Below are positions 1 through 64,000 of a DNA stretch of 64,000 nucleotides, piece after piece. Origin of the DNA: Senegalimassilia faecalis (GTDB lineage: Bacteria; Actinomycetota; Coriobacteriia; Coriobacteriales; Eggerthellaceae). Numbering within the stretch: position 1 is the stretch's first letter; each line of letters starts with the position of its first letter. The DNA lies in the NCBI RefSeq assembly GCF_004135645.1, contig NZ_SDPW01000001.1, positions 2,604,001 through 2,668,000 on the forward strand. The letters run 5' to 3'. Position numbers and translations under genes: made by a program. The notes below the pieces were generated by a model. It was not told where the DNA came from and made no database searches. It saw nothing but the letters and a program-made list of their open reading frames with translations.

Positions 1-366
1 AATGCTGAAGTTATCGAAGAGCTTGTGAAGATGGCTAAGGACATGATGGCTGATCGCGATGAGGCCGCCAAGCTTGGCCTGACCGAAGAGGAAATGGCGT
101 TTTACGATGCGATTACCAAGCCCCAGGCAGTGAAAGACTTTTACGACAACGATCAGCTTGTTGCCATAAGCCGGGAATTAACTGAAGCAATGCGAAAGAA
201 CGCTACGATAGACTGGCAGAAGAAAGAAAGCGCTCGGGCGGGTATGCGTCGCGCCATAAAGCGCCTTCTGCGCAAGTACAAATACCCGCCTGAAGGCGTG
301 GCAGATGCGACGGAAACCGTCATGGCGCAGTGCGAGCTGTGGGCCGACACGAAAATATACGAGTAA
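1..366 (+). CDS. hsdR: Type I restriction enzyme R subunit, C-terminal end (partial)
   Basis: The reading frame is open from base 1 and ends at 366, so only about 121 C-terminal residues are present. They are charged and helical, and end in a segment rich in Arg and Lys followed by ATETVMAQCELWADTKIYE. This matches the C-terminal helical domain that closes many HsdR proteins, which anchors the translocating nuclease subunit to the methylase core. The helicase and nuclease domains lie outside the window. hsdM starts 9 bases downstream, so the two are co-transcribed. Identification rests on this fragment plus the hsdM/hsdS context. Confidence 0.8.
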   Translation, partial: NAEVIEELVKMAKDMMADRDEAAKLGLTEEEMAFYDAITKPQAVKDFYDNDQLVAISRELTEAMRKNATIDWQKKESARAGMRRAIKRLLRKYKYPPEGVADATETVMAQCELWADTKIYE

Positions 367-375
367 GGAATCTGC

Positions 376-1887
376 ATGGCAAAGAAGAAAACGGACAACA
401 CCGCGGAAATTGGCTTTGAAGAGCAGATTTGGAAGGCTGCTGATAAACTGCGCGGAAACATTGACGCATCTGAGTACAAGAACGTGGTGCTTGGCCTCAT
501 CTTCCTGAAATATATTTCGGATAAGTTTGAGCAAAAGTATCAGGAACTTGTTGATGAAGGTGAAGGCTTCGAAGAGGATCGCGACGAATACACGTATGAG
601 GGCATTTTCTATGTTCCGAAAGAGGCTCGTTGGGAAACAGTGGCTGCTGCTGCGCATATGCCCGAAATCGGCAAGGTAATCGATGAGGCTATGCGCAAAA
701 TCGAGGCCGAGAACGATAAGCTGAAGAATATTCTGCCGAAGAATTTTGCTCGTCAGGAATTGGACAAACGACGTCTTGGCGAAGTGGTTGACCTGTTCAC
801 CAACGTTCAAATGGCTGAGAAGGGCGACACGCGCGATATCCTAGGGCGTACCTACGAGTATTGCTTGGCTAAGTTCGCCGAGGCGGAAGGCAAGAACGCT
901 GGCGAATTCTATACGCCGGCCTGCATAGTGCGTACGCTGGTGGAAATCATCGAGCCTTATCATGGTCGCGTGTATGACCCGTGCTGCGGTTCGGGTGGCA
1001 TGTTCGTGCAATCTGCCGAGTTCGTTCGCAGGCATGCAGGCAACATCAATGACCTGTCGATTTTCGGACAGGAGAGCAATCCCACCACTTGGAAGATGGC
1101 TACGATGAATCTGGCCATTCGCGGTATTGATGCCGATTTGGGCTCGTGCAACGCGGATACGTTCTTCAACGATTTGCATAAGAATGAGCGGTTCGACTTC
1201 ATTCTGGCTAACCCGCCGTTTAACCTGAAGGATTGGGGAGGCGATAGGCTGAAGGACGACCCGCGTTGGGACTATGGCATTCCTCCCGAGGGCAATGCAA
1301 ACTTCGCGTGGGTGCAGCACATGGTGCACCATCTGAACGCAACCGGACGCATGGGCATGGTGCTTGCCAACGGCTCGCTTTCTAGCCAAAGCGGTGGCGA
1401 AGGGGACATTCGCAAGGCGCTCGTTGAAGCCGATCTCGTTGAAGGTATCGTTGCCATGCCTGACAAGTTGTTCTATAGCACGGGCATCCCTGTAAGCCTT
1501 TGGATCATTTCCAAGTCAAAGAAGCAAGCGGGCAAGACGCTGTTCATCGACGCTCGCGAAATGGGCACGATGGTAAGCCGCAAGTTACGTGAGTTTACGG
1601 AAGAGGATATCGCCAAGGTTTCGAAAGCGTTTGATGCCTTCCGTGACGGAGAGCTTGAAGAGGAAAAGGGCTTTTCCAAAGTTGCCACAATCGAAGATAT
1701 CGCAAAGCAGGACTTCATCTTGACGCCAGGGCGCTATGTCGGCATTGCTGATGTTGAGGAAGATGACGAGCCCTTCGATGAGAAAATGGCGCGACTGACT
1801 GGTGAGCTGGCAAAATGCTTCGAGGAATCAAACCGCCTGCAAGAACAAATCAAAAAGAACTTGGAGGCAATCGGCTATGGAATCTAA
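376..1887 (+). CDS. hsdM: Type I restriction-modification system DNA methyltransferase subunit
   Basis: A 503-residue N6-adenine methyltransferase that pairs with HsdS to methylate the target and with HsdR to restrict unmodified DNA. The N-terminal helical HsdM domain covers about residues 12-140. The SAM-binding motif DPCCGSGG is at 201-208 and the catalytic NPPF is at 279-282. The length is normal for the family and it looks intact. The gene follows hsdR by 9 bases, and its stop overlaps the start of the RhuM-like gene by 11 bases. The operon continues into a half hsdS, so in the orientation shown here HsdM must obtain its specificity subunit from the opposite-strand hsdS at 3517-4689. Confidence 0.96.
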   Translation: MAKKKTDNTAEIGFEEQIWKAADKLRGNIDASEYKNVVLGLIFLKYISDKFEQKYQELVDEGEGFEEDRDEYTYEGIFYVPKEARWETVAAAAHMPEIGKVIDEAMRKIEAENDKLKNILPKNFARQELDKRRLGEVVDLFTNVQMAEKGDTRDILGRTYEYCLAKFAEAEGKNAGEFYTPACIVRTLVEIIEPYHGRVYDPCCGSGGMFVQSAEFVRRHAGNINDLSIFGQESNPTTWKMATMNLAIRGIDADLGSCNADTFFNDLHKNERFDFILANPPFNLKDWGGDRLKDDPRWDYGIPPEGNANFAWVQHMVHHLNATGRMGMVLANGSLSSQSGGEGDIRKALVEADLVEGIVAMPDKLFYSTGIPVSLWIISKSKKQAGKTLFIDAREMGTMVSRKLREFTEEDIAKVSKAFDAFRDGELEEEKGFSKVATIEDIAKQDFILTPGRYVGIADVEEDDEPFDEKMARLTGELAKCFEESNRLQEQIKKNLEAIGYGI

Positions 1888-2896
1888 GGATATAGTTCCC
1901 GCTCAGTCGGGAGATATCGTGATTTATCAGTCCGGTGCTGGCTTGCCAGAAGTAGAGTGCACGTTTCATGGCGACAATATGTGGCTCACTCAGGCGCAGA
2001 TGATGGAACTGTATCAGGTTGCGAAGTCTACCCTCAGCGAGCACATCACGCATATCTTCGAGGAAGGTGAGCTCGATCCAGCGGCAGTTGTTCGGAAATT
2101 CCGAACAACTGCCGCTGACGGGAAGAACTACGACGTCTCCTATTATTCGCTGGAGCTGGTTATTGCCGTTGGTTACCGCGTGCGCGGTAACCGTGGGACA
2201 CAATTTCGCAAATGGGCAACAATGCAGCTGAAGGAATACTTGCAGAAAGGATTCAACCTTAACGACAAGGCGTTGAAAAACGCTGGCGGAGGTACTTACT
2301 GGAAAGAGTTGCTTGCCCGCATTAAGGACATTCGATCCAGCGAGAAAATGCTTTACCGTCAGGTGCTCGATTTGTACGCCACTAGTATCGACTACGACCC
2401 GAAAACGCCGGAATCGATTTTGTTCTTCAAAACAGTGCAAAATAAGATTCACTATGCAGCGCATGGGCATACGGCGGCAGAGGTTATCATGCAGCGCGCC
2501 GACGCATCGCTTCCTTTCATGGGCTTAACCACATTCGAAGGGGATCAGCCTACGCGCGAGGAAACCGAGGTGGCGAAAAATTATCTTAGCGAAAGCGAAT
2601 TGAAGCGTCTTAACAACCTCGTGTCGGCATTCTTCGATTTGGCGGAAATGCAAGCTGAAGAGCACCATCCCATGTATATGAAAGATTGGATTCGCGAGCT
2701 TGACGATTTTGCCGAGAGGTACGGAAAAGGCGTTCTCCAAGGAGCGGGCAAAGCGAATCACAAAGGCGCACTGACGAAAGCGCACAAGGAATACGATAAA
2801 TATCGAGCACGCATCGCGGACGAAGAAAGCGCCGTTGACAAGGCGTTTCTTGAAGGCATAAAGGGCCTGCAAAAGCAGCTTAAAGGTGGCCGGTAA
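1877..2896 (+). CDS. RhuM family protein
   Basis: A 339-residue protein of the virulence RhuM family, often found inside type I restriction loci. Its biochemical role is not established. The start chosen is ATG 1877 (MESKDIVPAQ), which overlaps the hsdM stop by 11 bases and suggests translational coupling. An upstream in-frame start at 1802 would lie deep inside hsdM. Recognisable family features are the early WLTQAQMMELY segment resembling a DNA-binding helix-turn-helix, the VVRKFRTTAADGK and YYSLELVIAVGYRV blocks, and a C-terminal helical region ending in Lys-rich repeats. Its position between hsdM and hsdS suggests a role tied to the restriction system, but that is inference. Confidence 0.85.
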   Translation: MESKDIVPAQSGDIVIYQSGAGLPEVECTFHGDNMWLTQAQMMELYQVAKSTLSEHITHIFEEGELDPAAVVRKFRTTAADGKNYDVSYYSLELVIAVGYRVRGNRGTQFRKWATMQLKEYLQKGFNLNDKALKNAGGGTYWKELLARIKDIRSSEKMLYRQVLDLYATSIDYDPKTPESILFFKTVQNKIHYAAHGHTAAEVIMQRADASLPFMGLTTFEGDQPTREETEVAKNYLSESELKRLNNLVSAFFDLAEMQAEEHHPMYMKDWIRELDDFAERYGKGVLQGAGKANHKGALTKAHKEYDKYRARIADEESAVDKAFLEGIKGLQKQLKGGR

Positions 2897-2972
2897 GTGA
2901 TGATGTGGAAAGTTGGGCATATGAGGATTAGTTGCTTTGTGGCACTGATCGGGGAAAACCCGGAGGTCGGAT

Positions 2973-3551
2973 ATGGGATGTAAGGTTGCTCTAGGAGAGT
3001 TGTGCTCTTTCGCTAAAGGCGCAAGTGTCCCGCGTGTACGAATGCTTGACGAGGGGGGCTACCTCTACATCCATTACGGCGATTTGTATCGTGGATTTAG
3101 CATTCGAATAGATGTTGATGATTCGCAGAAGCCTATTCCGTATATCAGCAAAGACGAAAAAACTAGACCCACGCAGTGGCTTGAGGACAAAGATATTGTG
3201 TATGTCCTTACATCTGAGACTGTTGAGGATCTCGGGCACGCTTTCCTATTTAACAATCCAGGAGGAAAGAAGGCTGTTGCAGGGACAGAAACAACCATTG
3301 TACGAGTTACTAGGCGGGATCTTCTTTTGCCTGAGTATCTTAATTGGCTGCTGCAGTCGAACCATTTTAAGCGTGTCCTTAAGCAATATGTTAAGGGGAT
3401 GAAGGTGTTCCGCGTTCATCCTAATGATTTGGCTCGTATCGAAATAGACCTACCGTCACTCGACAATCAGCGTCGAGTTGTGGCGGTGATGGACTCGCTA
3501 TTTGACCGAGAGCTGCTCAACAATCGGATAAATGGCTATTTAGCTGCGTGA
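2973..3551 (+). CDS. hsdS: Half HsdS: single target-recognition domain ending in the recombination site
   Basis: This 192-residue ORF carries one HsdS target-recognition domain (VALGELCSFAKGASVPRV ...) and the start of the central conserved helix. It ends LLNNRINGYLAA just after the repeat at 3525-3546. A normal HsdS has two such domains and about 390-420 residues, so this is only the N-terminal half. GGAGG at 2961-2965 precedes the ATG at good spacing, and the gene is in line with hsdR-hsdM-rhuM. The frame across the repeat (ING-YL) is the same as inside the complete hsdS at 4191-4205. Inverting 3535-4198 would therefore fuse this half to the second half of that gene. In the present orientation it is probably the OFF copy. 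Confidence 0.85.
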   Translation: MGCKVALGELCSFAKGASVPRVRMLDEGGYLYIHYGDLYRGFSIRIDVDDSQKPIPYISKDEKTRPTQWLEDKDIVYVLTSETVEDLGHAFLFNNPGGKKAVAGTETTIVRVTRRDLLLPEYLNWLLQSNHFKRVLKQYVKGMKVFRVHPNDLARIEIDLPSLDNQRRVVAVMDSLFDRELLNNRINGYLAA

Positions 3552-4689
3552 GGTCTACTTTCGAAACGTCGATTTCACCCGACATGAGTTTGGGGAGAAG
3601 AGCGTCACGGAGAGCGGCAAGCTTACGATTTTCTCGTTTATTGCAATCGATCTGTTTGAAAGCTGTTCCAATTTGAGCGGCAATTTCATTCCCGCATTCA
3701 TCCGAAGGTACTAGTACAGCAATTTGCTCAAGGTCTACTGGTCTAATCGACGGAATGGTTGAAGTGCTTGTTTCGGCAAGCTGTTGGAGCGTCTTGGTAA
3801 TTCTCGCATCTGTAAGTGCGAGGTAGACAAGCGGGGACATGATCGTATCGTTTGGTCGTATTACTGCGAAAGCTGTAGAGGCCAACATATGCGGCACCGG
3901 ACCGTACAGCAATCCATAATGGTTTTGATTGGGCCTAACGGTTGAGTAGAGAATGTCACCGTCGGAGACCTTGCGACGAGCTCTGGCTGGAAGCTTTTCT
4001 TCGGCGAGATTGAAGTGCTGAAGCCCTGCCAGATCGTTTAGCATAAGGGCGCTGGTATCAATGTAGCTTACAGCACTCCAGTTTTCTTTAGGCGAATACG
4101 TTTCCGGATTGAATTCTGCTAAATCGCGCAGCGCGGCACTATCTGCATGTTCTTGCATTGCGTTCACATACATGGCGCGTGCCAGTTCTTCTAAATAGCC
4201 ATTTAGCTTAGCGTTCATTTCGATTTTTGCCTGAATAGGAGCCAATATCGATGCGATATTTCGCTGCGCCATTTCGCTGTTTGACGGGATGGCGTAGCTC
4301 ATGATCGCCGATTTATCACCTCGGGGCATTTTCGTGCCCTTTGAAGTTGCCATGACATAATCGAAAAATGCATCATCGCATAGAAGCCAGTAGAGGTAAT
4401 CAGCGCTGCAGCGCTGGCTTGGCTGGAATACCAACACGTCATTCGAGCAGTATCCGTCAATATCGGCCTTCCAGATTTTCTTGAAGTATGGCCTAATGTT
4501 TGAAACCAACGTGTCGCCTTTGCGGAAGCAGGATACTTTCCCTTCGCTCGGAACAGATGCCGTCTTTGAAACACCGCCGCGATTTGGCCCCATGCTTTCG
4601 GTAGAAACATACAGGTCTTCGGCCGTGATTGATGCGGCGCTGGCTTTCTCGTTCCGGTACGAGCAAATCGTTTCGAGAGATTCTGTCAT
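3517..4689 (-). CDS. hsdS: Type I restriction specificity subunit, complete, in expressed orientation
   Basis: A 390-residue specificity subunit with two target-recognition domains, about residues 1-155 and 185-360. They are separated by the conserved spacer that reads KIEMNAKLNGYLEELARAM, and a second conserved region LLPKLMSGEIDVSKVDL lies at the C-terminus. The spacer repeat (4191-4205) and the C-terminal repeat (3525-3546) are copies of the same recombination site. The last codons overlap the convergent half hsdS at 2973-3551, so the site is coding on both strands. The start codon overlaps the recombinase stop by four bases, so specificity subunit and recombinase are one transcription unit on the minus strand. 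Confidence 0.92.
   Translation of the reverse strand: MTESLETICSYRNEKASAASITAEDLYVSTESMGPNRGGVSKTASVPSEGKVSCFRKGDTLVSNIRPYFKKIWKADIDGYCSNDVLVFQPSQRCSADYLYWLLCDDAFFDYVMATSKGTKMPRGDKSAIMSYAIPSNSEMAQRNIASILAPIQAKIEMNAKLNGYLEELARAMYVNAMQEHADSAALRDLAEFNPETYSPKENWSAVSYIDTSALMLNDLAGLQHFNLAEEKLPARARRKVSDGDILYSTVRPNQNHYGLLYGPVPHMLASTAFAVIRPNDTIMSPLVYLALTDARITKTLQQLAETSTSTIPSIRPVDLEQIAVLVPSDECGNEIAAQIGTAFKQIDCNKRENRKLAALRDALLPKLMSGEIDVSKVDLTQLNSHLSDC
3525..3546. repeat. hsdS recombination site 1
   Basis: This 22-bp sequence recurs perfectly as the reverse complement at 7173-7194. The core AAATGGCTATTT is an imperfect dyad (AAATRGCYATTT), as expected for a tyrosine-recombinase crossover site. It codes INGYLA for the half hsdS on the plus strand and LNSHLS for the complete hsdS on the minus strand. 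About 65 bp downstream of it is also repeated, diverged, after site 3. Confidence 0.85.
4191..4205. repeat. hsdS recombination site 2
   Basis: CTAAATAGCCATTTA, the reverse complement of the site 1 core, lies at the joint between the two halves of the complete hsdS and codes LNGYL. It is inverted relative to site 1, so recombination between the two flips 3.5-4.2 kb and swaps the C-terminal specificity domain between the two hsdS genes. Confidence 0.85.
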
Positions 4690-5642
4690 TCCAAGTACCT
4701 TCTGTGCGAAGCCTTCACGTTGTTTTGGTTCACCATGGCGTAGTGCATAGTGGTTTCTATTTTCGCATGGCCAAGCAGCTTTTGCACTTGTTCGATTGGC
4801 ATTCCCTTATCAATGGCATGGGTCGCCAGCGTGCGACGAAATTTATGCGGGTGAACGCAATGAACGCCCGACGCTCTGCCGAGATTGCGCAACCTTAGTT
4901 CTACGGCACCTACCGTAATACGCCGACCCGATGGACCGAGCGAAACAAAAAGCGCCGAACTTGCATCAGCGCGGCTTGCAAGATACTCGACAAGATGCAG
5001 TTTGGCACGTGCATCAAAGTAAACGGGACGCTGTTTATTTCCCTTTCCCGTCACCAGGCACTCTCGCTCGTGGAAGTTGATGTCCCCTTTATTAAGGCGA
5101 ACAAGCTCGCCAACACGCATGCCCGTCGATGCCAGCAAATCAACAATAGCAAGATCTCGTTTAGACTCGCAGGCGCCCCTAAGGGCCTCAAGTTCCTCAT
5201 CACTAAAAACTTCTCTGGTAACTTGCGCGGTCTTGACTCGGCGAATACGACGCACGGGGCTCTTCACAATATAATCCTCGTCCTCCAACCACGAAAAGAA
5301 ACTCGACATGATACGCCTAATATTATCGATAGTTACCTTACTGGTGTGACGCGTGACCTCATAATCGTTGAGGTACCGCCGCAGGTCATCACTTACCATC
5401 ACGCCAATGGGCTTTCCGATTGCCGCTAACGCACGAGTAAGCGTATCTTCGTAATATCGAAGGGTACTGAGCGAGCAGCCTTCGACCTCCTTGGCTGTCA
5501 AAAACGTCTGTAACAGCGTTTTGTTCGCCTCCTGCTGCTTAGGCTCAAACGCGTGTTTCAATGCATCCCTCAGCCGTTTCAGCTGGCTCGACTTCAAGAA
5601 TGGTTGCATCTCTAAAAGAATCGAATCAATAGCAGCTTCCAT
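4686..5642 (-). CDS. Tyrosine recombinase, likely hsdS-shuffling invertase
   Basis: A 318-residue site-specific recombinase of the phage integrase family. The N-terminal SAM-like core-binding domain lies around residues 40-125. The catalytic domain follows, with R176 (TGMRVGEL), K200 (GKGNKQRP), H266 and R269 (PHKFRR), H292 (LLGHAKIE) and Y301, so the active site is complete. It is encoded directly upstream of, and overlapping, the complete hsdS. Four copies of a near-palindromic site lie within 2.6 kb. Family knowledge: tyrosine recombinases linked to multi-hsdS type I loci invert specificity domains. An element integrase is the alternative, but no attachment site or tRNA is visible. Confidence 0.9.
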   Translation of the reverse strand: MEAAIDSILLEMQPFLKSSQLKRLRDALKHAFEPKQQEANKTLLQTFLTAKEVEGCSLSTLRYYEDTLTRALAAIGKPIGVMVSDDLRRYLNDYEVTRHTSKVTIDNIRRIMSSFFSWLEDEDYIVKSPVRRIRRVKTAQVTREVFSDEELEALRGACESKRDLAIVDLLASTGMRVGELVRLNKGDINFHERECLVTGKGNKQRPVYFDARAKLHLVEYLASRADASSALFVSLGPSGRRITVGAVELRLRNLGRASGVHCVHPHKFRRTLATHAIDKGMPIEQVQKLLGHAKIETTMHYAMVNQNNVKASHRRYLE

Positions 5643-5754
5643 TGCTATCCTTTCATTGTGAGCAAAAGAGACAGTTCGAGCGGCATCCTACTGCATTCCC
5701 CTTATAGGGCGTTCTTTAGTTCTAGAATCTGATGTCATTCAAAGGAGGTAGATT

Positions 5755-6531
5755 TTGAGTGCAAACAGAACTGGAATTTGCCATATTTGCGGCGATGATG
5801 GGCCTCTCAGCTACGAGCATATTCCACCTCGTAGCATGGGCAATTCAAAGCCGGTAAAGTCTTATCGCGTTGCTGATATAGCTAAGAAACACGGCACTAC
5901 TAACGTTCAATTCACTAGCGACATTCACTATCATCAGCACCAACGGGGTGTGGGATTCCAAACGATTTGTCGAAAATGCAACAGCTACCTCGGCAGACAC
6001 TATGTCAAAGCCTACACAGGATGCATCAGCGAACTTGGCGCGTTGCTTCAAGAAGCAAAGAACGACAAGGACGGCAACGGAATCCACCTCGAAGCTCACA
6101 ACATTCCGGTTTTAGCATTTACCAAACATGTGATCAGCAATTTTTGCAGCACCACGCAACCCGGGACAATGCTTGATTGCCGAGACTTCCTTCTGGATTG
6201 CGAAAACCGCAACCTACCCGACCGTTATCGACTCTTTATGTTTGCTGTCCCAGAGAACGGAACCTTCGTTTCTTCTGGATGGATACAACTTTTACTCAAT
6301 GAAGAGGGCTTGAAGACGGCAAATCTGGCTTTTATAGCAACATATCCGGTTGGTTTCTACCTTTACGACGCGGAATCTTCCTCCGCGGAGCCCGATTCAT
6401 CTAGATATGGATGCGAGATAACATCAATGGCAAAACAACCTTGGGGCGCCGAACCGAATTTCAGTATCGACCTGCCATACATGACGATCAGCAATTCCAT
6501 CCCTGTGCCAATAAGTCAAAACCTCAAGTAA
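5755..6531 (+). CDS. HNH-like zinc-finger protein of unknown function
   Basis: A 258-residue protein. The TTG start at 5755 is supported by AAAGGAGG at 5741-5748. The N-terminus carries CHICGDDGPLSYEHIPP and, about 55 residues later, CRKCNSYLG. That is two CxxC pairs around an E-H-I-P motif, the usual layout of HNH-type endonuclease folds. The middle and C-terminal parts are not recognised. Its last codons run into the recombination site at 6529-6547, and it lies inside the segment that large inversions of the hsdS locus would flip. A nuclease role is inference from the metal-binding pattern. Confidence 0.6.
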   Translation: MSANRTGICHICGDDGPLSYEHIPPRSMGNSKPVKSYRVADIAKKHGTTNVQFTSDIHYHQHQRGVGFQTICRKCNSYLGRHYVKAYTGCISELGALLQEAKNDKDGNGIHLEAHNIPVLAFTKHVISNFCSTTQPGTMLDCRDFLLDCENRNLPDRYRLFMFAVPENGTFVSSGWIQLLLNEEGLKTANLAFIATYPVGFYLYDAESSSAEPDSSRYGCEITSMAKQPWGAEPNFSIDLPYMTISNSIPVPISQNLK

Positions 6532-7170
6532 ATGGCTATTTAGCTGCATGAGATCGACCTTCGAGACGTCGATCTCGCCAGACATGAGTTTGGGAAGCAG
6601 GACGTTCCTAAGGCTGATCAATTGCCGATTTTCAACCTTATTCAGTATCATCTGGTCAACTATGGGCTGCATCGATCTAGTCAGCCCATCGAGAACCAGC
6701 TGATTGGGAATTAGCACCTTCGAATCCGCCAGCGCGCTCCGCTTAATGTGCCCCATAGTTGTCGCTCGGTCTTTTGCCATAGCGATAAACTTACGAAGGT
6801 GATACTTGGTCCACATGTAATAAAACCAGCTCGGATAAGCTGCAGACGTGACTTTGAACAGATGTTGATTCAGGCCGGCATCTCCTCCAGCCCAAAAATC
6901 AAGCAGCAGCGTTCCTGACCACGAAAAGACAAGGTCACCGTCATGGACAAGGACGTCTTCATCAATATCGGACCGGCAACGCTCGGAGTCTGGTCCGCAG
7001 CAACCTTGTCCTAGCTCGCGTATCTTAAGAACAGGGAGGCCTGGATCGCCTGCCTTTGGCCGGAACTTCTGCATAGCGAGGCCATTCTTATAGTTAGCGA
7101 TATCTAGCAGAGATGCTTCGTTCCAACCATCAGCATCTTCCAATAGCTTGCCGAACTTGGCGTCCAGCAA
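6424..7170 (-). CDS. hsdS: Silent HsdS C-terminal specificity cassette
   Basis: This encodes a second-half HsdS: ELLDAKFGKLLED, a target-recognition domain, then LLPKLMSGEIDVSKVDL, nearly the same C-terminal conserved region as the expressed hsdS. The coding frame extends past the first ATG through the repeat at 7173-7194 (reading INGYLAELL) to a stop at 7246-7248, with no start codon or ribosome site. It is therefore a storage cassette rather than a gene. Its 3' end crosses another repeat at 6529-6547 and reads on to a stop at 6424. Recombination between 3525-3546 and 7173-7194 would attach it to the half hsdS at 2973 and give a full-length subunit with different specificity. Confidence 0.85.
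   Translation of the reverse strand: MLDAKFGKLLEDADGWNEASLLDIANYKNGLAMQKFRPKAGDPGLPVLKIRELGQGCCGPDSERCRSDIDEDVLVHDGDLVFSWSGTLLLDFWAGGDAGLNQHLFKVTSAAYPSWFYYMWTKYHLRKFIAMAKDRATTMGHIKRSALADSKVLIPNQLVLDGLTRSMQPIVDQMILNKVENRQLISLRNVLLPKLMSGEIDVSKVDLMQLNSHLLEVLTYWHRDGIADRHVWQVDTEIRFGAPRLFCH
6529..6547. repeat. hsdS recombination site 3
   Basis: TAAATGGCTATTTAGCTGC is identical to 3529-3547 and in the same orientation. The direct repeat continues with divergence to about 6600, because both stretches encode the HsdS C-terminal conserved region on the minus strand. The site marks the 3' end of the silent cassette. Confidence 0.85.
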
Positions 7171-7172
7171 CT

Positions 7173-7194
7173 CAGCTAAATAGCCATTTATCCG
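7173..7194. repeat. hsdS recombination site 4
   Basis: This is the perfect 22-bp inverted copy of site 1 (3525-3546), and it marks the 5' end of the silent specificity cassette. Recombination with site 1 would invert 3.6 kb, including the recombinase gene. Confidence 0.85.
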
Positions 7195-7207
7195 AGTGGC
7201 TACGATG

Positions 7208-7237
7208 TTCTTGCTTCTTGCTTCTTGCTTCTTGCTT
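7208..7237. repeat. Heptanucleotide tandem repeat (TTCTTGC)x4
   Basis: Four perfect copies of TTCTTGC plus two further bases. The tract lies between the silent hsdS cassette and the end of the GIY-YIG gene, in the open minus-strand frame leading into the cassette. A 7-base unit changes reading frame when copy number changes, as in slipped-strand phase variation. Confidence 0.85.
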
Positions 7238-7259
7238 AGCGACCGTTATGCGGTGAGAC

Positions 7260-8096
7260 TTATCGTTCTTCCTTGTGCGTTCGATACACCTCGTCAAGCG
7301 TTTCGCCTCTGTCGTTTACCCATTCTATCCAGCCGTTTTGGCTTCCACCTAGTACGAATGCTGCTGCGGTGCTTGAGCTTCGGAAGGTGATGTCGTCTGT
7401 CAGTGTTGCGCGCCCGATTGTGCCGCCGAACAAATCCTCGCGAGCTTTGAGTGCGCCGTTGTTTTTGATGATGGGCTTATCTAGGGCAATTATGCTGCCA
7501 GCAAGCACGGTGAAGTGCCCCGTTTCCTTGCTGTAGCGCCCGTTTGCTCGAATGCCGTTTTTCTTGGTATGGAAAGTTTCGACTGAAGAGGGGCCAACTT
7601 CCAGACGGTCGAGGTCATAGCCGAGCACTTGCATACGCCACAATACACTTTCGTGCAATCGTTCGACCGACTGTTCTTTGTAGGGGCTTATTCGCGGATT
7701 CGGGCTTGCTGCGTTATCCGTTTCATAGCTGCCGTGCGTGCGCACGAAGTCGATGGCCTTGGCTTCAAGAGCGTCAAGGACGTCTCGATCGATATTGTTT
7801 TCGTTGTCCAGGAACATGACGGCGAGATTCCAGAATTCCTTCTTTGCCTTGTGGGCTTCAAGGCGTGCAAGTCCCTGGGTCGTTTGCCCAGCATATACGC
7901 GGCTGAGCACGCCGTGGTCTTCGTCAAGTAGATAGTAGACGCCCCTGTGTGGCAAGTCGGGAAGAGCTTTTGCTTGCGCAAGCTTCTCGCGTGGAACTAC
8001 AACGGTAACCAACGATTCACCCTCGATGCGGCAGATGCGAATTCCGTCCGCTTCGCCGTCGATAAGCTGCATGGTTACGGTTTTGAGGTCTATCAT
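7260..8096 (-). CDS. GIY-YIG nuclease family protein with DUF4357 domain
   Basis: A 278-residue protein starting at ATG 8096, preceded by GAAGGA at normal spacing. The N-terminal half has the GIY-YIG pattern GVYYLLDED ... RVYAGQTTQGLARLEAHKAKKEFW near residues 50-95, with a conserved Glu further on (ALEAKAIDF). The C-terminal segment GRYSKETGHFTVLAGSI ... AAAFVLGGSQNGWIEWVN is the DUF4357 signature. Such proteins occur next to restriction systems, and this one ends about 65 bases from the silent hsdS cassette on the same strand, so it may belong to the same defence module. An RNA- or DNA-targeting role is unproven. Confidence 0.85.
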   Translation of the reverse strand: MIDLKTVTMQLIDGEADGIRICRIEGESLVTVVVPREKLAQAKALPDLPHRGVYYLLDEDHGVLSRVYAGQTTQGLARLEAHKAKKEFWNLAVMFLDNENNIDRDVLDALEAKAIDFVRTHGSYETDNAASPNPRISPYKEQSVERLHESVLWRMQVLGYDLDRLEVGPSSVETFHTKKNGIRANGRYSKETGHFTVLAGSIIALDKPIIKNNGALKAREDLFGGTIGRATLTDDITFRSSSTAAAFVLGGSQNGWIEWVNDRGETLDEVYRTHKEER

Positions 8097-8250
8097 TGAA
8101 GTTCCTTCGTGTGATGATTGGGCTAAAAGAATTATATAGTCGCAATCGTGTGCGACGGGCGTTCGTTGGGCTTTTATAGCCCGCATCCTTAGGGGCGTGG
8201 TTGCTGTTGTATGGTCGAGGCCATTTCGATGTGTTTGCGGCTGTGGCAGA

Positions 8251-8281
8251 TAAAAAAGGAATCGCCAAAAGGCGATTCCTT
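8251..8281 (-). terminator. Rho-independent terminator of the lipoprotein operon
   Basis: An 11-bp perfect stem (8256-8266 with 8271-8281) and an AAAA loop are followed on the minus strand by a run of T (8251-8257). It lies 36 bases after the stop of the lipoprotein gene at 8317. Confidence 0.9.
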
Positions 8282-8316
8282 GATTGAATAGAGGGCTATA
8301 GCAAGAACCCGTTGTC

Positions 8317-9129
8317 TTAATTACTTTCAGCAACTTGATAGTAGTCGGCTACCACTTTCACCGTTGCTGGGGGTTCTTGTACTGACGTGTAGCAATCGAG
8401 AACGATGGTCTCGCCGTTTAGCCAGTGGCTGGCGTACATTCCTGTTGTTTCGACTTTCACATTGCTTTCGTCGAACAGCTCGACCTTGAACGAGATGGTG
8501 TCGAAATCATATCCAGTATTGTTCGTCACCGTTGCTTTGCCAGTATAGGTCGAATACTGTTCGGTGAATTCTGGGACAATTGATGCTGCAAGCGATTCCA
8601 CGGCGGCTTTTTCGTCATTCTCACGCGTGACTTTCTTGCCGTGGCTTACAAGATCGTTCAGGCTGTCTTGGTGCGAGCCTGATACGGTGAGTCCGTAATC
8701 GTCGACAAAAAGGCGAAGCAGTTCGGTTCGCTTGTCGTAGGCTTTTTGCCAATCTTGCGTACATTTATCCTTATCGGTTTCATAGAGCCCTGCGGCAGTG
8801 CGCTGGTCCTTCAGAGCGTTGATGTATGCAATCGCATTTTCTTGCAGTTTGCTGTCTTTGAATTGTGCTGTTTGATATTGCTCAACTTGAGATAGTTCGG
8901 CATCAACGATTTTCTCGTAGTACTCAACCGACTTTTCCGCGTTGGGCGACTGATTGACTAGCGTATCGCGAGCTTCGTAGCCTTTTGCAAGTGAGGCGAT
9001 AAAGGCTTCGTCGGCATATTGAGGCTCGCTTTGATTTGGGCTTTGACTGGTGCAACCTGTCAGCAGGAGAGCGCACGCGATGATCGTGCATAGGGGGATA
9101 AGCACGTGCTTCTTCATGACCGCATCCAT
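8317..9129 (-). CDS. Lipoprotein with FxLYD-like domain
   Basis: A 270-residue predicted lipoprotein: KKHVLIPLCTIIACALLLTGC gives a signal peptide with an LTGC lipobox. A helical, charged middle region (about 45-170) is followed by a beta-rich segment VTNNTGYDFDTISFKVELFD resembling FxLYD domains of secreted actinobacterial and Firmicute proteins. Two starts are possible, ATG 9129 (AGGCAGG upstream) and ATG 9117 (MKKHVL, the more typical signal-peptide start). It follows the next lipoprotein gene by 13 bases in one operon and ends at a clear terminator. The function at the cell surface is unknown. Confidence 0.8.
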   Translation of the reverse strand: MDAVMKKHVLIPLCTIIACALLLTGCTSQSPNQSEPQYADEAFIASLAKGYEARDTLVNQSPNAEKSVEYYEKIVDAELSQVEQYQTAQFKDSKLQENAIAYINALKDQRTAAGLYETDKDKCTQDWQKAYDKRTELLRLFVDDYGLTVSGSHQDSLNDLVSHGKKVTRENDEKAAVESLAASIVPEFTEQYSTYTGKATVTNNTGYDFDTISFKVELFDESNVKVETTGMYASHWLNGETIVLDCYTSVQEPPATVKVVADYYQVAESN

Positions 9130-9142
9130 TTGACTACCTGCC

Positions 9143-9763
9143 TTAATTCGCTACAACAGCGTCTTTTTGTTCGCTGTCAAGCACATCGGGGTAGACGCTG
9201 CTGGAGAGTTCAGCTCCAGATTCGTCAACAATGCTGACGGTGCATTTGACGGGTTGGCCGGCAATTTGCTGGTACATGCAAGAAATGATTCCGGCTTGGA
9301 GAGGGGCGAAGGCTTCCCGCAGGCCAACTTGGCTGCTGCTGGTGGTTAGAGTTACGTTGGAAAATTGATCGTCGTACTGAATTGCGGTGATGGTTTGCCA
9401 GTTTTCGCTGTTGGGCATGCCGTCAAGCTGATTGGCGACGGTGTCGTGCATGCTATCCACTAAATCGTTGTACTTGTCGATGGACATGGTGACGGTGTAC
9501 GACCCGTCTTCATTGGCGGTAATGTCCGAGTAGCCTTGCTCCTGCAATTTTGCCTGCACGTCTTCGGTTGCCTGGTCTTGAAAGTACATAGAGGGGAACG
9601 TCACCGTGCGAGTTGTTATGGTGGCTGCTTCCACGTTGCTGTTCTCGTCTTGCTCGCTTGTAACGTTGCCCGCGTTTTGGCTTGCGCAGCCCGCCATCGT
9701 CGCGCACAACGCACAAGCCACCGCTGCAGTTACAATGCCGGTACGTAATTGCTTCATTTTCAT
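9143..9763 (-). CDS. Small lipoprotein of unknown function
   Basis: A 206-residue predicted lipoprotein: MKMKQLRTG, a hydrophobic stretch and the lipobox MAGC at about residues 23-26, followed by a Ser/Asn/Glu-rich linker. The mature part (VTFPSMYFQDQATEDVQAKL ... YTVTMSIDKYNDLVDSM) looks like a mixed alpha/beta domain but matches no family I can name. AAGGTGGG upstream supports the start. It is the first gene of a two-lipoprotein operon, and a dyad (9805-9820) sits in its promoter region. A paralogous relationship to the downstream lipoprotein is not evident. Confidence 0.75.
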   Translation of the reverse strand: MKMKQLRTGIVTAAVACALCATMAGCASQNAGNVTSEQDENSNVEAATITTRTVTFPSMYFQDQATEDVQAKLQEQGYSDITANEDGSYTVTMSIDKYNDLVDSMHDTVANQLDGMPNSENWQTITAIQYDDQFSNVTLTTSSSQVGLREAFAPLQAGIISCMYQQIAGQPVKCTVSIVDESGAELSSSVYPDVLDSEQKDAVVAN

Positions 9764-9804
9764 GCTGTTCCCACCTTCTCATGTGTGATTGATACTCTGA
9801 ATGG

Positions 9805-9820
9805 TATCGATGTATCGATA
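9805..9820. promoter_or_regulatory. Dyad upstream of the lipoprotein operon
   Basis: TATCGAT, two bases, ATCGATA: a perfect 7-bp dyad located 42-57 bases upstream of the lipoprotein start. The position suits an operator, but no regulator is encoded nearby and no clear -35/-10 pair was identified. Confidence 0.4.
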
Positions 9821-9984
9821 TTACCTGATGAGAAGCCCTACTGATGCGAAGGGTGCTACTTTGCGCTGTTGGCGGTGCCTAATCTGCTTGAGGTGGTTGT
9901 TTGTCGTCGGCGTCAATGAAATTGTTTGCGACTCGCTCTGTGGCATTCATCTCGAAGGGCATTTGGTTTGCGAGGTAACCGCCG

Positions 9985-10191
9985 TTAGTCCGGTAGTGCT
10001 ATTATGCACGAGCGGCATAACTCGCCGTAGTCGTTCAGTCCGTTGCTCGTTTCGTTGATGCCGTGCGTCTGTATTTCGTTCGAAAGCGCGTCTTCGATGC
10101 GTGTCAACTCGGCATCGTCCAGGTTTTCGAGCGCCACGGGAAACCCTAATGTTCGCAGCAGGTTTTCCTGCGCTTCGGTAAGCGACTTCAT
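9985..10191 (-). CDS. Small protein, 68 residues, last gene of a micro-protein operon
   Basis: The 68-residue product MKSLTEAQENLLRTLGFP ... is acidic, with a composition typical of a folded helical protein (ALENLDDAELTRIEDAL), and ends ELCRSCIIALPD. It follows two overlooked tiny genes with 11 bases between it and the preceding stop. The amino-acid make-up and the tight co-directional spacing support a real gene. The function is unknown. The ribosome site is weak, so it may depend on translational coupling. Confidence 0.6.
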   Translation of the reverse strand: MKSLTEAQENLLRTLGFPVALENLDDAELTRIEDALSNEIQTHGINETSNGLNDYGELCRSCIIALPD

Positions 10192-10202
10192 TGCGGGTTG
10201 GT

Positions 10203-10307
10203 CTACCGCTCTTCGTTTTTCTTGCCATATGCTCGCACGTGGCGCAACAGCTTCAGGGCAAGCATTGTTGTAAGTGAAGCTATGACAGATATTGCGATTG
10301 TTTTCAC
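10203..10307 (-). CDS. Tiny membrane protein, 34 residues
   Basis: GTG start at 10307 with AGGAGA upstream at good spacing. The product begins VKTIAISVIASLTTMLALKL, one hydrophobic helix of about 18 residues, followed by a basic tail RHVRAYGKKNEER. It lies between two similarly small genes in the same direction. The stop of the upstream gene overlaps this gene's ribosome site. A single-pass membrane peptide is indicated, and no family is recognised. Confidence 0.55.
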   Translation of the reverse strand: MKTIAISVIASLTTMLALKLLRHVRAYGKKNEER

Positions 10308-10319
10308 GGGTTTATTCTC

Positions 10320-10430
10320 CTAGTTGATGCGTGCGTGCCGGCACTTCTCGAGTTTGCGCCTTTCGCGGCCTGTGCGAAATATCTGGAACGATACGAAGGC
10401 GATGATGAAGCCCCTGATGAAGTCTTCCAC
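10320..10430 (-). CDS. Tiny membrane protein, 36 residues
   Basis: GTG start at 10430, preceded by AGGAGCAGCA. The product starts VEDFIRGFIIAFVSFQIF, a short hydrophobic helix, then becomes strongly basic (RTGRERRKLEKCRHARIN). Its TAG stop at 10320-10322 overlaps the AGGAGA ribosome site of the next gene. That coupling, together with the same acidic-start/helix/basic-tail layout as its neighbour, supports coding. The function is unknown. Confidence 0.55.
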   Translation of the reverse strand: MEDFIRGFIIAFVSFQIFRTGRERRKLEKCRHARIN

Positions 10431-10627
10431 TGCTGCTCCTTATGCTGCGGGATGGTTGCTTGCCTGTGCTTTTCGCTTTGCTGTCTCTTGATATGCATCT
10501 CAGCTTAGCGGCTTTTCGCCTTGCAATCATTAGCCGACAGCTAATGCGTGGCGCTGGCTAGCGAGGGAAATCAACGGAAAAGGCCAGGCCGGATACGCGT
10601 TTGGCGATAGCGGAAAGTGGGGCGGTT

Positions 10628-11874
10628 ATGCATAAGATGGGAACCGAATCGGGGCTTGATGCCTTCGCCGGGCGGATGCTTGCTGCCTTGTATGATGTCC
10701 GGGATGACGGGGGCAGCTTTGTTGCATCGCCGGCAAGTGCTTATGTGGCCCTTGAGGCGCTTGCGCGCGGCGCCGAGGGCGAAACGTTCGACGAGATTGA
10801 TGCGACACTTGGCGGCGGCATGGCGCGCAAAGCTGCGCGTGACGCACTGTTTGGGGAGCAGGACGCCTATCAGCCAGACGATTACAGCTTTACGCTGGGC
10901 GTCTCAGTGTGGGCCGACCCTAGCAAAGCGCCTTTGCGTAGTCGTACGTTAAGTCGCTCAAAAGGCTGAATGCCGGTGCGCTCGCTGGCAAGCTGCGAAG
11001 CGGCGAAGTGCAATCGAAGATGGCGGACTGGATGGCCTGCAACACCGGCGGTAAGTTTGCCATCGCGCCCACTTTCGGGCCGGACGCGTCGCTTGTGCTG
11101 TTGAGTGTGCTGCATTTTAAGGACACATGGCTCGACCGTTTCGAGGAAGAAATCGAGCTGGAGTTCAACGCGCCCGGAGCGCCGCAAACCGTGCCCGCGA
11201 TGGTGGGTCGGGGAAATTGCGGGTGGCTCATCGACGACGCGGATGGCATTGCGGTGCGATGGCCCATGATGTCGGGCGCGTCGGCCGTGTTCGCCATGCC
11301 GAGCGGCGCGGGCGAAATCGGTGGGTTTGTCAGCGGCGGAGCGGCGTGGCGGCTCATTGCTCACTGTCGCGACAAACAGGGCGCCGAACGCCCGGCGGGT
11401 GGGATCGACCTCATCGTTCCCGTGATTGATCTTGAGGCGGACGGCGTGAGTTTAGCCGAGTTGCTGAAGAGTATGGGCGTGCGCCGCGCGTTTTCGCCTG
11501 CAGCGCAGTTGACGGGCATGACGAAAGCGGATGCGAGAGTTGACTCGGTGGTGCAGAATGCGCAACTCAAGCTTGACCTTAACGGCGCGGAAGGCGTGGC
11601 GTTCACGTTTGTTGTGGCCGCTGCCGAAGCTGTTCCTGAGGAATGGCCGCCAGAGCCCGTGGAAGTGGTGTTCGGCCGCCCGTTCGCGTTCGCGCTGTTT
11701 AGCAGCACCGGCGCGCCTTTGTTCGTTGGCGTTTATGAGGGGACTGCGAGTGAGGATGTGCCGTATGGGCGCCGTCTTGCCAGCGCGTTGAGCGAATCGC
11801 GGAAGGACTTTGGGGAAGGCCGGTATTGCTCTAGCCGCGAAGATTTGCTAGCGGCTGCTGCGCAAAAACGGTAG
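10628..11874 (+). pseudogene. Serpin family protein, frameshifted
   Basis: Two overlapping frames together encode one serine-protease-inhibitor-like protein of about 415 residues. The first frame (from ATG 10628 to stop 10969) has the serpin N-terminus SGLDAFAGRMLAALYD ... FVASPASAYVALEALARGA. The second frame continues YVKSLKRLNAGALAGKL, then LLSVLHFKDTWLDRF, LIVPVIDLEADGVSLAELL, the reactive-loop region GAEGVAFTFVVAAAEAVPEE and the C-terminal PFAFALFSSTGAPLFVGV. One missing base around 10942-10955 breaks the gene. This may be real decay or a sequencing error. Bacterial serpins in gut actinobacteria inhibit host or microbial proteases. No signal peptide is seen. Confidence 0.8.
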
Positions 11875-12115
11875 CCCGTTCGTGTCCTGGTCGGAATTCT
11901 CTGGGCAATCGGTCGAGGGCACGGTGCGCATCGAATCATCCGGGCAGAAACGCAGTACGCCCCGACCTTCGAATTGGGACACGGGCGTTTCTATTTGCCA
12001 GAAGAGGACCAGAGGCTCCTGTTCGAAGACTGCCCTTGACGAGAACATATGTTCGATGATACTATTGGTTTTGTAAATATATCAAGTCTGATTGTGTCGG
12101 GAGATTGGGGCGCTG

Positions 12116-12421
12116 ATGGACGTAAAAGAAGCGGTGCAGAAAGCAGCCGCGTATGTTGCGGAGATGGAATGCTTGTCTGGCGAAGGGGTAGAGGGCTCGC
12201 CCGTTGATGATGTGCTGCGAACTATTCGCTTTGCGGTCGAGGGAACAAAATTTGATATCGATAAGGGGCAATGGGTCATAGAGGTTGGGTTTGCTCGAAA
12301 ATGGGACCAAGCAAGTGCGTCTCCGCTTGCGGGGCTTTCGGGTGCCCTAAAAGATAACCGAACGTTTAAAAATGTGCGAATCGACGACACAACTGGTAAG
12401 GTCGTCAGCTATGGCGGCTAG
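12116..12421 (+). CDS. Small hypothetical protein paired with a PIN-domain gene
   Basis: A 101-residue protein from ATG 12116, with GGGG just upstream. A GTG at 12092 would add eight residues. The composition MDVKEAVQKAAAYVAEMEC ... QWVIEVGFARKWD ... FKNVRIDDTTGKVVSYGG suggests a small alpha/beta fold whose final strands resemble a PepSY/cystatin-like domain. The stop overlaps the start of the following PIN-domain gene by 11 bases, the usual tight coupling of two-gene modules. An antitoxin or immunity role is possible but the sequence does not match a named antitoxin family. Confidence 0.65.
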   Translation: MDVKEAVQKAAAYVAEMECLSGEGVEGSPVDDVLRTIRFAVEGTKFDIDKGQWVIEVGFARKWDQASASPLAGLSGALKDNRTFKNVRIDDTTGKVVSYGG

Positions 12422-12872
12422 GATTGCCCTCGACGCGAATATTTTGTTGGTTCTTGCTTTCGGTTCTGTTGATGCGGGGCTCTTGGGAAAACGGCGTCGT
12501 GTTCGGGAATACTGTCCTGATGACTACAAGACAGCGTTGGATGTAGTTTCTGGATATCAGCAAATTGTCGTTACCCCAAATGTCGTCACTGAATGTTCCG
12601 ATCTTCTTTCGGATGATGGTGATTTTCGCGAAAAGCAATGGCTTAAAGCTTTTCTCGAGCTCGACGAAAGGGCTTGCATCGAAGAATACGTGCCTAGCAA
12701 GGAAGCCGCATCGCTAGAGCAGTATCGCTATCTTGGAGTGGCGGATTGCTCCTTGTTGTCCCTCGTTGACGAAGATACCGTGTTGTTGACAGCGGATTCT
12801 AAGCTTTATTTGGCGGCGGCTGATTTGAGTCCTCGGTGCATGAACTTCAACCACATGAGGAATTTTCTGTAA
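12411..12872 (+). CDS. PIN-domain protein (possible toxin or RNase)
   Basis: A 153-residue protein from ATG 12411, overlapping the previous gene. PIN nucleases need four acidic residues, and candidates for all of them are present: D in IALDANILL near the N-terminus, E in NVVTECSDLL, D in LGVADCSLLS, and D in LLTADSKLYLAAAD. The length is close to a stand-alone PIN domain plus a short insertion. The coupled upstream small gene makes a toxin-antitoxin-like pair plausible, though this family variant is not classical VapC. Metal-dependent RNase activity is inferred from the family. Confidence 0.75.
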   Translation: MAARIALDANILLVLAFGSVDAGLLGKRRRVREYCPDDYKTALDVVSGYQQIVVTPNVVTECSDLLSDDGDFREKQWLKAFLELDERACIEEYVPSKEAASLEQYRYLGVADCSLLSLVDEDTVLLTADSKLYLAAADLSPRCMNFNHMRNFL

Positions 12873-13269
12873 CTTGATTGCGACGGCATCACGCGAATTT
12901 CTGGTGTGCGGTTAGTTCGGTTGGAACCGAGTCGGATGGGGCCGAGCTAATGGGGTATTTGCGTGGTGCGGGTGAGCCTTCCTTGTGTGCGGCTTGCGGT
13001 CTGGGTTTGAGGCTGACGGGCTATGCCGGGTTTCGTCGGTTGGGGTGATCAGCGAACGTCTGTTTGGTAGTTTTGCTGTGAACATATTTCTGCGCGGCGA
13101 AACATCGTGTTAAAGTTTCACTCTTGGAAAACGGTCGCCGGCAATTCTGGCCCGGCGGCAACATCTTGCAGTGCGGCCTGCCTTGGCGCCGACGCGCTGC
13201 TGCGGGCAATAAACGGCAGCCGAAAGGGCGGCAAGCCGTACGGGAAACATCAGCATCGAAAGAGTGAGC
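12873..13269. other. Intergenic region before the topoisomerase operon
   Basis: About 400 bases without a convincing ORF. It is presumably where the promoter of the downstream topoisomerase genes lies. AT-rich stretches around 13060-13125 are the likeliest position, but no good -35/-10 pair could be assigned. Confidence 0.4.
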
Positions 13270-15264
13270 ATGGCAAAAAGCACGGCCAATTACGGCAACG
13301 ACAGTATTCGGCAGTTGAAGGACGAGGAGCGCGTTCGTCTGCGCCCTGCGGTTATTTTCGGCTCCGACGGTTTGGACGGCTGCGCGCACGCCGCCTTCGA
13401 GATTCTGTCGAACTCGGTTGACGAGGCGCGCCAGGGTTATGGCAACCTTATCACGCTCACCGCTTTCGCCGACGGCTCCATCCAGGTGGAGGACAACGGT
13501 CGCGGCTGCCCGCTGGATTGGAACCCCACCGAAAAGCGCTTCAACTGGGAACTGGTGTTCTGCGAGCTGTACGCCGGCGGCAAATACAACAACAACGAAG
13601 GCGGCGACTACGACTTCTCGCTGGGCACGAACGGCTTGGGCTCGTGCGCCACGCAATACGCTTCCGAATACATGGACGTCACCGTGTGGCGCGACGGCAA
13701 CAAGTATCAGCTGCACTTCAAGAAGGGCAAGGTCGTTGGCGCGAAGAAGAAGGCGCTGCAGGTTGAGCCCACGGACGAAACCCGCACGGGTACCACTATC
13801 AAATGGCGCCCTGACCTGGAAGTATTCACGTCCATCGATATTCCTGCCGAGTGGTATCGCGAAACGATGCGCCGCCAGGCGGTCGTGAACGCCAACGTCA
13901 CGTTCCGCTTGCGTCTTGAGGGCTCGGAAGGATTCACTGAAGAGGAGTTCTGCTACCCGAAGGGCATCGAGGACTACGTGTTGGAAAAGGTGGGCGCTGA
14001 CTACCTGACCGAGCCGTTCTTCATCCAAGCCGACCGCCGTGGCCGCGACCGCGACGACCTGCCCGATTACAACGTGAAGATCACCGCGTGCCTGTGCTTC
14101 TCGCGCACGTTCCAGATGCAGGAGTACTACCACAACTCGTCATGGCTGGAAAATGGCGGCTCGCCCGAAAAGGCGGCCCGCAGCGCGCTGACCAGCGCCA
14201 TCGACTCGTACATCAAGTTGCAGGACAAGTACAACAAAAACGAATCGGCCATCAAATGGCAGGACGTGCAGGACTGCCTGGTGCTGGTGACGAACTGCTT
14301 CTCCACGCAAACGTCGTACGAGAACCAAACGAAGAAGGCCATCAACAACCGCTTCATCCAGCAGGCCATGACGGCGTTCTTCAAGGAGCGCCTGACCACG
14401 TACCTTATCGAGAACAAGGATGCGGCCAACAAAATCATGGAGCAGGTGCTCATCAACAAGCGTTCGCGCGAAAACGCCGAGAAAACGCGCCAGAGCATCA
14501 AGACGAACCTGCAGCAGAAAACCGACATGGCAAACCGCGTGCAGAAGTTCATCGATTGCCGCTCGAAGGACAAAGCGCGCCGCGAAATCTACATCGTAGA
14601 GGGCGATTCGGCTGCAGGCGCCATCCGCACGTCGCGCGATGCCGAGTTCCAAGGCGTTATGCCTGTTCGCGGTAAGATTCTCAACTGTCTGAAGGAGGAT
14701 TACCCGCGCATCTTCAAGTCCGACATCATCATGGACCTGCTGCGCGTGCTCGGCTGCGGCGTCGAGGTCAAAGACAAGCGCATGAAGAACCTTGGCACGT
14801 TCGATCTGGACAACCTGAACTGGAGCAAGGTCATCATCTGCACCGACGCCGACGTTGACGGCTACCACATTCGCACGCTGATCCTCACCATGCTGTACCG
14901 CTTGGTGCCCACGCTTATCGATGAGGGCTACGTGTACATCGCCGAGTCGCCGCTGTACGAGATCAACTGCAAGGAGAAAACGTACTTTGCCTACACCGAC
15001 CTGGAGAAGAACAACATCCTGAAGGAAATCGGCGACCAGAAATGCTCCATCAACCGGTCGAAGGGTCTTGGTGAAAACGACCCGGACATGATGTGGCTGA
15101 CCACCATGAACCCCGAAACGCGCCGCCTTATCAAGGTGGAGCCCGAGGACATGGCCATTATGGAATCGATGTTCAACCTGCTTTTGGGCAACGACGACGA
15201 AGGTCGTAAGCGGCATATCGCCGAGCATGGCAAGGAATATCTCGACCAGCTTGACCTGCAGTAA
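13270..15264 (+). CDS. Type IIA topoisomerase subunit B (ParE/GyrB-like)
   Basis: A 664-residue ATPase subunit of a type II topoisomerase. The GHKL ATPase domain has EILSNSVDEA, VEDNGRGCPLD and the lid TNGLGSCATQYAS. The transducer region follows. The TOPRIM domain carries EGDSAAGAI (E444) and DADVDG (D526, D528, D530), the Mg-binding catalytic set. ATG 13270 is chosen over GTG 13264 on spacing from GAAAGAG. The A subunit follows by 84 bases. Length and motif wording (MPVRGKILNCLKEDY) differ from housekeeping GyrB, so this is probably a second, topoisomerase IV-like enzyme. ParE versus a divergent GyrB is not resolved. Confidence 0.9.
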   Translation: MAKSTANYGNDSIRQLKDEERVRLRPAVIFGSDGLDGCAHAAFEILSNSVDEARQGYGNLITLTAFADGSIQVEDNGRGCPLDWNPTEKRFNWELVFCELYAGGKYNNNEGGDYDFSLGTNGLGSCATQYASEYMDVTVWRDGNKYQLHFKKGKVVGAKKKALQVEPTDETRTGTTIKWRPDLEVFTSIDIPAEWYRETMRRQAVVNANVTFRLRLEGSEGFTEEEFCYPKGIEDYVLEKVGADYLTEPFFIQADRRGRDRDDLPDYNVKITACLCFSRTFQMQEYYHNSSWLENGGSPEKAARSALTSAIDSYIKLQDKYNKNESAIKWQDVQDCLVLVTNCFSTQTSYENQTKKAINNRFIQQAMTAFFKERLTTYLIENKDAANKIMEQVLINKRSRENAEKTRQSIKTNLQQKTDMANRVQKFIDCRSKDKARREIYIVEGDSAAGAIRTSRDAEFQGVMPVRGKILNCLKEDYPRIFKSDIIMDLLRVLGCGVEVKDKRMKNLGTFDLDNLNWSKVIICTDADVDGYHIRTLILTMLYRLVPTLIDEGYVYIAESPLYEINCKEKTYFAYTDLEKNNILKEIGDQKCSINRSKGLGENDPDMMWLTTMNPETRRLIKVEPEDMAIMESMFNLLLGNDDEGRKRHIAEHGKEYLDQLDLQ

Positions 15265-15348
15265 CGCGCTCGCGCGCTAAGCGCCATACGCAAATGAAGC
15301 ACCCGGGTGGCCTGCGCGGCCGCCTCATATACGCATCAAGGGGAAACC

Positions 15349-17595
15349 GTGGCAAAGAAGAAAACGAAAACCGCACCGAAGAAAAAGCACGTCGACAATC
15401 CGAACGTCATCGGCCTGCACTCCGAGGTGGTGGCGCAGCCCATCACGCGCACGCTTGAAGTGAACTACATGCCCTACGCCATGAGCACGAACGTGTCGCG
15501 CGCGTTCCCGGAAATCGACGGGTTCAAGCCGTCGCACCGCAAGCTGCTGTACACCATGTACAAGATGGGCCTGCTCAACGGCGCACGCCAGAAAAGCGCG
15601 AATATCGTCGGTCAAACCATGAAGCTGAACCCCCACGGCGACGCCGCCATCTACGAAACCATGGTGCGTCTGGCCACGGGTAACGAAGCGTTGCTGGCGC
15701 CGTTCGTGGAATCGAAGGGCAACTTCGGCAAATACTATTCGGGCGACTTGAGCTACGCTGCCTCGCGTTATACCGAGGCAAAGCTTTCGCCTATCTGCGC
15801 CGAAATCTTCAGGGACATCGACAAAGACCCGGTGGATTTCGTGGACAGCTACGACGGCGCCATGAAAGAGCCGCGCCTGCTTCCCACCACGTTCCCCAAC
15901 ATCTTGGTGTCGGCGAACAAGGGCATCGGCGTTGCCATGGCGTCGGATATTTGCGGCTTCAACCTGAACGAAGTGTGCACGGCCACCATGTACTTCCTGG
16001 AAGACCCCGACTGTGACCTGCTGGAATACATGCCTGCGCCCGATTTCTCCACCGGCGGCGAAATTATCTACCGCCGCGAGGAAATGGAGCGCATCTACAA
16101 CACGGGCACGGGCGGTTTCCAAATTCGCTCGCGCTGGCGCTACCTGCCCGACGAGCGAATCATCGAGGTGTACGAGATTCCCTACACCACGAAAACCGAC
16201 ATCGTCATCGAGCGCATCGTGAAGCTGTCGAAAGAGGGCAAAGTGCGCGAGATTGCCGATATCCGCGACGAAACGGACCTGTCAGGCCTGCGCATCGCCA
16301 TCGACCTGAAGCGCGGCGTGGACCCCGAAATGCTAATGGCGAAGCTGTTCAAGTCCACCACGTTGCAAGATTCGTTCTCGTGCAACTTCAACGTGCTGGT
16401 GGACGGCTATCCGCGCGTCATGGGCGTGCGTCAAATCCTGCAGGAATGGGTGAACTGGCGCGTCGATTCCACGCGGCGCCGCATGAATTTCGACCTGGGG
16501 AAGAAAACCGACCGCCTGCACTTGCTGCACGGCTTGGAAGCCATCCTGCTTGACATCGACAAGGCCATCGCCATCATCCGCAACACGAAGCTGGAAGCCG
16601 ACGTGGTGCCCAACCTTATGAAGGGCTTCGGCATCGACGAGGTGCAGGCCGAGTTCGTGGCTGAGATCAAGCTGCGCAACATCAACGAAGAGTACATCAT
16701 GAAGCGCACGGCCGACATCGCCAACCTTGAGCGCGATATCGCCGAGCTGCGCGATACCCTTGCCAGCGAGAAGAAAATCAAGCAGGTCATTCATGACGAG
16801 CTGGCGCAGGTGAACAAGAAGTACGTCATGCCGCGCAAAACCGGTCTGGTGAACCCGTCCGAGGTAGTCGAGGTCAGCCTGGAACCCGAGGTGGAGGAGT
16901 ACCCCGTCACCATGATGTTGTCGCGCGACGGCTATCTGAAGAAGATGACCGATCGCGTGCTGCGCAAGGCCACCACGCTGAAGTACAAAGATGGCGACGA
17001 GCCGTTCATCGAGTTCGAGTCGTTCAACACCCACGAGCTTTTGGTGTTCACGAACAAGTGCCAGGTGTACAAGTGCAAGGTGTCGTCGTTCGAGGACACG
17101 AAGTCGGCCCAGCTGGGGTCGTATCTGCCCACCGATTTGGACATGGATGCCGATGAAAGCGTCACGTGGGTTATCGACCCGGGCGACTATAAGACCGACG
17201 TGCTGTTCGCGTTCGAAAACGGCCGCGTGGCGCGCGTGGCGCTGTCGGGTTACGTTACGAAAACGAACCGTAAGCGCTTGAAGAACGCCATCTACGGCGG
17301 CAGCAAGCTGCTGTTTGCCACGGTTCTGACCGAAGAGCGCGACTTGGCGCTGGTGTCCAGCGATTACCGTCTGGTGAACTTCAACACATCGCTGCTGAAG
17401 ACGAAGACCACGAACTCCACGCAGGGCGTGCAGGCGTTCACCGTTAAGGGCACCCGCACCGTTACCATGGTGGGCACGGCCGAGGAATTCCTGGGCGAGA
17501 AGGCGCCGCTTGACAAGTTCCGCGCCGCCAGCTTGCCTTCGTCGGGAGCGCCCATGAAGGAAACGGACATGAAAAGCCTGTTCGACGAGCTGTAA
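15349..17595 (+). CDS. Type IIA topoisomerase subunit A (ParC/GyrA-like)
   Basis: A 748-residue DNA breakage-reunion subunit. The GTG start at 15349 is preceded by AAGGGGAAA, and a lysine-rich tail KKKTKTAPKKK opens the protein. The winged-helix/tower core includes the quinolone-pocket region PHGDAAIYETMVRLA and the catalytic tyrosine Y141 in SRYTEAKLSP. A coiled-coil around 470-520 is followed by a beta-pinwheel C-terminal domain with degenerate blades (VTMMLSRDGYLKKM, LLVFTNKCQVYKCKV). No clear GyrA box is seen, which fits a decatenating topoisomerase IV-type enzyme better than a supercoiling gyrase. It pairs with the upstream subunit B. Confidence 0.9.
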   Translation: MAKKKTKTAPKKKHVDNPNVIGLHSEVVAQPITRTLEVNYMPYAMSTNVSRAFPEIDGFKPSHRKLLYTMYKMGLLNGARQKSANIVGQTMKLNPHGDAAIYETMVRLATGNEALLAPFVESKGNFGKYYSGDLSYAASRYTEAKLSPICAEIFRDIDKDPVDFVDSYDGAMKEPRLLPTTFPNILVSANKGIGVAMASDICGFNLNEVCTATMYFLEDPDCDLLEYMPAPDFSTGGEIIYRREEMERIYNTGTGGFQIRSRWRYLPDERIIEVYEIPYTTKTDIVIERIVKLSKEGKVREIADIRDETDLSGLRIAIDLKRGVDPEMLMAKLFKSTTLQDSFSCNFNVLVDGYPRVMGVRQILQEWVNWRVDSTRRRMNFDLGKKTDRLHLLHGLEAILLDIDKAIAIIRNTKLEADVVPNLMKGFGIDEVQAEFVAEIKLRNINEEYIMKRTADIANLERDIAELRDTLASEKKIKQVIHDELAQVNKKYVMPRKTGLVNPSEVVEVSLEPEVEEYPVTMMLSRDGYLKKMTDRVLRKATTLKYKDGDEPFIEFESFNTHELLVFTNKCQVYKCKVSSFEDTKSAQLGSYLPTDLDMDADESVTWVIDPGDYKTDVLFAFENGRVARVALSGYVTKTNRKRLKNAIYGGSKLLFATVLTEERDLALVSSDYRLVNFNTSLLKTKTTNSTQGVQAFTVKGTRTVTMVGTAEEFLGEKAPLDKFRAASLPSSGAPMKETDMKSLFDEL

Positions 17596-17610
17596 GGTGC
17601 TTTTGAGTTG

Positions 17611-19404
17611 CTAGCTTTCGAATGCTTCGTGTAGGATTGCGGCGAAGTCGGCGCCGGGCTTGGCGGCTTGTGCCAGCAGGGCGTCTTTTTGGTCGCGGGT
17701 GAGGCGCTTGAAGCGGTATTCAGCGCTCATGGCGTCGTGCTTCGTGGCGAATTGGGCAACGGCCAGCAAGTTGAGCGGCCCGCGGCCGCGCGTGTATTTT
17801 GCGCCGGTGCCTGCGCGATGCGCCGCCAAGCGCGCTTCAACGTCGGGCGTGTAGCCGGTGTACAGGCTGCCATCGGCGCATTCGAGCACGTACATGAAGT
17901 GCGGCTTTGCCGATTGCTCGGGTGTGGTATTCGGCGCAAGTTTGAGCTCTTTGCCCAGCTCAGTGGCTAGTTCTGGCAGAAGTTTCGCCATGGTGGCGTC
18001 GATGGTGCGCTTTTTCAGCTGGCATTCCCAGATCACGTGGACGCGCCAGCCCATGTCGGTCAGCTGGCGTAGGTTTTCTTCGTCGCGCTCGATGTTGCGA
18101 GCGAACTTCGCCTGCCAGTAGTCGGTGTTCATCTTCGGCGTGCTGGGGTTGCAGTGCGGGCAGCGGTGCCAGAAGCAGCCGCGTACCTCGATGGCCACGT
18201 GCTTGCCTGGCCAGGCGATATCGGGATGCCCCGGCACCTTCCATTGCAGGCGGTAGCCGCCCAGCCCGGCGGCGCGTAGGCGTTCGCGCACCACCAGCTC
18301 GGGTTTCGTGTTCGCGCGCTTGTTGCCCTGCATGCTTTTGTGCACCGACCAGCTAGACGCCGCTGGCGCCTCCACGCGCACCGTGGCGTATTGGACGCGC
18401 GGGCTGGCGGCTGTGCGCTTCTGCGCGCGCTCGTCGGCGCCGGGCGCGATGGGCACGCCGGCGGTGTCGTCGGCTGTTGCGCCGCGCGCTTCGCCGTTGG
18501 CGCTTTCGGCTGTGGAGTTGGTATTTTCGTTCGCGTAGTTGCCTTTGTTTGCAAGTTTACTTGCAATCGTAGGCTTGACTTCCGCTTTCGCGTTGGAGGG
18601 CTCGACTTCTGTTTTCGCGCTTTTCACCTGCACTTTCGCCGTGACGAAGCTGCGTTTGATGCCGCTTTGGGGAAGCGCTTCGCCCAGCGTGCCGTCGGCG
18701 GCTGCGGCCAGAAGCGGCGCAAGCTCGACGTGCCAGCGTTCGGTCAGCCGGTTGAGGCCCCATTGCGCGTTCGCGGGGCTTGTCGAGGGAAGCACGTGCG
18801 CCGCCAGCCCCACCTGCCATTGCAGGTAGCGCTTGTACAGGCGCCCGGCTGTGCCGCCGTTGCACACCACGGCGCCGATGTGCGCCGTTTCCAGCACGCG
18901 CTCGACCTGCGCCGGAACCACGTTTTTGATGCTGGCGTCGCTTGAGCCCTTGATGTCGCACGACTCGATGACGTCCCACAGCGCGATGCCGTGCGCCAAC
19001 AGCAGCTGCTTCTTCGCTGCAATAGACTCGGCAAGCGAGGCGTGGTTGGCGGGGCCTTCGCCTTGCGCCGCTGTCTTGGTGGAACTTGCTTCGCCCCATT
19101 TCAGCGTAGCGGCCCGATGAATGCCGTTTACGCTGGTGGGGGGCAAGATCTGCTCGGTTGTCGTGTCGCGGTACGCAGACGCGCCGGCCGGTAAAGGCGT
19201 TGTCGCCATCGGCTCGCCCTCGTTTGGCGGAACGGGCTCGTCTAAGCAGGCGGCTATGACGCGCCAGAAGCGGTTTTGCGGGTTTCCGTAGTAGAACGCG
19301 TTTTTGCGCGACTGCACCGAGGGGAACGACCCGAGCACGAGGATGCGCGAGCGGTCGTCGAACACAGGCTCGAACCCGTGCGAGATATGTTGGTAATCGG
19401 ACAT
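17611..19404 (-). CDS. Three-domain DNA repair fusion: hypoxanthine-DNA-glycosylase-like, Vsr endonuclease, GIY-YIG
   Basis: A 597-residue protein from ATG 19404 (MSDYQHISHGFEP); the ORF could start further upstream and no strong ribosome site was seen. Domain 1 (about 1-235) has LVLGSFPSV, YYGNPQNRFWRV, ALWDVIESC and VLPSTSPANAQW, the pattern of the UDG-superfamily hypoxanthine-DNA glycosylases, with an insertion around 55-120. A low-complexity linker (240-355) follows. Domain 2 (357-465) is Vsr-like: NTKPELVVRERL, HPDIAWPGKHVAIEVRGCFW, WRVHVIWECQLKK. Domain 3 (502-580) is GIY-YIG of the UPF0213 type: FMYVLECADGSLYTGYT. A base-excision glycosylase joined to two nuclease folds suggests coupled removal and incision at deaminated bases. 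Confidence 0.85.
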   Translation of the reverse strand: MSDYQHISHGFEPVFDDRSRILVLGSFPSVQSRKNAFYYGNPQNRFWRVIAACLDEPVPPNEGEPMATTPLPAGASAYRDTTTEQILPPTSVNGIHRAATLKWGEASSTKTAAQGEGPANHASLAESIAAKKQLLLAHGIALWDVIESCDIKGSSDASIKNVVPAQVERVLETAHIGAVVCNGGTAGRLYKRYLQWQVGLAAHVLPSTSPANAQWGLNRLTERWHVELAPLLAAAADGTLGEALPQSGIKRSFVTAKVQVKSAKTEVEPSNAKAEVKPTIASKLANKGNYANENTNSTAESANGEARGATADDTAGVPIAPGADERAQKRTAASPRVQYATVRVEAPAASSWSVHKSMQGNKRANTKPELVVRERLRAAGLGGYRLQWKVPGHPDIAWPGKHVAIEVRGCFWHRCPHCNPSTPKMNTDYWQAKFARNIERDEENLRQLTDMGWRVHVIWECQLKKRTIDATMAKLLPELATELGKELKLAPNTTPEQSAKPHFMYVLECADGSLYTGYTPDVEARLAAHRAGTGAKYTRGRGPLNLLAVAQFATKHDAMSAEYRFKRLTRDQKDALLAQAAKPGADFAAILHEAFES

Positions 19405-19512
19405 GTGGCTAAGTATAGCGAAACGTGCCGAGGTGCTTTCGATAACCATTTTCGGGATGCTACATAAGCCGCTCAGCATGCCAGGCTCGGCGGGGGATAG
19501 GGGGAGGGTTCG

Positions 19513-19584
19513 CGTTAAATCACATACATGAGCCGGTTTTGAACGCAATAGGGTGAAAAAGTCCTTTACGTATGTGATTTAACG
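19513..19584. repeat. 15-bp inverted repeat, first of two adjacent
   Basis: CGTTAAATCACATAC (19513-19527) and its exact reverse complement (19570-19584) enclose 42 bases. There is no T-tract, so this is not an ordinary terminator. It lies between the divergently placed repair-fusion start and the 3' end of the CDF gene. Confidence 0.8.
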
Positions 19585-19599
19585 TCGCCTAGTCGCGCT

Positions 19600-19663
19600 A
19601 AGTCCCAAACTCGAGGCAATTTTTAACCGATTTCCGTTCGGAAAGTCGTCGAGTTTGGGACTT
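19600..19663. repeat. 15-bp inverted repeat, second of two adjacent
   Basis: AAGTCCCAAACTCGA (19600-19614) and its exact reverse complement (19649-19663) enclose 34 bases. It starts 16 bases after the first inverted repeat ends. A long stem-loop in either strand is possible. Confidence 0.8.
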
Positions 19664-19670
19664 GTGCCGC

Positions 19671-20732
19671 CTACGCCGGGTTCTCGTGGATCATGATGTG
19701 CTTGACGGTGGGGAAGGTGCGCTCGACGGCATCGTGCGCGGCCTCGGCAATGGCGTGCGCGTCCACCAGGCGCAGCTGCCCGTCCACGGCGATTTCCGCG
19801 TCCACGTACACCTTGCTGCCGAACTTGCGCGTGCGCAGGTTGTCGATGCTCACCACGCCGGGCTGTGCCAGGATGCAGTCGCGCACCTCAAGCTCGAACG
19901 TGGGCGCGCACGGCGTGTCCGTGACCTTGTCCACGGCGTCGCGCAGCACCTCGTAGGCCACCTTGAAGATGATCAGGCAGATCACGGCCGAGGCCAGCGG
20001 GTCGCACACGCCCCAGCCAAGCATGGCGCCGCCGATGCCCACCAGCGCGCCGATCGACGACAGCGCGTCGGAGCGGTGGTGCCATGCGTCGGCCATGAAC
20101 GCGTCGGAGTTCATCACGCGCGCCCAATGCCGCGTGTACCAGAACATGCCTTCCTTCACCACGATGCTGACGATGGCGGCCGAAAGCGCCAGCCAGCCCG
20201 GCGCCGCGGCGGTTTTGTACGCGCCGGTGACGATGGACTCCACGGAGGCGAACCCGATGCCCGCGCCCGTGGCGGCCAAGATGAGGCCAAGCGCCATGGA
20301 CGCCAGGCATTCGAAGCGCTCGTGGCCGTAGGGGTGGCTTTCGTCGGCGGCGCGCTGCGATAGGCGCACGCCCACGAACGCGATGGCCGTGGCGGCCACG
20401 TCGGACAGCGAGTGCACGGCGTCGGAGACCATAGCGGCCGAGTTGCCGAAGATGCCCGCGAATAGCTTGAACGCCGACAGCGCGACGTTGCCCGTCACGC
20501 CCACGCCCGCCAACTTGTTCGCGATGCGCCGCTCGTCGGCAGGCGAGGGGGAGAACTCGACGGGTGCGGCCGGCTTGTGGGTATTGGGGTTGACAGGAGA
20601 GCTTTCTGCGCCGTTTGTGGGCGCGGGGTGCGGCGAGCTTGCGGCGGGCTTGCCTTCTGCGTCGGCGGTGTGCTGCACGGTCTTCGCCGTCGGGGAATCT
20701 TCGTTTATGTCGTTCTGTTTGATGGTGCTCAT
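19671..20732 (-). CDS. Cation diffusion facilitator family metal exporter
   Basis: A 353-residue inner-membrane antiporter of the CDF family, expected to export divalent metals (Zn, Mn, Fe, Co or similar). After a Pro/Ser/Ala-rich cytoplasmic N-terminal extension of about 70 residues come six membrane helices. The first contains the metal-site pattern SDAVHSLSD and the fifth contains ADAWHHRSDALSS (HxxxD), followed by a cytoplasmic ferredoxin-like domain from about 265 (RTRKFGSKVYVDAEIAVD ... VKHIMIHENP). The start has AGGAG upstream. The leader folds into a stem that can cover this ribosome site. The long N-terminal extension is unusual for the family. Metal specificity cannot be read with confidence. 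Confidence 0.93.
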   Translation of the reverse strand: MSTIKQNDINEDSPTAKTVQHTADAEGKPAASSPHPAPTNGAESSPVNPNTHKPAAPVEFSPSPADERRIANKLAGVGVTGNVALSAFKLFAGIFGNSAAMVSDAVHSLSDVAATAIAFVGVRLSQRAADESHPYGHERFECLASMALGLILAATGAGIGFASVESIVTGAYKTAAAPGWLALSAAIVSIVVKEGMFWYTRHWARVMNSDAFMADAWHHRSDALSSIGALVGIGGAMLGWGVCDPLASAVICLIIFKVAYEVLRDAVDKVTDTPCAPTFELEVRDCILAQPGVVSIDNLRTRKFGSKVYVDAEIAVDGQLRLVDAHAIAEAAHDAVERTFPTVKHIMIHENPA

Positions 20733-20744
20733 GGTCGGTCGTCT

Positions 20745-20806
20745 CCTGGTAGCCGGGTTCGTTACAGCTCTTGCTTAGCTGTGCCGGTTCCAGGGCGCTT
20801 ACTATA
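20745..20806 (-). promoter_or_regulatory. Promoter and structured leader of the CDF exporter gene
   Basis: On the minus strand TATATAGT (20801-20808) is a good -10 element, placing the transcript start near 20794. The RNA from there can form nested stems: CCTGG with CCAGG (20790-20794 / 20745-20749), CCGG with CCGG (20784-20787 / 20753-20756) and ACAGCT with AGCTGT (20777-20782 / 20764-20769). The last strand of the outer stem overlaps the AGGAG ribosome site. This could be a metal-sensing or translational control leader. No known riboswitch consensus was matched. Confidence 0.4.
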
Positions 20807-21199
20807 TAAAGAAAGCGCGCCCGCGGGAACCAGCTTACTGTCCCGCAGACGCGCGCGTGCGTTTCTGCTGCCTGTTTGTGCAGGCCCGGCTCCATGGCGG
20901 CGCGCGCCACGGCCTGATCAGATTGCGCTGTTGAGCTCGCGCCCTGCGGCGGTTCGGCGCCGGCCCTGCGGCCGTGCGCGCCCGCGCCACCAAGACGCAA
21001 TGCAGTGCAAAGAGCACCCTCATAGTAAGGCTCGCGCCCTGGTATGTCACCGGTTACTTGCCAGTTGTGAAGGCTTTGCGACGCCCCGCCCGGCGCAGCT
21101 GTTGTGCAGGTGGTTGAACTTTGCCGCCAGGATGCTGGACTTTGCCCGTTCCTGTGAGGTGGCGGGATTTTGCTGCGGGGATGGATGGGTCCTGCTGCT

Positions 21200-21344
21200 A
21201 GATTTCGTAGAGCCGAGCGAAAGCTCGGTCCGCACAAAAGAGCGCGAAGCGCGACACAGAATTTTGCATCCATGCGGCTTCAAAATGGTGACGCGCCCTT
21301 CGGGCGCTGTCTGATTGGGGCGGAGCTCCGCCCCAACGAAATCT
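21200..21344. repeat. Dispersed palindromic element, full copy A
   Basis: A 145-bp element bounded by AGATTTCGT / ACGAAATCT. It contains a GAGCGAAAGCTC hairpin, a GCGCGAAGCGC hairpin, then the mirrored pair GCGCCCTTCGGGCGC and GGGGCGGAGCTCCGCCCC. The same architecture recurs at 28208-28351, and half copies occur at 40332, 41251 and 51807. The rest of the gap 20809-21388 shows no gene. Confidence 0.8.
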
Positions 21345-21388
21345 GGCAGCCAGTTGGTCGCCTTCGCCATCCTGGCGCTGGCTTGGCG

Positions 21389-23254
21389 CTACTTTTCCCG
21401 CTTCGCCAGTTCGGCGGACATGGCGTCGAGGTCGGCGGCTTGCATGAGGTCGATGAGCTGCTGCTGGGAGTGCACATCGAGCTTCGTATAAATATGGTAG
21501 GTATGCGTGTTCACCGTGCCTGCCGATATGAGCAGTTCTTCTTGGATGCGCGCGGCGGTGCGGCCGAGCGACAGCAGGTGGAACACGTCTACCTCACGCT
21601 TCGACAGGCCGTAGTAGGAGCCGATGATTCGGCAGCGTTCGAGCAGCGGTTTCTTGCGCTTCGTCGGTGCCGCGGCTGCAGGCGCGGCACCGTCCACGCG
21701 TCCTCGCTCTCTTTGCTGCGTACAGCTTTCTGCGTTACAACTTCGGCATCGTTGCAGGTCGTCGGGCACGCTTGCACGCAAGTTCCCATTCGCGTTGCCG
21801 CTTCTCGTCGCAACCCCAGCCGGCCCTGCAGCGCCCGCGCCGCCGGATACCCGCCCGGCTGTCGTGTCTCCCTTCACGACCTTCGCGTCGCCCGCAACGC
21901 CGCTTGTCACAGCTCCTGTTCTTATGTACCCGCCGGGGGACATGCCCATCTCAACGCCGCTCGCTGTCGCAGCTCCTATCCTCGCACTTCCGTCCGAAGT
22001 CGCTGCCATGTTGTTTTCCAGCAACGTCTGCGGGCTTTCGCCGTACAGCTCGGAGTCGTACAGATTCAGGTCGTTCTCGGTGAACACGTACAGGTAGGAG
22101 AATACGATGGCGCCGATGGCCAGGCCCGATGCCAGCACCAAAAACGAATGGCTCATGGCGAAGCTGCCGGAAAGCGCGCGGGACAGCAAGCTTCCCGCAA
22201 TCACGCCGATGGCCAGCGTGGCTCCGCGGCCTATGCTGAACACCTGCACGAACGTGTACTGAAAGCGGTTGGCTGCGTCGCACAGCGTCACCCATACGAC
22301 GATTTCGAACACCGTGTAGCCGATGGTGACCAGCAGGTAGGGTAGCGAGGTCCCCATGCCCAGCGACGGCGCCACCACGAACCCTAGCACGCACACCAAG
22401 ATGACCGGCTTGTACAACAGTTTGATGGAGAATCGTTTTCCCAGCGTGATGACCAGGGTGAATAGCGCAACGGCCACCACCGCGCCTATGGCGAATAGCG
22501 TCGCGTAGCCCAGGTCGAACGCGTCGGCGCTGTGCACCGAATACGTATCGCGCATGAAGCCGGTGGCCACGCCCAGAATAAGCGCCGCAGTTATGAACTT
22601 TGCTACAAGTTTGCCGGGGATGCTCTCGCCCATGGGCTCAGGCTGGCGCTCCTCTGCCTGCGCGAGGGTGATGGAGCTCGCCGTTTTGATGCAGGCTTCG
22701 GCGGCGAAGGGCAGGGCGAACACGATGGGCGTGTAGAACGCCCCTGGCGTCAAGAACACCGCCATGGTGGCCGCCGCGGCGATGGCCGTTGCGATAAGCG
22801 TTTCCAGCGCGCACGTCCGCGTGTCGGTTGCGCGGTACGCCCGTCCCAGGTCAAGCAGGACCAGCGCCGAACCCAAACCTGTTCCCACGCCGGCGACGGC
22901 CACCGTCAGCTGCCCGGGTAAGGCCGCTCCCAGGCTCGGCAACGCAATCGGCGCGATTCCCGCTGCGCACAGCATGGGCCCGACGAGGAACCCTCCGCGC
23001 GCGTCGAGCAACGCAGTGACGCGCTGGTGAACCGCTCCGGCGCACAGCAGCGCGGCGGCGAGCGTGATCACCGACACGAGGTAGACCATTTCGCTCGTTT
23101 CCCAACGCTGCTCCGGCGCGATGCCGCGGAACAGCACCGAGCTGAAAAACAGCAGGCATATCCAGGTTCTGTTGCAAGCGTAGCCGGCGCAGCGCCAAAC
23201 TGACGCCGCCCGCGTTTTCGTCATGCCGCTTGGCGCGGCTTCCCCGTTTCCCAT
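21389..23254 (-). CDS. Membrane-anchored LuxR-family transcriptional regulator
   Basis: A 621-residue protein: about twelve hydrophobic segments spread over residues 25-410, a Gly/Ala/Ser-rich linker (about 430-545), then a LuxR-type helix-turn-helix at the C-terminus (YYGLSKREVDVFHLLSLG, IQEELLISAGTVNTHTYHI, KLDVHSQQQLIDL). This architecture is characteristic of Eggerthellaceae, where such regulators sit beside molybdoenzyme operons. In Eggerthella lenta, relatives control catechol dehydroxylases. ATG 23254 is preferred over 23260 because GAGGGGG lies six bases upstream of it. The gene is divergent from the molybdopterin oxidoreductase operon and two dyads lie between them, so it probably senses that enzyme's substrate and controls the operon. 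Confidence 0.88.
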   Translation of the reverse strand: MGNGEAAPSGMTKTRAASVWRCAGYACNRTWICLLFFSSVLFRGIAPEQRWETSEMVYLVSVITLAAALLCAGAVHQRVTALLDARGGFLVGPMLCAAGIAPIALPSLGAALPGQLTVAVAGVGTGLGSALVLLDLGRAYRATDTRTCALETLIATAIAAAATMAVFLTPGAFYTPIVFALPFAAEACIKTASSITLAQAEERQPEPMGESIPGKLVAKFITAALILGVATGFMRDTYSVHSADAFDLGYATLFAIGAVVAVALFTLVITLGKRFSIKLLYKPVILVCVLGFVVAPSLGMGTSLPYLLVTIGYTVFEIVVWVTLCDAANRFQYTFVQVFSIGRGATLAIGVIAGSLLSRALSGSFAMSHSFLVLASGLAIGAIVFSYLYVFTENDLNLYDSELYGESPQTLLENNMAATSDGSARIGAATASGVEMGMSPGGYIRTGAVTSGVAGDAKVVKGDTTAGRVSGGAGAAGPAGVATRSGNANGNLRASVPDDLQRCRSCNAESCTQQRERGRVDGAAPAAAAPTKRKKPLLERCRIIGSYYGLSKREVDVFHLLSLGRTAARIQEELLISAGTVNTHTYHIYTKLDVHSQQQLIDLMQAADLDAMSAELAKREK

Positions 23255-23365
23255 TCGCATCCCCCTCTTGGTGCGTGGCGCCCATTGCGCGGCATCAACC
23301 TCCCCTTGGCCGCCGCAGCGCCTTTTCCAACATGGCCATTATGCCGTCAAACGGTCGTGAATTTC

Positions 23366-23384
23366 ATCATAAACCCTTTATGAT
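23366..23384. promoter_or_regulatory. Operator candidate 1 between luxR-type gene and molybdoenzyme operon
   Basis: ATCATAAA-CCC-TTTATGAT, a perfect 8-bp dyad with a 3-base centre. It sits in the divergent promoter region, with a near copy 40 bases further at 23407-23423. Confidence 0.6.
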
Positions 23385-23406
23385 TTTGCGCTGACGTGGG
23401 GTTATT

Positions 23407-23423
23407 TCATAAAGCGTTCATGA
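23407..23423. promoter_or_regulatory. Operator candidate 2 between luxR-type gene and molybdoenzyme operon
   Basis: TCATAAA-GCG-TTCATGA, the same dyad with one mismatch, 40 bases centre to centre from the first (about four helical turns). Confidence 0.55.
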
Positions 23424-23549
23424 TGCGCCTGCCGTTTCCGCTCCGTATAGTCGGCCTCGTGAACGGCGATGGGGCGTTGGCCGGCAAGGTTGGCCCGCCG
23501 AGGGACACCGCCGTCTTGGGGATACAACCAACGACAGAAGGAGGAGGAA

Positions 23550-26471
23550 ATGGCGAAGCTGAACGTCTCGCGACGCACGTTCGTGAAGATGACCGCGGCC
23601 ACCGCGGCCGTTGCCGCCGTCGGCGCGACCGCTGGCTCGGCGCTTGCGGAAGAGCCCTACACCGCGGCGGACAGCACCGGGCAGGTGCGGCGCATCCGCT
23701 CGTGCTGCCGCGGCTGCGGCAAGATGGAATGCGGCGTCTGGGTGACCGTGGAAAACGGCCGCGCCGTCAAGATCGAGGGCGACGAGAGCGCCCCGCATTC
23801 CATGGGAAGCTGCTGCGCGAAGTCGGTGTCGTCCATTCAGGCGTGCTACCATCCCGACCGCCTGCGCTATCCCATGAAGCGCACCCAGCCGAAGGGCGAG
23901 GACCCCGGCTGGCAGCGCATCAGCTGGGAGGAAGCGCTCGACACCATCGTCAAGGGCATCGAAAACGTCAAGGCGAAGTACGGCGGTGAGTCGCTGTTCA
24001 CCATGGGCGGTACCGGGCGCATCTGGTGCATGAGCCCGTACGCCGGCTACGGCAGCTGGTTCATGACGCCGAACACGGCCGTGGCCTGGCAGGTGTGCAA
24101 GGGCCCGCGTCACTTCTCCAGCGCGCTTACCAGCGAATACAACCACAGCTGGTCGGCGTCGGTCGAGCGCCCGTCGGTCTACACCATCTGGGCCTCCACG
24201 CCCGAGGTGTCCAACTACGACGAGGCCGGCCGCTCGGTCACCGACGAGGTGTTCCAGGCTGACACGTTCATCTCGGTGGACCCGCGCACGACCGCGCTCG
24301 GTAAGGAAGCCGATATCCACCTGGCCCTGCGCGCCGGCACCGACACGGCGCTTGCGCTGGCCATGTGCGACGTCGTCATCAAGCACGACCTGGTGGACTG
24401 GAAGTTCGTTCGCCGTTGGACGAACGCGCCGTTCCTCGTCGTCGACGACAAGGAGCCCTCGGGTCCCGAGATCCCGCACATCTTCCACGGCCCGAACATG
24501 ATCAAGACGAAGCTTCTGACCCAGGCCGACCTGCAGGAAGACGGCAGCCCCTACAAATATATGGTGTGGGACAGCGCGTCGGGCTCGCTCAAGTGGTTCA
24601 ACGCCACCGGTCAGCGCGCCGCGGCCGACCCGACTTACGACCCGGCCGCCGACCCGGAGTGCAACTGCTGGGAAGGCGAGCAGCCGTGGAAGCGCTATGA
24701 CGGCACGGGCCACAAGGACACCTGGTCGCGCCGCAACTTCAAGGGCATGGAAGGCCAGGCGAACCTGCGCGAGGGCCAGTCCCAGGCATGGCTTCCCGAC
24801 GAGGACGACTTCGAGTCCATCGACCCGGCGCTGCTCGGCAGCTTCGAGGTGACGTTCAAGGACGGCAGCAAGCACACGGCCATCCCCGTGTGGCAGAAGT
24901 TCGTCGACCGCTGCGACGAGTACGCTCCGGAGAAGGCGGCGAAGATCTGCGAGCTTGACTCGGCGCTCATCGAGAAGGCGGCGCTTGCCTACGCCACGCG
25001 CAAGGACCCGCGTTGGGGCAACGGCGGCATCCTGTACCAGCTGGCCATCGAGCACCATGGCAACTCCATCATGAACTGCCGCGCCATCGAGCTTTTGACG
25101 TGCATCACTGGCAACACCGACGGCCCGGGCGGCCAGCGCGGCGCCACGAAGATCGATGTCAACTACATGGGCAACTTCTCCGACCAGTCCTACAACGCCA
25201 ACATCGACAGCCAGCTCAAGCACCCCGAGATCATGGCGAAGCAGCTTGGCCGCGACGAGCATCCGCTGTTCGAATGGTGGGGGCTGTGGGGCAACGCCAA
25301 CAGCATCTGGAAGGCCGGCGTCACCGGCGACCCGTACCCGGTTAAGGGCGGCGTGTGCCAGTCGGGCGACTTCATGAACATGGGCAACACCACCATGGCG
25401 TGGGATTGCATTAAGCAGCTTGACTTCTTCTTCGACATCGACCTGTGGCACCATCCCACCTCCGAGCTTGCCGACGTCATTTTGCCGTGCCGCCATTGGC
25501 TTGAGGTTCCCTGCCCGCGCCAGTCGCAGGGTTCCGGCGGTGCGCTGGGCGCATGCGTGCCGTGCGTGGAGCCGCTGGCCGAGACGTGGTACGACCCCGA
25601 GATTGTCGAGGCGCTGTACAAGCGCGTTGGCATCCCGTGGGGCTGGGATGATGACAACCCGTATCCCACGCTTGAGGAAAAGCTTGACTACGTGGTGCGC
25701 GAAGTGGCTCCCTCGTGGAAGGACTATGTGGAGCAGTTCGAGGAAAACGGCTGGTGGGACGTTAAGAAGCTGCGCCCCGACGACTGGGGCACGTACCGCC
25801 GCTACCAGACGGGCTTCATGAAGAAGAGCTACACCGAGGCGCCCAACGAGCACAATGTCATCCCCGGCTTCAACACGCCCACGCAGAAGCAGGAGATCTG
25901 GTGCACCGTCATGGAGACGTACTGCGGAGCCGAGGACGCGCTTCCCGATTACCGCCCGAACCCCGACAGCCGCGACCGCAACCCCAAGTTGTGGGAGGAG
26001 TACCCCGTGCAGTGCCTGACCGGCCGTCGCATCCCCGTGTACTTCCATAGCGAGCATCGCCAGCTGCCGTGGTGCCGCGAAGTGTGGCCCGCGCCGCGCT
26101 GCGAGATCAATCCCGACGACGCGCGTGAGTGGGGCATCGAGCAGGGCGACTGGGTGTGGATCGAAAGCCCGCACGGCAAGATCCGCCAGACGGCCGACCT
26201 GTTCTACGGCGTGCCGCACGGCGTCATCAACTGCGAACACACGTGGTGGTTCCCCGAGTGCCCCGCGCCCGAGCACGGGTGGCGCTACTCGGCGGTCAAT
26301 CAGCTGGTGAACAACGACATCGACGACCCCCACTGCGGATCGTCCATCGTGCGCGGCTACCCGGTGAAGGTGTACAAGGCCGAAGAGGGCTGCCCCGATG
26401 GCATCATCGCCGACGCGAGCGACCCGCGCCTGAAGCAGTGGCTGCCGGTGTACGAAGGGAGGGATGAATAA
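23550..26471 (+). CDS. Tat-exported molybdopterin oxidoreductase catalytic subunit (DMSO reductase superfamily)
   Basis: A 973-residue bis-MGD enzyme expected to act outside the membrane. The start at 23550 has GGAGGAGG upstream. The Tat signal SRRTFVKM (residues 7-14) is followed by a hydrophobic stretch and an AxA-like cleavage site near 33. Cysteines at 52/53, 56, 61 and 88 supply a [4Fe-4S] site. Late blocks NPDDAREWGIEQGDWVWIESPHGKI and HTWWFPECPAPEHGW are typical of the acetylene hydratase/catechol-dehydroxylase-like branch seen in Eggerthellaceae, rather than classical DmsA. It forms an operon with a ferredoxin-like subunit and a membrane anchor, and is divergent from a LuxR-type regulator. 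The substrate cannot be deduced. Confidence 0.9.
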   Translation: MAKLNVSRRTFVKMTAATAAVAAVGATAGSALAEEPYTAADSTGQVRRIRSCCRGCGKMECGVWVTVENGRAVKIEGDESAPHSMGSCCAKSVSSIQACYHPDRLRYPMKRTQPKGEDPGWQRISWEEALDTIVKGIENVKAKYGGESLFTMGGTGRIWCMSPYAGYGSWFMTPNTAVAWQVCKGPRHFSSALTSEYNHSWSASVERPSVYTIWASTPEVSNYDEAGRSVTDEVFQADTFISVDPRTTALGKEADIHLALRAGTDTALALAMCDVVIKHDLVDWKFVRRWTNAPFLVVDDKEPSGPEIPHIFHGPNMIKTKLLTQADLQEDGSPYKYMVWDSASGSLKWFNATGQRAAADPTYDPAADPECNCWEGEQPWKRYDGTGHKDTWSRRNFKGMEGQANLREGQSQAWLPDEDDFESIDPALLGSFEVTFKDGSKHTAIPVWQKFVDRCDEYAPEKAAKICELDSALIEKAALAYATRKDPRWGNGGILYQLAIEHHGNSIMNCRAIELLTCITGNTDGPGGQRGATKIDVNYMGNFSDQSYNANIDSQLKHPEIMAKQLGRDEHPLFEWWGLWGNANSIWKAGVTGDPYPVKGGVCQSGDFMNMGNTTMAWDCIKQLDFFFDIDLWHHPTSELADVILPCRHWLEVPCPRQSQGSGGALGACVPCVEPLAETWYDPEIVEALYKRVGIPWGWDDDNPYPTLEEKLDYVVREVAPSWKDYVEQFEENGWWDVKKLRPDDWGTYRRYQTGFMKKSYTEAPNEHNVIPGFNTPTQKQEIWCTVMETYCGAEDALPDYRPNPDSRDRNPKLWEEYPVQCLTGRRIPVYFHSEHRQLPWCREVWPAPRCEINPDDAREWGIEQGDWVWIESPHGKIRQTADLFYGVPHGVINCEHTWWFPECPAPEHGWRYSAVNQLVNNDIDDPHCGSSIVRGYPVKVYKAEEGCPDGIIADASDPRLKQWLPVYEGRDE

Positions 26472-27085
26472 TGGCGCATTATGCGATTGCCACCGACCTG
26501 AACAGGTGCGTTGCCTGCATGGCGTGCAACGCGGCCTGCAAGATGGTCAACAACGTGCCCATTGGGTCGTTCTGGAACAAGGTGCTGCGCATCGGCCCGT
26601 CCGAAGGGCTTGAAGGAGGTGACAAGCCGGGGCGCGACTTCTACTACCTGCCGGTGCAGTGCCAGCATTGCAAGGACCCCGAGTGTGTGAAGGTGTGCCC
26701 GACCGAGGCCAGCCACGTGATGCCCGACGGCACCGTGCAGATTGACAAGGCCAAGTGTATCGGCTGCCAGTTCTGCGCGATGGCCTGCCCTTACGGCGTT
26801 CGCTATTTGAACGAGGAAGAGCGCGTGGTGGAGAAGTGCACGCTGTGCGAGCAGCAGATTGCCCAAGGCGAGCTGCCGCAGTGCGTGAAGAACTGCGTGG
26901 GCATGGCGAAATGGTTCGGCGACGCCGACGGCGACATCCGGGACTTCCGGGGTGTGCGCGGCGAGACGATCGGCAGCTTCTGTGAGGAGTTCAGCGACGC
27001 CGATGTGCATCACCTGCCCGACGTGGGCAACAAGCCGTCGTTCTTGTACATCCTGCGCGACCATACGTGGAAGGGGGAGGAATGA
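26471..27085 (+). CDS. 4Fe-4S ferredoxin-type electron transfer subunit (DmsB-like)
   Basis: A 204-residue iron-sulfur protein carrying electrons between the membrane anchor and the molybdoenzyme. It has four Cys groups: CVACMACNAACK, CQHCKDPECVKVCP, CIGCQFCAMACP and CTLCEQQIAQGELPQCVKNC, which together can hold four [4Fe-4S] clusters. Its ATG overlaps the last base of the upstream TAA stop, so translation is coupled. The length and cluster spacing match DmsB/NrfC-type subunits. No Tat signal is present, as expected, because such subunits are carried out with the catalytic partner. Confidence 0.94.
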   Translation: MAHYAIATDLNRCVACMACNAACKMVNNVPIGSFWNKVLRIGPSEGLEGGDKPGRDFYYLPVQCQHCKDPECVKVCPTEASHVMPDGTVQIDKAKCIGCQFCAMACPYGVRYLNEEERVVEKCTLCEQQIAQGELPQCVKNCVGMAKWFGDADGDIRDFRGVRGETIGSFCEEFSDADVHHLPDVGNKPSFLYILRDHTWKGEE

Positions 27086-27255
27086 TGACGAATGTGGTTG
27101 TTTGCCTCCCTGGTGCGACGACGGCAGGGAAGCGCCTGATGGCGGGTGTGCTTTGCGGCGCCGCGGGTTGCGATGTTTCGGCGGGTTGCCGGTGCGCCCG
27201 CCCCGGCGCGGGGCTTGTCGGCGCGGCTGCGTTCGGGAAGGGCGGTGAGCAGTAA
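27082..27255 (+). CDS. Small ORF coupled between ferredoxin and anchor genes, 57 residues
   Basis: This ORF fits exactly between its neighbours: its ATG overlaps the upstream TGA (ATGA), and its TAA overlaps the ATG of the next gene (TAATG). AAGGGGGAGG lies upstream. The product (MMTNVVVCLPGATTAGKRL ...) is small, Gly/Ala-rich and has five Cys in CGAAGCDVSAGCRC. The perfect coupling suggests that ribosomes read through it from one subunit gene to the next, whether or not the peptide is functional. No family is recognised. High-GC DNA often opens such frames, so confidence is moderate. Confidence 0.45.
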   Translation: MMTNVVVCLPGATTAGKRLMAGVLCGAAGCDVSAGCRCARPGAGLVGAAAFGKGGEQ

Positions 27256-28133
27256 TGGAACTGCAATGGCCTTTGATCCTTTTCACCACGCTGACGGCGT
27301 GGGCCTGCGGCGTGTTCGGCTGCCAGGGCGTGCTGGCGCTGAAGGGCGCTGGCAAGAAGTCGCAGCAGCTGCTGGCCGTGGTGTCGTGCGTGCTGCTTGC
27401 GGTTGGCGGCATCTGCGTGTTCTTCCACCTGCAGCACTGGGAGCGCATCTTCAACGGCTTCGGCCACATCACGTCCGGCATCACGCAGGAATTGATCGCG
27501 ATCGTGGTGTTCGTGGTTGTCGCGGTGGCTTACTTCGTGATGGCGCGCAAGAGCGCCGACGGCGGCACGCTGCCGAAGTGGGTGGCCGTGCTGGCGATCG
27601 CGATCTCGGTCGTGCTGGCCGCCGTGTGCGCGCACAGCTACATGATGCCGGCGCGCCCGGCGTGGAACTCCGTGCTGGAGGTGCTGTCCATCGTGGGCGC
27701 GGCCTGCCTGCTCGGCCCCGCGACGGTGGCCGTGGTGCTGGCCGCCAAGGGCGAGGACACGCAAGCGCTGGGTATGCCCGCAATCGTCGGTTCCGTCATC
27801 GGCGCCGTGTGCACGGCAGCCTACGCCGCCTACGTCCAGATGAGCGCGGGCTCGTTCACCGAGGTGGGCTACTACTTCGACCCCACGCACCCGACCAAGG
27901 CCATGGTGGACGCCGGCGCCGCCATCGGCGACCAGGCGCTGCTCCTGTGGCTCGGCGCGGTCGTGGTCGGCGCCATCGTGCCCCTGGCCTGCTGCCTGCT
28001 CGCCAGGAAGAAGGGCGACGCGGCAAGCTGGAGGCTCTTCGGCGCGGTTGCCGTGGTCGCCGCCCTGGCCGGCGCCATCTGCCTGCGCGTAGCTTTCTAC
28101 GGCGCGGGCCTGAGCGTCTTCATGTTCTACTAG
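27255..28133 (+). CDS. Membrane anchor subunit (DmsC-like)
   Basis: A 292-residue integral membrane protein with about eight hydrophobic helices, consistent with the DmsC family of quinol-oxidising anchors that feed electrons to the ferredoxin subunit. Family-like features are MELQWPLILFTTLTAWACG at the start, FFHLQHWERIFNGFGH in the second loop, SGITQELIAI, and a His in AHSYMMPARPAWNS that commonly lies near the quinol site. It is the last gene of the operon and is followed by a 16-bp perfect stem at 28145-28177. Confidence 0.88.
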   Translation: MELQWPLILFTTLTAWACGVFGCQGVLALKGAGKKSQQLLAVVSCVLLAVGGICVFFHLQHWERIFNGFGHITSGITQELIAIVVFVVVAVAYFVMARKSADGGTLPKWVAVLAIAISVVLAAVCAHSYMMPARPAWNSVLEVLSIVGAACLLGPATVAVVLAAKGEDTQALGMPAIVGSVIGAVCTAAYAAYVQMSAGSFTEVGYYFDPTHPTKAMVDAGAAIGDQALLLWLGAVVVGAIVPLACCLLARKKGDAASWRLFGAVAVVAALAGAICLRVAFYGAGLSVFMFY

Positions 28134-28144
28134 GGCGTCGCCGA

Positions 28145-28177
28145 AGTGGGACGAAGGGACAGTCCCTTCGTCCCACT
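28145..28177. repeat. GGGAC palindrome after the molybdoenzyme operon
   Basis: AGTGGGACGAAGGGAC and its exact reverse complement are separated by one base. It sits 11 bases after the operon stop and could end transcription despite lacking a T-tract. Related palindromes occur at 33107, 33279 and 34139. Confidence 0.75.
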
Positions 28178-28207
28178 CTCGGGCGGCTCGATTCCGCCGC
28201 CCGGCCC

Positions 28208-28351
28208 CCGTAGGGCCGAGCGAGAGCTCGGCCCCAACAAGGGAGCGCGAAGCGCGACGCCAATTCTCCAATCGCCCGCGCTCCCTGGAAATCGGTGACG
28301 CGCCCTTCGGGCGCTACCTGATCGGGGCGGAGCTCTCGCTCCGCCCTACGG
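28208..28351. repeat. Dispersed palindromic element, full copy B
   Basis: A 144-bp relative of 21200-21344 with ends CCGTAGGGC / GCCCTACGG. Internal hairpins are GGGCCGAGCGAGAGCTCGGCCC-like, GCGCGAAGCGC and the mirrored set GCGCCCTTCGGGCGC and GGGGCGGAGC ... GCTCCGCCC. Confidence 0.8.
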
Positions 28352-28486
28352 AAGTAGGCGGCTGGCGGGCGATTCCCGTTGCCCGCATGACAAGCGACCT
28401 GTCCCCTTGTCAGGTTGGCCCTACGAAAAACGGTCACGCCGGCCGGCCCCTCCCCGGCGGCGTGGCGGCTTTTGAAAACTCAACCC

Positions 28487-28522
28487 AGCAAGCTGCCCCT
28501 CCATATTTCCAGCTTGCTTTTT
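28487..28522 (+). terminator. Rho-independent terminator-like hairpin
   Basis: AGCAAGCTG (28487-28495) pairs with CAGCTTGCT (28510-28518), then TTTT. No gene directly precedes it, so it may end read-through from the molybdoenzyme operon or an unrecognised small RNA. Confidence 0.6.
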
Positions 28523-28525
28523 CAG

Positions 28526-28599
28526 CGGCCCCTCGTGCCTGGAGACTTTCCGTCCCCCCACCCCTTGCAAACGGGAAAGTCTTCAGGCGCAAGGGGCCG
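28526..28599. other. Long imperfect hairpin in the gap before nrdD
   Basis: CGGCCCCT and further matches through AGACTTTCC on the left pair with GGAAAGTCT through AGGGGCCG on the right. This is about 28 bases per arm with a few mismatches around a C-rich loop, followed by TTTTG. Alternatives are a terminator or a structured RNA. The rest of 28600-28940 shows no convincing gene. Confidence 0.55.
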
Positions 28600-28949
28600 T
28601 TTTGCGTTCTGGAGCGTGAGCGGTCGCCCGGCTTGTGCCCTGTCGTTTCGGGCTTGCATACCTATCGTGCCTCGCCTAGGCCATGGGCTTGCGCCTCGCC
28701 CGGCGCAGCCATCCGACGCCATTGGGCATTGCCGAGCGCTACCCGCCCTTGCTGCCTTTTCCATCGCCGCGTCAAGCCCTTGTTGCGGACATGTTGGAAA
28801 ATCGTTCGTTTGCACACCCGTTTGCCGAAAATTCTCGGCGATTTTCGCGGTGGAAAACTGCCCGTTTTTCGCCGCTTGAAAAACCCTGTTCTTCGAATGC
28901 CCACCGGGGATTTTGCCGTTTTCCCGTCGCGGTGGAAAACAACTCACAC

Positions 28950-28996
28950 CCCCTATCCATGGATTTTTGAAGCCAAGAAAACACAATATATGGTGG
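28950..28996 (+). promoter_or_regulatory. Paired NrdR boxes upstream of nrdD
   Basis: ACACAATATATGGTGG at 28981-28996 closely fits the NrdR box. A degenerate second box lies at 28950-28965, 31 bases away centre to centre, the usual spacing of NrdR box pairs. TATTAT at 29007-29012 is a candidate -10 element. A GCGGCCC ... GGGCCGC stem follows in the leader (29028-29051). nrdD is probably repressed by NrdR when dNTP or dATP levels are adequate. Confidence 0.65.
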
Positions 28997-29208
28997 CGAA
29001 ATGACGTATTATAAGGACACCGACCAAGCGGCCCGAAAGGGACGGGGCCGCAAAATTTCACGAAATTTCCGAACGCGCAGGTCACGCCCTGCCTAGGGTT
29101 CTGCGCGCGGAAAATGGTAACAAAGGCAAGCGCCCGCAGGGGCACGTGGAAAGAACGATTAAGGCGCCCGCGCGGGCGTCTGCAGCAAGCAAGAAGGGTG
29201 TGAGCGGC

Positions 29209-31431
29209 ATGAAAATCATCAAGCGCAGCGGCTCCGAGGCGACGTTTGACATCAGCAAGATCGTCAACGCCATCAAGGGCGCCAACGGGGAAGTTGCCCC
29301 CGAGGAGCGCCTGACCGACGATCAGATCGCGCTGGCGGCCCACAGCGTCGAGTGGCTGTGCAACCGTTCCGGCCACACTGTGTCCGTCGAGGAAATCCAG
29401 GACATGGTGGAAAACCAGATCATGGCGCAAGGCCGCTACACCGTGGCGCGCAAGTACATCATCTACCGCTACCTGCAAACGCTCAAGCGCCAGTCGAACA
29501 CCACCGACGACAAAATCCTGTCGCTTATCGAATGCAACAACGAGGAAGCCAAGCAGGAGAACTCGAACAAGAACCCCACGGTGAACTCCGTGCAGCGCGA
29601 CTACATGGCCGGCGAGGTGTCGAAGGACATCACCATGCGCCTGCTTCTGCCCGCCGACGTGGTTGAGGCCCACAACGAGGGCATCATCCACTTCCACGAC
29701 TCGGACTACTTCGCTCAGCACATGCACAACTGCGACCTGGTGAACCTGGAAGACATGCTGCAAAACGGCACCGTCATCTCCGGCACGCTCATCGAGCGCC
29801 CGCACAGCTTCTCCACCGCATGCAACATCGCCACGCAAATCATCGCGCAGGTGGCCAGCTGCCAGTACGGCGGCCAGTCGATCTCGCTGACGCATCTGGC
29901 CCCGTTTGTCGAGGTCAGCCGCCAGAAAATCCGCCGCCAGGTGCTGCAGGAAATCAACGCGCTCGGCCTTGAGGCCAACACCGACCGCATCGCCGACGTG
30001 GTGGAAACGCGCCTGCGCGACGAAATTCGCCGCGGCGTGCAAACCATCCAGTACCAGGTGGTCACGCTCATGACCACCAACGGCCAGGCCCCGTTCGTCA
30101 CCGTGTTCATGTACTTAAACGAAGCGCGCAACGAGCAGGAAAAGCGCGACCTTGCCATGATCATCGAGGAAACGCTTGCCCAGCGCTACGAAGGCGTGAA
30201 AAACGAGGAAGGCGTGTGGATCACGCCGGCGTTCCCCAAGCTCATCTACGTGCTTGAGGAAGATAACATCACCGAGGACAGCCCGTATTTCTATCTCACG
30301 AAGATGGCGGCGAAGTGCACGGCCAAGCGCATGGTGCCCGACTACATCTCCGAGAAGAAGATGCGCGAGCTGAAGCTTTCCAAGGGCGAAACCGAGGGCA
30401 ACGGCGATTGCTACACGTGCATGGGCTGCCGCAGCTTCCTGACGCCCGACCGCACGGGCAACGGCTACGACAACGTGGCCAACGCCGGTAACTACCAGCC
30501 GGGCAAGCCGAAGTACTACGGCCGCTTCAACCAGGGCGTCGTCACCATCAGCCTGCCCGACGTGGCGCTGTCTTCGCACGGCGACATGGCGAAGTTCTGG
30601 GAGATCTTCGACGAGCGCCTGGAGCTGTGCTACAAAGCGCTCATGTGCCGTCACGAACGCCTGAAGGGCACGCTGTCCGACGCTGCGCCTATCCTGTGGC
30701 AGTACGGCGCGCTGGCGCGCCTGAAGAAGGGCGAGCCCATCGACAAGCTGCTGTACGGCGGGTACTCCACCATCAGTCTGGGCTACGCCGGCTTGTACGA
30801 GTGCGTGAAGTACATGACGGGTCACAGCCACACCGACGCCGAGGGCACGCCGTTCGCCATGGAAGTTATGCAGCACATGAACGACAAGTGCAACGAGTGG
30901 AAGGCCGCCACGAACATCGACTTCTCGCTGTACGGCACGCCGCTTGAGTCCACCACGTACAAGTTCGCGAAGGCCCTGCAGCGCCGCTTCGGCATTATCC
31001 CGGGCATCACGGACAAGGGCTACATCACGAACAGCTACCACGTGCACGTCACCGAGCAGATCGACGCGTTCGAGAAGCTGAAGTTCGAAAGCAACTTCCA
31101 GCGCTTAAGCCCGGGCGGGGCCATCAGCTACGTCGAGGTGCCGAACATGCAGGACAACCTGAAGGCCGTTATTCGCGTGATGCAGTACATTTACGACAAC
31201 ATCATGTACGCCGAGCTGAACACGAAGTCCGACTACTGCCAGGTGTGCGGCTACGACGGGGAAATCCAGATCGTCGAGGACGACGGCAAGCTGGTGTGGG
31301 AGTGCCCGAAGTGCGGCAACCGCGACCAGGAGAAGCTCAACGTCGCCCGCCGCACGTGCGGCTACATCGGCACGCAGTTCTGGAACCAGGGTCGCACCCA
31401 GGAAATTCGCGACCGCGTGCTGCACCTGTAG
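29209..31431 (+). CDS. nrdD: Anaerobic (class III) ribonucleoside-triphosphate reductase
   Basis: A 740-residue glycyl-radical enzyme that makes dNTPs without oxygen. An N-terminal ATP-cone (about 1-95, MKIIKRSGSEATFDISKIVNAI) gives allosteric control. The central barrel has YCMG-like CYTCMGCRSFLTP and conserved substrate-site blocks. The C-terminus has two zinc-binding CxxC pairs (CQVCGYDG, CPKCGN) and the radical loop RRTCGYIG with the radical Gly at about 718. ATG 29209 is chosen, although GTG 29200 is possible. Paired NrdR boxes lie upstream and a strong terminator follows. The activating enzyme gene nrdG is not adjacent, which is unusual. Confidence 0.96.
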   Translation: MKIIKRSGSEATFDISKIVNAIKGANGEVAPEERLTDDQIALAAHSVEWLCNRSGHTVSVEEIQDMVENQIMAQGRYTVARKYIIYRYLQTLKRQSNTTDDKILSLIECNNEEAKQENSNKNPTVNSVQRDYMAGEVSKDITMRLLLPADVVEAHNEGIIHFHDSDYFAQHMHNCDLVNLEDMLQNGTVISGTLIERPHSFSTACNIATQIIAQVASCQYGGQSISLTHLAPFVEVSRQKIRRQVLQEINALGLEANTDRIADVVETRLRDEIRRGVQTIQYQVVTLMTTNGQAPFVTVFMYLNEARNEQEKRDLAMIIEETLAQRYEGVKNEEGVWITPAFPKLIYVLEEDNITEDSPYFYLTKMAAKCTAKRMVPDYISEKKMRELKLSKGETEGNGDCYTCMGCRSFLTPDRTGNGYDNVANAGNYQPGKPKYYGRFNQGVVTISLPDVALSSHGDMAKFWEIFDERLELCYKALMCRHERLKGTLSDAAPILWQYGALARLKKGEPIDKLLYGGYSTISLGYAGLYECVKYMTGHSHTDAEGTPFAMEVMQHMNDKCNEWKAATNIDFSLYGTPLESTTYKFAKALQRRFGIIPGITDKGYITNSYHVHVTEQIDAFEKLKFESNFQRLSPGGAISYVEVPNMQDNLKAVIRVMQYIYDNIMYAELNTKSDYCQVCGYDGEIQIVEDDGKLVWECPKCGNRDQEKLNVARRTCGYIGTQFWNQGRTQEIRDRVLHL

Positions 31432-31476
31432 GGAAGCGTCGGCGGCTGCTGGGTCGTTGAAACTTGCGGAATGCGA

Positions 31477-31508
31477 AGCGCCCGTCCATTGCGGACGGGC
31501 GCTTTTTT
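31477..31508 (+). terminator. Rho-independent terminator of nrdD
   Basis: AGCGCCCGTCC (31477-31487) and GGACGGGCGCT (31493-31503) form an 11-bp stem with a 5-base loop, followed by a T run, 45 bases after the nrdD stop. Confidence 0.95.
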
Positions 31509-31610
31509 GCGTTTTGTGGGGCGGCGAAGGTGCGCTTTCAAATTCCGAGCGGGATGGTACCCTTTCATGCGGTGCATTTTTCGGTAGTGCGACGTTGCGG
31601 GGGAAGCGAA

Positions 31611-32834
31611 GTGGGAAAGCAAAGCGGGAAGGGGTCGACGCGGTCGTTCGCTTTGCTGTGCGTTGCTTCGTTTTTCATGTACGGCGTGAACAACGTCATG
31701 ATTTCGCGCGCGCCGCTTGCGGTGATGGGCATGGGCGCGTCGGCTGCTGCCGCGGGCTTCCAGGGGACGTTCTTCATCGTGTTCGCCATTGTGCTGCGCA
31801 CGGTGCTTATGCCGCTGACCAGCAGAATCGGCACGAAGCGGCTGATGATTCTGGGTGCGGCGTCGTTTGCCGCGGCTTCAGCGCTGTTCCCGTTTTGCGC
31901 GACGTACGGCATGTTTCTGGCGGTGCGCGCGGTGCAAGCGGCCGGCTTGGCTGTGTTCTGGCCGCTTTCCGTGTCCTCGGTGGTGGATGTGTCCGACGAG
32001 GGCAACGTGGGCTGGCGGTTGGGCGTTTCGCGGTTCGCTACGTCGGCGTCCATGGCCGTGGGGCCCTATGCGGCGTTCGCGCTTGGCGACGTCATGGGCA
32101 CCGGCTGGCTGTACGGCGCGCTGCTTTTGGCATCGTGCCTGGCCATCGTGGCGCTTGCGGCCTGCAAACTGCCCAGCGATGCGCATGGCGAAGGGGCCGG
32201 TGCGGCGGGCAAGTCCCGCGTGGCTCGGCCGCCTCGGCGGGGTGCGCTTGCGCAGTTCGGGGGCGGCGGTTTGTGGCTGGCGGGCGTCCTGCTGGTCACG
32301 CTGGTGGACTCCGCGGCGGCGGGCCTGGTCATGCACTTCTCGGCTATTGCGGTTGGCGAATTCGATGGCAGCCTGAACGCGGCAAGCTATCTTTCCCTGT
32401 ACAGCATCGGCGGTATGATTGCTAGTTTGCTGCTGGGACGTGCGCTTGACCGGGGGAAATGCGGCATCGTGTTGCCGGCGTGCATCGCATCGTTCGGGCT
32501 TGGCGTGCTGCAGCTGGGCTTGCCGCATGCAAGCTTCGTCGGCCTGGCGGTAGGCGGCGTGCTTGCCGGCGTGGGCAACATGGGCGTGGCGCTGTGCTGC
32601 ATGGACATCATCACGCGCCGCGCGCCGCTGCGCCTGCGCGATACGGCGCTGGGGTATCGCCAAAGCTGCGTGGACATCGGTATCGCCGTGGCCGCCACGG
32701 CGTTCGGCGCCGCATTCGACGCCGCGCCCGCTAATTACGTGGTGTTCCTGGCCTGGGGCGCCATCATGCTGTGTTTCGCTGTCGCGGTGTGCATAAACCT
32801 CGCTCGCGCCGCAAAGACCCGGGGTGGCAAGTAG
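31611..32834 (+). CDS. Major facilitator superfamily transporter
   Basis: A 407-residue MFS permease with about twelve membrane helices. The start chosen is GTG 31611, preceded by GGGGGAAG. Longer ORFs upstream would add non-membrane sequence derived from the terminator region. Helix 2-3 loop motif (LMPLTSRIGTKRLMILG) resembles MFS motif A, and a positively charged central loop (KSRVARPPRRGALAQ) divides the two halves. A second motif A-like sequence occurs at LLLGRALDRGKCGI. The substrate cannot be inferred, and no co-transcribed gene helps. It is followed by a long repeat-rich gap. Confidence 0.85.
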   Translation: MGKQSGKGSTRSFALLCVASFFMYGVNNVMISRAPLAVMGMGASAAAAGFQGTFFIVFAIVLRTVLMPLTSRIGTKRLMILGAASFAAASALFPFCATYGMFLAVRAVQAAGLAVFWPLSVSSVVDVSDEGNVGWRLGVSRFATSASMAVGPYAAFALGDVMGTGWLYGALLLASCLAIVALAACKLPSDAHGEGAGAAGKSRVARPPRRGALAQFGGGGLWLAGVLLVTLVDSAAAGLVMHFSAIAVGEFDGSLNAASYLSLYSIGGMIASLLLGRALDRGKCGIVLPACIASFGLGVLQLGLPHASFVGLAVGGVLAGVGNMGVALCCMDIITRRAPLRLRDTALGYRQSCVDIGIAVAATAFGAAFDAAPANYVVFLAWGAIMLCFAVAVCINLARAAKTRGGK

Positions 32835-32837
32835 CGC

Positions 32838-33050
32838 AGGGCGCACCGCTGGTAACCTAGGGCAAAGGCAAGGCGGGCGCACTGCTGGCAACCCGGGACA
32901 AGGGGAAGGCAGGCGCGCCAGCAAGGCGGGTGCACCGCTGGCGAAACTGGGACGAAAGCAGGGCGGGGCGCACTGCTGGCAAAAAGCCGGGACGGGAGGA
33001 CGGCGGGTACGTTAGTAGTGTGGGTGTTGCTGACAACCTAGGGCAAAGGG
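32838..33050. repeat. Degenerate tandem repeat
   Basis: About five imperfect units of roughly 40-50 bp, each with a GGGCGCACTGCTGGCAA-like core followed by CCGGGACAA-like sequence, starting near 32838, 32875, 32926, 32965 and 33016. It begins directly after the MFS stop. Confidence 0.6.
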
Positions 33051-33106
33051 GCAGTCTCTTCCCCTAGCTTCGTTGTTTCGAGTGCTGCAAGTGACCCGAA
33101 AAGCCT

Positions 33107-33128
33107 GGCGAAGGGACAGCCCTTCGCC
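33107..33128. repeat. GGGAC-type palindrome
   Basis: GGCGAAGGG, ACAG, CCCTTCGCC: a 9-bp perfect stem with a four-base loop, related to 28145-28177. Confidence 0.7.
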
Positions 33129-33278
33129 CTGGTTTTCGTTACCGCTTTGTTGTTTGCCGTTACCTTCCATCTACTGCCGCGCTAAAACGGCCTGTCTCCC
33201 ACCGCACCGATTACCCTCATCGAACTTGGGCGCGCGAAAGATCAAGTGAAAAGGTGTGGCGGCCGGCAGGGCGTGCTG

Positions 33279-33316
33279 AAACCGGGACAAGGGGGACAGT
33301 CCCTTTGTCCCGGTTT
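33279..33316. repeat. GGGAC-type palindrome
   Basis: AAACCGGGACAA (33279-33290) pairs with TTGTCCCGGTTT (33305-33316), with GGGGGACAGTCCCT inside. It ends in TTTT and could terminate plus-strand transcripts. Confidence 0.7.
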
Positions 33317-33394
33317 TCGTTGTCGTGTCGTAACTTTTGCGGTGCGTCCGCCTGTCGGCTGGCAACTGCTGGCTGTATTGCGACAGCGCAGTCG

Positions 33395-33426
33395 AATTCG
33401 TGAAAACGTGCACGTTTTCACGAATT
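33395..33426. repeat. 32-bp perfect palindrome
   Basis: AATTCGTGAAAACGTG followed immediately by its exact reverse complement, with no spacer. A perfect palindrome of this length with no loop is unusual in intergenic DNA. Confidence 0.9.
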
Positions 33427-34138
33427 TCGGGCATGTTGCGGTGCGCAGGACGCTTTTTGAGCGCTCTTGCACAGCGCAGCTGGCTGTTCGGTGTCGCGAA
33501 CGATGCGATATGGCGAACGAACGAGCGTTTCTGAGCGTGGTCGGCAAGATTTCACCCGCTGCTAGTGTTCGATGTGCCCCGAAATTCGGAAAATCGTGCA
33601 CAAAATGGAGTCCTGGAAAACGCTGTGCTTGCCGTAGACGGAGCGGTTACAAAAAGGCTCTGTTAGACCGGATTGGCACATTGCCCCAGCATGCGCTCCA
33701 CCCTTCGTGCCGCAAACTTTCGTTCGTTTTGGCCAAAAGTGGACAATCCGAGCGAAAGTTGGCGGGCGGGTCGGATGCGGGGGCTTCTGGGAGGGGAACG
33801 TCGTGCTTGCTGCGCCATTGAGGTTGCGAGCAATAACGCGAACGGAGAATGCCGTTCGAACTGGGATAAGGGGACGCCTTCTTCTGTCCCGGTTTGCAGC
33901 TACCGTGATCGCCCCACTTGCCTTGCCCGCGCCTGTTTGCGGCGGGCTTTTGCGCCGTTTCCTCGCTTGTTTGTTTCGGCTTGTTTGCTTTGTCGGTTTC
34001 TCGTTTTCTTCCGGGTACAATGGGTGCAACTTGTGGTGCGGCGCTGCTTGAAGGCGGCGACTGCGGGAAGCGGTGGGCGGTGCTGCCAAGCGGCTGATGT
34101 TGCGCGGCGCCACAAGGAGTTGCGGTTGGTGGCCGTTG
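33427..34138. other. Intergenic region, no gene recognised
   Basis: About 700 bases with only short unconvincing ORFs. It holds further dyads: TTTTGGCCAAAA at 33727-33738, flanked by an imperfect inverted repeat CAAACTTTCGTTCG / CGAGCGAAAGTTGG. It contains no recognisable gene fragment. Confidence 0.5.
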
Positions 34139-34169
34139 ATGGGGCAAAGGGACTGTCCCTTTGCCCCAT
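34139..34169. repeat. GGGAC-type palindrome before the ClC gene
   Basis: ATGGGGCAAAGGGAC and its exact reverse complement are separated by one base, 67 bases upstream of the ClC start at 34236. It has the same design as the palindrome at 28145-28177. Confidence 0.75.
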
Positions 34170-34235
34170 CTGACAGAGTAACTTGAAACGCGGCGGCGCC
34201 TGATGCTGCCGCTGGTGTCGGGAGGGTATATGGGA

Positions 34236-35543
34236 ATGCTTGCGAAGCCGTTGAACCGCGTGCTGTTTTTCGTGTGCGTGCTGGTCACGGGTGCGCTGGC
34301 CGGCGCGTTCGTGTGGGCGTTCTTCTTCTGCATGGACATCGGCATCGAGTTCGCGTGGCATACGCTGCCCGAGGCGATCGGCGCGGCGGTCGGCGGCGCG
34401 CTGCCGGGCATGGAGCCGGGGCGCTTCGGCGTGGCGGCGTGGCCGCTGGTCATGTGCGTGGGCGGCGGCCTGGTCATCGGGCTGTACGACAAGTTTGTGG
34501 GCTTTGCGCCCGAAGAACTTTCCGACGTTATGGGACAGGTGAAAAGCGAAGGCCGCTACCCCTACGACCACCTGGGGAAACGCTCGATCGCGGCGCTGTT
34601 GCCGCTGCTGTTCGGCGGCAGCATCGGCCCCGAGGCGGGGCTTACCGGCGTCATCGCGGGTCTGTGCACGTGGGTGGGCGACCGCATGCGCCGCTTCGGC
34701 AGCGATTTCCGCGCCATGACCATGGTGGGCACGCAGGCGGCGCTGACGGCCGTGTTCACCGCGCCGCTGTACGGGTTTGCCGCGCCGCTTGCCGGCACGC
34801 CCGACGGGCGCGCGACCGCGGGCGCCGGCGCGGGCGACGAGGTGGACATCGTGCTGCCGAAAGCGCAGAAAACGGCGGTGTACCTGTGCGCGGTGGCCGG
34901 CGCGCTTGCCGCGTTCGTGGGGCTTGGCCAGGTGTTCGGCGGCGGGGGAGGCCTGCCGCGCTTCACGGCCGCCAACGTCGGCGCGGCCGAGCTGGCGTGG
35001 CTGGTGCCGCTGGCGCTTGCGGGCACCGCGGCGGGCTGGGCGTTCCACGCGTCCGGCGGCGCAACGCAGGTGCTCGCGCGCAAAATGGGCGCGCGTCCGG
35101 TGGCGAAAGCCCTGCTGGCAGGCCTAATCCTGGCGCTGTGCGGCATGGCGCTGCCCTACACGATGTTCGCCGGCGAGGCGCAGGCCACCATGCTGCAGAC
35201 GGCGTACGTGGCCATCCCGGCCGGCGCGCTTATTGCCACGGGGTTCGTGAAGGCAGCCGTCACGCCGCTATGCATCAACCTCGGTTGGCGCGGCGGGCAT
35301 TTCTTCCCCGTCATCTTCTCGGGTATCGCGCTTGGCTACGGGTTTGCGCTGCTCAGCGGCGTCGACCCGGTGTTCTGCGTGGCGGCGACAACGGCCGCGC
35401 TGATGGGCGCGGTCATGCGTCAGCCGCTCATGGCGGCGCTGCTGCTTATCATGTGCTTCCCGCTGAAAGGCGTGGTGGTCATGCTGGCCGCCGCCGTCAT
35501 CGGCGCAGCCATCCCCCTGCCAAAAGTTCTGCGGGTGAACTAG
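34236..35543 (+). CDS. ClC-family chloride channel/antiporter
   Basis: A 435-residue membrane protein of the ClC family. Signature parts are GGSIGPEAGLTG (the selectivity-loop GxxGPE type) in the first third and GWRGGHFFPVIFSG (the GxFxP loop), with many hydrophobic helices. The start at 34236 is nine bases from GGAGGG; 34230 and 34203 are alternatives. No cytoplasmic CBS domains follow, so it is a short-form ClC. The gene is followed 13 bases later by a K+-channel-like gene, suggesting that the pair balances ion flow or membrane potential, for example under acid stress. Channel versus H+/Cl- exchanger is not decided by the motifs seen. Confidence 0.88.
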   Translation: MLAKPLNRVLFFVCVLVTGALAGAFVWAFFFCMDIGIEFAWHTLPEAIGAAVGGALPGMEPGRFGVAAWPLVMCVGGGLVIGLYDKFVGFAPEELSDVMGQVKSEGRYPYDHLGKRSIAALLPLLFGGSIGPEAGLTGVIAGLCTWVGDRMRRFGSDFRAMTMVGTQAALTAVFTAPLYGFAAPLAGTPDGRATAGAGAGDEVDIVLPKAQKTAVYLCAVAGALAAFVGLGQVFGGGGGLPRFTAANVGAAELAWLVPLALAGTAAGWAFHASGGATQVLARKMGARPVAKALLAGLILALCGMALPYTMFAGEAQATMLQTAYVAIPAGALIATGFVKAAVTPLCINLGWRGGHFFPVIFSGIALGYGFALLSGVDPVFCVAATTAALMGAVMRQPLMAALLLIMCFPLKGVVVMLAAAVIGAAIPLPKVLRVN

Positions 35544-35556
35544 CGAAAGGAACGTC

Positions 35557-35979
35557 ATGCGGAAGTTGCGGATGCTGATCGAGATTGAGCGCCAGGCGGG
35601 GTTTGGGCCGATCACGGCGGTGTTTCTGGCCGTGTTCGCGCTGTGCTCCGTGGCGGTGTGGCTGGCCGACCCGGCCACGAACACGCTTGGCGACGGCCTG
35701 TGGTTCAGCTTCCAGGCCGTGTCCACCATCGGCTTTGGCGACATCACGGCCGCCGGCCCGGTGGCGCGCGTGACCACCGTCGTGCTCAGCGTGGTCAGCA
35801 TCTTCTACATCGCGCTCATTACCGGTGTGGTGGTCAGCTACTGCAACGCCATGGTGCGCGCCCGCCAAGAGGGCACGCTCGCGCACTTCATGGACAACCT
35901 CGAGCGCCTGGAGGACATGACCCCCGAAGAGCTGGCCGCATTCTCCCAACGCGTCCACGAATATCGAAACCGCAGGTAG
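35557..35979 (+). CDS. Two-helix potassium channel protein
   Basis: A 140-residue protein with two membrane helices (about 16-36 and 72-98) around a pore loop whose filter reads STIGFGDIT, the usual TxGYGD-type K+ selectivity sequence with Phe for Tyr. There is no RCK or cyclic-nucleotide domain. A short acidic helical C-terminus (DNLERLEDMTPEELAAF) follows the second helix and may help tetramerise. It starts 13 bases after the ClC gene with AAAGGAA upstream, so the two form an operon. Confidence 0.88.
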   Translation: MRKLRMLIEIERQAGFGPITAVFLAVFALCSVAVWLADPATNTLGDGLWFSFQAVSTIGFGDITAAGPVARVTTVVLSVVSIFYIALITGVVVSYCNAMVRARQEGTLAHFMDNLERLEDMTPEELAAFSQRVHEYRNRR

Positions 35980-36395
35980 CAGGGGCGCGTGCTCGCATTC
36001 AATTTCTCGCGAAAACGTCCACTGTTTGCCAAAATTTGGAGAAGCTGAACGAATCGGGGACAAATTTCGCCGAGGCTGAAAAGCCGCAAAGCGAATCGTG
36101 CTTGCTGTTTCGCGAACGCTTTTCAGCATCCGTAAAACACCAGGTCACAGGCTTGCATCACTTCTATGGTTGGCGAAGCCCGTCCTTTGCTGCACGCAGT
36201 TTCCCGCAGAGCATTCAGGAACGCAAAAAACTGTCCAACAGTGGCCATAATTTCGCGTTCCTGAACACTGCGATGCCCGGGCTCCTCGGAGGCACCCGGA
36301 CGTTTTTGAGTGCGCGGAAGTAGGGGGCTGGCGAAGAGCGCGTTAGTGGCCGCTCGGAACGGCCGACGGTGCCTCCGGGTGCCGTTCCGCATGCA
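35980..36395. other. Intergenic region with inverted repeats
   Basis: No gene is recognised. TTCAGGAACGC (36214-36224) and its reverse complement (36255-36265) form an 11-bp stem with a nested CTGT/ACAG stem inside. A segment near 36006-36030 resembles the 24-bp repeat family of 41.5 and 47.8 kb in general layout. Confidence 0.5.
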
Positions 36396-36431
36396 TAAAA
36401 CGCCCGGGCCCCTGGTGGGTGCCCGGGCGTT
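36396..36431 (-). terminator. Terminator of the truncated MFS gene
   Basis: AACGCCCGGGC (36399-36409) pairs with GCCCGGGCGTT (36421-36431). On the minus strand the stem is followed by TTTTA. It lies 51 bases beyond the MFS stop. Confidence 0.85.
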
Positions 36432-36481
36432 ACGTTAGTTCGCGAGCGTTTACCGACTTGCGAGCGTTACCGGCTTGCGGC

Positions 36482-37426
36482 CTAGTTCCCTGGCTGCTCA
36501 CCGGTGATGATGGCGTGCAGGATGTTGCGGCGGCTCAGTGCGCCCACCAGCTTGCCGGCGCCGTCGACCACCGAGACGCCCGTGGTGTCTGTGGCGGCGA
36601 TAAGCTCGACCACTTGCCCCATGGTGGCGTCGTCGCGCACGCACGCGGCACCCGCCTTCGCGCGCTTGCCGTCGCGCACCAACGCCACGATCAGCACCAC
36701 GGCCACGCCGGCCAAAAGCGCCGTTATGCAGAACGCCGCATGGTAGCCGAAGAACGTGTTCTCCAGCCCGGTCAGGCTGGTCGTGTTCGCCGAAACCGTG
36801 GCCGCAACCGACACCAGAAGCGCGGTGCCGAACGACGCGGCCACCTGGTTCATGGTGTTGCCAGTGGATTGCGCGTGCTGGATGGCGTCGTTGGGCAGCG
36901 AGTTCACGCCCCACGTGTTCACGGGCGTCATGGTGAACTGCATGCCGATGGCCATGACGGCGTAGACGACCGCCACCGCCACGATGGGCGTGTCGATTTG
37001 CAGGCTGACGAACCCGATGAGGCCCACGGTGATGCCCGCGGCGCCCGCCAGCACCGGGCGGCGCACGCCGTGCTTGTCGAACAGGCTGCCGGCGAACAGG
37101 CCGGTGAATGCGCCGATGACGGCGCCGGGCAGCATGGCGATGCCGCTGACGGTGGCCGTGTGCCCCAGCACGCCCTGGATGTACAGCGGCATGATGGTCT
37201 CCACGCCGATAAGCGCGGCCTGAAGCGGCGCGATGATGATGACCACCGCTTCGGTAAGCGCATAACCCGAGGTCAGCCATCGAACCGTGGTGGAATCAAC
37301 GCCCATGTCGCCCATGATGGTGGGCAGCGCTGGCGTCATAAGCGTTGCATTCAGCACGGCCAAAAACGCGCCGGACAAAAGCACCGCCATCATGCGGAAT
37401 TCCTTCTTCGAAATGCCTAAACCCAT
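36482..37426 (-). pseudogene. DHA2-type MFS drug transporter with C-terminal CBS motif, internal in-frame deletion
   Basis: A 314-residue remnant of an EmrB/QacA-like exporter. The start ATG 37426 has AGGAGG upstream. The N-terminus (MMAVLLSGAFLAVLNATL ... TVRWLTSGYALTEAVVI) covers helices 1-2 and then jumps directly to PLQAALIGVETIMPLYIQGV, which in full-length relatives lies after about helix 7. Roughly 150-170 residues are missing without a frameshift. The second half continues normally and ends in a single CBS-like repeat (ATMGQVVELIAATDTTGVSVVD). Divergent marR suggests efflux-type regulation. Transport activity is doubtful. Confidence 0.75.
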
Positions 37427-37470
37427 GAAACCTCCTGTCGGCAACGATGGCGACAGGAGGCCGCCGTCGA

Positions 37471-37535
37471 TTGACAATTAACAAATGACAAATATCAAGC
37501 GAAAAGGATACCCCCTCGTTATTGACATTCATCAA
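37471..37535. promoter_or_regulatory. MarR operator candidates
   Basis: Two AT-rich imperfect dyads lie in the gap between the divergent efflux remnant and marR: TTGACAATTA ... ATATCAA (37471-37497) and TTGACATTCATCAA (37522-37535). The shared half-site TTGA/TCAA fits MarR-type binding. The remainder of 37427-37765 shows no gene. Confidence 0.45.
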
Positions 37536-37765
37536 CCGTACACACAAAATGGCAAAAGAAATGGTTTTGCCAGACCAGGGTCGGATGAAGGCCGGGGCGG
37601 GGTTGGACGATCCGATTGCCCGATGGACGAACCCACCCCGTTCCGCCCCGCTCACCGGTCCCAGCCATCGCGCGCGTCGACCCCGGTCTAGCCGAGCTAA
37701 CAGGATCAATGGCCGCCGCATTTCGGTGCACACCGCCGATGCGCCCGGCCGATAGGTAGGTTCGC

Positions 37766-38236
37766 ATGACCAGCAACGAAAACGCGGAAGATTTACGGGG
37801 CCGCCTGGCGCCCGAGGAAGTGGTGCTTGACGCCATGGGCGCCTACGAGGGCCTGGCCCGCTGCGCCATCATGCGCAGCCGCGGTGACGGGCTGTCGAAA
37901 ACGCAGACGGACATCATCATCCGCTTGTCGTTTTGCGGGAAGTCCAGCATGACGTCTCTGGCCGATGACCTGGCCGTTTCCAAAGAGCACATCACGCGTG
38001 CCGTCAACGCGCTCATCGAGCGGGGCCTGGTGGAGAAGCATCGCAGCACCGAGAACTTCCGCCTGGTGAAGGCGTCGCTTACCGAAGAGGGCACGGCCAT
38101 GGCGCACACCATCCGCATGGCGTCCATCGAACGCCTGAACGAGCGCCTGGCGAAAATTCCGCCCGAAGACCGCGAAGCGCTGCTGGAAGCCTCTGAGCAG
38201 GCCCAAGCCATCATCAACAAGATTCTCACCGCATAG
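37766..38236 (+). CDS. MarR family transcriptional regulator
   Basis: A 156-residue winged helix-turn-helix regulator. The DNA-binding part is SSMTSLADDLAVSKEHITRAVNALIERGLVEKHRST followed by the wing FRLVKASLTEEG. N- and C-terminal helices (AYEGLARCAIMRS; ERLNERLAKIPPEDREALLEA) form the dimer interface typical of the family. It is divergent from the DHA2-type efflux gene and probably represses that gene and itself, with ligand binding relieving repression. The target gene is internally deleted, so the regulator may have lost its main role. Confidence 0.92.
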   Translation: MTSNENAEDLRGRLAPEEVVLDAMGAYEGLARCAIMRSRGDGLSKTQTDIIIRLSFCGKSSMTSLADDLAVSKEHITRAVNALIERGLVEKHRSTENFRLVKASLTEEGTAMAHTIRMASIERLNERLAKIPPEDREALLEASEQAQAIINKILTA

Positions 38237-38277
38237 CGCAGGGACGGGCGGCGCGGTTGCCTGGGCATGTTATTGCG

Positions 38278-39145
38278 TTAAATCCTCCCTTGCAGTGCAT
38301 GGCTGACAACAGCGCTTCTCCCGTACACCCGACACCCCTCGCAGCTCTAAGCTCTATAATCACCGCAATACCATCCGCGAGAGAGCCTGGGCGGGTGGCG
38401 GCGCTCTCGCGATGTGGAAGTCCCGTGGCGCCGCCATCCACCCAGGCGGCAGGGACTTCCGCAACCATGAGCGGAAAGAAGAACAGACGGGCCCCGTCCG
38501 CCACGCCGTGGGACGACCTGCCCGAAAGCCAGATCACGCCGTCCCAGGCCATCGTGAAGGCGGCCCGCGACGGCATCTGCTCGTTTCGCCGCGAGCGCTT
38601 CTCCGGGGACGCCGACTTCTTCAACGGCTACCCCAGGAGCGAGTGCCCGCGCTGCGGCTCGGCCAAGGCCAAGCGCGACGGCGCCAACCGCAACGGGGTC
38701 CAGGTCTACCGCTGCCTGTTCTGCGGCAGGACCTCCACACCCCGTCGCCGGCACCATCTTCGACGACTCGAAGCTGCCGGTCGCGGCGTGGGCCGACTTC
38801 ATCTTGCAGGCTCTCCCTCGAGAGCGAGGCCTACAACGCCAAGCTGCTCAAGGAACTCCCAGACGAGCTCGACCCGCTCGAGCCGGTCAACCGCCCGTGC
38901 TTCCTGCTGAAGTGCTTCCCGAGGGCGCACTCCGGCTTCAACAGGGACAACATCCAGGGCTTCCTCAACCTGTTCTCGGTCGCCACGAACCCACCTTCCG
39001 ACAAACTGGAGAAGGCCGCGTTCGCGCTGGATCGGGCGATGCGATGCCCGAAAACGCTGCGCTTCCGCGACTTCTACAACGTAAAGACCAGGTCAGATGG
39101 CAGTGGGGATGAGAATTGAGCCATGCACTGCAAGGGAGGATTTAA
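38278..39145 (+). mobile_element. IS1595-like insertion sequence with deleted transposase
   Basis: An 868-bp element bounded by perfect 27-bp terminal inverted repeats (38278-38304 and 39119-39145, TTAAATCCTCCCTTGCAGTG ...) and a TTGCG direct repeat on both sides (38273-38277, 39146-39150). Inside, an ORF from 38467 has a zinc ribbon (CPRCGSAKAKRDG ... YRCLFCGRTS). After a frameshift near 38745 the sequence reads TIFDDSKLPVAAW and then jumps to the transposase C-terminus (LPDELDPLEPVNRPCFLL ... NLFSVATNPP). The catalytic centre is missing. The element is thus non-autonomous but looks recently mobile, since its ends are intact. The family assignment comes from the zinc ribbon plus the FDDSKLP block. 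Confidence 0.8.
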
Positions 39146-39368
39146 TTGCGTTTCGTGTGGTGCGTTGCATTTGGTGATTTGTCCGGGCTTCGTGGAGTCG
39201 TATCGTAAGGAACCTGATATTTGTCGCTAGGTTTTGCCGATTCCAATTGGCGTTTAAACTGGCAGACATGGTGCAAGTTGCAGCGCGAACGGCGGCAGCG
39301 GGCGTGGGCGCAAAAGACGGCAACCGGCGCTGACGCCGCCTGGTCGGCCCCCAACCAGTAAGGACATC

Positions 39369-40250
39369 ATGAGCAACATCGAGAACAAGGCGAACACCGC
39401 CGCCACCGAAAACCCCAACGTGGCCGCTTGGCTTGCCGGCGCGCCGGCCGACGTGTGCGACACCACCGAGCGCCTGCTGGCCGAAGTGGCGGGCCTTCGC
39501 GCAACGCAAACCATCTACCCGCCGCAGGACGACATTTTAAACGCGCTGGCGTTCACGGCGCCGGCCGACGTGCGCGTGGTCATTCTGGGGCAAGATCCCT
39601 ATCACGGCCCGGGGCAGGCCATGGGCCTGTCGTTTTCCGTGCCGCAAGGGTGCAAGCTGCCGCCCAGTCTGCGCAACATGTACAAGGAACTGGCCGCTGA
39701 CTTGGGGTGTTCGCAGCCGGAAAGCGGCGACCTCACGTCGTGGGCGGCGCAAGGCGTGCTGCTGCTCAACACCACGCTCACCGTGCGCGAGCACGCGGCG
39801 GCGTCGCACGCCAAGCTGGGCTGGCAGGTGCTCACCGACCACGTGGTGCGCCGCTGCCTGGAGCTTCCGCAGCCGGTGGTGTTCCTAACCTGGGGAAAGC
39901 ACGCCATCGACCTAGTGGCGAAAGCTCGCGCGCACGTGCAGGGCGCAGCGAGCTCTTCTCGCACGGAATTGCGGACGGTTTCGCATACGGTGTCTGGTGC
40001 TCGGGCGCCTGAAATCGTAGCTGCGCCAACGCCCGAGGGCGCAGGCGTCCTCGGCTTGTCGCCTCTTGCAAGCGCAGGCGTTCTTGCGAACAAGTATGTG
40101 TTGGCGTCCACGCATCCCTCGCCGCTGTCGGCCAACCGCGCCACGGCAACACTGCCCGCCTTCATGGGATCGCGCCCCTATTCCCAGGTCAACCGCATCC
40201 TACAACAAGAAGGCGAACCCCCCATCAACTGGCAAAGCGTCTTGGGGTAG
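39369..40250 (+). CDS. ung: Uracil-DNA glycosylase, family 1
   Basis: A 293-residue enzyme that removes uracil from DNA. Motifs: GQDPYHGPGQAMGLSFSV (catalytic Asp in GQDPYHG), LLLNTTLTVREHAAASH, VFLTWGKHA, and HPSPLSANR (catalytic His and intercalation loop). AAGGAC precedes the ATG at 39369. Between GKHAIDLVAKA and the HPSPLS motif there are about 50 extra residues of low-complexity Ala/Ser/Val sequence. Typical family members have only around 15 residues there. The core motifs are intact, so the insertion may be a surface loop, but it could hinder folding. Spontaneous expansion or insertion of repeat DNA are possible origins. Confidence 0.92.
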   Translation: MSNIENKANTAATENPNVAAWLAGAPADVCDTTERLLAEVAGLRATQTIYPPQDDILNALAFTAPADVRVVILGQDPYHGPGQAMGLSFSVPQGCKLPPSLRNMYKELAADLGCSQPESGDLTSWAAQGVLLLNTTLTVREHAAASHAKLGWQVLTDHVVRRCLELPQPVVFLTWGKHAIDLVAKARAHVQGAASSSRTELRTVSHTVSGARAPEIVAAPTPEGAGVLGLSPLASAGVLANKYVLASTHPSPLSANRATATLPAFMGSRPYSQVNRILQQEGEPPINWQSVLG

Positions 40251-40331
40251 GGACCGTGCCCGCGCGCGGGGCTATCTCCCGAATCTTCTAGGACTCCCAG
40301 ATCTTCCGAATCCCCCATATCTTCCGATTCC

Positions 40332-40380
40332 CCGTAGGGCCGAGCGAGAGCTCGGCCCAGCCAAGAAAGCGCTGAAGGCG
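40332..40380. repeat. Dispersed palindromic element, half copy C
   Basis: CCGTAGGGC, then the GAGCGAGAGCTC hairpin and AAAGCGCTGAAGGCG. This equals the left half of elements A and B, and it overlaps the 3' end region of the DUF3800 gene. Confidence 0.7.
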
Positions 40381-41058
40381 TTAACAAAATCGCTTGCGAG
40401 CAAGCTGCTTCATGAATGATTGGGTAAAGTTTCGACGGTTACCGAAAAAGCGTTCAAGGGTTCTAGACTGGTTTCCTGCGTCATAAGCAAGAGCGGCTCG
40501 CTCTATCGTGCAAACATAGTCTGCGACTTGAAGCAGCCTGCGAGCGCTATGGTTGGCATCTCGATAGTCGGCAACGTTTTTAGCCAGAACGAAGTCGAGC
40601 GCATCGTGCAGGGCGACGCTGACTGCGCTTTGGCCGTCGTCGTAATAAACGGAAATCGTATCGAGCCCTTGGAAGAAAGCGAGATGATCGAAAACGAGTG
40701 CGGCCAAATCGCGACGGATTTTTGATTCCAGCTCTATTTTGTTGTGAGTGTCGGAGGCGTCGTACCGGAGCGAGAAATACGAGAAAGGAAGCGTGCGCAC
40801 AAGCCGGGAAAACTGAGCCAGAAGGCGCTTTCTATCTCCGGGAGAAACGCTTCGATATGCTTCGTTTCCGTGCAGGAGGTCTTTACCGTGAAACGGTATG
40901 TCGTCAAGTGCCGATTCGGCTAGTCTCTTCCGATATTGCTCGATTGGCGTAGCGATGTCTGCGACATGATCGTGGAGAACGACTGCGATGAGGTAGATTC
41001 CTTCTGACAAATCCTGATTCCCTGTTTCGTCGATATGCAGGTTCAAGCGATTTGTCAC
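40381..41058 (-). CDS. DUF3800 domain protein
   Basis: A 225-residue protein with the DUF3800 N-terminal signature LNLHIDETGNQDLSEGIYLIAVVL, an RNase-H-like core with acidic residues, and a later YYDDGQSAV and QVADYVCTIERAAL block typical of the family. GTG 41058 is chosen because GGAGG lies just upstream. The ATG at 41157 would place a terminator hairpin inside the gene. DUF3800 proteins are common in mobile and defence contexts, and a nuclease function is suspected but unproven. The last codons lie next to half repeat C. Confidence 0.8.
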   Translation of the reverse strand: MTNRLNLHIDETGNQDLSEGIYLIAVVLHDHVADIATPIEQYRKRLAESALDDIPFHGKDLLHGNEAYRSVSPGDRKRLLAQFSRLVRTLPFSYFSLRYDASDTHNKIELESKIRRDLAALVFDHLAFFQGLDTISVYYDDGQSAVSVALHDALDFVLAKNVADYRDANHSARRLLQVADYVCTIERAALAYDAGNQSRTLERFFGNRRNFTQSFMKQLARKRFC

Positions 41059-41073
41059 ATTGCCTCCGTATAT

Positions 41074-41099
41074 GAAAAAGGCGAGGTACGAACCTCGCC
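41074..41099 (-). terminator. Terminator-like hairpin directly before the DUF3800 ribosome site
   Basis: On the minus strand GGCGAGGT, TCGT, ACCTCGCC is followed by TTTTTC. It ends only 7-8 bases before the GGAGG of the DUF3800 gene on the same strand. No gene precedes it, so it may act as a leader attenuator. Confidence 0.7.
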
Positions 41100-41250
41100 G
41101 CTCTGACACCTGCAAGGCAATATGCCTATTCGGTACGTTGATTATCTCATGAAGCATGTCGAGTCAGCAAGAGATGTGGAAGAAAATCATTCAGTGGGGA
41201 AGAGCGAGATGTTGCTGGGGCGCCGTGGCGATGTGTGGGCATCCGCGCAC

Positions 41251-41317
41251 AAAATCAGTGACGCGCCTTCGGCGCTGTTTTGGACTGGTTGAGCTTTCGC
41301 TCAACCCTACGAAATCT
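41251..41317. repeat. Dispersed palindromic element, half copy D
   Basis: AATCAGTGACGCGCCTTCGG ... then GAGCTTTCGCTC and CCCTACGAAATCT. This equals the right half of elements A and B. The two half copies C and D flank the DUF3800 gene in the orientation they have within a full element. Confidence 0.7.
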
Positions 41318-41502
41318 GGTCGAAAGGATTTCTGGCCTGCGGTTTTGTTGGAATTTGCAGCCCAACTCTTGAGGAATCGGGTTGCAAGGTAATCTGACCT
41401 GCGGTGTTGGTGAGACATCGAATTCGATCTGCAGCGCTGAGCGAAAGCACGCCTAGCAGAAAGCGCCAAAGGCGTGCCGCTGGCTTTTCTCGTCTGGGGT
41501 TG

Positions 41503-41729
41503 GCACGATTTCGGACTTACCGAATCCCCGAACAATCGCGCGCGAATTTTCGGCACGATTTCGAACTTTCCGAGCTTCTCAACTTGCTCATGCGAACTTT
41601 TTGGGCAGGAAGTTGTACTTTCCGAATCTGACAACATCGAATCGAGTGGATCAAGGCCCGGAAAGTTCAATTTCCTGCCATTTTCAGCTTCCCCGATGTA
41701 TCTACCCCCGGAAAGTTCGGTTTCGTGCC
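41503..41729. repeat. Five-copy array of a 24-bp repeat, three direct and two inverted (array 1)
   Basis: Copies at 41503-41526, 41553-41576 and 41605-41628 read GGCA(C/G)GA...ACTT(T/A)CCGA. Copies at 41657-41680 and 41706-41729 are the reverse complement. Start-to-start spacing is 50, 52, 52 and 49 bp. A second array with the same architecture but different core bases lies at 47829-48048. Confidence 0.75.
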
Positions 41730-42238
41730 ATTTGCACGAAACCGCCGGCGCACTCCGACGCCCGCGCGTTCTCGCGTTGCGCTTCCGTGCGCATACGAAA
41801 AACGCCGGTGTGCTCCCGCGCTCCCGCTCCCGCGCTCTTGCACAAACGCCGGCGCTCCCGCTCCCGCGCACCCGCGCCCGCACGCAAAACGCCGGCGCCC
41901 CTCCCACACACTGTGCCCGCGCCCTCTCCCAAAACGAAGGCGAGACGGGGTTTGTGCCCCGTCCCGCCTTTCTGCGTCCCGATATCTCAACAGGCTGCCT
42001 TTGTGGGCGCGCCCGCTGTCGGTTGGTTTTTGGATGCCGCCCGCGCCTTCTGGTTGCGGCCGGCATCCGATTGCTGGCCGCTTTGCCAGCTTTGCGGCCC
42101 ATTGGTGGCGGGCCATCGAGCTGGTCGGCATCCGCCGTGCCGCCTGCTCGCAGCTTGCGCGCTGCTTGCAGGCGCGGGCCTGCAGCTCGTCGGCTTACGG
42201 TTGCGCGACCTGGGGCCGCGCAACCAACCGCAAACTAC
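41730..42238. other. Low-complexity intergenic stretch
   Basis: A C-rich region with repeated AAACGCCGG and GCTCCCGC words (41799-41935) and a GGCGAGACGGGG / CCCCGTCCCGCC stem near 41939-41965. GGTTGCGC / GCGCAACC at 42199-42225 may be the 3' stem of the formate dehydrogenase transcript. No gene is recognised. Confidence 0.45.
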
Positions 42239-43003
42239 CTACTTGCGAATGACCTTCTGGCCGCTCTCAAGTTCCTTGCGTGCCCAGTGGCCCCAGTGGT
42301 ACAGCGCGTCGGCTTCGGACACGGTGCCGTCGCCGAACATCAAGCGATGCGTGCCGCGGTAGGGCTGGAAAATGCCCGCGCCCAGGAAGATGTGCGCCAG
42401 GCCGAACACGGCGATCAGCAAAAAGCCCAGGTCATGCAGCCATAGGATCACGCCATACGCGCCGCCCAGGCTGATAACGGAAGACCCGATCACCAGCAGC
42501 ACGCCCGTGACGCCCATAAGCGCGCCGGCAAGCCACAGCATGCCGTCGGCGAAGCGCTGGCCGGACTTCACCTCGTCCTGGTCGGGCATGTGAATCCACT
42601 TCGCCATGAACAGGTACGGGAAGAACAGCAGCATCCACTTCTTGTCGTCGGAATTCCACTTCGCGAACAGGTTCTTGAAGATGTGCGCCACGCCCTTCGG
42701 CGCCGCAATGGCGCTGATGAGCGGCACCAGCACGAACACCGCGCCGATCACGCGATGCGACATGCGGATGGCGAACACGGTGTCCGCGCCTGCGGCCTGG
42801 CCCAACGCGGGCACGAACACGAACAGGCCGGAGATGCACAGCAGAATGCAGGCGATGATGGTGATGCCGTGCGTCCAGCGCGCCTGACGCGAGTGGCGCA
42901 CGATGCGCTTTTCGCCCAAACGGCGCGCGTCGGCTTCGTGCTGCTTCAGAAACTCCCTGTCGGCAGCTAGCTGATCAGGGGAAACGCTCACGGTCTTGCT
43001 CAT
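42239..43003 (-). CDS. fdnI: Formate dehydrogenase cytochrome b subunit (gamma)
   Basis: A 254-residue four-helix membrane protein that takes electrons from the Fe-S subunit to menaquinone, matching FdnI/FdoI. Conserved His residues likely to bind two b hemes occur in RWTHGITIIACIL, RMSHRVIGAVFVL, VILWLHDLGFLLIAVFGLAHIFLG. The N-terminal cytoplasmic stretch of about 40 residues is charged. Its ATG overlaps the stop of the beta-subunit gene by one base. It is the last gene of the three-gene operon. The symbol follows the closest named family. Confidence 0.9.
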   Translation of the reverse strand: MSKTVSVSPDQLAADREFLKQHEADARRLGEKRIVRHSRQARWTHGITIIACILLCISGLFVFVPALGQAAGADTVFAIRMSHRVIGAVFVLVPLISAIAAPKGVAHIFKNLFAKWNSDDKKWMLLFFPYLFMAKWIHMPDQDEVKSGQRFADGMLWLAGALMGVTGVLLVIGSSVISLGGAYGVILWLHDLGFLLIAVFGLAHIFLGAGIFQPYRGTHRLMFGDGTVSEADALYHWGHWARKELESGQKVIRK

Positions 43004-43944
43004 TACCGGCCTCCCTTCTTGCCGATGTTCTCGGTGATGTGCTCCATCACCGACATCTCGTCCTGCCCATCGCCGTGCTTAACCACCGCGCCGGTGGCAA
43101 CGTCGATGGTGTCCTTCGTGGCCGGGTTGTACGCCAGCTTATCGCGCTTGTAGCCGGCGGCCAGGCCGAACATGGCGGCCAGTCCCACGACGGTAAGACC
43201 GCTCAGCGCGCCTGTGATCGGCTTCATGACCTGCGTCATTGCCACCGTGGCCGAAACCTCCGGGTTCTCCGGCAGCTCGTAGCGGTCCAGCGGATACTTC
43301 AGCACGTGCAGCACGTGCGCGCCGCCGATCTGGTCGGCGCCGTACAGGCTGGCGTCGGCGAACCCGCGCCCGCGCAGCACTTCCACGCGCTCTTGCCCGT
43401 AAGCCAGCATCTCCTCGCGCGTGCCGAAGCGCAGCGCCTGCGGCTGGCATGTGGACACGCACGCCGGCGCCATGCCGTGCTCGACACGGTCGCCGCAGCC
43501 CGTGCACTTGTTGATGACGGCGCGACCCAAAATGCCGTTATCGCCGTCGTAGCGCGGCACGTCGTAGAGGCAGGCGTCAAGGCAGTACTTGCAGCCCACG
43601 CACCTCGACTGGTCAACTTCTACAAAGCCCGTGTCCTCGTTGCGCACAAGCGCGCCGCCCGAGCACACCGCGGCGCACGGCGCATCTTCGCAATGCATGC
43701 ACGAACGGCGGCCAAACGCCCACTCAACCGGCTTCTGACCTGCGCCATCGCGCTCGTCGAATGTCATGATCAGGCGCGTGGTGCCATTGAGGTCCGGCGG
43801 GTTTTGGTACGTGCCCGTGAAATCTTCCTTCGCGTTCGCGCCCTTCATGTACGACGGCAGGTTGTTCCAGCATTTGCAGGCAACCTGGCAGCCTTTGCAA
43901 CCCGTGCACTTCGAGGAATCGAACAAAATTGCCATCTCAGTCAT
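43003..43944 (-). CDS. fdnH: Formate dehydrogenase iron-sulfur subunit (beta)
   Basis: A 313-residue electron-transfer subunit with four Cys groups for [4Fe-4S] clusters: CTGCKGCQVACK near the start, CMHCEDAPCAAVCSGG, CVGCKYCLDACLYDVP and CTGCGDRVEHGMAPACVSTC. A single membrane helix near residue 240-265 (ITGALSGLTVVGLAAMFGLA) anchors it beside the cytochrome subunit, as in FdnH. It lies between alpha and gamma genes with 16 bases and a one-base overlap respectively. Confidence 0.93.
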   Translation of the reverse strand: MTEMAILFDSSKCTGCKGCQVACKCWNNLPSYMKGANAKEDFTGTYQNPPDLNGTTRLIMTFDERDGAGQKPVEWAFGRRSCMHCEDAPCAAVCSGGALVRNEDTGFVEVDQSRCVGCKYCLDACLYDVPRYDGDNGILGRAVINKCTGCGDRVEHGMAPACVSTCQPQALRFGTREEMLAYGQERVEVLRGRGFADASLYGADQIGGAHVLHVLKYPLDRYELPENPEVSATVAMTQVMKPITGALSGLTVVGLAAMFGLAAGYKRDKLAYNPATKDTIDVATGAVVKHGDGQDEMSVMEHITENIGKKGGR

Positions 43945-43960
43945 CTTTCGCTCCTTCCCC

Positions 43961-46900
43961 TTATGCCTTCTCGATGTTCACGAGGAACGCCTTGTACTCC
44001 GGAATGAAGCTGTTCGGGTCGCCGACGTTCGGCGTCAGGTCGTTCACCATGTTCGTGTCCGATCCGTGCACGCCCGCCCAGCCATAGTGGTGCGTCATGC
44101 CCACCAGGTGGCGCTTCTCGCCGTTGATGGTCATGGGCTTCACGCGCTTCGTGACCACGGCGGGAATCTCCACCGAGCCGCGGTTGTTCCACACGTGCAC
44201 CATGTCGCCGCTCTTGATGCCCTTTTCGGCGCCCAGCTCCTCGGAAATCTCGATGAACTGCGCGGGCATGGACTCGATGAGCGCTGGGCACATGCGCGTC
44301 TGGCCGCCCGTCTGCCAATGCTCGGTGACGGAATACGTGGTGGCCACGTACGGGAACTCCTTGCAGTCGGCGTGCGCCGTGGACTTGTTCTCGGCGAACT
44401 TGATGCAGGGGTTGGACAGGTGTCCGTTGATGATGTTCTTCTCAAGCGGGCTTTCGAAGGGCTCGTAGTGCTCGGGCATGGGCGCGTCCACCATGCCGTA
44501 GCTGATGAGGCGCGCGTTTTGCTCCCACGTCATGAAGAACGCGTTGTTGTTCGGCGGAATCGGCTTGCCGCCCTTGACGGCCACGAAGTCGGCGTTGTCG
44601 TTGAGCTCCCACTTCTCGCCGTTCCACGTGCACAGCGCCTTCTTCTCGTTCCACGGCTTGCCCTTCGTATCGGAAGACGCGCGGTTGTACAGGATGCGGC
44701 GGTTGTTCGGCCAGGCGTAGGACCACTTCGGGTACAGGCCCAGGCCCGTGGGGTCGGTCAGGTCGCGCGAAGCGCACGGCTGCTCGGCGGCGTCAAGCGG
44801 CGCCTTGTTGTTGTTCCAGAAGCCGGAGTACACCCACATGCCGCACGCGGTGGTGCCGTCGGCCTCAAGCTCGGAGTAGCCCGCAAGCAGGTCGGTCTTC
44901 GGGTTCTTCGAATCGCAGTTGCAATCGGTGTCGGCGATGCGGTAGCCGTTGAGCGCCCAGGCCACGGGGCACGGGTCCATCTTGCCATCGACGTAGTAAT
45001 CCCACTTCGTGTTCAGGATGGGGTCGGGGTTCGCGCCGCCTTCCTTACGGTACAAATCGCAGATGGCGGTCCAGATGAGGTCGCACATCTCGTAGTCGGG
45101 CTTTGCCTGGTCCCACGGCTCGCACGCCTGGAAGCGGTACTGGATCCAGCGGCCGGAGTTCAAGATCATGCCCGGCTTCTCGTAAATAAGCGCGCACGGC
45201 AGGTAGTACACCTCGGTCTGGATTTCGGCCGGGTTCATGTCGGGCGCTTTCCAGAAGCACGCGGACTCGGTTTCCACTTGGTCGGCCACCACCAGCCAGT
45301 CAAGCTTGGCCATGGAGCGGCGCACGAAGCTGGCGTTCGGGGCGGAGTGGCACGGGTTCATACCCCAGTTGAAGTAGCCCTTCATGATGCCTTTGTCCAT
45401 CAGCTCGAACGTGGAGATGTGCGTGAAGTCCTGCGCACCCTTGCCCGAGGGGACCTTCGGCCACCAGTCGAAGCCGTAGTCGTTTTCCACGGTTGCCGCG
45501 TCGCCGAACCACTCTTTCAGCGCGGAAACCATGAACTTCGGCTTGTTCGTGTAGTAACCGGCCGAGTACGTCTGCGACTCCAGCCACTTGCGCAGCGTGG
45601 AACGGTCGGTGGTGTTCGACCACTTCAGGTATCCGGGCTGCTCGTCCACCAGCATGGCCATGTCGGTTGCACCCTGAACGTTCGGCTCGCCGCGCAGCGC
45701 GTTCACGCCGCCGCCGGGGACGCCGATGTTGTTCAGCAGCAGCTGCAGGATGGACATGGCGCGCGTGTTCTGGCCGCCGTAGGAGTGCTGCGTCTGGCCC
45801 AGCGCGTACAGGATGGTGCCGGATTTGCCGGGCGCGCCGGATTCGCTGTACGTCTTGTACACCAGCTCAAGCGTGTCGTGGTCCATGCCGCAGATGCTGC
45901 ACACGGTGTCGATGTCGTAGCGCTCGTACTGCTTCTTGAACAGCTGATACACGCAGTTGGGGTCCTGCAGCGTCATGTCGCGCTTCGGCTTGTTGAACGC
46001 CGGCGGCGTGAACTCGGGCGTGCCGGGCTTGTTCACCCACGCGTAATCGCCAGTTGCGGACGTGTCCCATTCCTCGACGGATTCCGTCTGGTAGTGCCAC
46101 GTCTCGTTGTTGTACGTCTTCGTTTCCTCGTCCCAGCCGCTGAACAGGCCCGTTGCAGCGTCGAACTCGAAATCGGGGTTGATGAGGTAGCTGGCGTTCG
46201 TGTAGTTGACGAAGTACTCGAAGTTATAGTTCGCAGGGTTGACGCCCGTGCGGTTGTACTCGGCCAGGCCCGGCTCGATGAGGTTCTCGATGATGTAGTG
46301 GTACATGCCGCCGTAGAACGCGATGTCGGTGCCGCTGCGCAGCGGGCAGTAGATGTCGGCCTGCTCGGCGGTGCGGGTGTAGCGCGGGTCAACCACGATC
46401 CACTTCGCGCCGCGCTCGTGTGCGCGGTGCAGGTGCAAGCTGGAAGTGGGGTGGCTCTCGCAGCTGTTCGAGCCGCAGTGCAGGATGTAGTCGGCGTTGG
46501 CCATGTCGGTCCAGTGACTGGTCATCGAGCCGCGGCCGAACGTGGGGGCCAGGCCCACAACGGTGGAGCTGTGGCACACGCGCGCCTGGTTGTCGACGGC
46601 AACGATGCCCAGCGAGCGCATCATCTTGAGGATCAGGTACTGCTCTTCGGAGTTTTCCTGGCTGCCGCCCAAGCTGGCCATGGCCGGCGTGTAGTTCACG
46701 GTCAGGCCGTCTTCGTTCTTCTCGATGAACGTGGCATCGCGCGTGTTCTTGACGTGGCGCGCGATCTCGGCCACGGCGTCGTCCCAGGAGATGTCCTCCC
46801 ACTCGCTGGCGCCGGGGCGGCGCACCATCGGGCGCGTGATGCGGTCGGGGTTCTTGATGACCTCGCGCGTTTCGGGGTCAACGATGTTGCGCAGCTGGAG

Positions 46901-47176
46901 CATCGTGGCGCCCTTCGGGCACAGGCCGCCTTCGTTGATGGGATGCTCGGGGTCGCCCTCAAGGTTGATCAGTTCGCCGTTGCGCGACGAGCACAGGCTG
47001 CCGCAACCGCCGGCGCAGTAGCAGCAGATGTTCGTGGCCTCTTCGGTCTTTTCGAGCTTCCATTCCTTTTTCGTCTCTTCGGCGAAGGCGGGAGTGGTTG
47101 CGGAAAGCTCGAACGCCAGCGTGGTGGCCAGCGCTCCTCCCGTTGCCTTGAAGAATCCTCTACGTGAAAGGTTCAT
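43961..47176 (-). CDS. fdnG: Tat-exported formate dehydrogenase catalytic subunit (alpha), Cys form
   Basis: A 1071-residue molybdo- or tungstopterin enzyme oxidising formate outside the membrane. The start at 47176 has GAGAGGG upstream, and the Tat motif SRRGFFK is at residues 4-10. Cys 51, 54, 58 and 86 hold a [4Fe-4S] cluster. The metal ligand is Cys201 in ARVCHSSTVVGLAPTFGRG, where E. coli FdnG has selenocysteine, so no SECIS element is needed. ASLGGSQENSEEQYL and DIAFYGGMYHYII are FdnG-like blocks. The operon order alpha-beta-gamma supplies electrons from formate to the quinone pool and thus to reductases such as the molybdoenzyme at 23.5-28.1 kb. Confidence 0.94.
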   Translation of the reverse strand: MNLSRRGFFKATGGALATTLAFELSATTPAFAEETKKEWKLEKTEEATNICCYCAGGCGSLCSSRNGELINLEGDPEHPINEGGLCPKGATMLQLRNIVDPETREVIKNPDRITRPMVRRPGASEWEDISWDDAVAEIARHVKNTRDATFIEKNEDGLTVNYTPAMASLGGSQENSEEQYLILKMMRSLGIVAVDNQARVCHSSTVVGLAPTFGRGSMTSHWTDMANADYILHCGSNSCESHPTSSLHLHRAHERGAKWIVVDPRYTRTAEQADIYCPLRSGTDIAFYGGMYHYIIENLIEPGLAEYNRTGVNPANYNFEYFVNYTNASYLINPDFEFDAATGLFSGWDEETKTYNNETWHYQTESVEEWDTSATGDYAWVNKPGTPEFTPPAFNKPKRDMTLQDPNCVYQLFKKQYERYDIDTVCSICGMDHDTLELVYKTYSESGAPGKSGTILYALGQTQHSYGGQNTRAMSILQLLLNNIGVPGGGVNALRGEPNVQGATDMAMLVDEQPGYLKWSNTTDRSTLRKWLESQTYSAGYYTNKPKFMVSALKEWFGDAATVENDYGFDWWPKVPSGKGAQDFTHISTFELMDKGIMKGYFNWGMNPCHSAPNASFVRRSMAKLDWLVVADQVETESACFWKAPDMNPAEIQTEVYYLPCALIYEKPGMILNSGRWIQYRFQACEPWDQAKPDYEMCDLIWTAICDLYRKEGGANPDPILNTKWDYYVDGKMDPCPVAWALNGYRIADTDCNCDSKNPKTDLLAGYSELEADGTTACGMWVYSGFWNNNKAPLDAAEQPCASRDLTDPTGLGLYPKWSYAWPNNRRILYNRASSDTKGKPWNEKKALCTWNGEKWELNDNADFVAVKGGKPIPPNNNAFFMTWEQNARLISYGMVDAPMPEHYEPFESPLEKNIINGHLSNPCIKFAENKSTAHADCKEFPYVATTYSVTEHWQTGGQTRMCPALIESMPAQFIEISEELGAEKGIKSGDMVHVWNNRGSVEIPAVVTKRVKPMTINGEKRHLVGMTHHYGWAGVHGSDTNMVNDLTPNVGDPNSFIPEYKAFLVNIEKA

Positions 47177-47828
47177 GGTTGTCCCTCTCGTCTTGTTCCC
47201 AAACACGCCGGTGACCAGGCAGTTTGCAAGTGTGAAGGCCGCTTGCAGGTGAGGCGCCGCTGCAGGCCGCCCGTGCGGCCGTGTGCGTGAAGCGCGCGCA
47301 ATACGCCAGGCTCTTCGCCTTTCCCGCTGCGCGCGCAGATTGCTTTTTGGGCGCAGGCAAAGGATGCAGCAGCGTGTATGGGTTTGTCTCGTTTCGCGTT
47401 TCTTAGGCGCGCTCGCCTTCGCGCCAAAGGTTTGCCCGCGCGCTCGTCCTTCGCGCTGGCAAAGTGCAGAATGCTGATGAATGCAAAGGGCTTCACGCAG
47501 ATTGAAGTCGCCTACATTCAAATGCAGAAGGCGGATCCGGATTTCCGCCGTCCTAAACGTTACTACTGCTAAGCCATGTTTCCGTTTTGCTGCCAGCAAG
47601 GGAGTAAATTCTCCGACAAGCGGCATAACCCCAAAGAGGGTGTGCCACCTGAACTGGGCAAACGCCGAAAGTGGTTATATTCTGATACGCAAATGATGCG
47701 GAACAAGATGCGTTGAACAGCACCAACGAAAGCCCCCGCAACCCCACCTCGCAGTGTCGAGCGCAAACTCGACACCTACTAGGAAGCGCGAATCGCGCCG
47801 CATAATTCAGCACGCTGTATCGTTCTGT

Positions 47829-48048
47829 GGCAAGAAAAAGGCCTTTCTGTATGTGCACGTGCCTCAAGGGGTGCTCAATGGCAAGAATTGGGGATTCCTG
47901 TAGCCGGCGCGCTCCCTACACGGCTCGAATTGGCAAGAATCCGGTGTTTCTGTATCAAGAAGGGGGGTTTGCGCCTACAGAAAGCCCAGATTCTTGCCAC
48001 GTGGCCGCTGAATTGTGCATGAAGATACAGAAATGGCAGATTCTTGCC
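47829..48048. repeat. Five-copy array of a 24-bp repeat, three direct and two inverted (array 2)
   Basis: Direct copies at 47829-47852, 47880-47903 and 47932-47955 read GGCAAGAA...TTTCTGTA. Inverted copies lie at 47975-47998 and 48025-48048. Spacing is 51, 52, 43 and 50 bp. The pattern matches array 1 exactly in number, length and orientation. The rest of 47177-48421 holds no convincing gene: 47177-47480 should carry the formate dehydrogenase promoter, and 48100-48421 is a GC-rich stretch with open but improbable frames. Confidence 0.75.
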
Positions 48049-48421
48049 ATTGCGCAGGACGGGGAGGACCATTGCAAGATAAGAAGTCGGTTCCCAAGGG
48101 GGTCAAGGCGCCGCCGCCTTGACTGCAGCCTCGTAACGCTCGCAAGCCATGCGTCGCCACCTGCCGCGCAAATCGAGCCCCCTCGCGGGTCGCGCGTCTG
48201 CGCGCCGTCGCCCGCGCGCCCGCCCAACCGCCTGGGTTGTAGTCGAGTCGCAATACCGTCCCACATTGCCCAGGCTGCGACCGAACCGCAGCATCACGCG
48301 CCCGGTCGCCCGGCCCGCGGGGGCTCGCGCCGTCGCCCGGCCCGCAAGTCCCGCAAGTCCCGTCGCTCGCGTCCGCCTGGTCGCCCGGCCTGCGGGCCGC
48401 ACCCAGCTCGTGGGCCGCCCT

Positions 48422-51400
48422 CTAGCGCCCGTACCTCTTCACGGCGTCGATGAGTGCTCGCATGTCGAGCGGCTTGGACAGGTGCGCGTTCATGCCGGCG
48501 GCCTTTGTGCGCTCGCGGTCTTCGTCGAACGCGTTCGCGGTCATGGCGATGATGGGCACGCTTGCCGCATCCGCGCGGTCAAGCGCGCGGATGGCGCGCG
48601 TGGCCTCAAGCCCGTCCATCACGGGCATCATCAGGTCCATCAGCACCAGCGAGATCGATCCCGGCGCCGACTTCTCGAACGCGGCCACCGCTTCCTTGCC
48701 GTTCCACGCCTTCATCACCACGGCGCCGGCGGCGTCGAGGTAGTATTCCGCAATCTCCATGTTCAGGTCGTTGTCCTCAACCAGCAGCACGCGCTTGCCT
48801 TCAAGCGACGCCATGTCCTGTGCCTTGTCCGACCCCGGGCCCTGTGCTTCGCCAGCGTCGTCGATGGTAAACGTCAGCCAGAACGTGATGGTGGTGCCCA
48901 CGCCCTGCTGGCTTTGCACGTCGATGGTGCCTCCCAAGGCATCTACCAGCGACTTCACGATGGACATGCCCAAGCCCGTGCCGCGATAGTGCGTGCGCGC
49001 GCCCAGCTCCTCTTGCGTGAACGGCTTGAACAGCTGCTGGTCCATGAACTGCTGGCTCATGCCGATGCCCGTGTCCTCGATTTTGAACTCAAAGCGCGCC
49101 ACGCCGCCCGTGCAGCCAAGCTCGGTGGCGTACGTGTTCACCGACCCGCCGGGCTTGTTGTACTTGATGGCGTTGCTGAACAGGTTGAGCATAATCTGCC
49201 GCAGCCGCAGGTCGCTGCCAATAAGGTGCGCGTGGCGAATGTTCACGTGATAGCTGCGGTGCGCAATGTTGCTTTCCTGCAGTTGCGCGTCCACCAACGA
49301 CCGCACATCGGCCATCAGCGCTTCCAAATCGAAGCGCACCTGCTCAAGCACCATCTGCCCCGAGCTGAGCTTGCTCATATCCAGCACGTCGTTGACCAGG
49401 TCGAACAAGTGGTTTGCGGACAGCTGGATTTTCTCCAGGCACTCGCGGGTTTTCTCGGGGTCCTGGTTGCTCATACGGATGATTTCCAGCATGCCCAAGA
49501 TGCCGTTGATGGGCGTGCGGAAGTCGTGGCTCATGCGGTTCATGAACTCGGTTTTCGCCTTGTTCTCCGAGTCGACGGTTTCGAGCGCCTGCTCAAGCCG
49601 CTGTTTCTCCTCTTCCTCGTGCTGGTGGAACGCCGAGGTGTTCTTGAGCAGGATGATGCCGCGCACCACGGGCCGGTCGCGCTGCGTTTCGGCGTCGTAG
49701 GCGGTGTCGCGCGACATGAGCACGCTTTTCTGCAGCCACATGGTTTGGCCGCCCTTCGTGCGCTCGCGGTACTCGATGGTCACCTCGCTGGCGCCGGCTT
49801 CGAAGCGCTTCAACAGCTTCTCGGACGTGTCGATCAGCCGGTAGCTTTGCGCCGTGTCGTCGGCGATAAGCTTCGAGCGGCGTCGGCAGTACGCGTCGTA
49901 GGAGCACGGCGGCTCGATGCCCAGGTCAAAGCGCTCTTCGGACGGCTGCGTGAACGCGCGCTCCAGCTCGTCGTCCGTCAGGTTCACCGAATAGGCCGTC
50001 TGCGCGGACTCTAGCAACGCGTCCACGTAGTGCGCGTTTTCCATGAACGACTGCTTCATCTGGTCGTAGTAGCGCGACAGCTGCTGCTTTTCCGTGGACT
50101 CGATGCTGTGGAACGGCTCGAACCCCACGACGAAGTGGTGCAGCGCGCCGCTTTCGCCGTCAAGGAACACCACGGTCAGCCGGCCGTGGTGCGTGTTCAG
50201 GTGATAGGGGGCGGTAAGCGTCGGCGTTTGCTCGCCCAGCGTTTGGCGAAGGTGCTCAAGCTGCAGAAGCTCGCGCAGCCGCGTCCGGTCGTTGTCGGCG
50301 GCCAGCTCGGCCGCAATCTGCACCGCCGCGCCCGTGTAGTTGCCGCTGTCGGCTAAAAACGCGTCCGACGAGGCGCGCAGCACGCGGTACTGGTCAAGCA
50401 GCGCGTCGCAGTACAGGCAATCGGAGAAACGGTAGCCCATGCTCTCGATGCGCTTGAGCGTCAGGCGGTCGTGCTGCTGCATCTCGGCGGCCTCAGCGCG
50501 CTTGGCCCGGTTCTTGTCGATGTACATATTCTTGTCGGCCTCGCGTAACAGCTCGCGCAGCGTAGGCGTGCCGAAATCGCTTGACAGCGCCCAGCCAGCG
50601 GCGTAGCTGATGGGCATGGCGGGGTTGGCCTGGGAATACTCCGCGCACAGTGCGCGCAACTTCGCCAGCTGCGCTTCTACGTCGGCATGGCTGGCGTTTT
50701 GCATCACGGCGATGAACTCGTCGCCGCCGTCGCGGCCCACGAAGCACGCCGGCCCCGCAATCTTGGCCAGCTGTTCGGCGAACGAGCGGATGTAGGCGTC
50801 GCCGGCCTCGTGCCCTAAGTTGTTGTTGATGGTGCGCAGGTTGTTCAGGTCGAACATGCACATGGCCACGGGCGCGTCGGGCGAGGTGGGCGTTTCCCGC
50901 CTCAGGATTTCCTCGCATTTGTTCTTGTTCGGCAGACCCGTGGCCTCGTCCAGGTACACCTTTTTTTGCAGCGCGCGGTTTTGCGCGGCTGTGCGGATGG
51001 CGCGCGCCAGTTCGATGGCCATGAGCGCGATAAGCCCGGCGATCACGGCGAACACCACGTTTTCCAGCTGGTTGAGCGCGGTGGCCCTTTCTTGCGAGTA
51101 TTCCTCGGCCAGTTTCGTGGTCGTGTCGCAGATACCGAAGAACTCCTCGCTTTTCGCGATGATGTCGGTATTTTCGTAGCCTACGTCGCGTACGCGGTTG
51201 ATTTCGTCGCGCAGCGTGGAGAAGTACGCGGCCAACTCGGTCATTTTCGCCTGGTACTCGTCGTCGTTCAGGCTGACCAGGTTCAGCTCGTCGCTGCCGA
51301 AACGCAGCCCGTTGATGTAAGAGTCCACGGCCTCAAGCAGCTTGTCCTGGGGCTGACCTGCGTCTTCAAGCTTCACGATACGCTGCGTGGTACCGCGCAC

Positions 51401-51550
51401 CAGGCCGGCGTAGTTCACCACGCGCGCGGTGCCCTGGATGTCGGCCACCAACGACAGGATGTTGAAGAACAGCACGATAAGCACGACGGTAAGCGCCGTC
51501 ATAAGAATGTGGATGATGCGGTTGCCGTTTTTAGCGGCGGGCTTAGACAT
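48422..51550 (-). CDS. Hybrid sensor histidine kinase with GGDEF domain and receiver
   Basis: A 1042-residue membrane signalling protein. Helix 1 (about 12-37), a PilJ/NIT-type periplasmic helical sensor (38-160) and helix 2 (164-184) are followed by a GGDEF domain with an intact GRDGGDEF near 272. A long PAS-like region follows (about 370-640). Next come a coiled coil, HisKA (MSHDFRTPINGILGM, phospho-His), HATPase (NLFSNAIKYN, DTGIGM, GTGLGMSI) and a C-terminal receiver with the phospho-acceptor Asp in VLMDLMMPVMDG. Diguanylate cyclase and phosphorelay functions in one chain is an unusual combination. It is divergent from the NusG-like gene at 52333, and the putative invertible promoter lies between them. 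Confidence 0.9.
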   Translation of the reverse strand: MSKPAAKNGNRIIHILMTALTVVLIVLFFNILSLVADIQGTARVVNYAGLVRGTTQRIVKLEDAGQPQDKLLEAVDSYINGLRFGSDELNLVSLNDDEYQAKMTELAAYFSTLRDEINRVRDVGYENTDIIAKSEEFFGICDTTTKLAEEYSQERATALNQLENVVFAVIAGLIALMAIELARAIRTAAQNRALQKKVYLDEATGLPNKNKCEEILRRETPTSPDAPVAMCMFDLNNLRTINNNLGHEAGDAYIRSFAEQLAKIAGPACFVGRDGGDEFIAVMQNASHADVEAQLAKLRALCAEYSQANPAMPISYAAGWALSSDFGTPTLRELLREADKNMYIDKNRAKRAEAAEMQQHDRLTLKRIESMGYRFSDCLYCDALLDQYRVLRASSDAFLADSGNYTGAAVQIAAELAADNDRTRLRELLQLEHLRQTLGEQTPTLTAPYHLNTHHGRLTVVFLDGESGALHHFVVGFEPFHSIESTEKQQLSRYYDQMKQSFMENAHYVDALLESAQTAYSVNLTDDELERAFTQPSEERFDLGIEPPCSYDAYCRRRSKLIADDTAQSYRLIDTSEKLLKRFEAGASEVTIEYRERTKGGQTMWLQKSVLMSRDTAYDAETQRDRPVVRGIILLKNTSAFHQHEEEEKQRLEQALETVDSENKAKTEFMNRMSHDFRTPINGILGMLEIIRMSNQDPEKTRECLEKIQLSANHLFDLVNDVLDMSKLSSGQMVLEQVRFDLEALMADVRSLVDAQLQESNIAHRSYHVNIRHAHLIGSDLRLRQIMLNLFSNAIKYNKPGGSVNTYATELGCTGGVARFEFKIEDTGIGMSQQFMDQQLFKPFTQEELGARTHYRGTGLGMSIVKSLVDALGGTIDVQSQQGVGTTITFWLTFTIDDAGEAQGPGSDKAQDMASLEGKRVLLVEDNDLNMEIAEYYLDAAGAVVMKAWNGKEAVAAFEKSAPGSISLVLMDLMMPVMDGLEATRAIRALDRADAASVPIIAMTANAFDEDRERTKAAGMNAHLSKPLDMRALIDAVKRYGR

Positions 51551-51806
51551 TGTTCGGCCTTTTCGGTACGTTGTTTCCCTCGTTCACGCGGCCCGGGGCC
51601 ACATGCGAAACATTATACCCGCGTCCAACTCCAAGTCAGCGACCAATAACGTCCCATATGCGGAACGCACCGCAATTCGCTTTGGCTTAGATCGTGCGAT
51701 TGCCGAAGGCTCGCACCCCGCGTTTCGCCAGCACGCTGGGACGGTCTGCCACTTTTGACATGCGGTCGCCGAAGGCTCGTAAGCGCTTAAGCCTTGCAGC
51801 CCGATT

Positions 51807-51864
51807 CCGTAGGGCGAAGCGAAAGCTCCGCCCCAAACAGAAAGCGCCAAAGGCGCGTCACCAA
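51807..51864. repeat. Dispersed palindromic element, half copy E
   Basis: CCGTAGGGC, GAAGCGAAAGCTCCGCCCC and AAAGCGCCAAAGGCGCGTCA: the left half of elements A and B, in the gap between the hybrid kinase and the NusG-like gene. Confidence 0.75.
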
Positions 51865-52104
51865 ATGAAACGTAACGCCAGCAATCAAGTAACTCGCACG
51901 CCCTGGGCCCAGGCACCGCACAAGCCCTGCAAAATCTGGAATACAACTCCAGATTTTACGAACAATGTCTCTCAGAAAGCTGGAAGGACGGCTTTTTGTG
52001 CGCATGCGAGCGTGGAGCCCCGCATGCAAAGTCATTTTTGCGTGAGGAGAACCACAAAATCATCAAATAGGTCGTTTCTCCAGGTGAAATGACATTTTTG
52101 GAAG

Positions 52105-52243
52105 GCAGAAAAGTACACTTTTTTGCCACTGGGTTATGAATTGCAAGATTCGCGTAATGAACGCTAACCGACCTGCGGTTATGCAAAAATCGATGTGTAT
52201 AATGGGGCTAATTTCGAAGTGGCAAAAAAGCGTACTTTTCTGC
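52105..52243. repeat. 26-bp inverted repeat pair flanking an 87-bp segment with promoter (possible inverton)
   Basis: The left arm 52105-52130 (GCAGAAAAGTAC ... TTGCCACT) and right arm 52218-52243 are reverse complements with a single mismatch. The segment between holds a TATAAT box. The arms also resemble the 24-bp repeat family at 41.5 and 47.8 kb (GGCAA ... TTTTCTG). They sit between the divergent hybrid kinase gene and a NusG-family gene. Confidence 0.7.
52198..52203 (+). promoter_or_regulatory. TATAAT -10 element inside the inverted-repeat segment
   Basis: A perfect TATAAT points rightward to the NusG-like gene at 52333. No good -35 hexamer lies 16-19 bases upstream (GCGGTT region), so an activator or alternative sigma factor may be needed. 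Confidence 0.5.
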
Positions 52244-52260
52244 AACTTGGCGAAGAGACC

Positions 52261-52282
52261 GCCGCGTCCCTGGTGACGCGGC
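52261..52282 (+). promoter_or_regulatory. Leader hairpin before the first NusG-like gene
   Basis: GCCGCGTC and GACGCGGC form an 8-bp stem with a CCTGGT loop, and no T-tract follows. Family knowledge: LoaP-type antiterminators recognise RNA hairpins in leaders. Confidence 0.45.
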
Positions 52283-52332
52283 GCCGTTGCCTTATGCCTG
52301 GTTGCAGGCGCGTTTCGGGAAAGGAAGGCGGC

Positions 52333-52956
52333 ATGGCGGCGGCACGGCGAGCAGCGCAAAACGCTAGTGGAAACGCGGCGCGCGCGCAGCGTCAGTCGGC
52401 AGCTGCGCCGTTTCCCGCCGGCCGCCGCGTGCCGAAGGGCACGCTGCGCTGGTATCCCGTGCGTGTGCCGGAAGGCCGCGAGGCCGCTGCCGCCGAGCGC
52501 CTGCGCAAGCTGGCGTCGGCGGGCGCGCTCGACGACGCCGTCGTCGTGTCGCGCGAGCGCTGGTTCAAGCGCGCCGGCGTGTGGAGCGTGCAAACGCAGC
52601 CGCTGTACCGCGGCTACGTGTTCGTCGTGTCGCGCGACGCGGCGGCGCTCGGGCGCGAGCTGGATCGCCTGGGGCTGCACGGCGACGCGCGGCAGGAGGG
52701 CGGCCGCCCGGTGCCGCTGGCCGACGACGTGCGGCAGTGGATCGTCGCGTCCATGGACGGCGCGGGCGTGCTGCGCGCCAGCGAGGGCGTCATCGAGGGC
52801 GGCAGCCTGCGCGTGACGAAAGGCCCGCTTGCCGGCCAAGAGGCGCGCGTGGCCAAGGTCGACCGGCATCGCCGCGTGTGCGAGGTGCGCGTGGGCCGCG
52901 AAGGCGGGCGCGACGTGGTGGAGCGTATGGCGCTCAACGTGCCGGAGAAAAGCTAG
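52333..52956 (+). CDS. NusG-family antitermination protein (LoaP/UpxY-like), first copy
   Basis: A 207-residue specialised NusG paralog. The start ATG 52333 follows AAAGGAAGGCGGC. After a 38-residue Ala/Arg-rich extension comes the NGN domain (LRWYPVRVPEGREAAAAERLRKL ... PLYRGYVFVVS). A KOW-type segment (GGSLRVTKGPLAGQEARVAKVDRHRRVCEVRV) ends the protein. Such paralogs bind RNA polymerase and let it read through terminators in long polysaccharide operons. Here it opens a decayed surface-polysaccharide region and is followed by a second NusG-like gene. The possible inverton lies directly upstream. Confidence 0.85.
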   Translation: MAAARRAAQNASGNAARAQRQSAAAPFPAGRRVPKGTLRWYPVRVPEGREAAAAERLRKLASAGALDDAVVVSRERWFKRAGVWSVQTQPLYRGYVFVVSRDAAALGRELDRLGLHGDARQEGGRPVPLADDVRQWIVASMDGAGVLRASEGVIEGGSLRVTKGPLAGQEARVAKVDRHRRVCEVRVGREGGRDVVERMALNVPEKS

Positions 52957-53116
52957 CGGCCGGGTTGCTGCCTGCGGTCAGGCCGCGCTTCGGCCGCGAA
53001 GGCGGGCGCGGGGCCGGGTGCTCAAGGGCGCGCGGCACCAAGCAGCCGCCACTTGCCGGCCGGCCGCTTCGCCACCCGCAACGCGGCGGCACGCAGCTTC
53101 GAAATCGCAGCTTGTT

Positions 53117-53165
53117 GCGCCGCGGGCGCGCGGGCGGGGCAACCTCCCGTCAGCGCCCGCGGCGC
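53117..53165 (+). promoter_or_regulatory. 13-bp GC hairpin between the two NusG-like genes
   Basis: GCGCCGCGGGCGC (53117-53129) and GCGCCCGCGGCGC (53153-53165) form a perfect stem with a nested CGGG/CCCG stem in the loop, 130 bases before the second NusG-like start. No T-tract follows. It could be a recognition hairpin for processive antitermination. The rest of 52957-53294 shows no gene. Confidence 0.55.
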
Positions 53166-53294
53166 AGGAAACTGCAGTGTTTGGGTTATGAGGACCCGCA
53201 GGTGTAAAGCGATGCCGCGTTCGGCGTTCGTACAAGCCTGCGGGAATGAATGCGTTTTCGTTTCGCCATTCCTTGCGGGGGCAGGGGCGAAGCC

Positions 53295-53867
53295 GTGTCG
53301 AGAGGCGAAAGGCGGGTGCGGGCCGTGTGGTACGTGATCCAAGTGATGGCAGGCCGCGAGGAAGCGGTGGCCAAAAAGATCAAGCGCGCGGCCGCGGACT
53401 TCGCCGAAGAGCGCGGCATGGCGGCGGCCGACGTGCTGCAAGAGTGCTTCAGCCCGCGCTTCAAGACGAAGGTCCGCCAAGACGGCAAGTGGGTGGACAG
53501 CGAGCGTCCGCTGCTGCCGGGCTACCTGGTGGCCGTGACCGGCAGCGCCGCCGTGCTCGACACGGCGCTCAAGCGCGTGCCCGAGCTCACCCGGATCCTG
53601 GGAAACGACAACGCATTCATTCCGCTGAAAGACGACGAAGCCGCCTGGATCGACGCGTTCACGCGCAAGGGATACCGGGTGGTGGAGATGTCCGAGGGCT
53701 TCAAAGAAGGCGGCAAGGTGACCGTGACCTCCGGCCCGCTGGTGGGCTACGAGGGCGCCATCACCAAGATCGACCGCCGCAAGCACGAGGCATACCTGCA
53801 GCTTGAAATCATGGGAAGGAAAAAGGAAGTAAAGGTTGGCTTTAACCTCGTCAGAAAAGCACGATGA
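53295..53867 (+). CDS. NusG-family antitermination protein (LoaP-like), second copy
   Basis: A 190-residue NusG paralog with a clean NGN domain (WYVIQVMAGREEAVAKKIKRAA ... RPLLPGYLVAVTG) and a KOW domain (GGKVTVTSGPLVGYEGAITKIDRRKHEAYLQL). The GTG start at 53295 has GGGGCG upstream; GTG 53316 and ATG 53250 are alternatives. The protein is closer to the LoaP consensus than the first copy. It precedes the sugar-transferase pseudogene by 24 bases, the normal position for an antiterminator driving a capsule or exopolysaccharide operon. The operon it would serve is broken downstream. Confidence 0.9.
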   Translation: MSRGERRVRAVWYVIQVMAGREEAVAKKIKRAAADFAEERGMAAADVLQECFSPRFKTKVRQDGKWVDSERPLLPGYLVAVTGSAAVLDTALKRVPELTRILGNDNAFIPLKDDEAAWIDAFTRKGYRVVEMSEGFKEGGKVTVTSGPLVGYEGAITKIDRRKHEAYLQLEIMGRKKEVKVGFNLVRKAR

Positions 53868-53891
53868 ACTGGGATTGGGCGTGACGCCGTA

Positions 53892-54649
53892 GTGGCTAGC
53901 GAAGCTGTTGCAGCCAAGGCCGCCGAAGAGCGTGCCGAGCAGGCCGACGCGAAGGTGGTCGACTTCGAGTCCATCGCGCCGAAGAACGCCGCCGCGCGCA
54001 ACACCGTGCGAAGCGGCGCGGCGTGCGACCTTGACGCCCAGGAGCGCCGCCGCCAGGGCGTCGAGCGCGCAGGGCGGCTGCGCGAGGAGCTGGGCGAGGG
54101 GCCGGTGGCCGGCATCGAGGGCCGCCTGGCCTACCGCTTCGCCAAGCGCGCGTTCGACGTGGCGTTCTCGGCCGCGGTGCTGGTGGCGTTCTGCTGGCTG
54201 TTCGCGATCATCGCCGCGCTCATCAAGGCCGACGACCCGAAGGCCCCGGTGCTCTTCAAGCAGCGGCGCGTGGGCAAGGGCGGCGAGACGTTTCAGATGT
54301 ACAAGTTCCGCAGCATGTGCGTGGACGCCGAGGAGCGCCTGGCCGAGCTGCGCGAGCTCAACGAGAAGACCGGACCGGTGTTCAAGATGGCCGAGGACCC
54401 GCGCGTCACCCGCGTTGGCAGGTGGCTGCGCAGGCTCAGCCTCGACGAGCTGCCCCAGTTCATCAACGTGCTGGCCGGCGACATGTCCACGGTGGGCCCG
54501 CGCCCGGCGCTGCCCGCCGAGGTGGCGACCTACAACGACTACCAGCGCCAGCGCCTGCTGGTCAAGCCCGGCCTGACCTGCTACTGACAGACCCGTCGCA
54601 ACCGAGACTCTATCACCTTCGACGAGTGGGTCGACCTCGACCTGTGGGC
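53892..54649 (+). pseudogene. Undecaprenyl-phosphate sugar transferase, nonsense-mutated and truncated
   Basis: The ORF to 54587 encodes 231 residues of a bacterial sugar transferase that starts polysaccharide units on the lipid carrier. It has a membrane helix (AFSAAVLVAFCWLFAIIAAL) and the catalytic region KQRRVGKGGETFQMYKFRSM, DPRVTRVGRWLRRLSLDELPQ, MSTVGPRPALP. It stops at LVKPGLTCY, where TGA (54585-54587) replaces the Trp codon of the conserved LTCYWQ. In the same frame the sequence still reads QTRRNRDSITFDEWVDLDL before homology ends near 54649. So a point nonsense change and loss of the last ~30 residues have inactivated the gene. GTG start at 53892. Confidence 0.8.
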
Positions 54650-54689
54650 AGGAGCGCAATCCCGCGCTCCCTGACCCAGGGGAGGAAAC

Positions 54690-54785
54690 ATGCCCTCATC
54701 GCGAGGCTGCCGCAGCAGCTACGACTGCATTGTCAAGATCAAGGGCGTCACCACGCGCCCGATACTGTTCAGCCAGCTCATGTGA
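54690..54785 (+). CDS. Short ORF with strong ribosome site, 31 residues
   Basis: GGGGAGG precedes ATG 54690 and the product MPSSRGCRSSYDCIVKIKGV... ends at 54785. It lies directly after the sugar-transferase remnant and before another strong ribosome site (CGGGGAGGGGG, ATG 54804) whose frame runs open into the DUF6933-like gene. The peptide may be the start of a deleted gene. The region 54804-55091 between is AT-richer and unassigned. Confidence 0.35.
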   Translation: MPSSRGCRSSYDCIVKIKGVTTRPILFSQLM

Positions 54786-55091
54786 AGTGACGGGGAGGGG
54801 GTGATGAACCCCGAGGAGCTGTTCGCGGACGATCGCAGCCCCGCCTCCGAGCAGGAGCGCGTCCATGAGGATGAGCTGCATTTGTTAGCGTCAATGCAGT
54901 TTTCACCATTTGGGGATGCTGACTTTTTCCGTACGAAAGTGCTCATATCCTCTCCGCGATACCCGAACCGATTCGGTCCAACTATTTGTCCGCATCCCCT
55001 ACCTCAAAGTGCGCAAATATTTTTCGTTGCCCGAGCACCGGCAGATACCGCGTACAATTCGGTTAAAGGCAATTGCGGATGGGGAAGCATC

Positions 55092-55598
55092 ATGGAGATC
55101 GGATTGACTGAGGTCGTCAGGAAGATGGCGTCTGCCGGAACCCTGCCGGCCGCGCAGGAGGGCGAACTGCTCTTCTACTGGGACCTCGCGCGTGTCGATT
55201 TCGGGCAGCGCAAGCTGCTCGTCGCGTCGAATGCAGCCACGCGGCTGTGCGCCATCACCAGGATGGCCGCGGCCGACTGGAGGCATATCGACGAAGTAGC
55301 CCTCCGGCTCGTCGAGGATGCCGTCAGCTGCGCCGGCCTCGACGCCGCGCGCTACCTCGAGCTCGCAGGGGAGGCGCGCCTCAGCAAGACCCACGGCAGG
55401 CGGGCGCTGGGCTGCGTGAACGACCTGTCGCGCATGCTCGACCCCGCCCGCATCGACATGGCCGAGAAGCTGCAGTGGCGCGAGATGGAGCTGCTCAACT
55501 GCAAGCTCATATCCAAGTGCGCCGGTCACGAGGGCTACGGTGTCCCCGCCGAGCGCTTCGCCGAGGACCTGCGGGCGCTGATCGATCGCGTAGAATAG
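55092..55598 (+). CDS. DUF6933-like protein
   Basis: A 168-residue protein from ATG 55092. LFYWDLARVDFGQRKLLVASNAATRLCAITRMAAADW resembles the DUF6933 pattern, where a nucleic-acid-like strand with a short Val/Leu stretch is followed by helical DAVSCAGLDAARYLELAGEARLSKTHGRRALGCVNDL. The frame is open upstream to 54801, so a 265-residue form is possible, but that extension has different composition and looks like leftover DNA. It is followed 32 bases later by the membrane-protein/hydrolase pair. DUF6933 proteins are uncharacterised, and the defence setting here is only context. Confidence 0.6.
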   Translation: MEIGLTEVVRKMASAGTLPAAQEGELLFYWDLARVDFGQRKLLVASNAATRLCAITRMAAADWRHIDEVALRLVEDAVSCAGLDAARYLELAGEARLSKTHGRRALGCVNDLSRMLDPARIDMAEKLQWREMELLNCKLISKCAGHEGYGVPAERFAEDLRALIDRVE

Positions 55599-55630
55599 CG
55601 GCTACTTGTGAAGAAGGTGGACCAAAAGAC

Positions 55631-56326
55631 ATGAAAGAAGGCTATAGCGATGAATACAAGTGCACTTGTCTTGCTATTTCGCTGGTCGTCGTGTTGTTCT
55701 CGCCGAGGCTAGTGTCTGTCTTGAGCCTTTGGATGCCGCAGTCGGGGTCGCCGCTCGAATCGGTCGCCTGCTACGCTGCATTTCTGGCGCTGTCCTACGT
55801 CGTCGGGATTTTGGTTGAAAACACGATTCCCTATTCGATAAAGGACTGGCTTCTGTATCCCGAGATTTGCAGGTGGTCCTTGCAGCGTCCCGGGTGTACG
55901 ATTTTCACCGAGATCCAGAATGGGGAGCCCGGGGATTTCCGCTTTGACGTGAGCGAGGCTCGCAAGCGATACAGTGTTCAGATTCAAAACGCTCAGGGTA
56001 AGGATTCTCGCGAAGCCTCGCGGTATCAGAATGCTGAGTGGTACAAGCTCTATCGAAAGCACAGTTCAAGCGCTTCGGTCAGGTCGAACAACTTGGGGCA
56101 TCTGTACAGCCGCGATGCTTTCGCGCTCGGCTTTTCAACGTTTTTACTATCCGTTGTATGCAATGTGGCGGGCATGGTGCTTTGCGGGGAGGCCCTTGTT
56201 TCATTAACGTCCCTTGCGATAGTGGGGGTATTTGCGGCGGCAAGTTGGCTTTCTGCCCGTTGGAAGGCTAAGCGTCTCGTAACGACGGTCATCGCTTGCG
56301 ATATCGCAAGCGATGGGAGGGAGTGA
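55631..56326 (+). CDS. Unknown membrane protein, partner of the downstream metallo-hydrolase
   Basis: A 231-residue protein with two helices near the N-terminus (CLAISLVVVLFSPRLVSVL; SVACYAAFLALSYVVGILV), a soluble middle of about 85 residues (DWLLYPEICRWS ... YRKHSSSASVRSNN), and two helices near the C-terminus (ALGFSTFLLSVVCNVAGMVL; VSLTSLAIVGVFAAASWLS). No family is recognised. It ends two bases before the start of the metallo-hydrolase gene, so the two are coupled. A helix-pair/soluble/helix-pair layout resembles membrane effectors of several defence systems, but this is inference. Confidence 0.65.
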   Translation: MKEGYSDEYKCTCLAISLVVVLFSPRLVSVLSLWMPQSGSPLESVACYAAFLALSYVVGILVENTIPYSIKDWLLYPEICRWSLQRPGCTIFTEIQNGEPGDFRFDVSEARKRYSVQIQNAQGKDSREASRYQNAEWYKLYRKHSSSASVRSNNLGHLYSRDAFALGFSTFLLSVVCNVAGMVLCGEALVSLTSLAIVGVFAAASWLSARWKAKRLVTTVIACDIASDGRE

Positions 56327-56328
56327 AC

Positions 56329-57225
56329 ATGGGCAGCGTAATCAAGTCGTTCTCAGTGGGGAATGGCGACACCTGCTACATAAAGCATGGCAGCGACAAC
56401 TTCAGCATCATCGACTGCAACTTGGTCGATGGTCGCAAGGAGGAAATCGTCGACGAGCTTGAAAGGGAATCCAGAGAAAAGGCCATCACGAGGTTCATCT
56501 CGACCCATCCGGACGAGGATCATATTCACGGGCTGCCTTACCTCGATGATCGATTGCGGATAGTGAACTTCTACTGCGTGAAAAACGAGGCGACGGAAGC
56601 CGAAGAGACGGAGTCGTTCAGGAGGTATTGCGAGCTCAGGGATTCCGACAAGGCGTTCTACTTGACCGAAGGGTGCTCTCGTCGCTGGATGAACCGAGAC
56701 GACGACGAGAAGAAGTACGGCAGCTCTGGAATCAATATTTTATGGCCGAAGCCAGGGAATGCGCATTTCAAGGAGGCTCTCAAAAAAGCCTCCGAAGGGT
56801 CGTCTCCGAACAACATCTCGCCGATCGTGACCTATTCGCTTGAGAACGGGGTAAGAGCTGTTTGGATGGGCGATTTGGAGAGCGACTTCATGTCCAAGAT
56901 CGAGGATGATGTCGCGCTGAAGCCCTTCGACATCCTCTTTGCTCCTCATCACGGTCGCTCGTCTGGCAGGCCTCCGAAAAGCTGGATGGAGAAGATGGAT
57001 CCGGGGCTTGTCGTAATCGGCGAAGCGGATAGCGACGTGCTCGACTACTACAGGGGCTATGTCCACATATGCCAGAACACCGCAAAAGACATAGCCTTCC
57101 AATGTGAGGCTGGCTATGTCCACGTGTATGCGGAGAACCCATATGCTATTGATGGGCTGGATGATCTAGGCAGGGGACCTTTCATGGACCTGAGCTATGT
57201 TGGAAGCTTGAGAACGAAGGGATGA
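56329..57225 (+). CDS. Metallo-beta-lactamase-fold hydrolase (ComEC/Rec2-like)
   Basis: A 298-residue enzyme. ATG 56329 follows GGGAGGGAG. SVGNGDTCYIKHG and FSIIDCN open the fold. The metal-binding motif THPDEDHIHG (H60, D62, D64, H65) is complete, and a later GVRAVWMGDLESDFM and FAPHHGRSSG supply further ligands, as in the ComEC/Rec2 C-terminal nuclease-like group. It has no membrane helices of its own. The stop-to-start distance of two bases to the upstream membrane protein argues for a joint function. Phosphodiesterase or nuclease activity is likely from the family. Neighbouring Abi genes suggest anti-phage defence. Confidence 0.8.
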   Translation: MGSVIKSFSVGNGDTCYIKHGSDNFSIIDCNLVDGRKEEIVDELERESREKAITRFISTHPDEDHIHGLPYLDDRLRIVNFYCVKNEATEAEETESFRRYCELRDSDKAFYLTEGCSRRWMNRDDDEKKYGSSGINILWPKPGNAHFKEALKKASEGSSPNNISPIVTYSLENGVRAVWMGDLESDFMSKIEDDVALKPFDILFAPHHGRSSGRPPKSWMEKMDPGLVVIGEADSDVLDYYRGYVHICQNTAKDIAFQCEAGYVHVYAENPYAIDGLDDLGRGPFMDLSYVGSLRTKG

Positions 57226-57288
57226 CCCGCCTTTGCCGCGCCAAGGGCAGTATGGAACATTTCACGCTCGAGGAACGGTTTGCTGTTT

Positions 57289-58200
57289 TCAGGGTTGACC
57301 GGTTTTCTCTTCCCGCCGGACCCTGTTCGCCACCGAGAGCATGAAGTCCGCGACGTTGGCCGCAGCGTTCACGGCGAGGCGGGCATGGTAATCCTCGATT
57401 CTGACTCTTGCCGCGCCGACTCCGTGCGCGTCACCCTGTTTGTTCCTCATCTGCCCGATGGAATCGACTATCTTGTTGAGGCCGTTGACGAGGTCGCAGA
57501 TGCGGCGATCCATGGTTGCGTCGGCGTGGATGTTGTAGAGCTTCTTGGCTTGCGCGAACAGTTTTCCCATATCGCCGCTGGTCGAGGGAATCTCTCCTTT
57601 GCGCTCTATGACCTGGCAGAAGGTCTCTTCGAGCAGCGTCCTCGCTTTGGTGAGGGCGCTGTCGCAATCGCCTTGCTCGATGTCGCGGTGGGCTCTGTCC
57701 GCCATATCCTTTATGTAGGGGCGGTCGATGACCTTGATGGAAGGGGTGTCCATCGTTGGCGAGGCGTCTATCGGGGAAACTGCATATGCGTTTCCGATCC
57801 GCCTCAACTCGTGACGCCCGAAAATAAGCTCGCCGTTGATAGCCTCGATCGCGGCTTCGACAATAGCCTCGTGCCGACGTTCGATTTCGTCTGCGCTGAA
57901 CCCTTGAAGGTCGTCGCGAAAGCGGGAGAGGTCGAAGAAACAGGCAAACATGTCCGAGACCCTGTCGTTGGCGATGCAGTGGTCGAGCAGCTTCTCAACG
58001 TATTGCCAACGGCTGCATCCCCCGTAATCGCTGGGTTTGCCGAAGGCGTTCAGGGTTTGTACGAGTTTCGGTCCCGACTGGTAAGGCAGGCTGACTTCTT
58101 CGTCGAGCTTACTGGATTTGAAATGCGTGTCCCCATCGAGAATCTCGTAGATGCTTTTTACCCTTAAAAAAGAAAAGGGACTGTTGCTCATTTCCGGCAT
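57289..58200 (-). CDS. Abortive infection protein with Abi_C domain
   Basis: A 303-residue protein with an N-terminal unassigned region and a C-terminal Abi_C-type domain: DCDSALTKARTLLEETFCQVIERKGE, GKLFAQAKKLYNIHAD, and QMRNKQGDAHGVGAAR with the HEPN-like R..H pattern, followed by AVNAAANVADFMLSVANRV. GAGG lies upstream of ATG 58200. It is convergent with the metallo-hydrolase gene. Family members halt phage growth, in several cases through HEPN RNase activity, and the R-x6-H spacing here matches that subgroup. The trigger is unknown. Confidence 0.82.
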   Translation of the reverse strand: MPEMSNSPFSFLRVKSIYEILDGDTHFKSSKLDEEVSLPYQSGPKLVQTLNAFGKPSDYGGCSRWQYVEKLLDHCIANDRVSDMFACFFDLSRFRDDLQGFSADEIERRHEAIVEAAIEAINGELIFGRHELRRIGNAYAVSPIDASPTMDTPSIKVIDRPYIKDMADRAHRDIEQGDCDSALTKARTLLEETFCQVIERKGEIPSTSGDMGKLFAQAKKLYNIHADATMDRRICDLVNGLNKIVDSIGQMRNKQGDAHGVGAARVRIEDYHARLAVNAAANVADFMLSVANRVRREEKTGQP

Positions 58201-58382
58201 GGAATATTCCTCTCATGCGGCCCAATGCGATGAGACGATTCTATCAGACTGCTTCTTGCAGCGTTCGAGCTTGTGTAGCTGAACTGGAGTATGGAATCCG
58301 TTGCGTGCACCTTGCTTAGGCTTGTCTGTTGTTCCACTATCGGGGGGCATGGTCCTGAAGTAGCGAGGTATCGTTCCTAGAT

Positions 58383-58418
58383 AAAAAACTAGGCGGAACC
58401 GCTTTCGCAACTCCGCCT
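58383..58418 (-). terminator. Terminator of the Abi_2 gene
   Basis: On the minus strand AGGCGGA ... TCCGCCT (58412-58418 with 58391-58397) is followed by a T-rich run (58383-58388), 41 bases beyond the Abi_2 stop. The gap 58201-58458 has no gene. Confidence 0.75.
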
Positions 58419-58458
58419 TACAAAACCTGTGGGTTTTTTTATCTGAATCCATTATGCC

Positions 58459-59424
58459 TTACCGGAACCAGTTGTCAATCAGCTTCGCCAAAAAAGCCAC
58501 AGTCGACCGGACGACGTCATTGGCGGGCGCAAAGTCGCTCATTTCGAGCAGCCTCTTCTCGAGGCCCGCTAGATTCGATGCCGCGTTTTTCTTTCCGGAC
58601 CCCTCGGGCACCAGCTGCGCATGCAGGTACATCAACGTGGTGATCTGCCTGATGCGGGGGTTCTTCATCTTGGCCGTCCTGACGCGGTGCGACAGCCCGG
58701 CCTCCGCCAAGGCCCTCGTGACGGCCGCGTCGGCGCCGATCCTAGCGTCGACGACGGCGACGCCGTTCAGGACGTCGGACGAGTGGGCGCAGGCGTTCCT
58801 CACGGACTTCGCCTGGCGCAGCATGTAGTGCTCGTGGACCATCTCCCGGTCGCCCCAGCGCTCGGCGCAGAAGAGGTAGAGGTCTATGAAGCTCCCAAAC
58901 GAGAAGAGCTCCATGAGGACCCAGATGGGCATTTCGGCCGGGCCGCCGCCGTACTTCCTGACGAGGTCGCCGCAGAACAGGTCGTTGCCCATCATGTTGA
59001 CCTCGCCCTCGCGGCGCCGGCGCTCGTTGTGGTTGAGGCCCGCCATGTAGTCGCGCGAGAGGGCGTAGCCGTCCTCGCCATCGCGCTCGGTCGCGATCCG
59101 CACCAGCTTCGTGCGCGCCGCGTGCTCCACGTCGAGCGTCAGCGGCAGCAGCGCGTAGCGCAGGTCGCGGTCGAGCGAGGCGAGCGCCCTCAGGTGGCCG
59201 AAGTCGAGGTCGATGTACTGGCCGTCGCGCGGCCCGCCGACGCGCTTCTCGAAGAGGGAGCGGTACGCGGCGACCTTGAAGAAGTAGGTTCGCTCGGAGA
59301 GGTACTCGGCGGCGTCCTCCTCGGAGCACAGCTCGAACGTGACGCCCTTCGACTTGAGGTGCTCGATCTGCTGCTCGACCGTGAGCAGGGGCTTGTGGTC
59401 TTTGATCAGGACAGTCTCCTCCAT
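58459..59424 (-). CDS. Abi_2 (AbiD/AbiF-like) abortive infection protein
   Basis: A 321-residue protein with AAAGGAGG upstream of its ATG. It starts with LLTVEQQIEHLKSKGVTF and YLSERTYFFKVAAYRSLF, the N-terminal pattern of Abi_2 proteins, then FGHLRALASLDRDLRYALLPLTLDVEHAARTKLV. The HEPN RNase motif R209-N-A-C-A-H214 (VRNACAHSS) is intact. Family knowledge: such proteins, related to Cas13-type HEPN domains, cleave RNA during phage infection. The C-terminal part is helical. It forms a same-strand cluster with the Abi_C gene. Confidence 0.88.
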   Translation of the reverse strand: MEETVLIKDHKPLLTVEQQIEHLKSKGVTFELCSEEDAAEYLSERTYFFKVAAYRSLFEKRVGGPRDGQYIDLDFGHLRALASLDRDLRYALLPLTLDVEHAARTKLVRIATERDGEDGYALSRDYMAGLNHNERRRREGEVNMMGNDLFCGDLVRKYGGGPAEMPIWVLMELFSFGSFIDLYLFCAERWGDREMVHEHYMLRQAKSVRNACAHSSDVLNGVAVVDARIGADAAVTRALAEAGLSHRVRTAKMKNPRIRQITTLMYLHAQLVPEGSGKKNAASNLAGLEKRLLEMSDFAPANDVVRSTVAFLAKLIDNWFR

Positions 59425-59622
59425 ACGGGCCTCCTTTTGGTTTTGGCGCTCGCTTGATTATACAGGCGCCGCATACCTTCATCTCATCTCGGCAGTTTGC
59501 GCGGCCGATTTGCCGGGCGCGCGAGTCGTCGACCCTGTTAGCTCGGCAGGGCCGGAATCGCCCCTGGTTTTCCGTCCGCGCCCTTGGGAGCGGGCGGTGC
59601 GATTCGAGGTGGCGCGCTCCCC

Positions 59623-59832
59623 TCAGTCGTCGAACGGCACGCGCAGCTCGAAGACGACCTGCCCCAGGAACGTGTGCACGAGGCCGTTGGGCGTCACGCA
59701 CATGTCGGAGCAGTACCACCTCATCTCGCGCTTGAACTCCGGCTCCATCTTCACCACCATGCCGGTGGGGACGCCGGTCTTGGCGGGTGCCTCCTTGTCG
59801 ATGCCGCACCGCTTCGCCAGGCCGTCGCTCAT
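59623..59832 (-). CDS. Short hypothetical ORF, possibly a fragment
   Basis: A 69-residue ORF (MSDGLAKRCGIDKEAPAKTG ... FLGQVVFELRVPFDD) with GGGGCGGGC upstream. The composition looks protein-like. Directly upstream, eight bases away, begins the duplicated rmlB fragment, so its promoter region has been replaced. No family is recognised. It may be a leftover of the deleted polysaccharide operon. Confidence 0.35.
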   Translation of the reverse strand: MSDGLAKRCGIDKEAPAKTGVPTGMVVKMEPEFKREMRWYCSDMCVTPNGLVHTFLGQVVFELRVPFDD

Positions 59833-59840
59833 GCCCGCCC

Positions 59841-60024
59841 CGGCCACGACCGCCGCTACGCCATCGACTCCACCAAGCTGCAGACGGAGCTCGGCTGGCG
59901 CCCGATGCACAACGACTTCGCCGAGGGGCTTCGAGCCACTATCGAGTGGTACCGCGAAAACGAGGCCTGGTGGCGCCCGGCCAAGGTGGCCACCGAGGCA
60001 AGGTATAAGGCACAGGGGCGGTAG
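59841..60024 (+). pseudogene. rmlB 3' fragment (partial duplication)
   Basis: The stretch codes [21 protein letters not shown] ... FAEGLRATIEWYRENEAWWRPAKVATEARYKAQGR, nearly the last 60 residues of the dTDP-glucose 4,6-dehydratase at 60356-61375 but with several substitutions. It has no start codon and is cut off abruptly on the left. It marks loss of an upstream rmlB copy by deletion or recombination. Confidence 0.85.
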
Positions 60025-60067
60025 TACTGTTTTTTGCTTTGAGATGGCGCTAGCGAGGAGAAACGTT

Positions 60068-60292
60068 GTGGGCGATGACACGGGCACGCCCGAGGGGCTC
60101 TTGAAGGCCGCCGAGTACGTGGAGGCTGTGCAGAGTCGCCAGGGCTACTACATCGCCTGCCTCGAGGAGATCGCCTATCGCCGCGGCTTCATCGACGCAG
60201 TCGAACTGTGCAAGCTCGGCGAGGGCCTGAAGAAGACGGCCTACGGCAGGTACCTGCTCTCGGTCGCCGCCGAGGCGGGCGGGGAAGGCTAG
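60068..60292 (+). pseudogene. rmlA 3' fragment
   Basis: A 74-residue ORF from GTG 60068 with GAGGAG upstream. It codes DTGTPEGLLKAAEYVEAVQSRQGYYIACLEEIAYRRGFIDAVELCKLGEGLKKTAYGRYLL, which corresponds to the C-terminal helices of glucose-1-phosphate thymidylyltransferase (usual length about 290). The nucleotide-binding domain is absent. The good ribosome site may allow expression of this piece, but it cannot be catalytic. Confidence 0.75.
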
Positions 60293-61375
<1,083 letters not shown>

Positions 61376-61405
61376 CAAGAAACATTAGAATATATTGTTG
61401 CTTTT

Positions 61406-61434
61406 CAAGACCCGCTGCCAAGCGGGTCTTGTTG
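61406..61434 (+). terminator. Terminator after rmlB
   Basis: CAAGACCCGCT (61406-61416) and AGCGGGTCTTG (61421-61431) form an 11-bp stem with a GCCA loop, followed by a short T-rich stretch. Confidence 0.8.
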
Positions 61435-61504
61435 TTAGAATGGCTAACAAAGGGATGCGAATTCGTGTTCCGCTTCTACGAAACACTAGCGTGCGAGGTG
61501 CGAG

Positions 61505-62917
61505 TTGACGTTTGATTTAATATGCTTTATTGCATATTTTGCAATTGCCTTGGTTGCTTTACCCGTTGTGAGGAAATTAGGCCCCGTTGCAATTACAAGC
61601 TATAAGCTGGAAGAGCGGTATGATTCGGACAATGGGCCCTCGAATGTGATATACCGAGTAGTATCTCCGGTGCTATGTTGCAGCTTCCTGTCACTAGCAT
61701 TTTCAGCTATTTCATGCTTTTTCTTGCACGTGCAGCCTGAATACCGTTGGCTTCCCGTGCTAATGTATTGGGTGCTGATTGCTGTTAAGAAAAGCGGACT
61801 CGGCAAGCTTTCGTATCAAATAAAAATTCTTTTTCTCGAGGCGTTGCTGTCAATTACCTTGGCATTTGCCGTTGACTATTACGTTATGGGAAAGTTTGTT
61901 AACTCAGGCGTTGCCGTTTTCGACCAGTCAAATCTCGCATTTCAGCTGGAAGTTGCGCTGTTCTACGTGATTGTCCAGGTCATCGTTTCTTTAACTACAC
62001 GTCGCAAATATAGGATTTGGCTAACCAACTACCAGCTCCCCAAGGACAAACGCTCTAATTCCTTCGCTTCGTATGCAAAGGTTGATATGAGCGAGAAGAA
62101 CTTATTTTCTTACGAAAAGCGATTCGGACACTGCCTTCCGGAGCGTTATCAAAACGATATTCTTTTGCGGGCGGTCTTTTTCTCGATAATGGCTATTGAG
62201 GACTTTAATCGCCCGGCGGGCGTGCGCATTTTAGAAAGAATCGCTTTCCCTCTTGGCTTAGCGAAAACAACGGGCATTATGCAGCAGCAATCCGACAAAG
62301 CGCTGTCGGATGAAGGCAGTGTCGTCTTGGCAGTGAAATACATATCGAAAATGTGGGACGCGTTTCTAATAAAATATGCGCAATCCGAGAAATGCGCCCA
62401 TGACGAAAGTGGAGTTTGTTTTGCTGGAGAATATTACACGTATGGCTATAAAAAACTTCGCGCCGCAATAAGCAACTCTTTTTCATTTCTGTATGGTGAT
62501 TATTGCGGAACGTATGTTTTGAATGCAAACAGAGTGTTTAATGCTGTGCTTGCATTCGAAGAGCGTCGTGAATATGGACTCACGCCTGCTGTCGCTGTGG
62601 CGCAAGGAAGTCTTTGCTCGCAGCAATTAGCGTGGCTTTCTTCGGCATCTTGCTATTGGGTCGATTCAGTCACAATCGCGGCGGTTGAAAAACCGGTTGG
62701 GCAATTTACCAAGATAGCCTATGAAGCAGAAGGGGATGTTGCCAGCGCAGAGGCGATACGGAGGCTGACTGTTCGGCTGAAGAATAGCCATTTGCTCGTA
62801 TATCAAGTTAGATATATAGAGCACGTCTTTGCTTCGATTGAGTGCTACGGGAGAAAAGGCTGCGAGTGCCCCACATTTGAAAGCTTCGAAATCCGTGGTA
62901 GGGGGTTGCGCGACTAA
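61505..62917 (+). CDS. AT-rich membrane protein of unknown function
   Basis: A 470-residue protein from TTG 61505 with AGGTG upstream. The N-terminal third has four hydrophobic segments (LICFIAYFAIALVALPVV; VVSPVLCCSFLSLAFSAISCFF; LLSITLAFAVDYYVMG; LEVALFYVIVQVIVSL). The remaining ~300 residues are soluble. A block RAVFFSIMAIEDFNRPAGVRILERI has an E-D arrangement reminiscent of GT51 or lysozyme-like catalytic helices, but the match is too weak to name. GC content is clearly lower than in neighbouring genes, indicating transfer. Its place beside Abi genes suggests a defence or envelope role. Confidence 0.55.
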   Translation: MTFDLICFIAYFAIALVALPVVRKLGPVAITSYKLEERYDSDNGPSNVIYRVVSPVLCCSFLSLAFSAISCFFLHVQPEYRWLPVLMYWVLIAVKKSGLGKLSYQIKILFLEALLSITLAFAVDYYVMGKFVNSGVAVFDQSNLAFQLEVALFYVIVQVIVSLTTRRKYRIWLTNYQLPKDKRSNSFASYAKVDMSEKNLFSYEKRFGHCLPERYQNDILLRAVFFSIMAIEDFNRPAGVRILERIAFPLGLAKTTGIMQQQSDKALSDEGSVVLAVKYISKMWDAFLIKYAQSEKCAHDESGVCFAGEYYTYGYKKLRAAISNSFSFLYGDYCGTYVLNANRVFNAVLAFEERREYGLTPAVAVAQGSLCSQQLAWLSSASCYWVDSVTIAAVEKPVGQFTKIAYEAEGDVASAEAIRRLTVRLKNSHLLVYQVRYIEHVFASIECYGRKGCECPTFESFEIRGRGLRD

Positions 62918-63766
62918 TCGAGATGCCGCCGAAGTCGCTATTGAACTTTGCCATTCATCTCCGCACGAATAGGGGGTCGTTCTAATGCTGCGGCCTGTCT
63001 TTGCTGTGGGAGACAAACCCAGGGAAGACGAACGATCTTGTTGCGCCTCTTCCAAGGAAGGCATGCGTTTACGCTTTAGACCAGATTCCAGAAAACCAAA
63101 GATTCAGGCGGACGTACGATGCCTCTTCGCCATGGATTACCTTGGAGAGCGACGCCCGGTTCTCGAATGATCATCCACATCGTTGGTATTAGTTTGGCAT
63201 GAGGGCCTGTGACACGTTGTATTGAAAGCTGAGTGCCTACAACGATGGAGGCTAAAATACACGTGGGGGATTCGATAGCACGGTTCCATCGGATTGACTT
63301 TAGGGAACCATCCTATCGCACTTTGTATCTGGTTCCTGCAAGGTTGCGGCATACTCTTGCTTAGTGGCGCGCCATCTCCTCGTACTTGTCGGCCATGGCG
63401 GTTTCCTTTCCGTTGACGGCGTTTACCGGCATCTTGGGGTTTGTTGCAAAGCGTATGGGCCTATGCGTTGCAATTGTACGAATATTTCAGACATTCGCTA
63501 CAGCGGATGTGCCTCAAGCGTCAACGACGCGGCATCTTGCTGCGACGGAACAGGGCCTAACAATAACCGTAATTGACTCTTTGTCGATTGAACGAGGCGG
63601 CTACATAGCGGCAAGCCAGGCGTCGGGACGTCCGGAGGGGAAGAGTCGGAGAGACGCGCGGGTGGCCTCAAAGATTGATTCTCGTCGGCGATGGGTTCTC
63701 GCAACGTAAGCCCTTCTCGCGCGGCGCTGGTCGACTGCGCCAAGAGAGAACAGCGGCGAGATGCCG
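62918..63766. other. Intergenic region, no gene recognised
   Basis: About 850 bases with only short frames. A frame through 62998-63192 (KTNDLVAPLPRKACVYALDQ ...) looks protein-like and may be a gene remnant. On the minus strand a ribosome site AAAGGAAACC precedes an 11-codon ORF (MADKYEEMARH) at 63362-63397. Both are probably debris of deleted genes. Confidence 0.4.
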
Positions 63767-64000
63767 TCATCCGTTGGCGTGGATTAAGGGAGAGCACAGG
63801 GTGGCGATCGCCACGACCAACGATATCAGCGCAACGATTATGGCGACCCTGCTCAAGCGCTCACTTGCAATGTCGGCGCCGATGGAACTCGCGGTGGCGA
63901 GAATGTCTCTGTACGTTGAATCCCTCTCCAACAAAAGCTTGAAATTTCTGTTTGCCACGTTCTTAAACTTTCTGAGCAAGTCGACTTCCGAGTTTGATTG
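63767..64000 (-). CDS. C-terminal end of a membrane protein (partial)
   Basis: The minus-strand frame is open to the window edge and ends at 63767. It gives 77 residues: SEVDLLRKFKNVANRNFKLL, a helical stretch (RDSTYRDILATASSIGADIASERL) and one membrane helix (SRVAIIVALISLVVAIATL) close to the end. The layout of soluble part, helix and short tail is like tail-anchored effectors, but no family can be named from this piece. The internal TTG at 63979 is unlikely to be the real start. Confidence 0.55.
   Translation of the reverse strand, partial: QSNSEVDLLRKFKNVANRNFKLLLERDSTYRDILATASSIGADIASERLSRVAIIVALISLVVAIATLCSPLIHANG

Follow-up and report, generated by a model that had tools for sequence, protein, structure and literature searches.

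Array 2, where three forward copies of a short sequence are followed by two inverted ones within the window (the whole stretch of 64,000 nucleotides of the Senegalimassilia faecalis genome that was analyzed), is one of 24 arrays of this kind in the 2.75-Mb genome. Twelve of them carry the sequence dialect of array 2 (type A) and twelve that of array 1 (type B). We give about an even chance to the reading that these arrays are the dispersed sites of a nuclease-like protein and form a population similar to REPIN-RAYT systems with an unrelated enzyme. Under this reading, array 2 would be one copy, itself non-autonomous, of a dispersed DNA element restricted to the species, with five bipartite sites of double-stranded DNA (three forward, two inverted) in fixed helical phase. 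In the literature nothing was found that describes this element, by sequence, taxon, repeat type or layout.

Architecture of the arrays and their two dialects

The original prediction described array 2 (47829-48048) as three direct and two inverted repeat copies and assigned the same geometry to array 1 (41502-41729), and both descriptions were borne out. The sites of array 2, located by motif and weight matrix (Table 1), follow the consensus TGGCAAGAA-N7-TTYCTGTA over 23–24 bp with start-to-start spacings of 51, 52, 44 and 50 bp, and their identity to the reference copy is 72–100% for the direct copies and 88% for the inverted pair. A scan for geometry only, which uses no motif, scored array 2 at 106 and array 1 at 101, while the maxima of 12 block-shuffled windows were 79–83.

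Table 1. Coordinates of the sites of both window arrays (window positions) and of the two enclosed genes (genome positions)
Feature	Position	Strand	Length	Remark
Array 2 (type A), F1	47829..47851	+	23 bp	
Array 2 (type A), F2	47880..47902	+	23 bp	
Array 2 (type A), F3	47932..47954	+	23 bp	
Array 2 (type A), R1	47976..47998	-	23 bp	inverted
Array 2 (type A), R2	48026..48048	-	23 bp	inverted
Array 1 (type B), F1	41502..41524	+		
Array 1 (type B), F2	41552..41574	+		
Array 1 (type B), F3	41604..41626	+		
Array 1 (type B), R1	41657..41679	-		
Array 1 (type B), R2	41707..41729	-		
pA	847108-848079		324 aa	between type A arrays A846 and A848
pB	813856-814848		331 aa	between type B arrays B813 and B814

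Genome-wide, arrays were counted with one-site patterns for both types plus weight matrices. Allowing at most one mismatch, the type A pattern matches 91 sites compared to 6 for the reversed pattern. The type B pattern gives 41 matches compared to 1. Hence, GGCAAGAATC...TTTCTGTA, which had been presented as particular to array 2, is not private to it. A private sequence for each array was rejected since 12 arrays are common to each dialect; arrays 1 and 2 differ as members of two families. Site agreement within arrays, from which concerted evolution had been proposed, is essentially no higher than between arrays for type A (identity 0.778 versus 0.769, P = 0.046), where sharing an array position does not raise the similarity of sites either (P = 0.53). 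For type B the proposal holds in the left half-site only (0.802 versus 0.761, P = 2e-4; columns 0, 4 and 6), and this agreement tracks the sub-dialects GGCAC... and TGCAR..., each of which is common to several arrays.

All oriented arrays share the 3+2 design or a truncated 3+1 version of it. The F1-F2 gap measures 50–51 bp in every array that holds both sites, and the R1-R2 gap 49–51 bp with B814 (62 bp) as the single exception. The two inner gaps vary solely by steps of 10–11 bp: F2-F3 is 51–52 bp in 17 arrays and 62–63 bp in 7, and F3-R1 is 43–44 bp in 18 and 53–54 bp in 6, with no intermediates in either case. In an alignment of the type B arrays other than B2171, which has both long gaps, the extra 10 bp form one block located in spacer 2 or spacer 3. 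Gap changes of one helical turn indicate a nucleoprotein complex on double-stranded DNA, and since the phase carries over from F3 to R1, the array appears to act as one complex rather than as two independent ends.

Inverted copies could also pair in single strands, as in REP, BIME or REPIN elements or in a structured RNA. The arrays are dispersed and extragenic in a REP-like manner, and RNA folding of array 2 yields z = -4.97, as inverted repeats must; still, we regard this explanation as very unlikely. Paired positions in type A sites lie near expectation (lowest P = 0.11 among hairpin-register pairs), type B sites show no hairpin pattern, with one of eight pairs (positions 9 and 13) above expectation (P = 0.006), and the variable site middles are unmatched among the five sites of an array. 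Rfam gave no match at array 2, and the Y1 (RAYT) transposase family PF01797 has 0 matches in the own genome, whereas 5 of 14 control genomes were positive. A hairpin or RNA element was thus rejected for lack of covariation and of an Rfam match. Type B sites instead contain two adjacent positions that read jointly as AA or as TT (z about 40), a behavior that would suit recognition of double-stranded DNA shape. Elsewhere in the window, a NiCo (nickel/cobalt) riboswitch was recorded at 20836-20931 on the minus strand (E = 8.7e-13).

Copying as units and constraint on the half-sites

The arrays were copied whole, and the copied units have sharp edges. For A1133 and A1875, the closest pair, 80% identity extends over 225 bp and similarity stops 2–6 bp from the outer sites; B1267 and B888 share 76% identity over 163 bp. 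Differences between A1133 and A1875 affect 3 of 70 half-site positions, 14 of 45 in the site middles, 31 of 104 in the spacers and 84 of 109 in the flanks. The contrast between half-sites (3/70) and middles plus spacers (45/149; Fisher P = 3.5e-6) argues that the half-sites have been under selection as double-stranded DNA sites since this duplication. The copying itself was not recent, because the spacer difference of 0.30 is near the four-fold-site difference of 0.32 between the own genome and the same-genus genome G001. Among the 24 arrays there are no near-identical copies and none closer than A1133/A1875, so that no recent movement is seen.

That the arrays are dead repeats in neutral decay, free of present constraint, is the least probable explanation and in our opinion can hardly be correct. 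The missing recent copies would fit it, as would the type A spacers, whose mean identity among eight equal-length arrays (0.32) is near the background of the flanks (0.27), but in the same arrays the sites average 0.75 and the half-site constraint contradicts decay. Site retention does so too: all 12 type A arrays have five sites (60/60 sites kept), and the type B arrays have five sites in 6 cases, four in 5 and three in 1 (53/60 kept). Debris is likewise scarce. None of the 43 exact type A matches lies outside the arrays and 20 of 48 one-mismatch matches do, and isolated remnants are few (a pair of A sites at 1874896/1874946, an A site at 1064522 and a B site at 2176480).

Copying as units would also be expected of MITEs that join, back to back, the three-site left end and the two-site right end of a Tn7/Mu/IS21-type DDE transposon and were moved in trans by its transposase. 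Passages in PMC13370975 describe multiple asymmetric transposase sites at Tn7-like ends, with three well separated ones at the left end of Tn7, and a passage in PMC11208146 describes L1/L2 and R1/R2 repeats at IS21 ends. The arrays resemble such ends in having multiple sites of roughly 20 bp at each end, left and right ends that are unequal, and phased spacing. However, the 18 of 24 arrays with both outer sites present, which were tested, exhibit neither a target-site duplication nor conserved terminal or flanking bases beyond the sites. Unlike the transposons, the arrays carry no cargo and no matching DDE transposase was found; a search with Mu-transpos_C (PF09299) yielded no protein, although its control was also silent. 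Moreover, two independent ends would not need a phased F3-R1 junction. Taken together, we consider the MITE explanation improbable. Descent of the array from the resident IS21-like element was rejected since the ends differ. This element gave ten near-identical IstB matches in the own genome (contig G000:C1, e.g. 2671494-2673783), and the compared copies are 2290 bp long with end repeats spaced by 23 bp and 5-bp duplicated flanks.

Two genes enclosed by array pairs of one dialect

Only two pairs of same-dialect arrays lie less than 2 kb apart, A846/A848 and B813/B814, with a single gene inside each pair (pA and pB, Table 1) and both genes alike in kind, an association noticed after these intervals had been inspected. 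Both genes were missed by a codon-model gene caller. Their products are 47% identical. The two arrays beside pA are inverted relative to each other, whereas those beside pB are in direct orientation. A search covering 1.21 Mb (44%) of the 2.75 Mb, namely 411 kb around the arrays and IS copies plus 800 kb of control stretches, revealed no further homologs.

The C-terminal pattern ADxxWPE-x4-C-x-EY-x-S-x2-FH...DAxRQTAL of pA and pB is one that we take to be Vsr/DUF559-like, and D232, E243, H250, D259 and R262 (numbering of the pB row) are identical in both. Pfam matches to DUF559 are below the curated cut-off of 20.6 bits for pB (E = 0.011, 16.0 bits) as well as for a homolog from Collinsella aerofaciens (E = 0.007, 16.7 bits), and pA has none. 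The likeness to DUF559/Vsr-like PD-(D/E)XK proteins thus consists of the shared C-terminal pattern and weak, sub-threshold Pfam matches. No arrays lie beside the distant homologs of G001 and Collinsella, and literature searches that included DUF559 yielded no report of these proteins flanked by repeat arrays.

Each dialect hence has one locus at which an array pair encloses a gene with a putative Vsr/DUF559-like PD-(D/E)XK nuclease C-terminus. For the array-specific partners suggested originally there is a signal per dialect, in that pA lies between A arrays and pB between B arrays, but not per array. From this co-location we infer that each protein may bind the sites of its own dialect (pA those of type A, pB those of type B), with one phased multi-protein complex assembled per array. 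The arrays would formerly have spread as whole units, probably by means of a pA/pB-type protein that may act as a nuclease, and would be retained now as selection preserves the half-sites. Candidate causes of this constraint are mobility that still goes on at a low level, a function for the host, and sites that restrain their own nuclease.

Since arrays that were copied whole fall into two dialects, each with a gene that looks cognate, and their sites are constrained, a REPIN-RAYT-like population is the simplest account. In the passages of PMC2817692 and PMC3116915 concerned, REPIN/REP-RAYT systems comprise dispersed extragenic repeats with conserved sites and spacing and variable spacers, several flavours per genome, and a gene flanked by cognate repeats. 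On these terms the arrays are alike in being dispersed and extragenic, in their conserved sites and spacing, variable spacers and two flavours, and in the position of pA and pB between arrays of their own dialect, though the protein family is another one. They differ in that Y1/RAYT and hairpin covariation are absent and the candidate partner is nuclease-like, and further in having five phased sites instead of two and 24 copies, compared to usually more than 100 REPs per genome according to PMC2817692.

The original prediction also argued for a previously undescribed element class. What stands of this is a real and apparently undescribed element with REPIN-RAYT as its nearest analogue. That it represents a new class, in which a nuclease-like protein owns dialect-specific five-site arrays that spread via it or serve as its sponge-like antidote, is a possibility we hold only tentatively. 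Either spread via the protein or an antidote DNA sponge would explain why half-sites are kept without serving neighboring genes. Only a few kinds of dispersed repeats in bacteria have a known partner enzyme, and REPIN-RAYT is the model among them. If correct, a second, unrelated pairing of repeat and gene would mean that populations of this sort within genomes had more than one origin, and it would provide a candidate target for Vsr/DUF559-like proteins, a family listed by Pfam as of unknown function. With two genes, 24 arrays and two dialects the system is small, which makes specificity directly testable.

Distribution in relatives and genomic neighborhood

Exact single type A sites have no matches in the same-genus genomes G001 and G002. 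The pair pattern occurs in the own genome and in 0 of 137 other genomes of the family; with up to two mismatches it is missing from G001, and across the order it gives 34 matches in the own genome and 9 in 8 of 256 others, with 8 for the control. A scan of 84,980 species returned 7 single matches, none of which is an array by weight matrix. In 400 kb of G001 the geometry-only scan found nothing above 88, while the own arrays mostly score 91–109, a scan that missed the loci L089 and L092 with the partial arrays B1267 and B2171. For A972, B888 and B1118, the flanking genes show synteny with G001, and the geometry-only scan detects no array there. The intergenic DNA of A972, B888 and A1133 fails to align with G001 and no insertion boundary is readable, the counterpart of A1133 being partly masked. 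Absence from relatives had been put forward as counting against an element. The searches indeed revealed no arrays in G001, G002, the other family genomes or the 256 other genomes of the order, but chance is excluded by the presence of 24 copies in a single genome, and we thus read this absence as lineage restriction.

A phage or plasmid origin was rejected, as there were no plasmid or phage matches and the one match of the viral scan is not an array; pB has no phage match, and no viral relative was found for pA or pB. The geometry-only scan scored locus L220 at 96, which was rejected as an array because it is a simple tandem of heptamers. This long tandem array of GGTGCTC occupies L220:6315-6494.

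Array 2 itself lies between an fdnG-like gene and a kinase gene. Pairing with the immediate neighbor gene, as had been envisaged, is not supported, as the 20 arrays away from pA and pB adjoin unrelated genes. A further explanation is that the arrays are five-site operators of an unrelated host DNA-binding protein for chromosome architecture or regulation, kept in place by host selection, and that pA and pB lie where they do by coincidence. Such operators would account for half-sites that stayed constrained since the A1133/A1875 duplication despite no recent copying, and for the F3-R1 phase, which one complex would need. In addition, dnaA has 13 of the 24 arrays no farther than 270 kb away (KS P = 0.004), but with clusters merged P rises to 0.18 and the enrichment is no longer significant. 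No neighbor gene is common to the arrays, it would be odd for a host function to come in two dialects and to be missing from a genome of the same genus, and the co-location with pA and pB would go without explanation. The parS consensus is of the TGTTTCACGTGAAACA type, and canonical parS-like sites cluster around dnaA at about 0.99–1.05 Mb of G000:C1, marking the origin region. They exist there separately from the arrays, whose motif differs, so that identity with a ParB-parS centromere was rejected. We therefore rate host operators as unlikely, albeit as the strongest of the explanations set against a REPIN-RAYT-like population.

Several further features were observed. Around 1131000-1133300 of G000:C1, the DNA is 97.6% identical to that around 271000-273100 of G001:C2, with a four-fold-site difference of 0.06–0.09 compared to 0.32 overall; this stretch probably reflects recent exchange of an NrfD-type operon. 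At 2582725-2584634 of G000:C1 lies a gene for a large serine recombinase, with a type B array 182 bp away; its 3′ end overlaps a tRNA-Ala, and it likely marks the edge of an integrated element. Finally, an inverted pair of 26 bp at window positions 52105-52243, with 96% complementarity and 87 bp between its arms, is loosely like the array sites and has no second occurrence in the genome by DNA search; it encloses TATAATG and lies upstream of an open reading frame with weak NusG and KOW matches.

Follow-up and report, generated by a model that had tools for sequence, protein, structure and literature searches.

A probable invertible promoter ahead of a NusG/LoaP-type capsule operon in Senegalimassilia faecalis, and related site pairs in the Coriobacteriia

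Bacteroides is the textbook case of capsule switching by small promoter inversions ahead of genes for NusG-type antiterminators, and a dyad arranged around a 2-bp core is the layout of the crossover sites of small serine recombinases, such as the Hin and Gin sites. UpxY genes of the Bacteroidota are enriched beside invertons (PMC11892184, PMC8748976), and a survey of the defined community hCom2 gave a median of 14 invertons per genome for its Actinobacteriota (PMC11892184). A preprint on Eggerthella lenta (PMC13174815, 2026) described escape from phage by reversible capsule inversions on the megabase scale, which involve LoaP and occur at a 16-bp repeat, GATAAGCGCGGTTATG; the recombinase was not found, and these inversions were contrasted there with promoter inversions. 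The crossover-site family analysed below, its serine recombinases and its link to LoaP are not described in the main texts of the inverton surveys, and a literature search confined to openly accessible articles without their supplements retrieved no paper on this switch family.

The analysed stretch of the Senegalimassilia faecalis genome (the window; 64,000 nucleotides, contig NZ_SDPW01000001.1, positions 2,604,001 to 2,668,000) contains at 52105–52243 two 26-bp arms in inverted orientation, which are identical at 25 of 26 positions and are separated by 87 nt. The left arm, GCAGAAAAGTACACTTTTTTGCCACT (52105–52130, forward strand), consists of an imperfect dyad, GCAGAAAAGT-AC-ACTTTTTTGC, at 52105–52126, whose halves agree in 9 of 10 positions, followed by a CACT shared by both arms. 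The right arm, AGTGGCAAAAAAGCGTACTTTTCTGC (52218–52243, reverse strand), is the inverted copy of this site and reads GCAGAAAAGT-AC-GCTTTTTTGC in the same sense. The asymmetric 2-bp core AC at the dyad centre of the left site (52115–52116, forward strand), where strand exchange would take place, is matched by GT at 52232–52233 in the reverse-strand arm, and the sole mismatch between the arms, at 52231, adjoins this core and lies outside it. The locus thus has two inverted dyad sites with an identical core, as expected for a serine invertase.

No second pair of this kind and no further copy of the arm sequence occur in the 2.75-Mb genome, throughout which the best match of either arm is the opposite arm. 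A 25-bp arm searched against the window found the two arms only (shuffles: 0.00), and when the surrounding 720 bp were shuffled 100 times (first-order), the best inverted repeats had 15–20 matches in 26, compared with the 25 observed. Coordinates and shuffles therefore agree with the initial annotation, which had described arms of this length and identity around 87 bp with a TATAAT box directed at a NusG-like gene. It had also called the arms much better conserved than the other members of a 24-bp repeat family that they resemble; this resemblance is faint: the closest non-arm sequence in the window (41707, reverse strand) has 8 mismatches in 26 and the next one has 9. At 41552–41736 and 47872–48056, genes are preceded by several imperfect repeats that measure about 24 bp and are of the type TGGCA..AA....TTTC; they differ in detail from the arms and are candidate regulator sites.

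The 87-bp inner part of the segment (52131–52217, forward strand) has a G + C content of 43%, compared with 60% in the window. It carries the promoter box TGTATAATGG (52196–52205, forward strand; TATAAT at 52198–52203), which is directed at the NusG-like gene, so that a promoter, judged as such by its sequence, lies between inverted repeats ahead of a gene, as in invertons; by this reading the segment is presently in the ON orientation. From the start of the box to the end of the arm motif this unit measures 43–44 nt in all ten places where it was found. The TATAAT box lacks a convincing -35 hexamer upstream and was not reported by a consensus promoter scan; an activator may therefore be needed. 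A central element, CTGCGGTT (52173–52180, forward strand), recurs inside related segments (L110, L111, L116, L118, and L080) and is possibly an enhancer or activator site. Apart from the promoter box and the arms, the inner segment gave no significant alignment to the segments of other loci.

The first gene under the putative switch encodes a NusG-like regulator of 207 amino acids (52333–52956, forward strand) and is followed by a second NusG-like gene (53250–53867, forward strand). Both reading frames are open, and both products score higher with the LoaP profile NF033641 (79.4 and 143.6 bits; NCBIfam cut-off 125) than with the UpxY profile NF033644 (25.1 and 46.4 bits; cut-off 100): the second is a LoaP above the cut-off, the first is LoaP-like and below it, and neither reaches the UpxY cut-off. 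The next gene, for a priming sugar transferase (53892–54587, forward strand), covers only positions 1–134 of the 179 of PF02397 and looks truncated, whereas the sugar transferases of the relatives are of full length; the intact operon of the relatives comprises one or more NusG-like genes, the priming sugar transferase, glycosyltransferases, and Wzy or EpsG. Downstream of the transferase gene, which ends near 54587, are genes for DUF6933, Abi_C (57289–58200, reverse strand), and Abi_2 (58459–59424, reverse strand). An intact rmlB (60320–61375), a dTDP-sugar gene resuming the series near 60.3 kb, is preceded by a duplicate of part of its 3' end (59860–60022). The region 53892–60020 looks like a defence insert within a capsule operon, and the switch in this strain may control a damaged operon whose output may be lost. 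Another NusG paralogue of the same genome (L089, G000:C1:2518472-2518972) is not accompanied by a site pair.

On the other side of the segment lies a divergent hybrid kinase gene (48422–51550), which the initial annotation had regarded as the target of the box in the opposite orientation. This is unlikely, as the kinase has a promoter-like site of its own (CTGACT-16-TATAAT, 51639–51612, reverse strand) and the upstream gene in the relatives usually encodes a recombinase; the flipped state would therefore simply be OFF.

Searching genome contigs with the NusG-like protein gave Collinsella tanakaei An368 as the sole match, and a plasmid search gave none. In C. tanakaei An368 (L007), a serine recombinase gene (3096–3710) is followed by inverted sites around a TATAAT-type box and by a NusG-like gene, whose product is 47% identical to that of the window. 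The same kind of site pair was observed upstream of NusG-like homologs (scores above about 120 bits) across the order, in Eggerthellaceae and Collinsella. In the family of the window the paired sites follow the consensus AAAAnG(T/C)A(C/G)ACnTTTT, and no further sites of this consensus occurred beyond the pair in the 6–14 kb read per locus. The part conserved across the sites of the relatives is the dyad core, excluding the TGGCA flank. Paired sites share one core, either AC or AG, at all loci examined including those of the relatives, although some loci are near-copies and the independent cases are fewer than the locus count. The spacings of the pairs cluster around integer multiples of the 10.5-bp helical turn, to which no weight is given since other periods fit equally well.

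Across 395 genomes of the order, a pattern search blind to gene content retrieved 20 site pairs, spread over 17 of the genomes, compared with no pair for the reversed pattern. Thirteen of the 20 pairs directly precede a NusG-like gene, most of them with a serine recombinase gene on the far side and the same strand, whereas several pairs without a NusG-like gene lie near genes for secreted or membrane proteins (L092, L096, L100, L103, and L104, mostly beside a recombinase gene); the switch family seems to serve surface proteins also. The strict site pair was not found in the searched genomes of Eggerthella (G054–G057), a genus included in the GTDB family compared. In the congener G002, one site identical to the genus consensus is located exactly at a contig end (L005, G002:C70, 1–25), as would be expected of an assembly that breaks at an inverted repeat; it adjoins a different gene from that of the window and possibly marks a second invertible locus in the genus. 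Runs of 12–13 G between recombinase gene and site pair, upstream of the left site, were noted at two loci (L074 and L084) and are possible slippage tracts.

Opposite orientations of homologous segments were observed between unchanged flanks. The genomes of G238 and C. tanakaei An368 (G324) are collinear on both sides of the site pair (88% identity over 1219 bp and 93% over 838 bp) and their recombinases are 98% identical, whereas the 143-bp segment including the arms is 93% identical only when reversed. The inner segments of three further groups are flipped as well (L079 versus L077/L078, L088 versus L086/L087, and L074 versus L084/L085), with z values of 9–17 for the reverse alignment and about 0 for the direct one. 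As these segments belong to different genomes, the comparisons record inversion at the arms over evolution and not within one culture. The TGTATAATGG-arm unit points toward the NusG gene in the window and in G238, whereas the units of C. tanakaei, G071, two loci of G137, and three loci of G314 point away from that gene; only one orientation is known for the present strain. With site pairs, adjacent serine recombinases, and both orientations in the relatives, the earlier proposal of an invertible promoter ahead of a NusG-family gene, which follows the UpxY-like logic of Bacteroides, is strongly supported.

The recombinase genes of the relatives lie just upstream of the sites on the same strand, and their products are 60–73% identical to that of Collinsella. 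Such adjacent genes were found in the family of the window (two each in G137 and G071, and one each in G030, G013, G068, G070, G022, and G041) and in other families (G237, G238, G243, and G298). The genome of S. faecalis encodes two PF00239 proteins, one large and one small. Unlike the adjacent gene of most relatives, the gene of the small serine recombinase (G000:C1:2194554-2195138) is located 461 kb from the arms, and neither a recombinase gene nor a remnant of one occurs between the hybrid kinase gene and the left arm; as its genome's only small serine recombinase, this enzyme would therefore act in trans. It reads as intact, scores 104.8 bits with PF00239, aligns to the Sin, gamma-delta, and Gin chains, and has a resolvase-type catalytic domain with the active-site serine (YARVS) and a C-terminal helix-turn-helix-like region. 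Maximum-likelihood analysis placed the enzymes of AC sites apart from those of AG sites, a split that needs two changes on a tree with some moderately supported branches, compared with a mean of eight in shuffled assignments, none of 200 being as low. The S. faecalis enzyme grouped on the AC side (support 80/84) as sister (100/100) to the enzyme of G002, which is equally orphan and whose genome carries a matching site. From the adjacency in the relatives and the matching tree we infer that the small serine recombinase acts on these sites. The initial annotation had instead suggested trying, among others, the recombinase at 4686–5642 (reverse strand); this enzyme is of the tyrosine type and was rejected, its gene adjoining, as read from the sequence, an HsdS-like specificity gene (3517–4689, reverse strand). 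The pair at 3517–5642 probably serves to shuffle the specificity of a type I restriction system.

We are thus highly confident in reading 52105–52243 as an inverton that is switched in trans by the small serine recombinase and drives a NusG/LoaP capsule operon. For this strain we infer inversion itself, the identity of the recombinase, transcription, and the capsule phenotype. The recombinase, encoded 461 kb away, would pair the dyad sites in inverted orientation, cut both at the common AC core, and flip the segment. In the ON state, transcription from the TGTATAATGG promoter would cross the right arm and continue into the NusG/LoaP-like gene, the second LoaP gene, and the priming sugar transferase gene, which would form the start of a capsule or exopolysaccharide operon, and the antiterminator would keep the polymerase going along this long operon. 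In the OFF state the promoter would be directed away and the operon would be silent.

Other explanations of the inverted arms have to be weighed against this inverton. The locus could be a relic, a once-switching promoter now locked ON after loss of the local recombinase and breakage of the capsule operon, as the interval between kinase and left arm, free of any recombinase gene or remnant, and the Abi-type genes behind the truncated sugar transferase would suggest. We regard this as unlikely, because the arms (one mismatch in 24) are more alike than those of any relative examined, an intact AC-type recombinase is still encoded in the genome, and both NusG-like frames are open. Far less probable is that the arms are an inverted pair of operators for a transcription factor, for example an Eggerthellaceae LuxR-type regulator, and do not invert at all. 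Further repeats of the TGGCA..TTTC type do occur upstream of genes in the window, and LuxR-type regulators are common in Eggerthella according to the main text of PMC9734109, in which no arm-like motif is given for the LuxR regulators of E. lenta; however, the homologous segments in both orientations between collinear flanks largely refute this reading for the family, a serine recombinase repeatedly adjoins the site pairs, and the conservation resides in the dyad core and not in the TGGCA flank.

The complementary 26-nt arms could also pair as an RNA hairpin or transcription terminator in a transcript begun upstream of both. This is most improbable, since the promoter box is enclosed by the two arms and its transcript would carry one arm only, and the flipped relatives show recombination of the DNA. 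The short length, the terminal inverted repeats, and the deviating base composition are also features of a MITE or transposon remnant, an origin that hardly deserves credence for an element that is present as a single copy in the genome, has no evident target-site duplication, and keeps its place ahead of NusG genes in different genera.

Among the described systems, the putative inverton at 52105–52243 shares with Mpi and UpxY of Bacteroides the short invertible promoter, the NusG paralog heading a capsule operon, the serine recombinase, and the possibility of action in trans. It differs from them in being actinobacterial, in having LoaP-like rather than UpxY proteins, its own site AAAAnGTA[C/G]ACnTTTT, and a TATAAT-type box; moreover, the recombinases of the relatives usually lie beside each locus and score far below the cut-off of the Mpi profile NF009949 (272 bits; 41.4 for the S. 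faecalis enzyme and 52.7 for that of C. tanakaei). The predicted switch would work like the Mpi/UpxY capsule switches, yet by curated cut-offs its proteins fall outside the Mpi and UpxY families. With Hin/Gin and their hix/gix sites it has in common a small serine recombinase, a dyad site of about 22–26 bp with a 2-bp core, and inversion as the outcome of inverted sites, although in sequence the recombinase resembles Sin and gamma-delta resolvase more closely than Gin and the segments measure only about 100–140 bp. The length agrees with PhaseFinder-type invertons, which are intergenic invertible segments of about 100–200 bp. Family, capsule clusters, LoaP, and reversible inversion are shared with the E. 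lenta capsule inversions, but those are of megabase scale with GATAAGCGCGGTTATG, and the present system is not described in PMC13174815.

Very probably, then, the locus turns a capsule on and off as in Bacteroides, with other parts and in another phylum. On a wider scale, it appears likely that serine-recombinase promoter switches with AC or AG sites and co-diverged enzymes control LoaP-like capsule antiterminators and some surface proteins throughout the order in the Coriobacteriia, that they arose convergently, and that the orphan recombinase of the genus acts in trans. That gut Actinobacteria show this logic with another family of antiterminators, another recombinase clade, and another site suggests that it was assembled convergently, and a general principle may be that the promoter of the antiterminator is flipped rather than that of each operon gene. 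Since capsule switching lets E. lenta escape phage (PMC13174815), the small switches are candidates for roles in the escape from phage and the interaction with the host of other Coriobacteriia. With the site consensus, such switches can be read out directly from long-read and metagenomic data that already exist and, if the proposed reading is true, gut Coriobacteriia would have capsule variation like that of Bacteroides.
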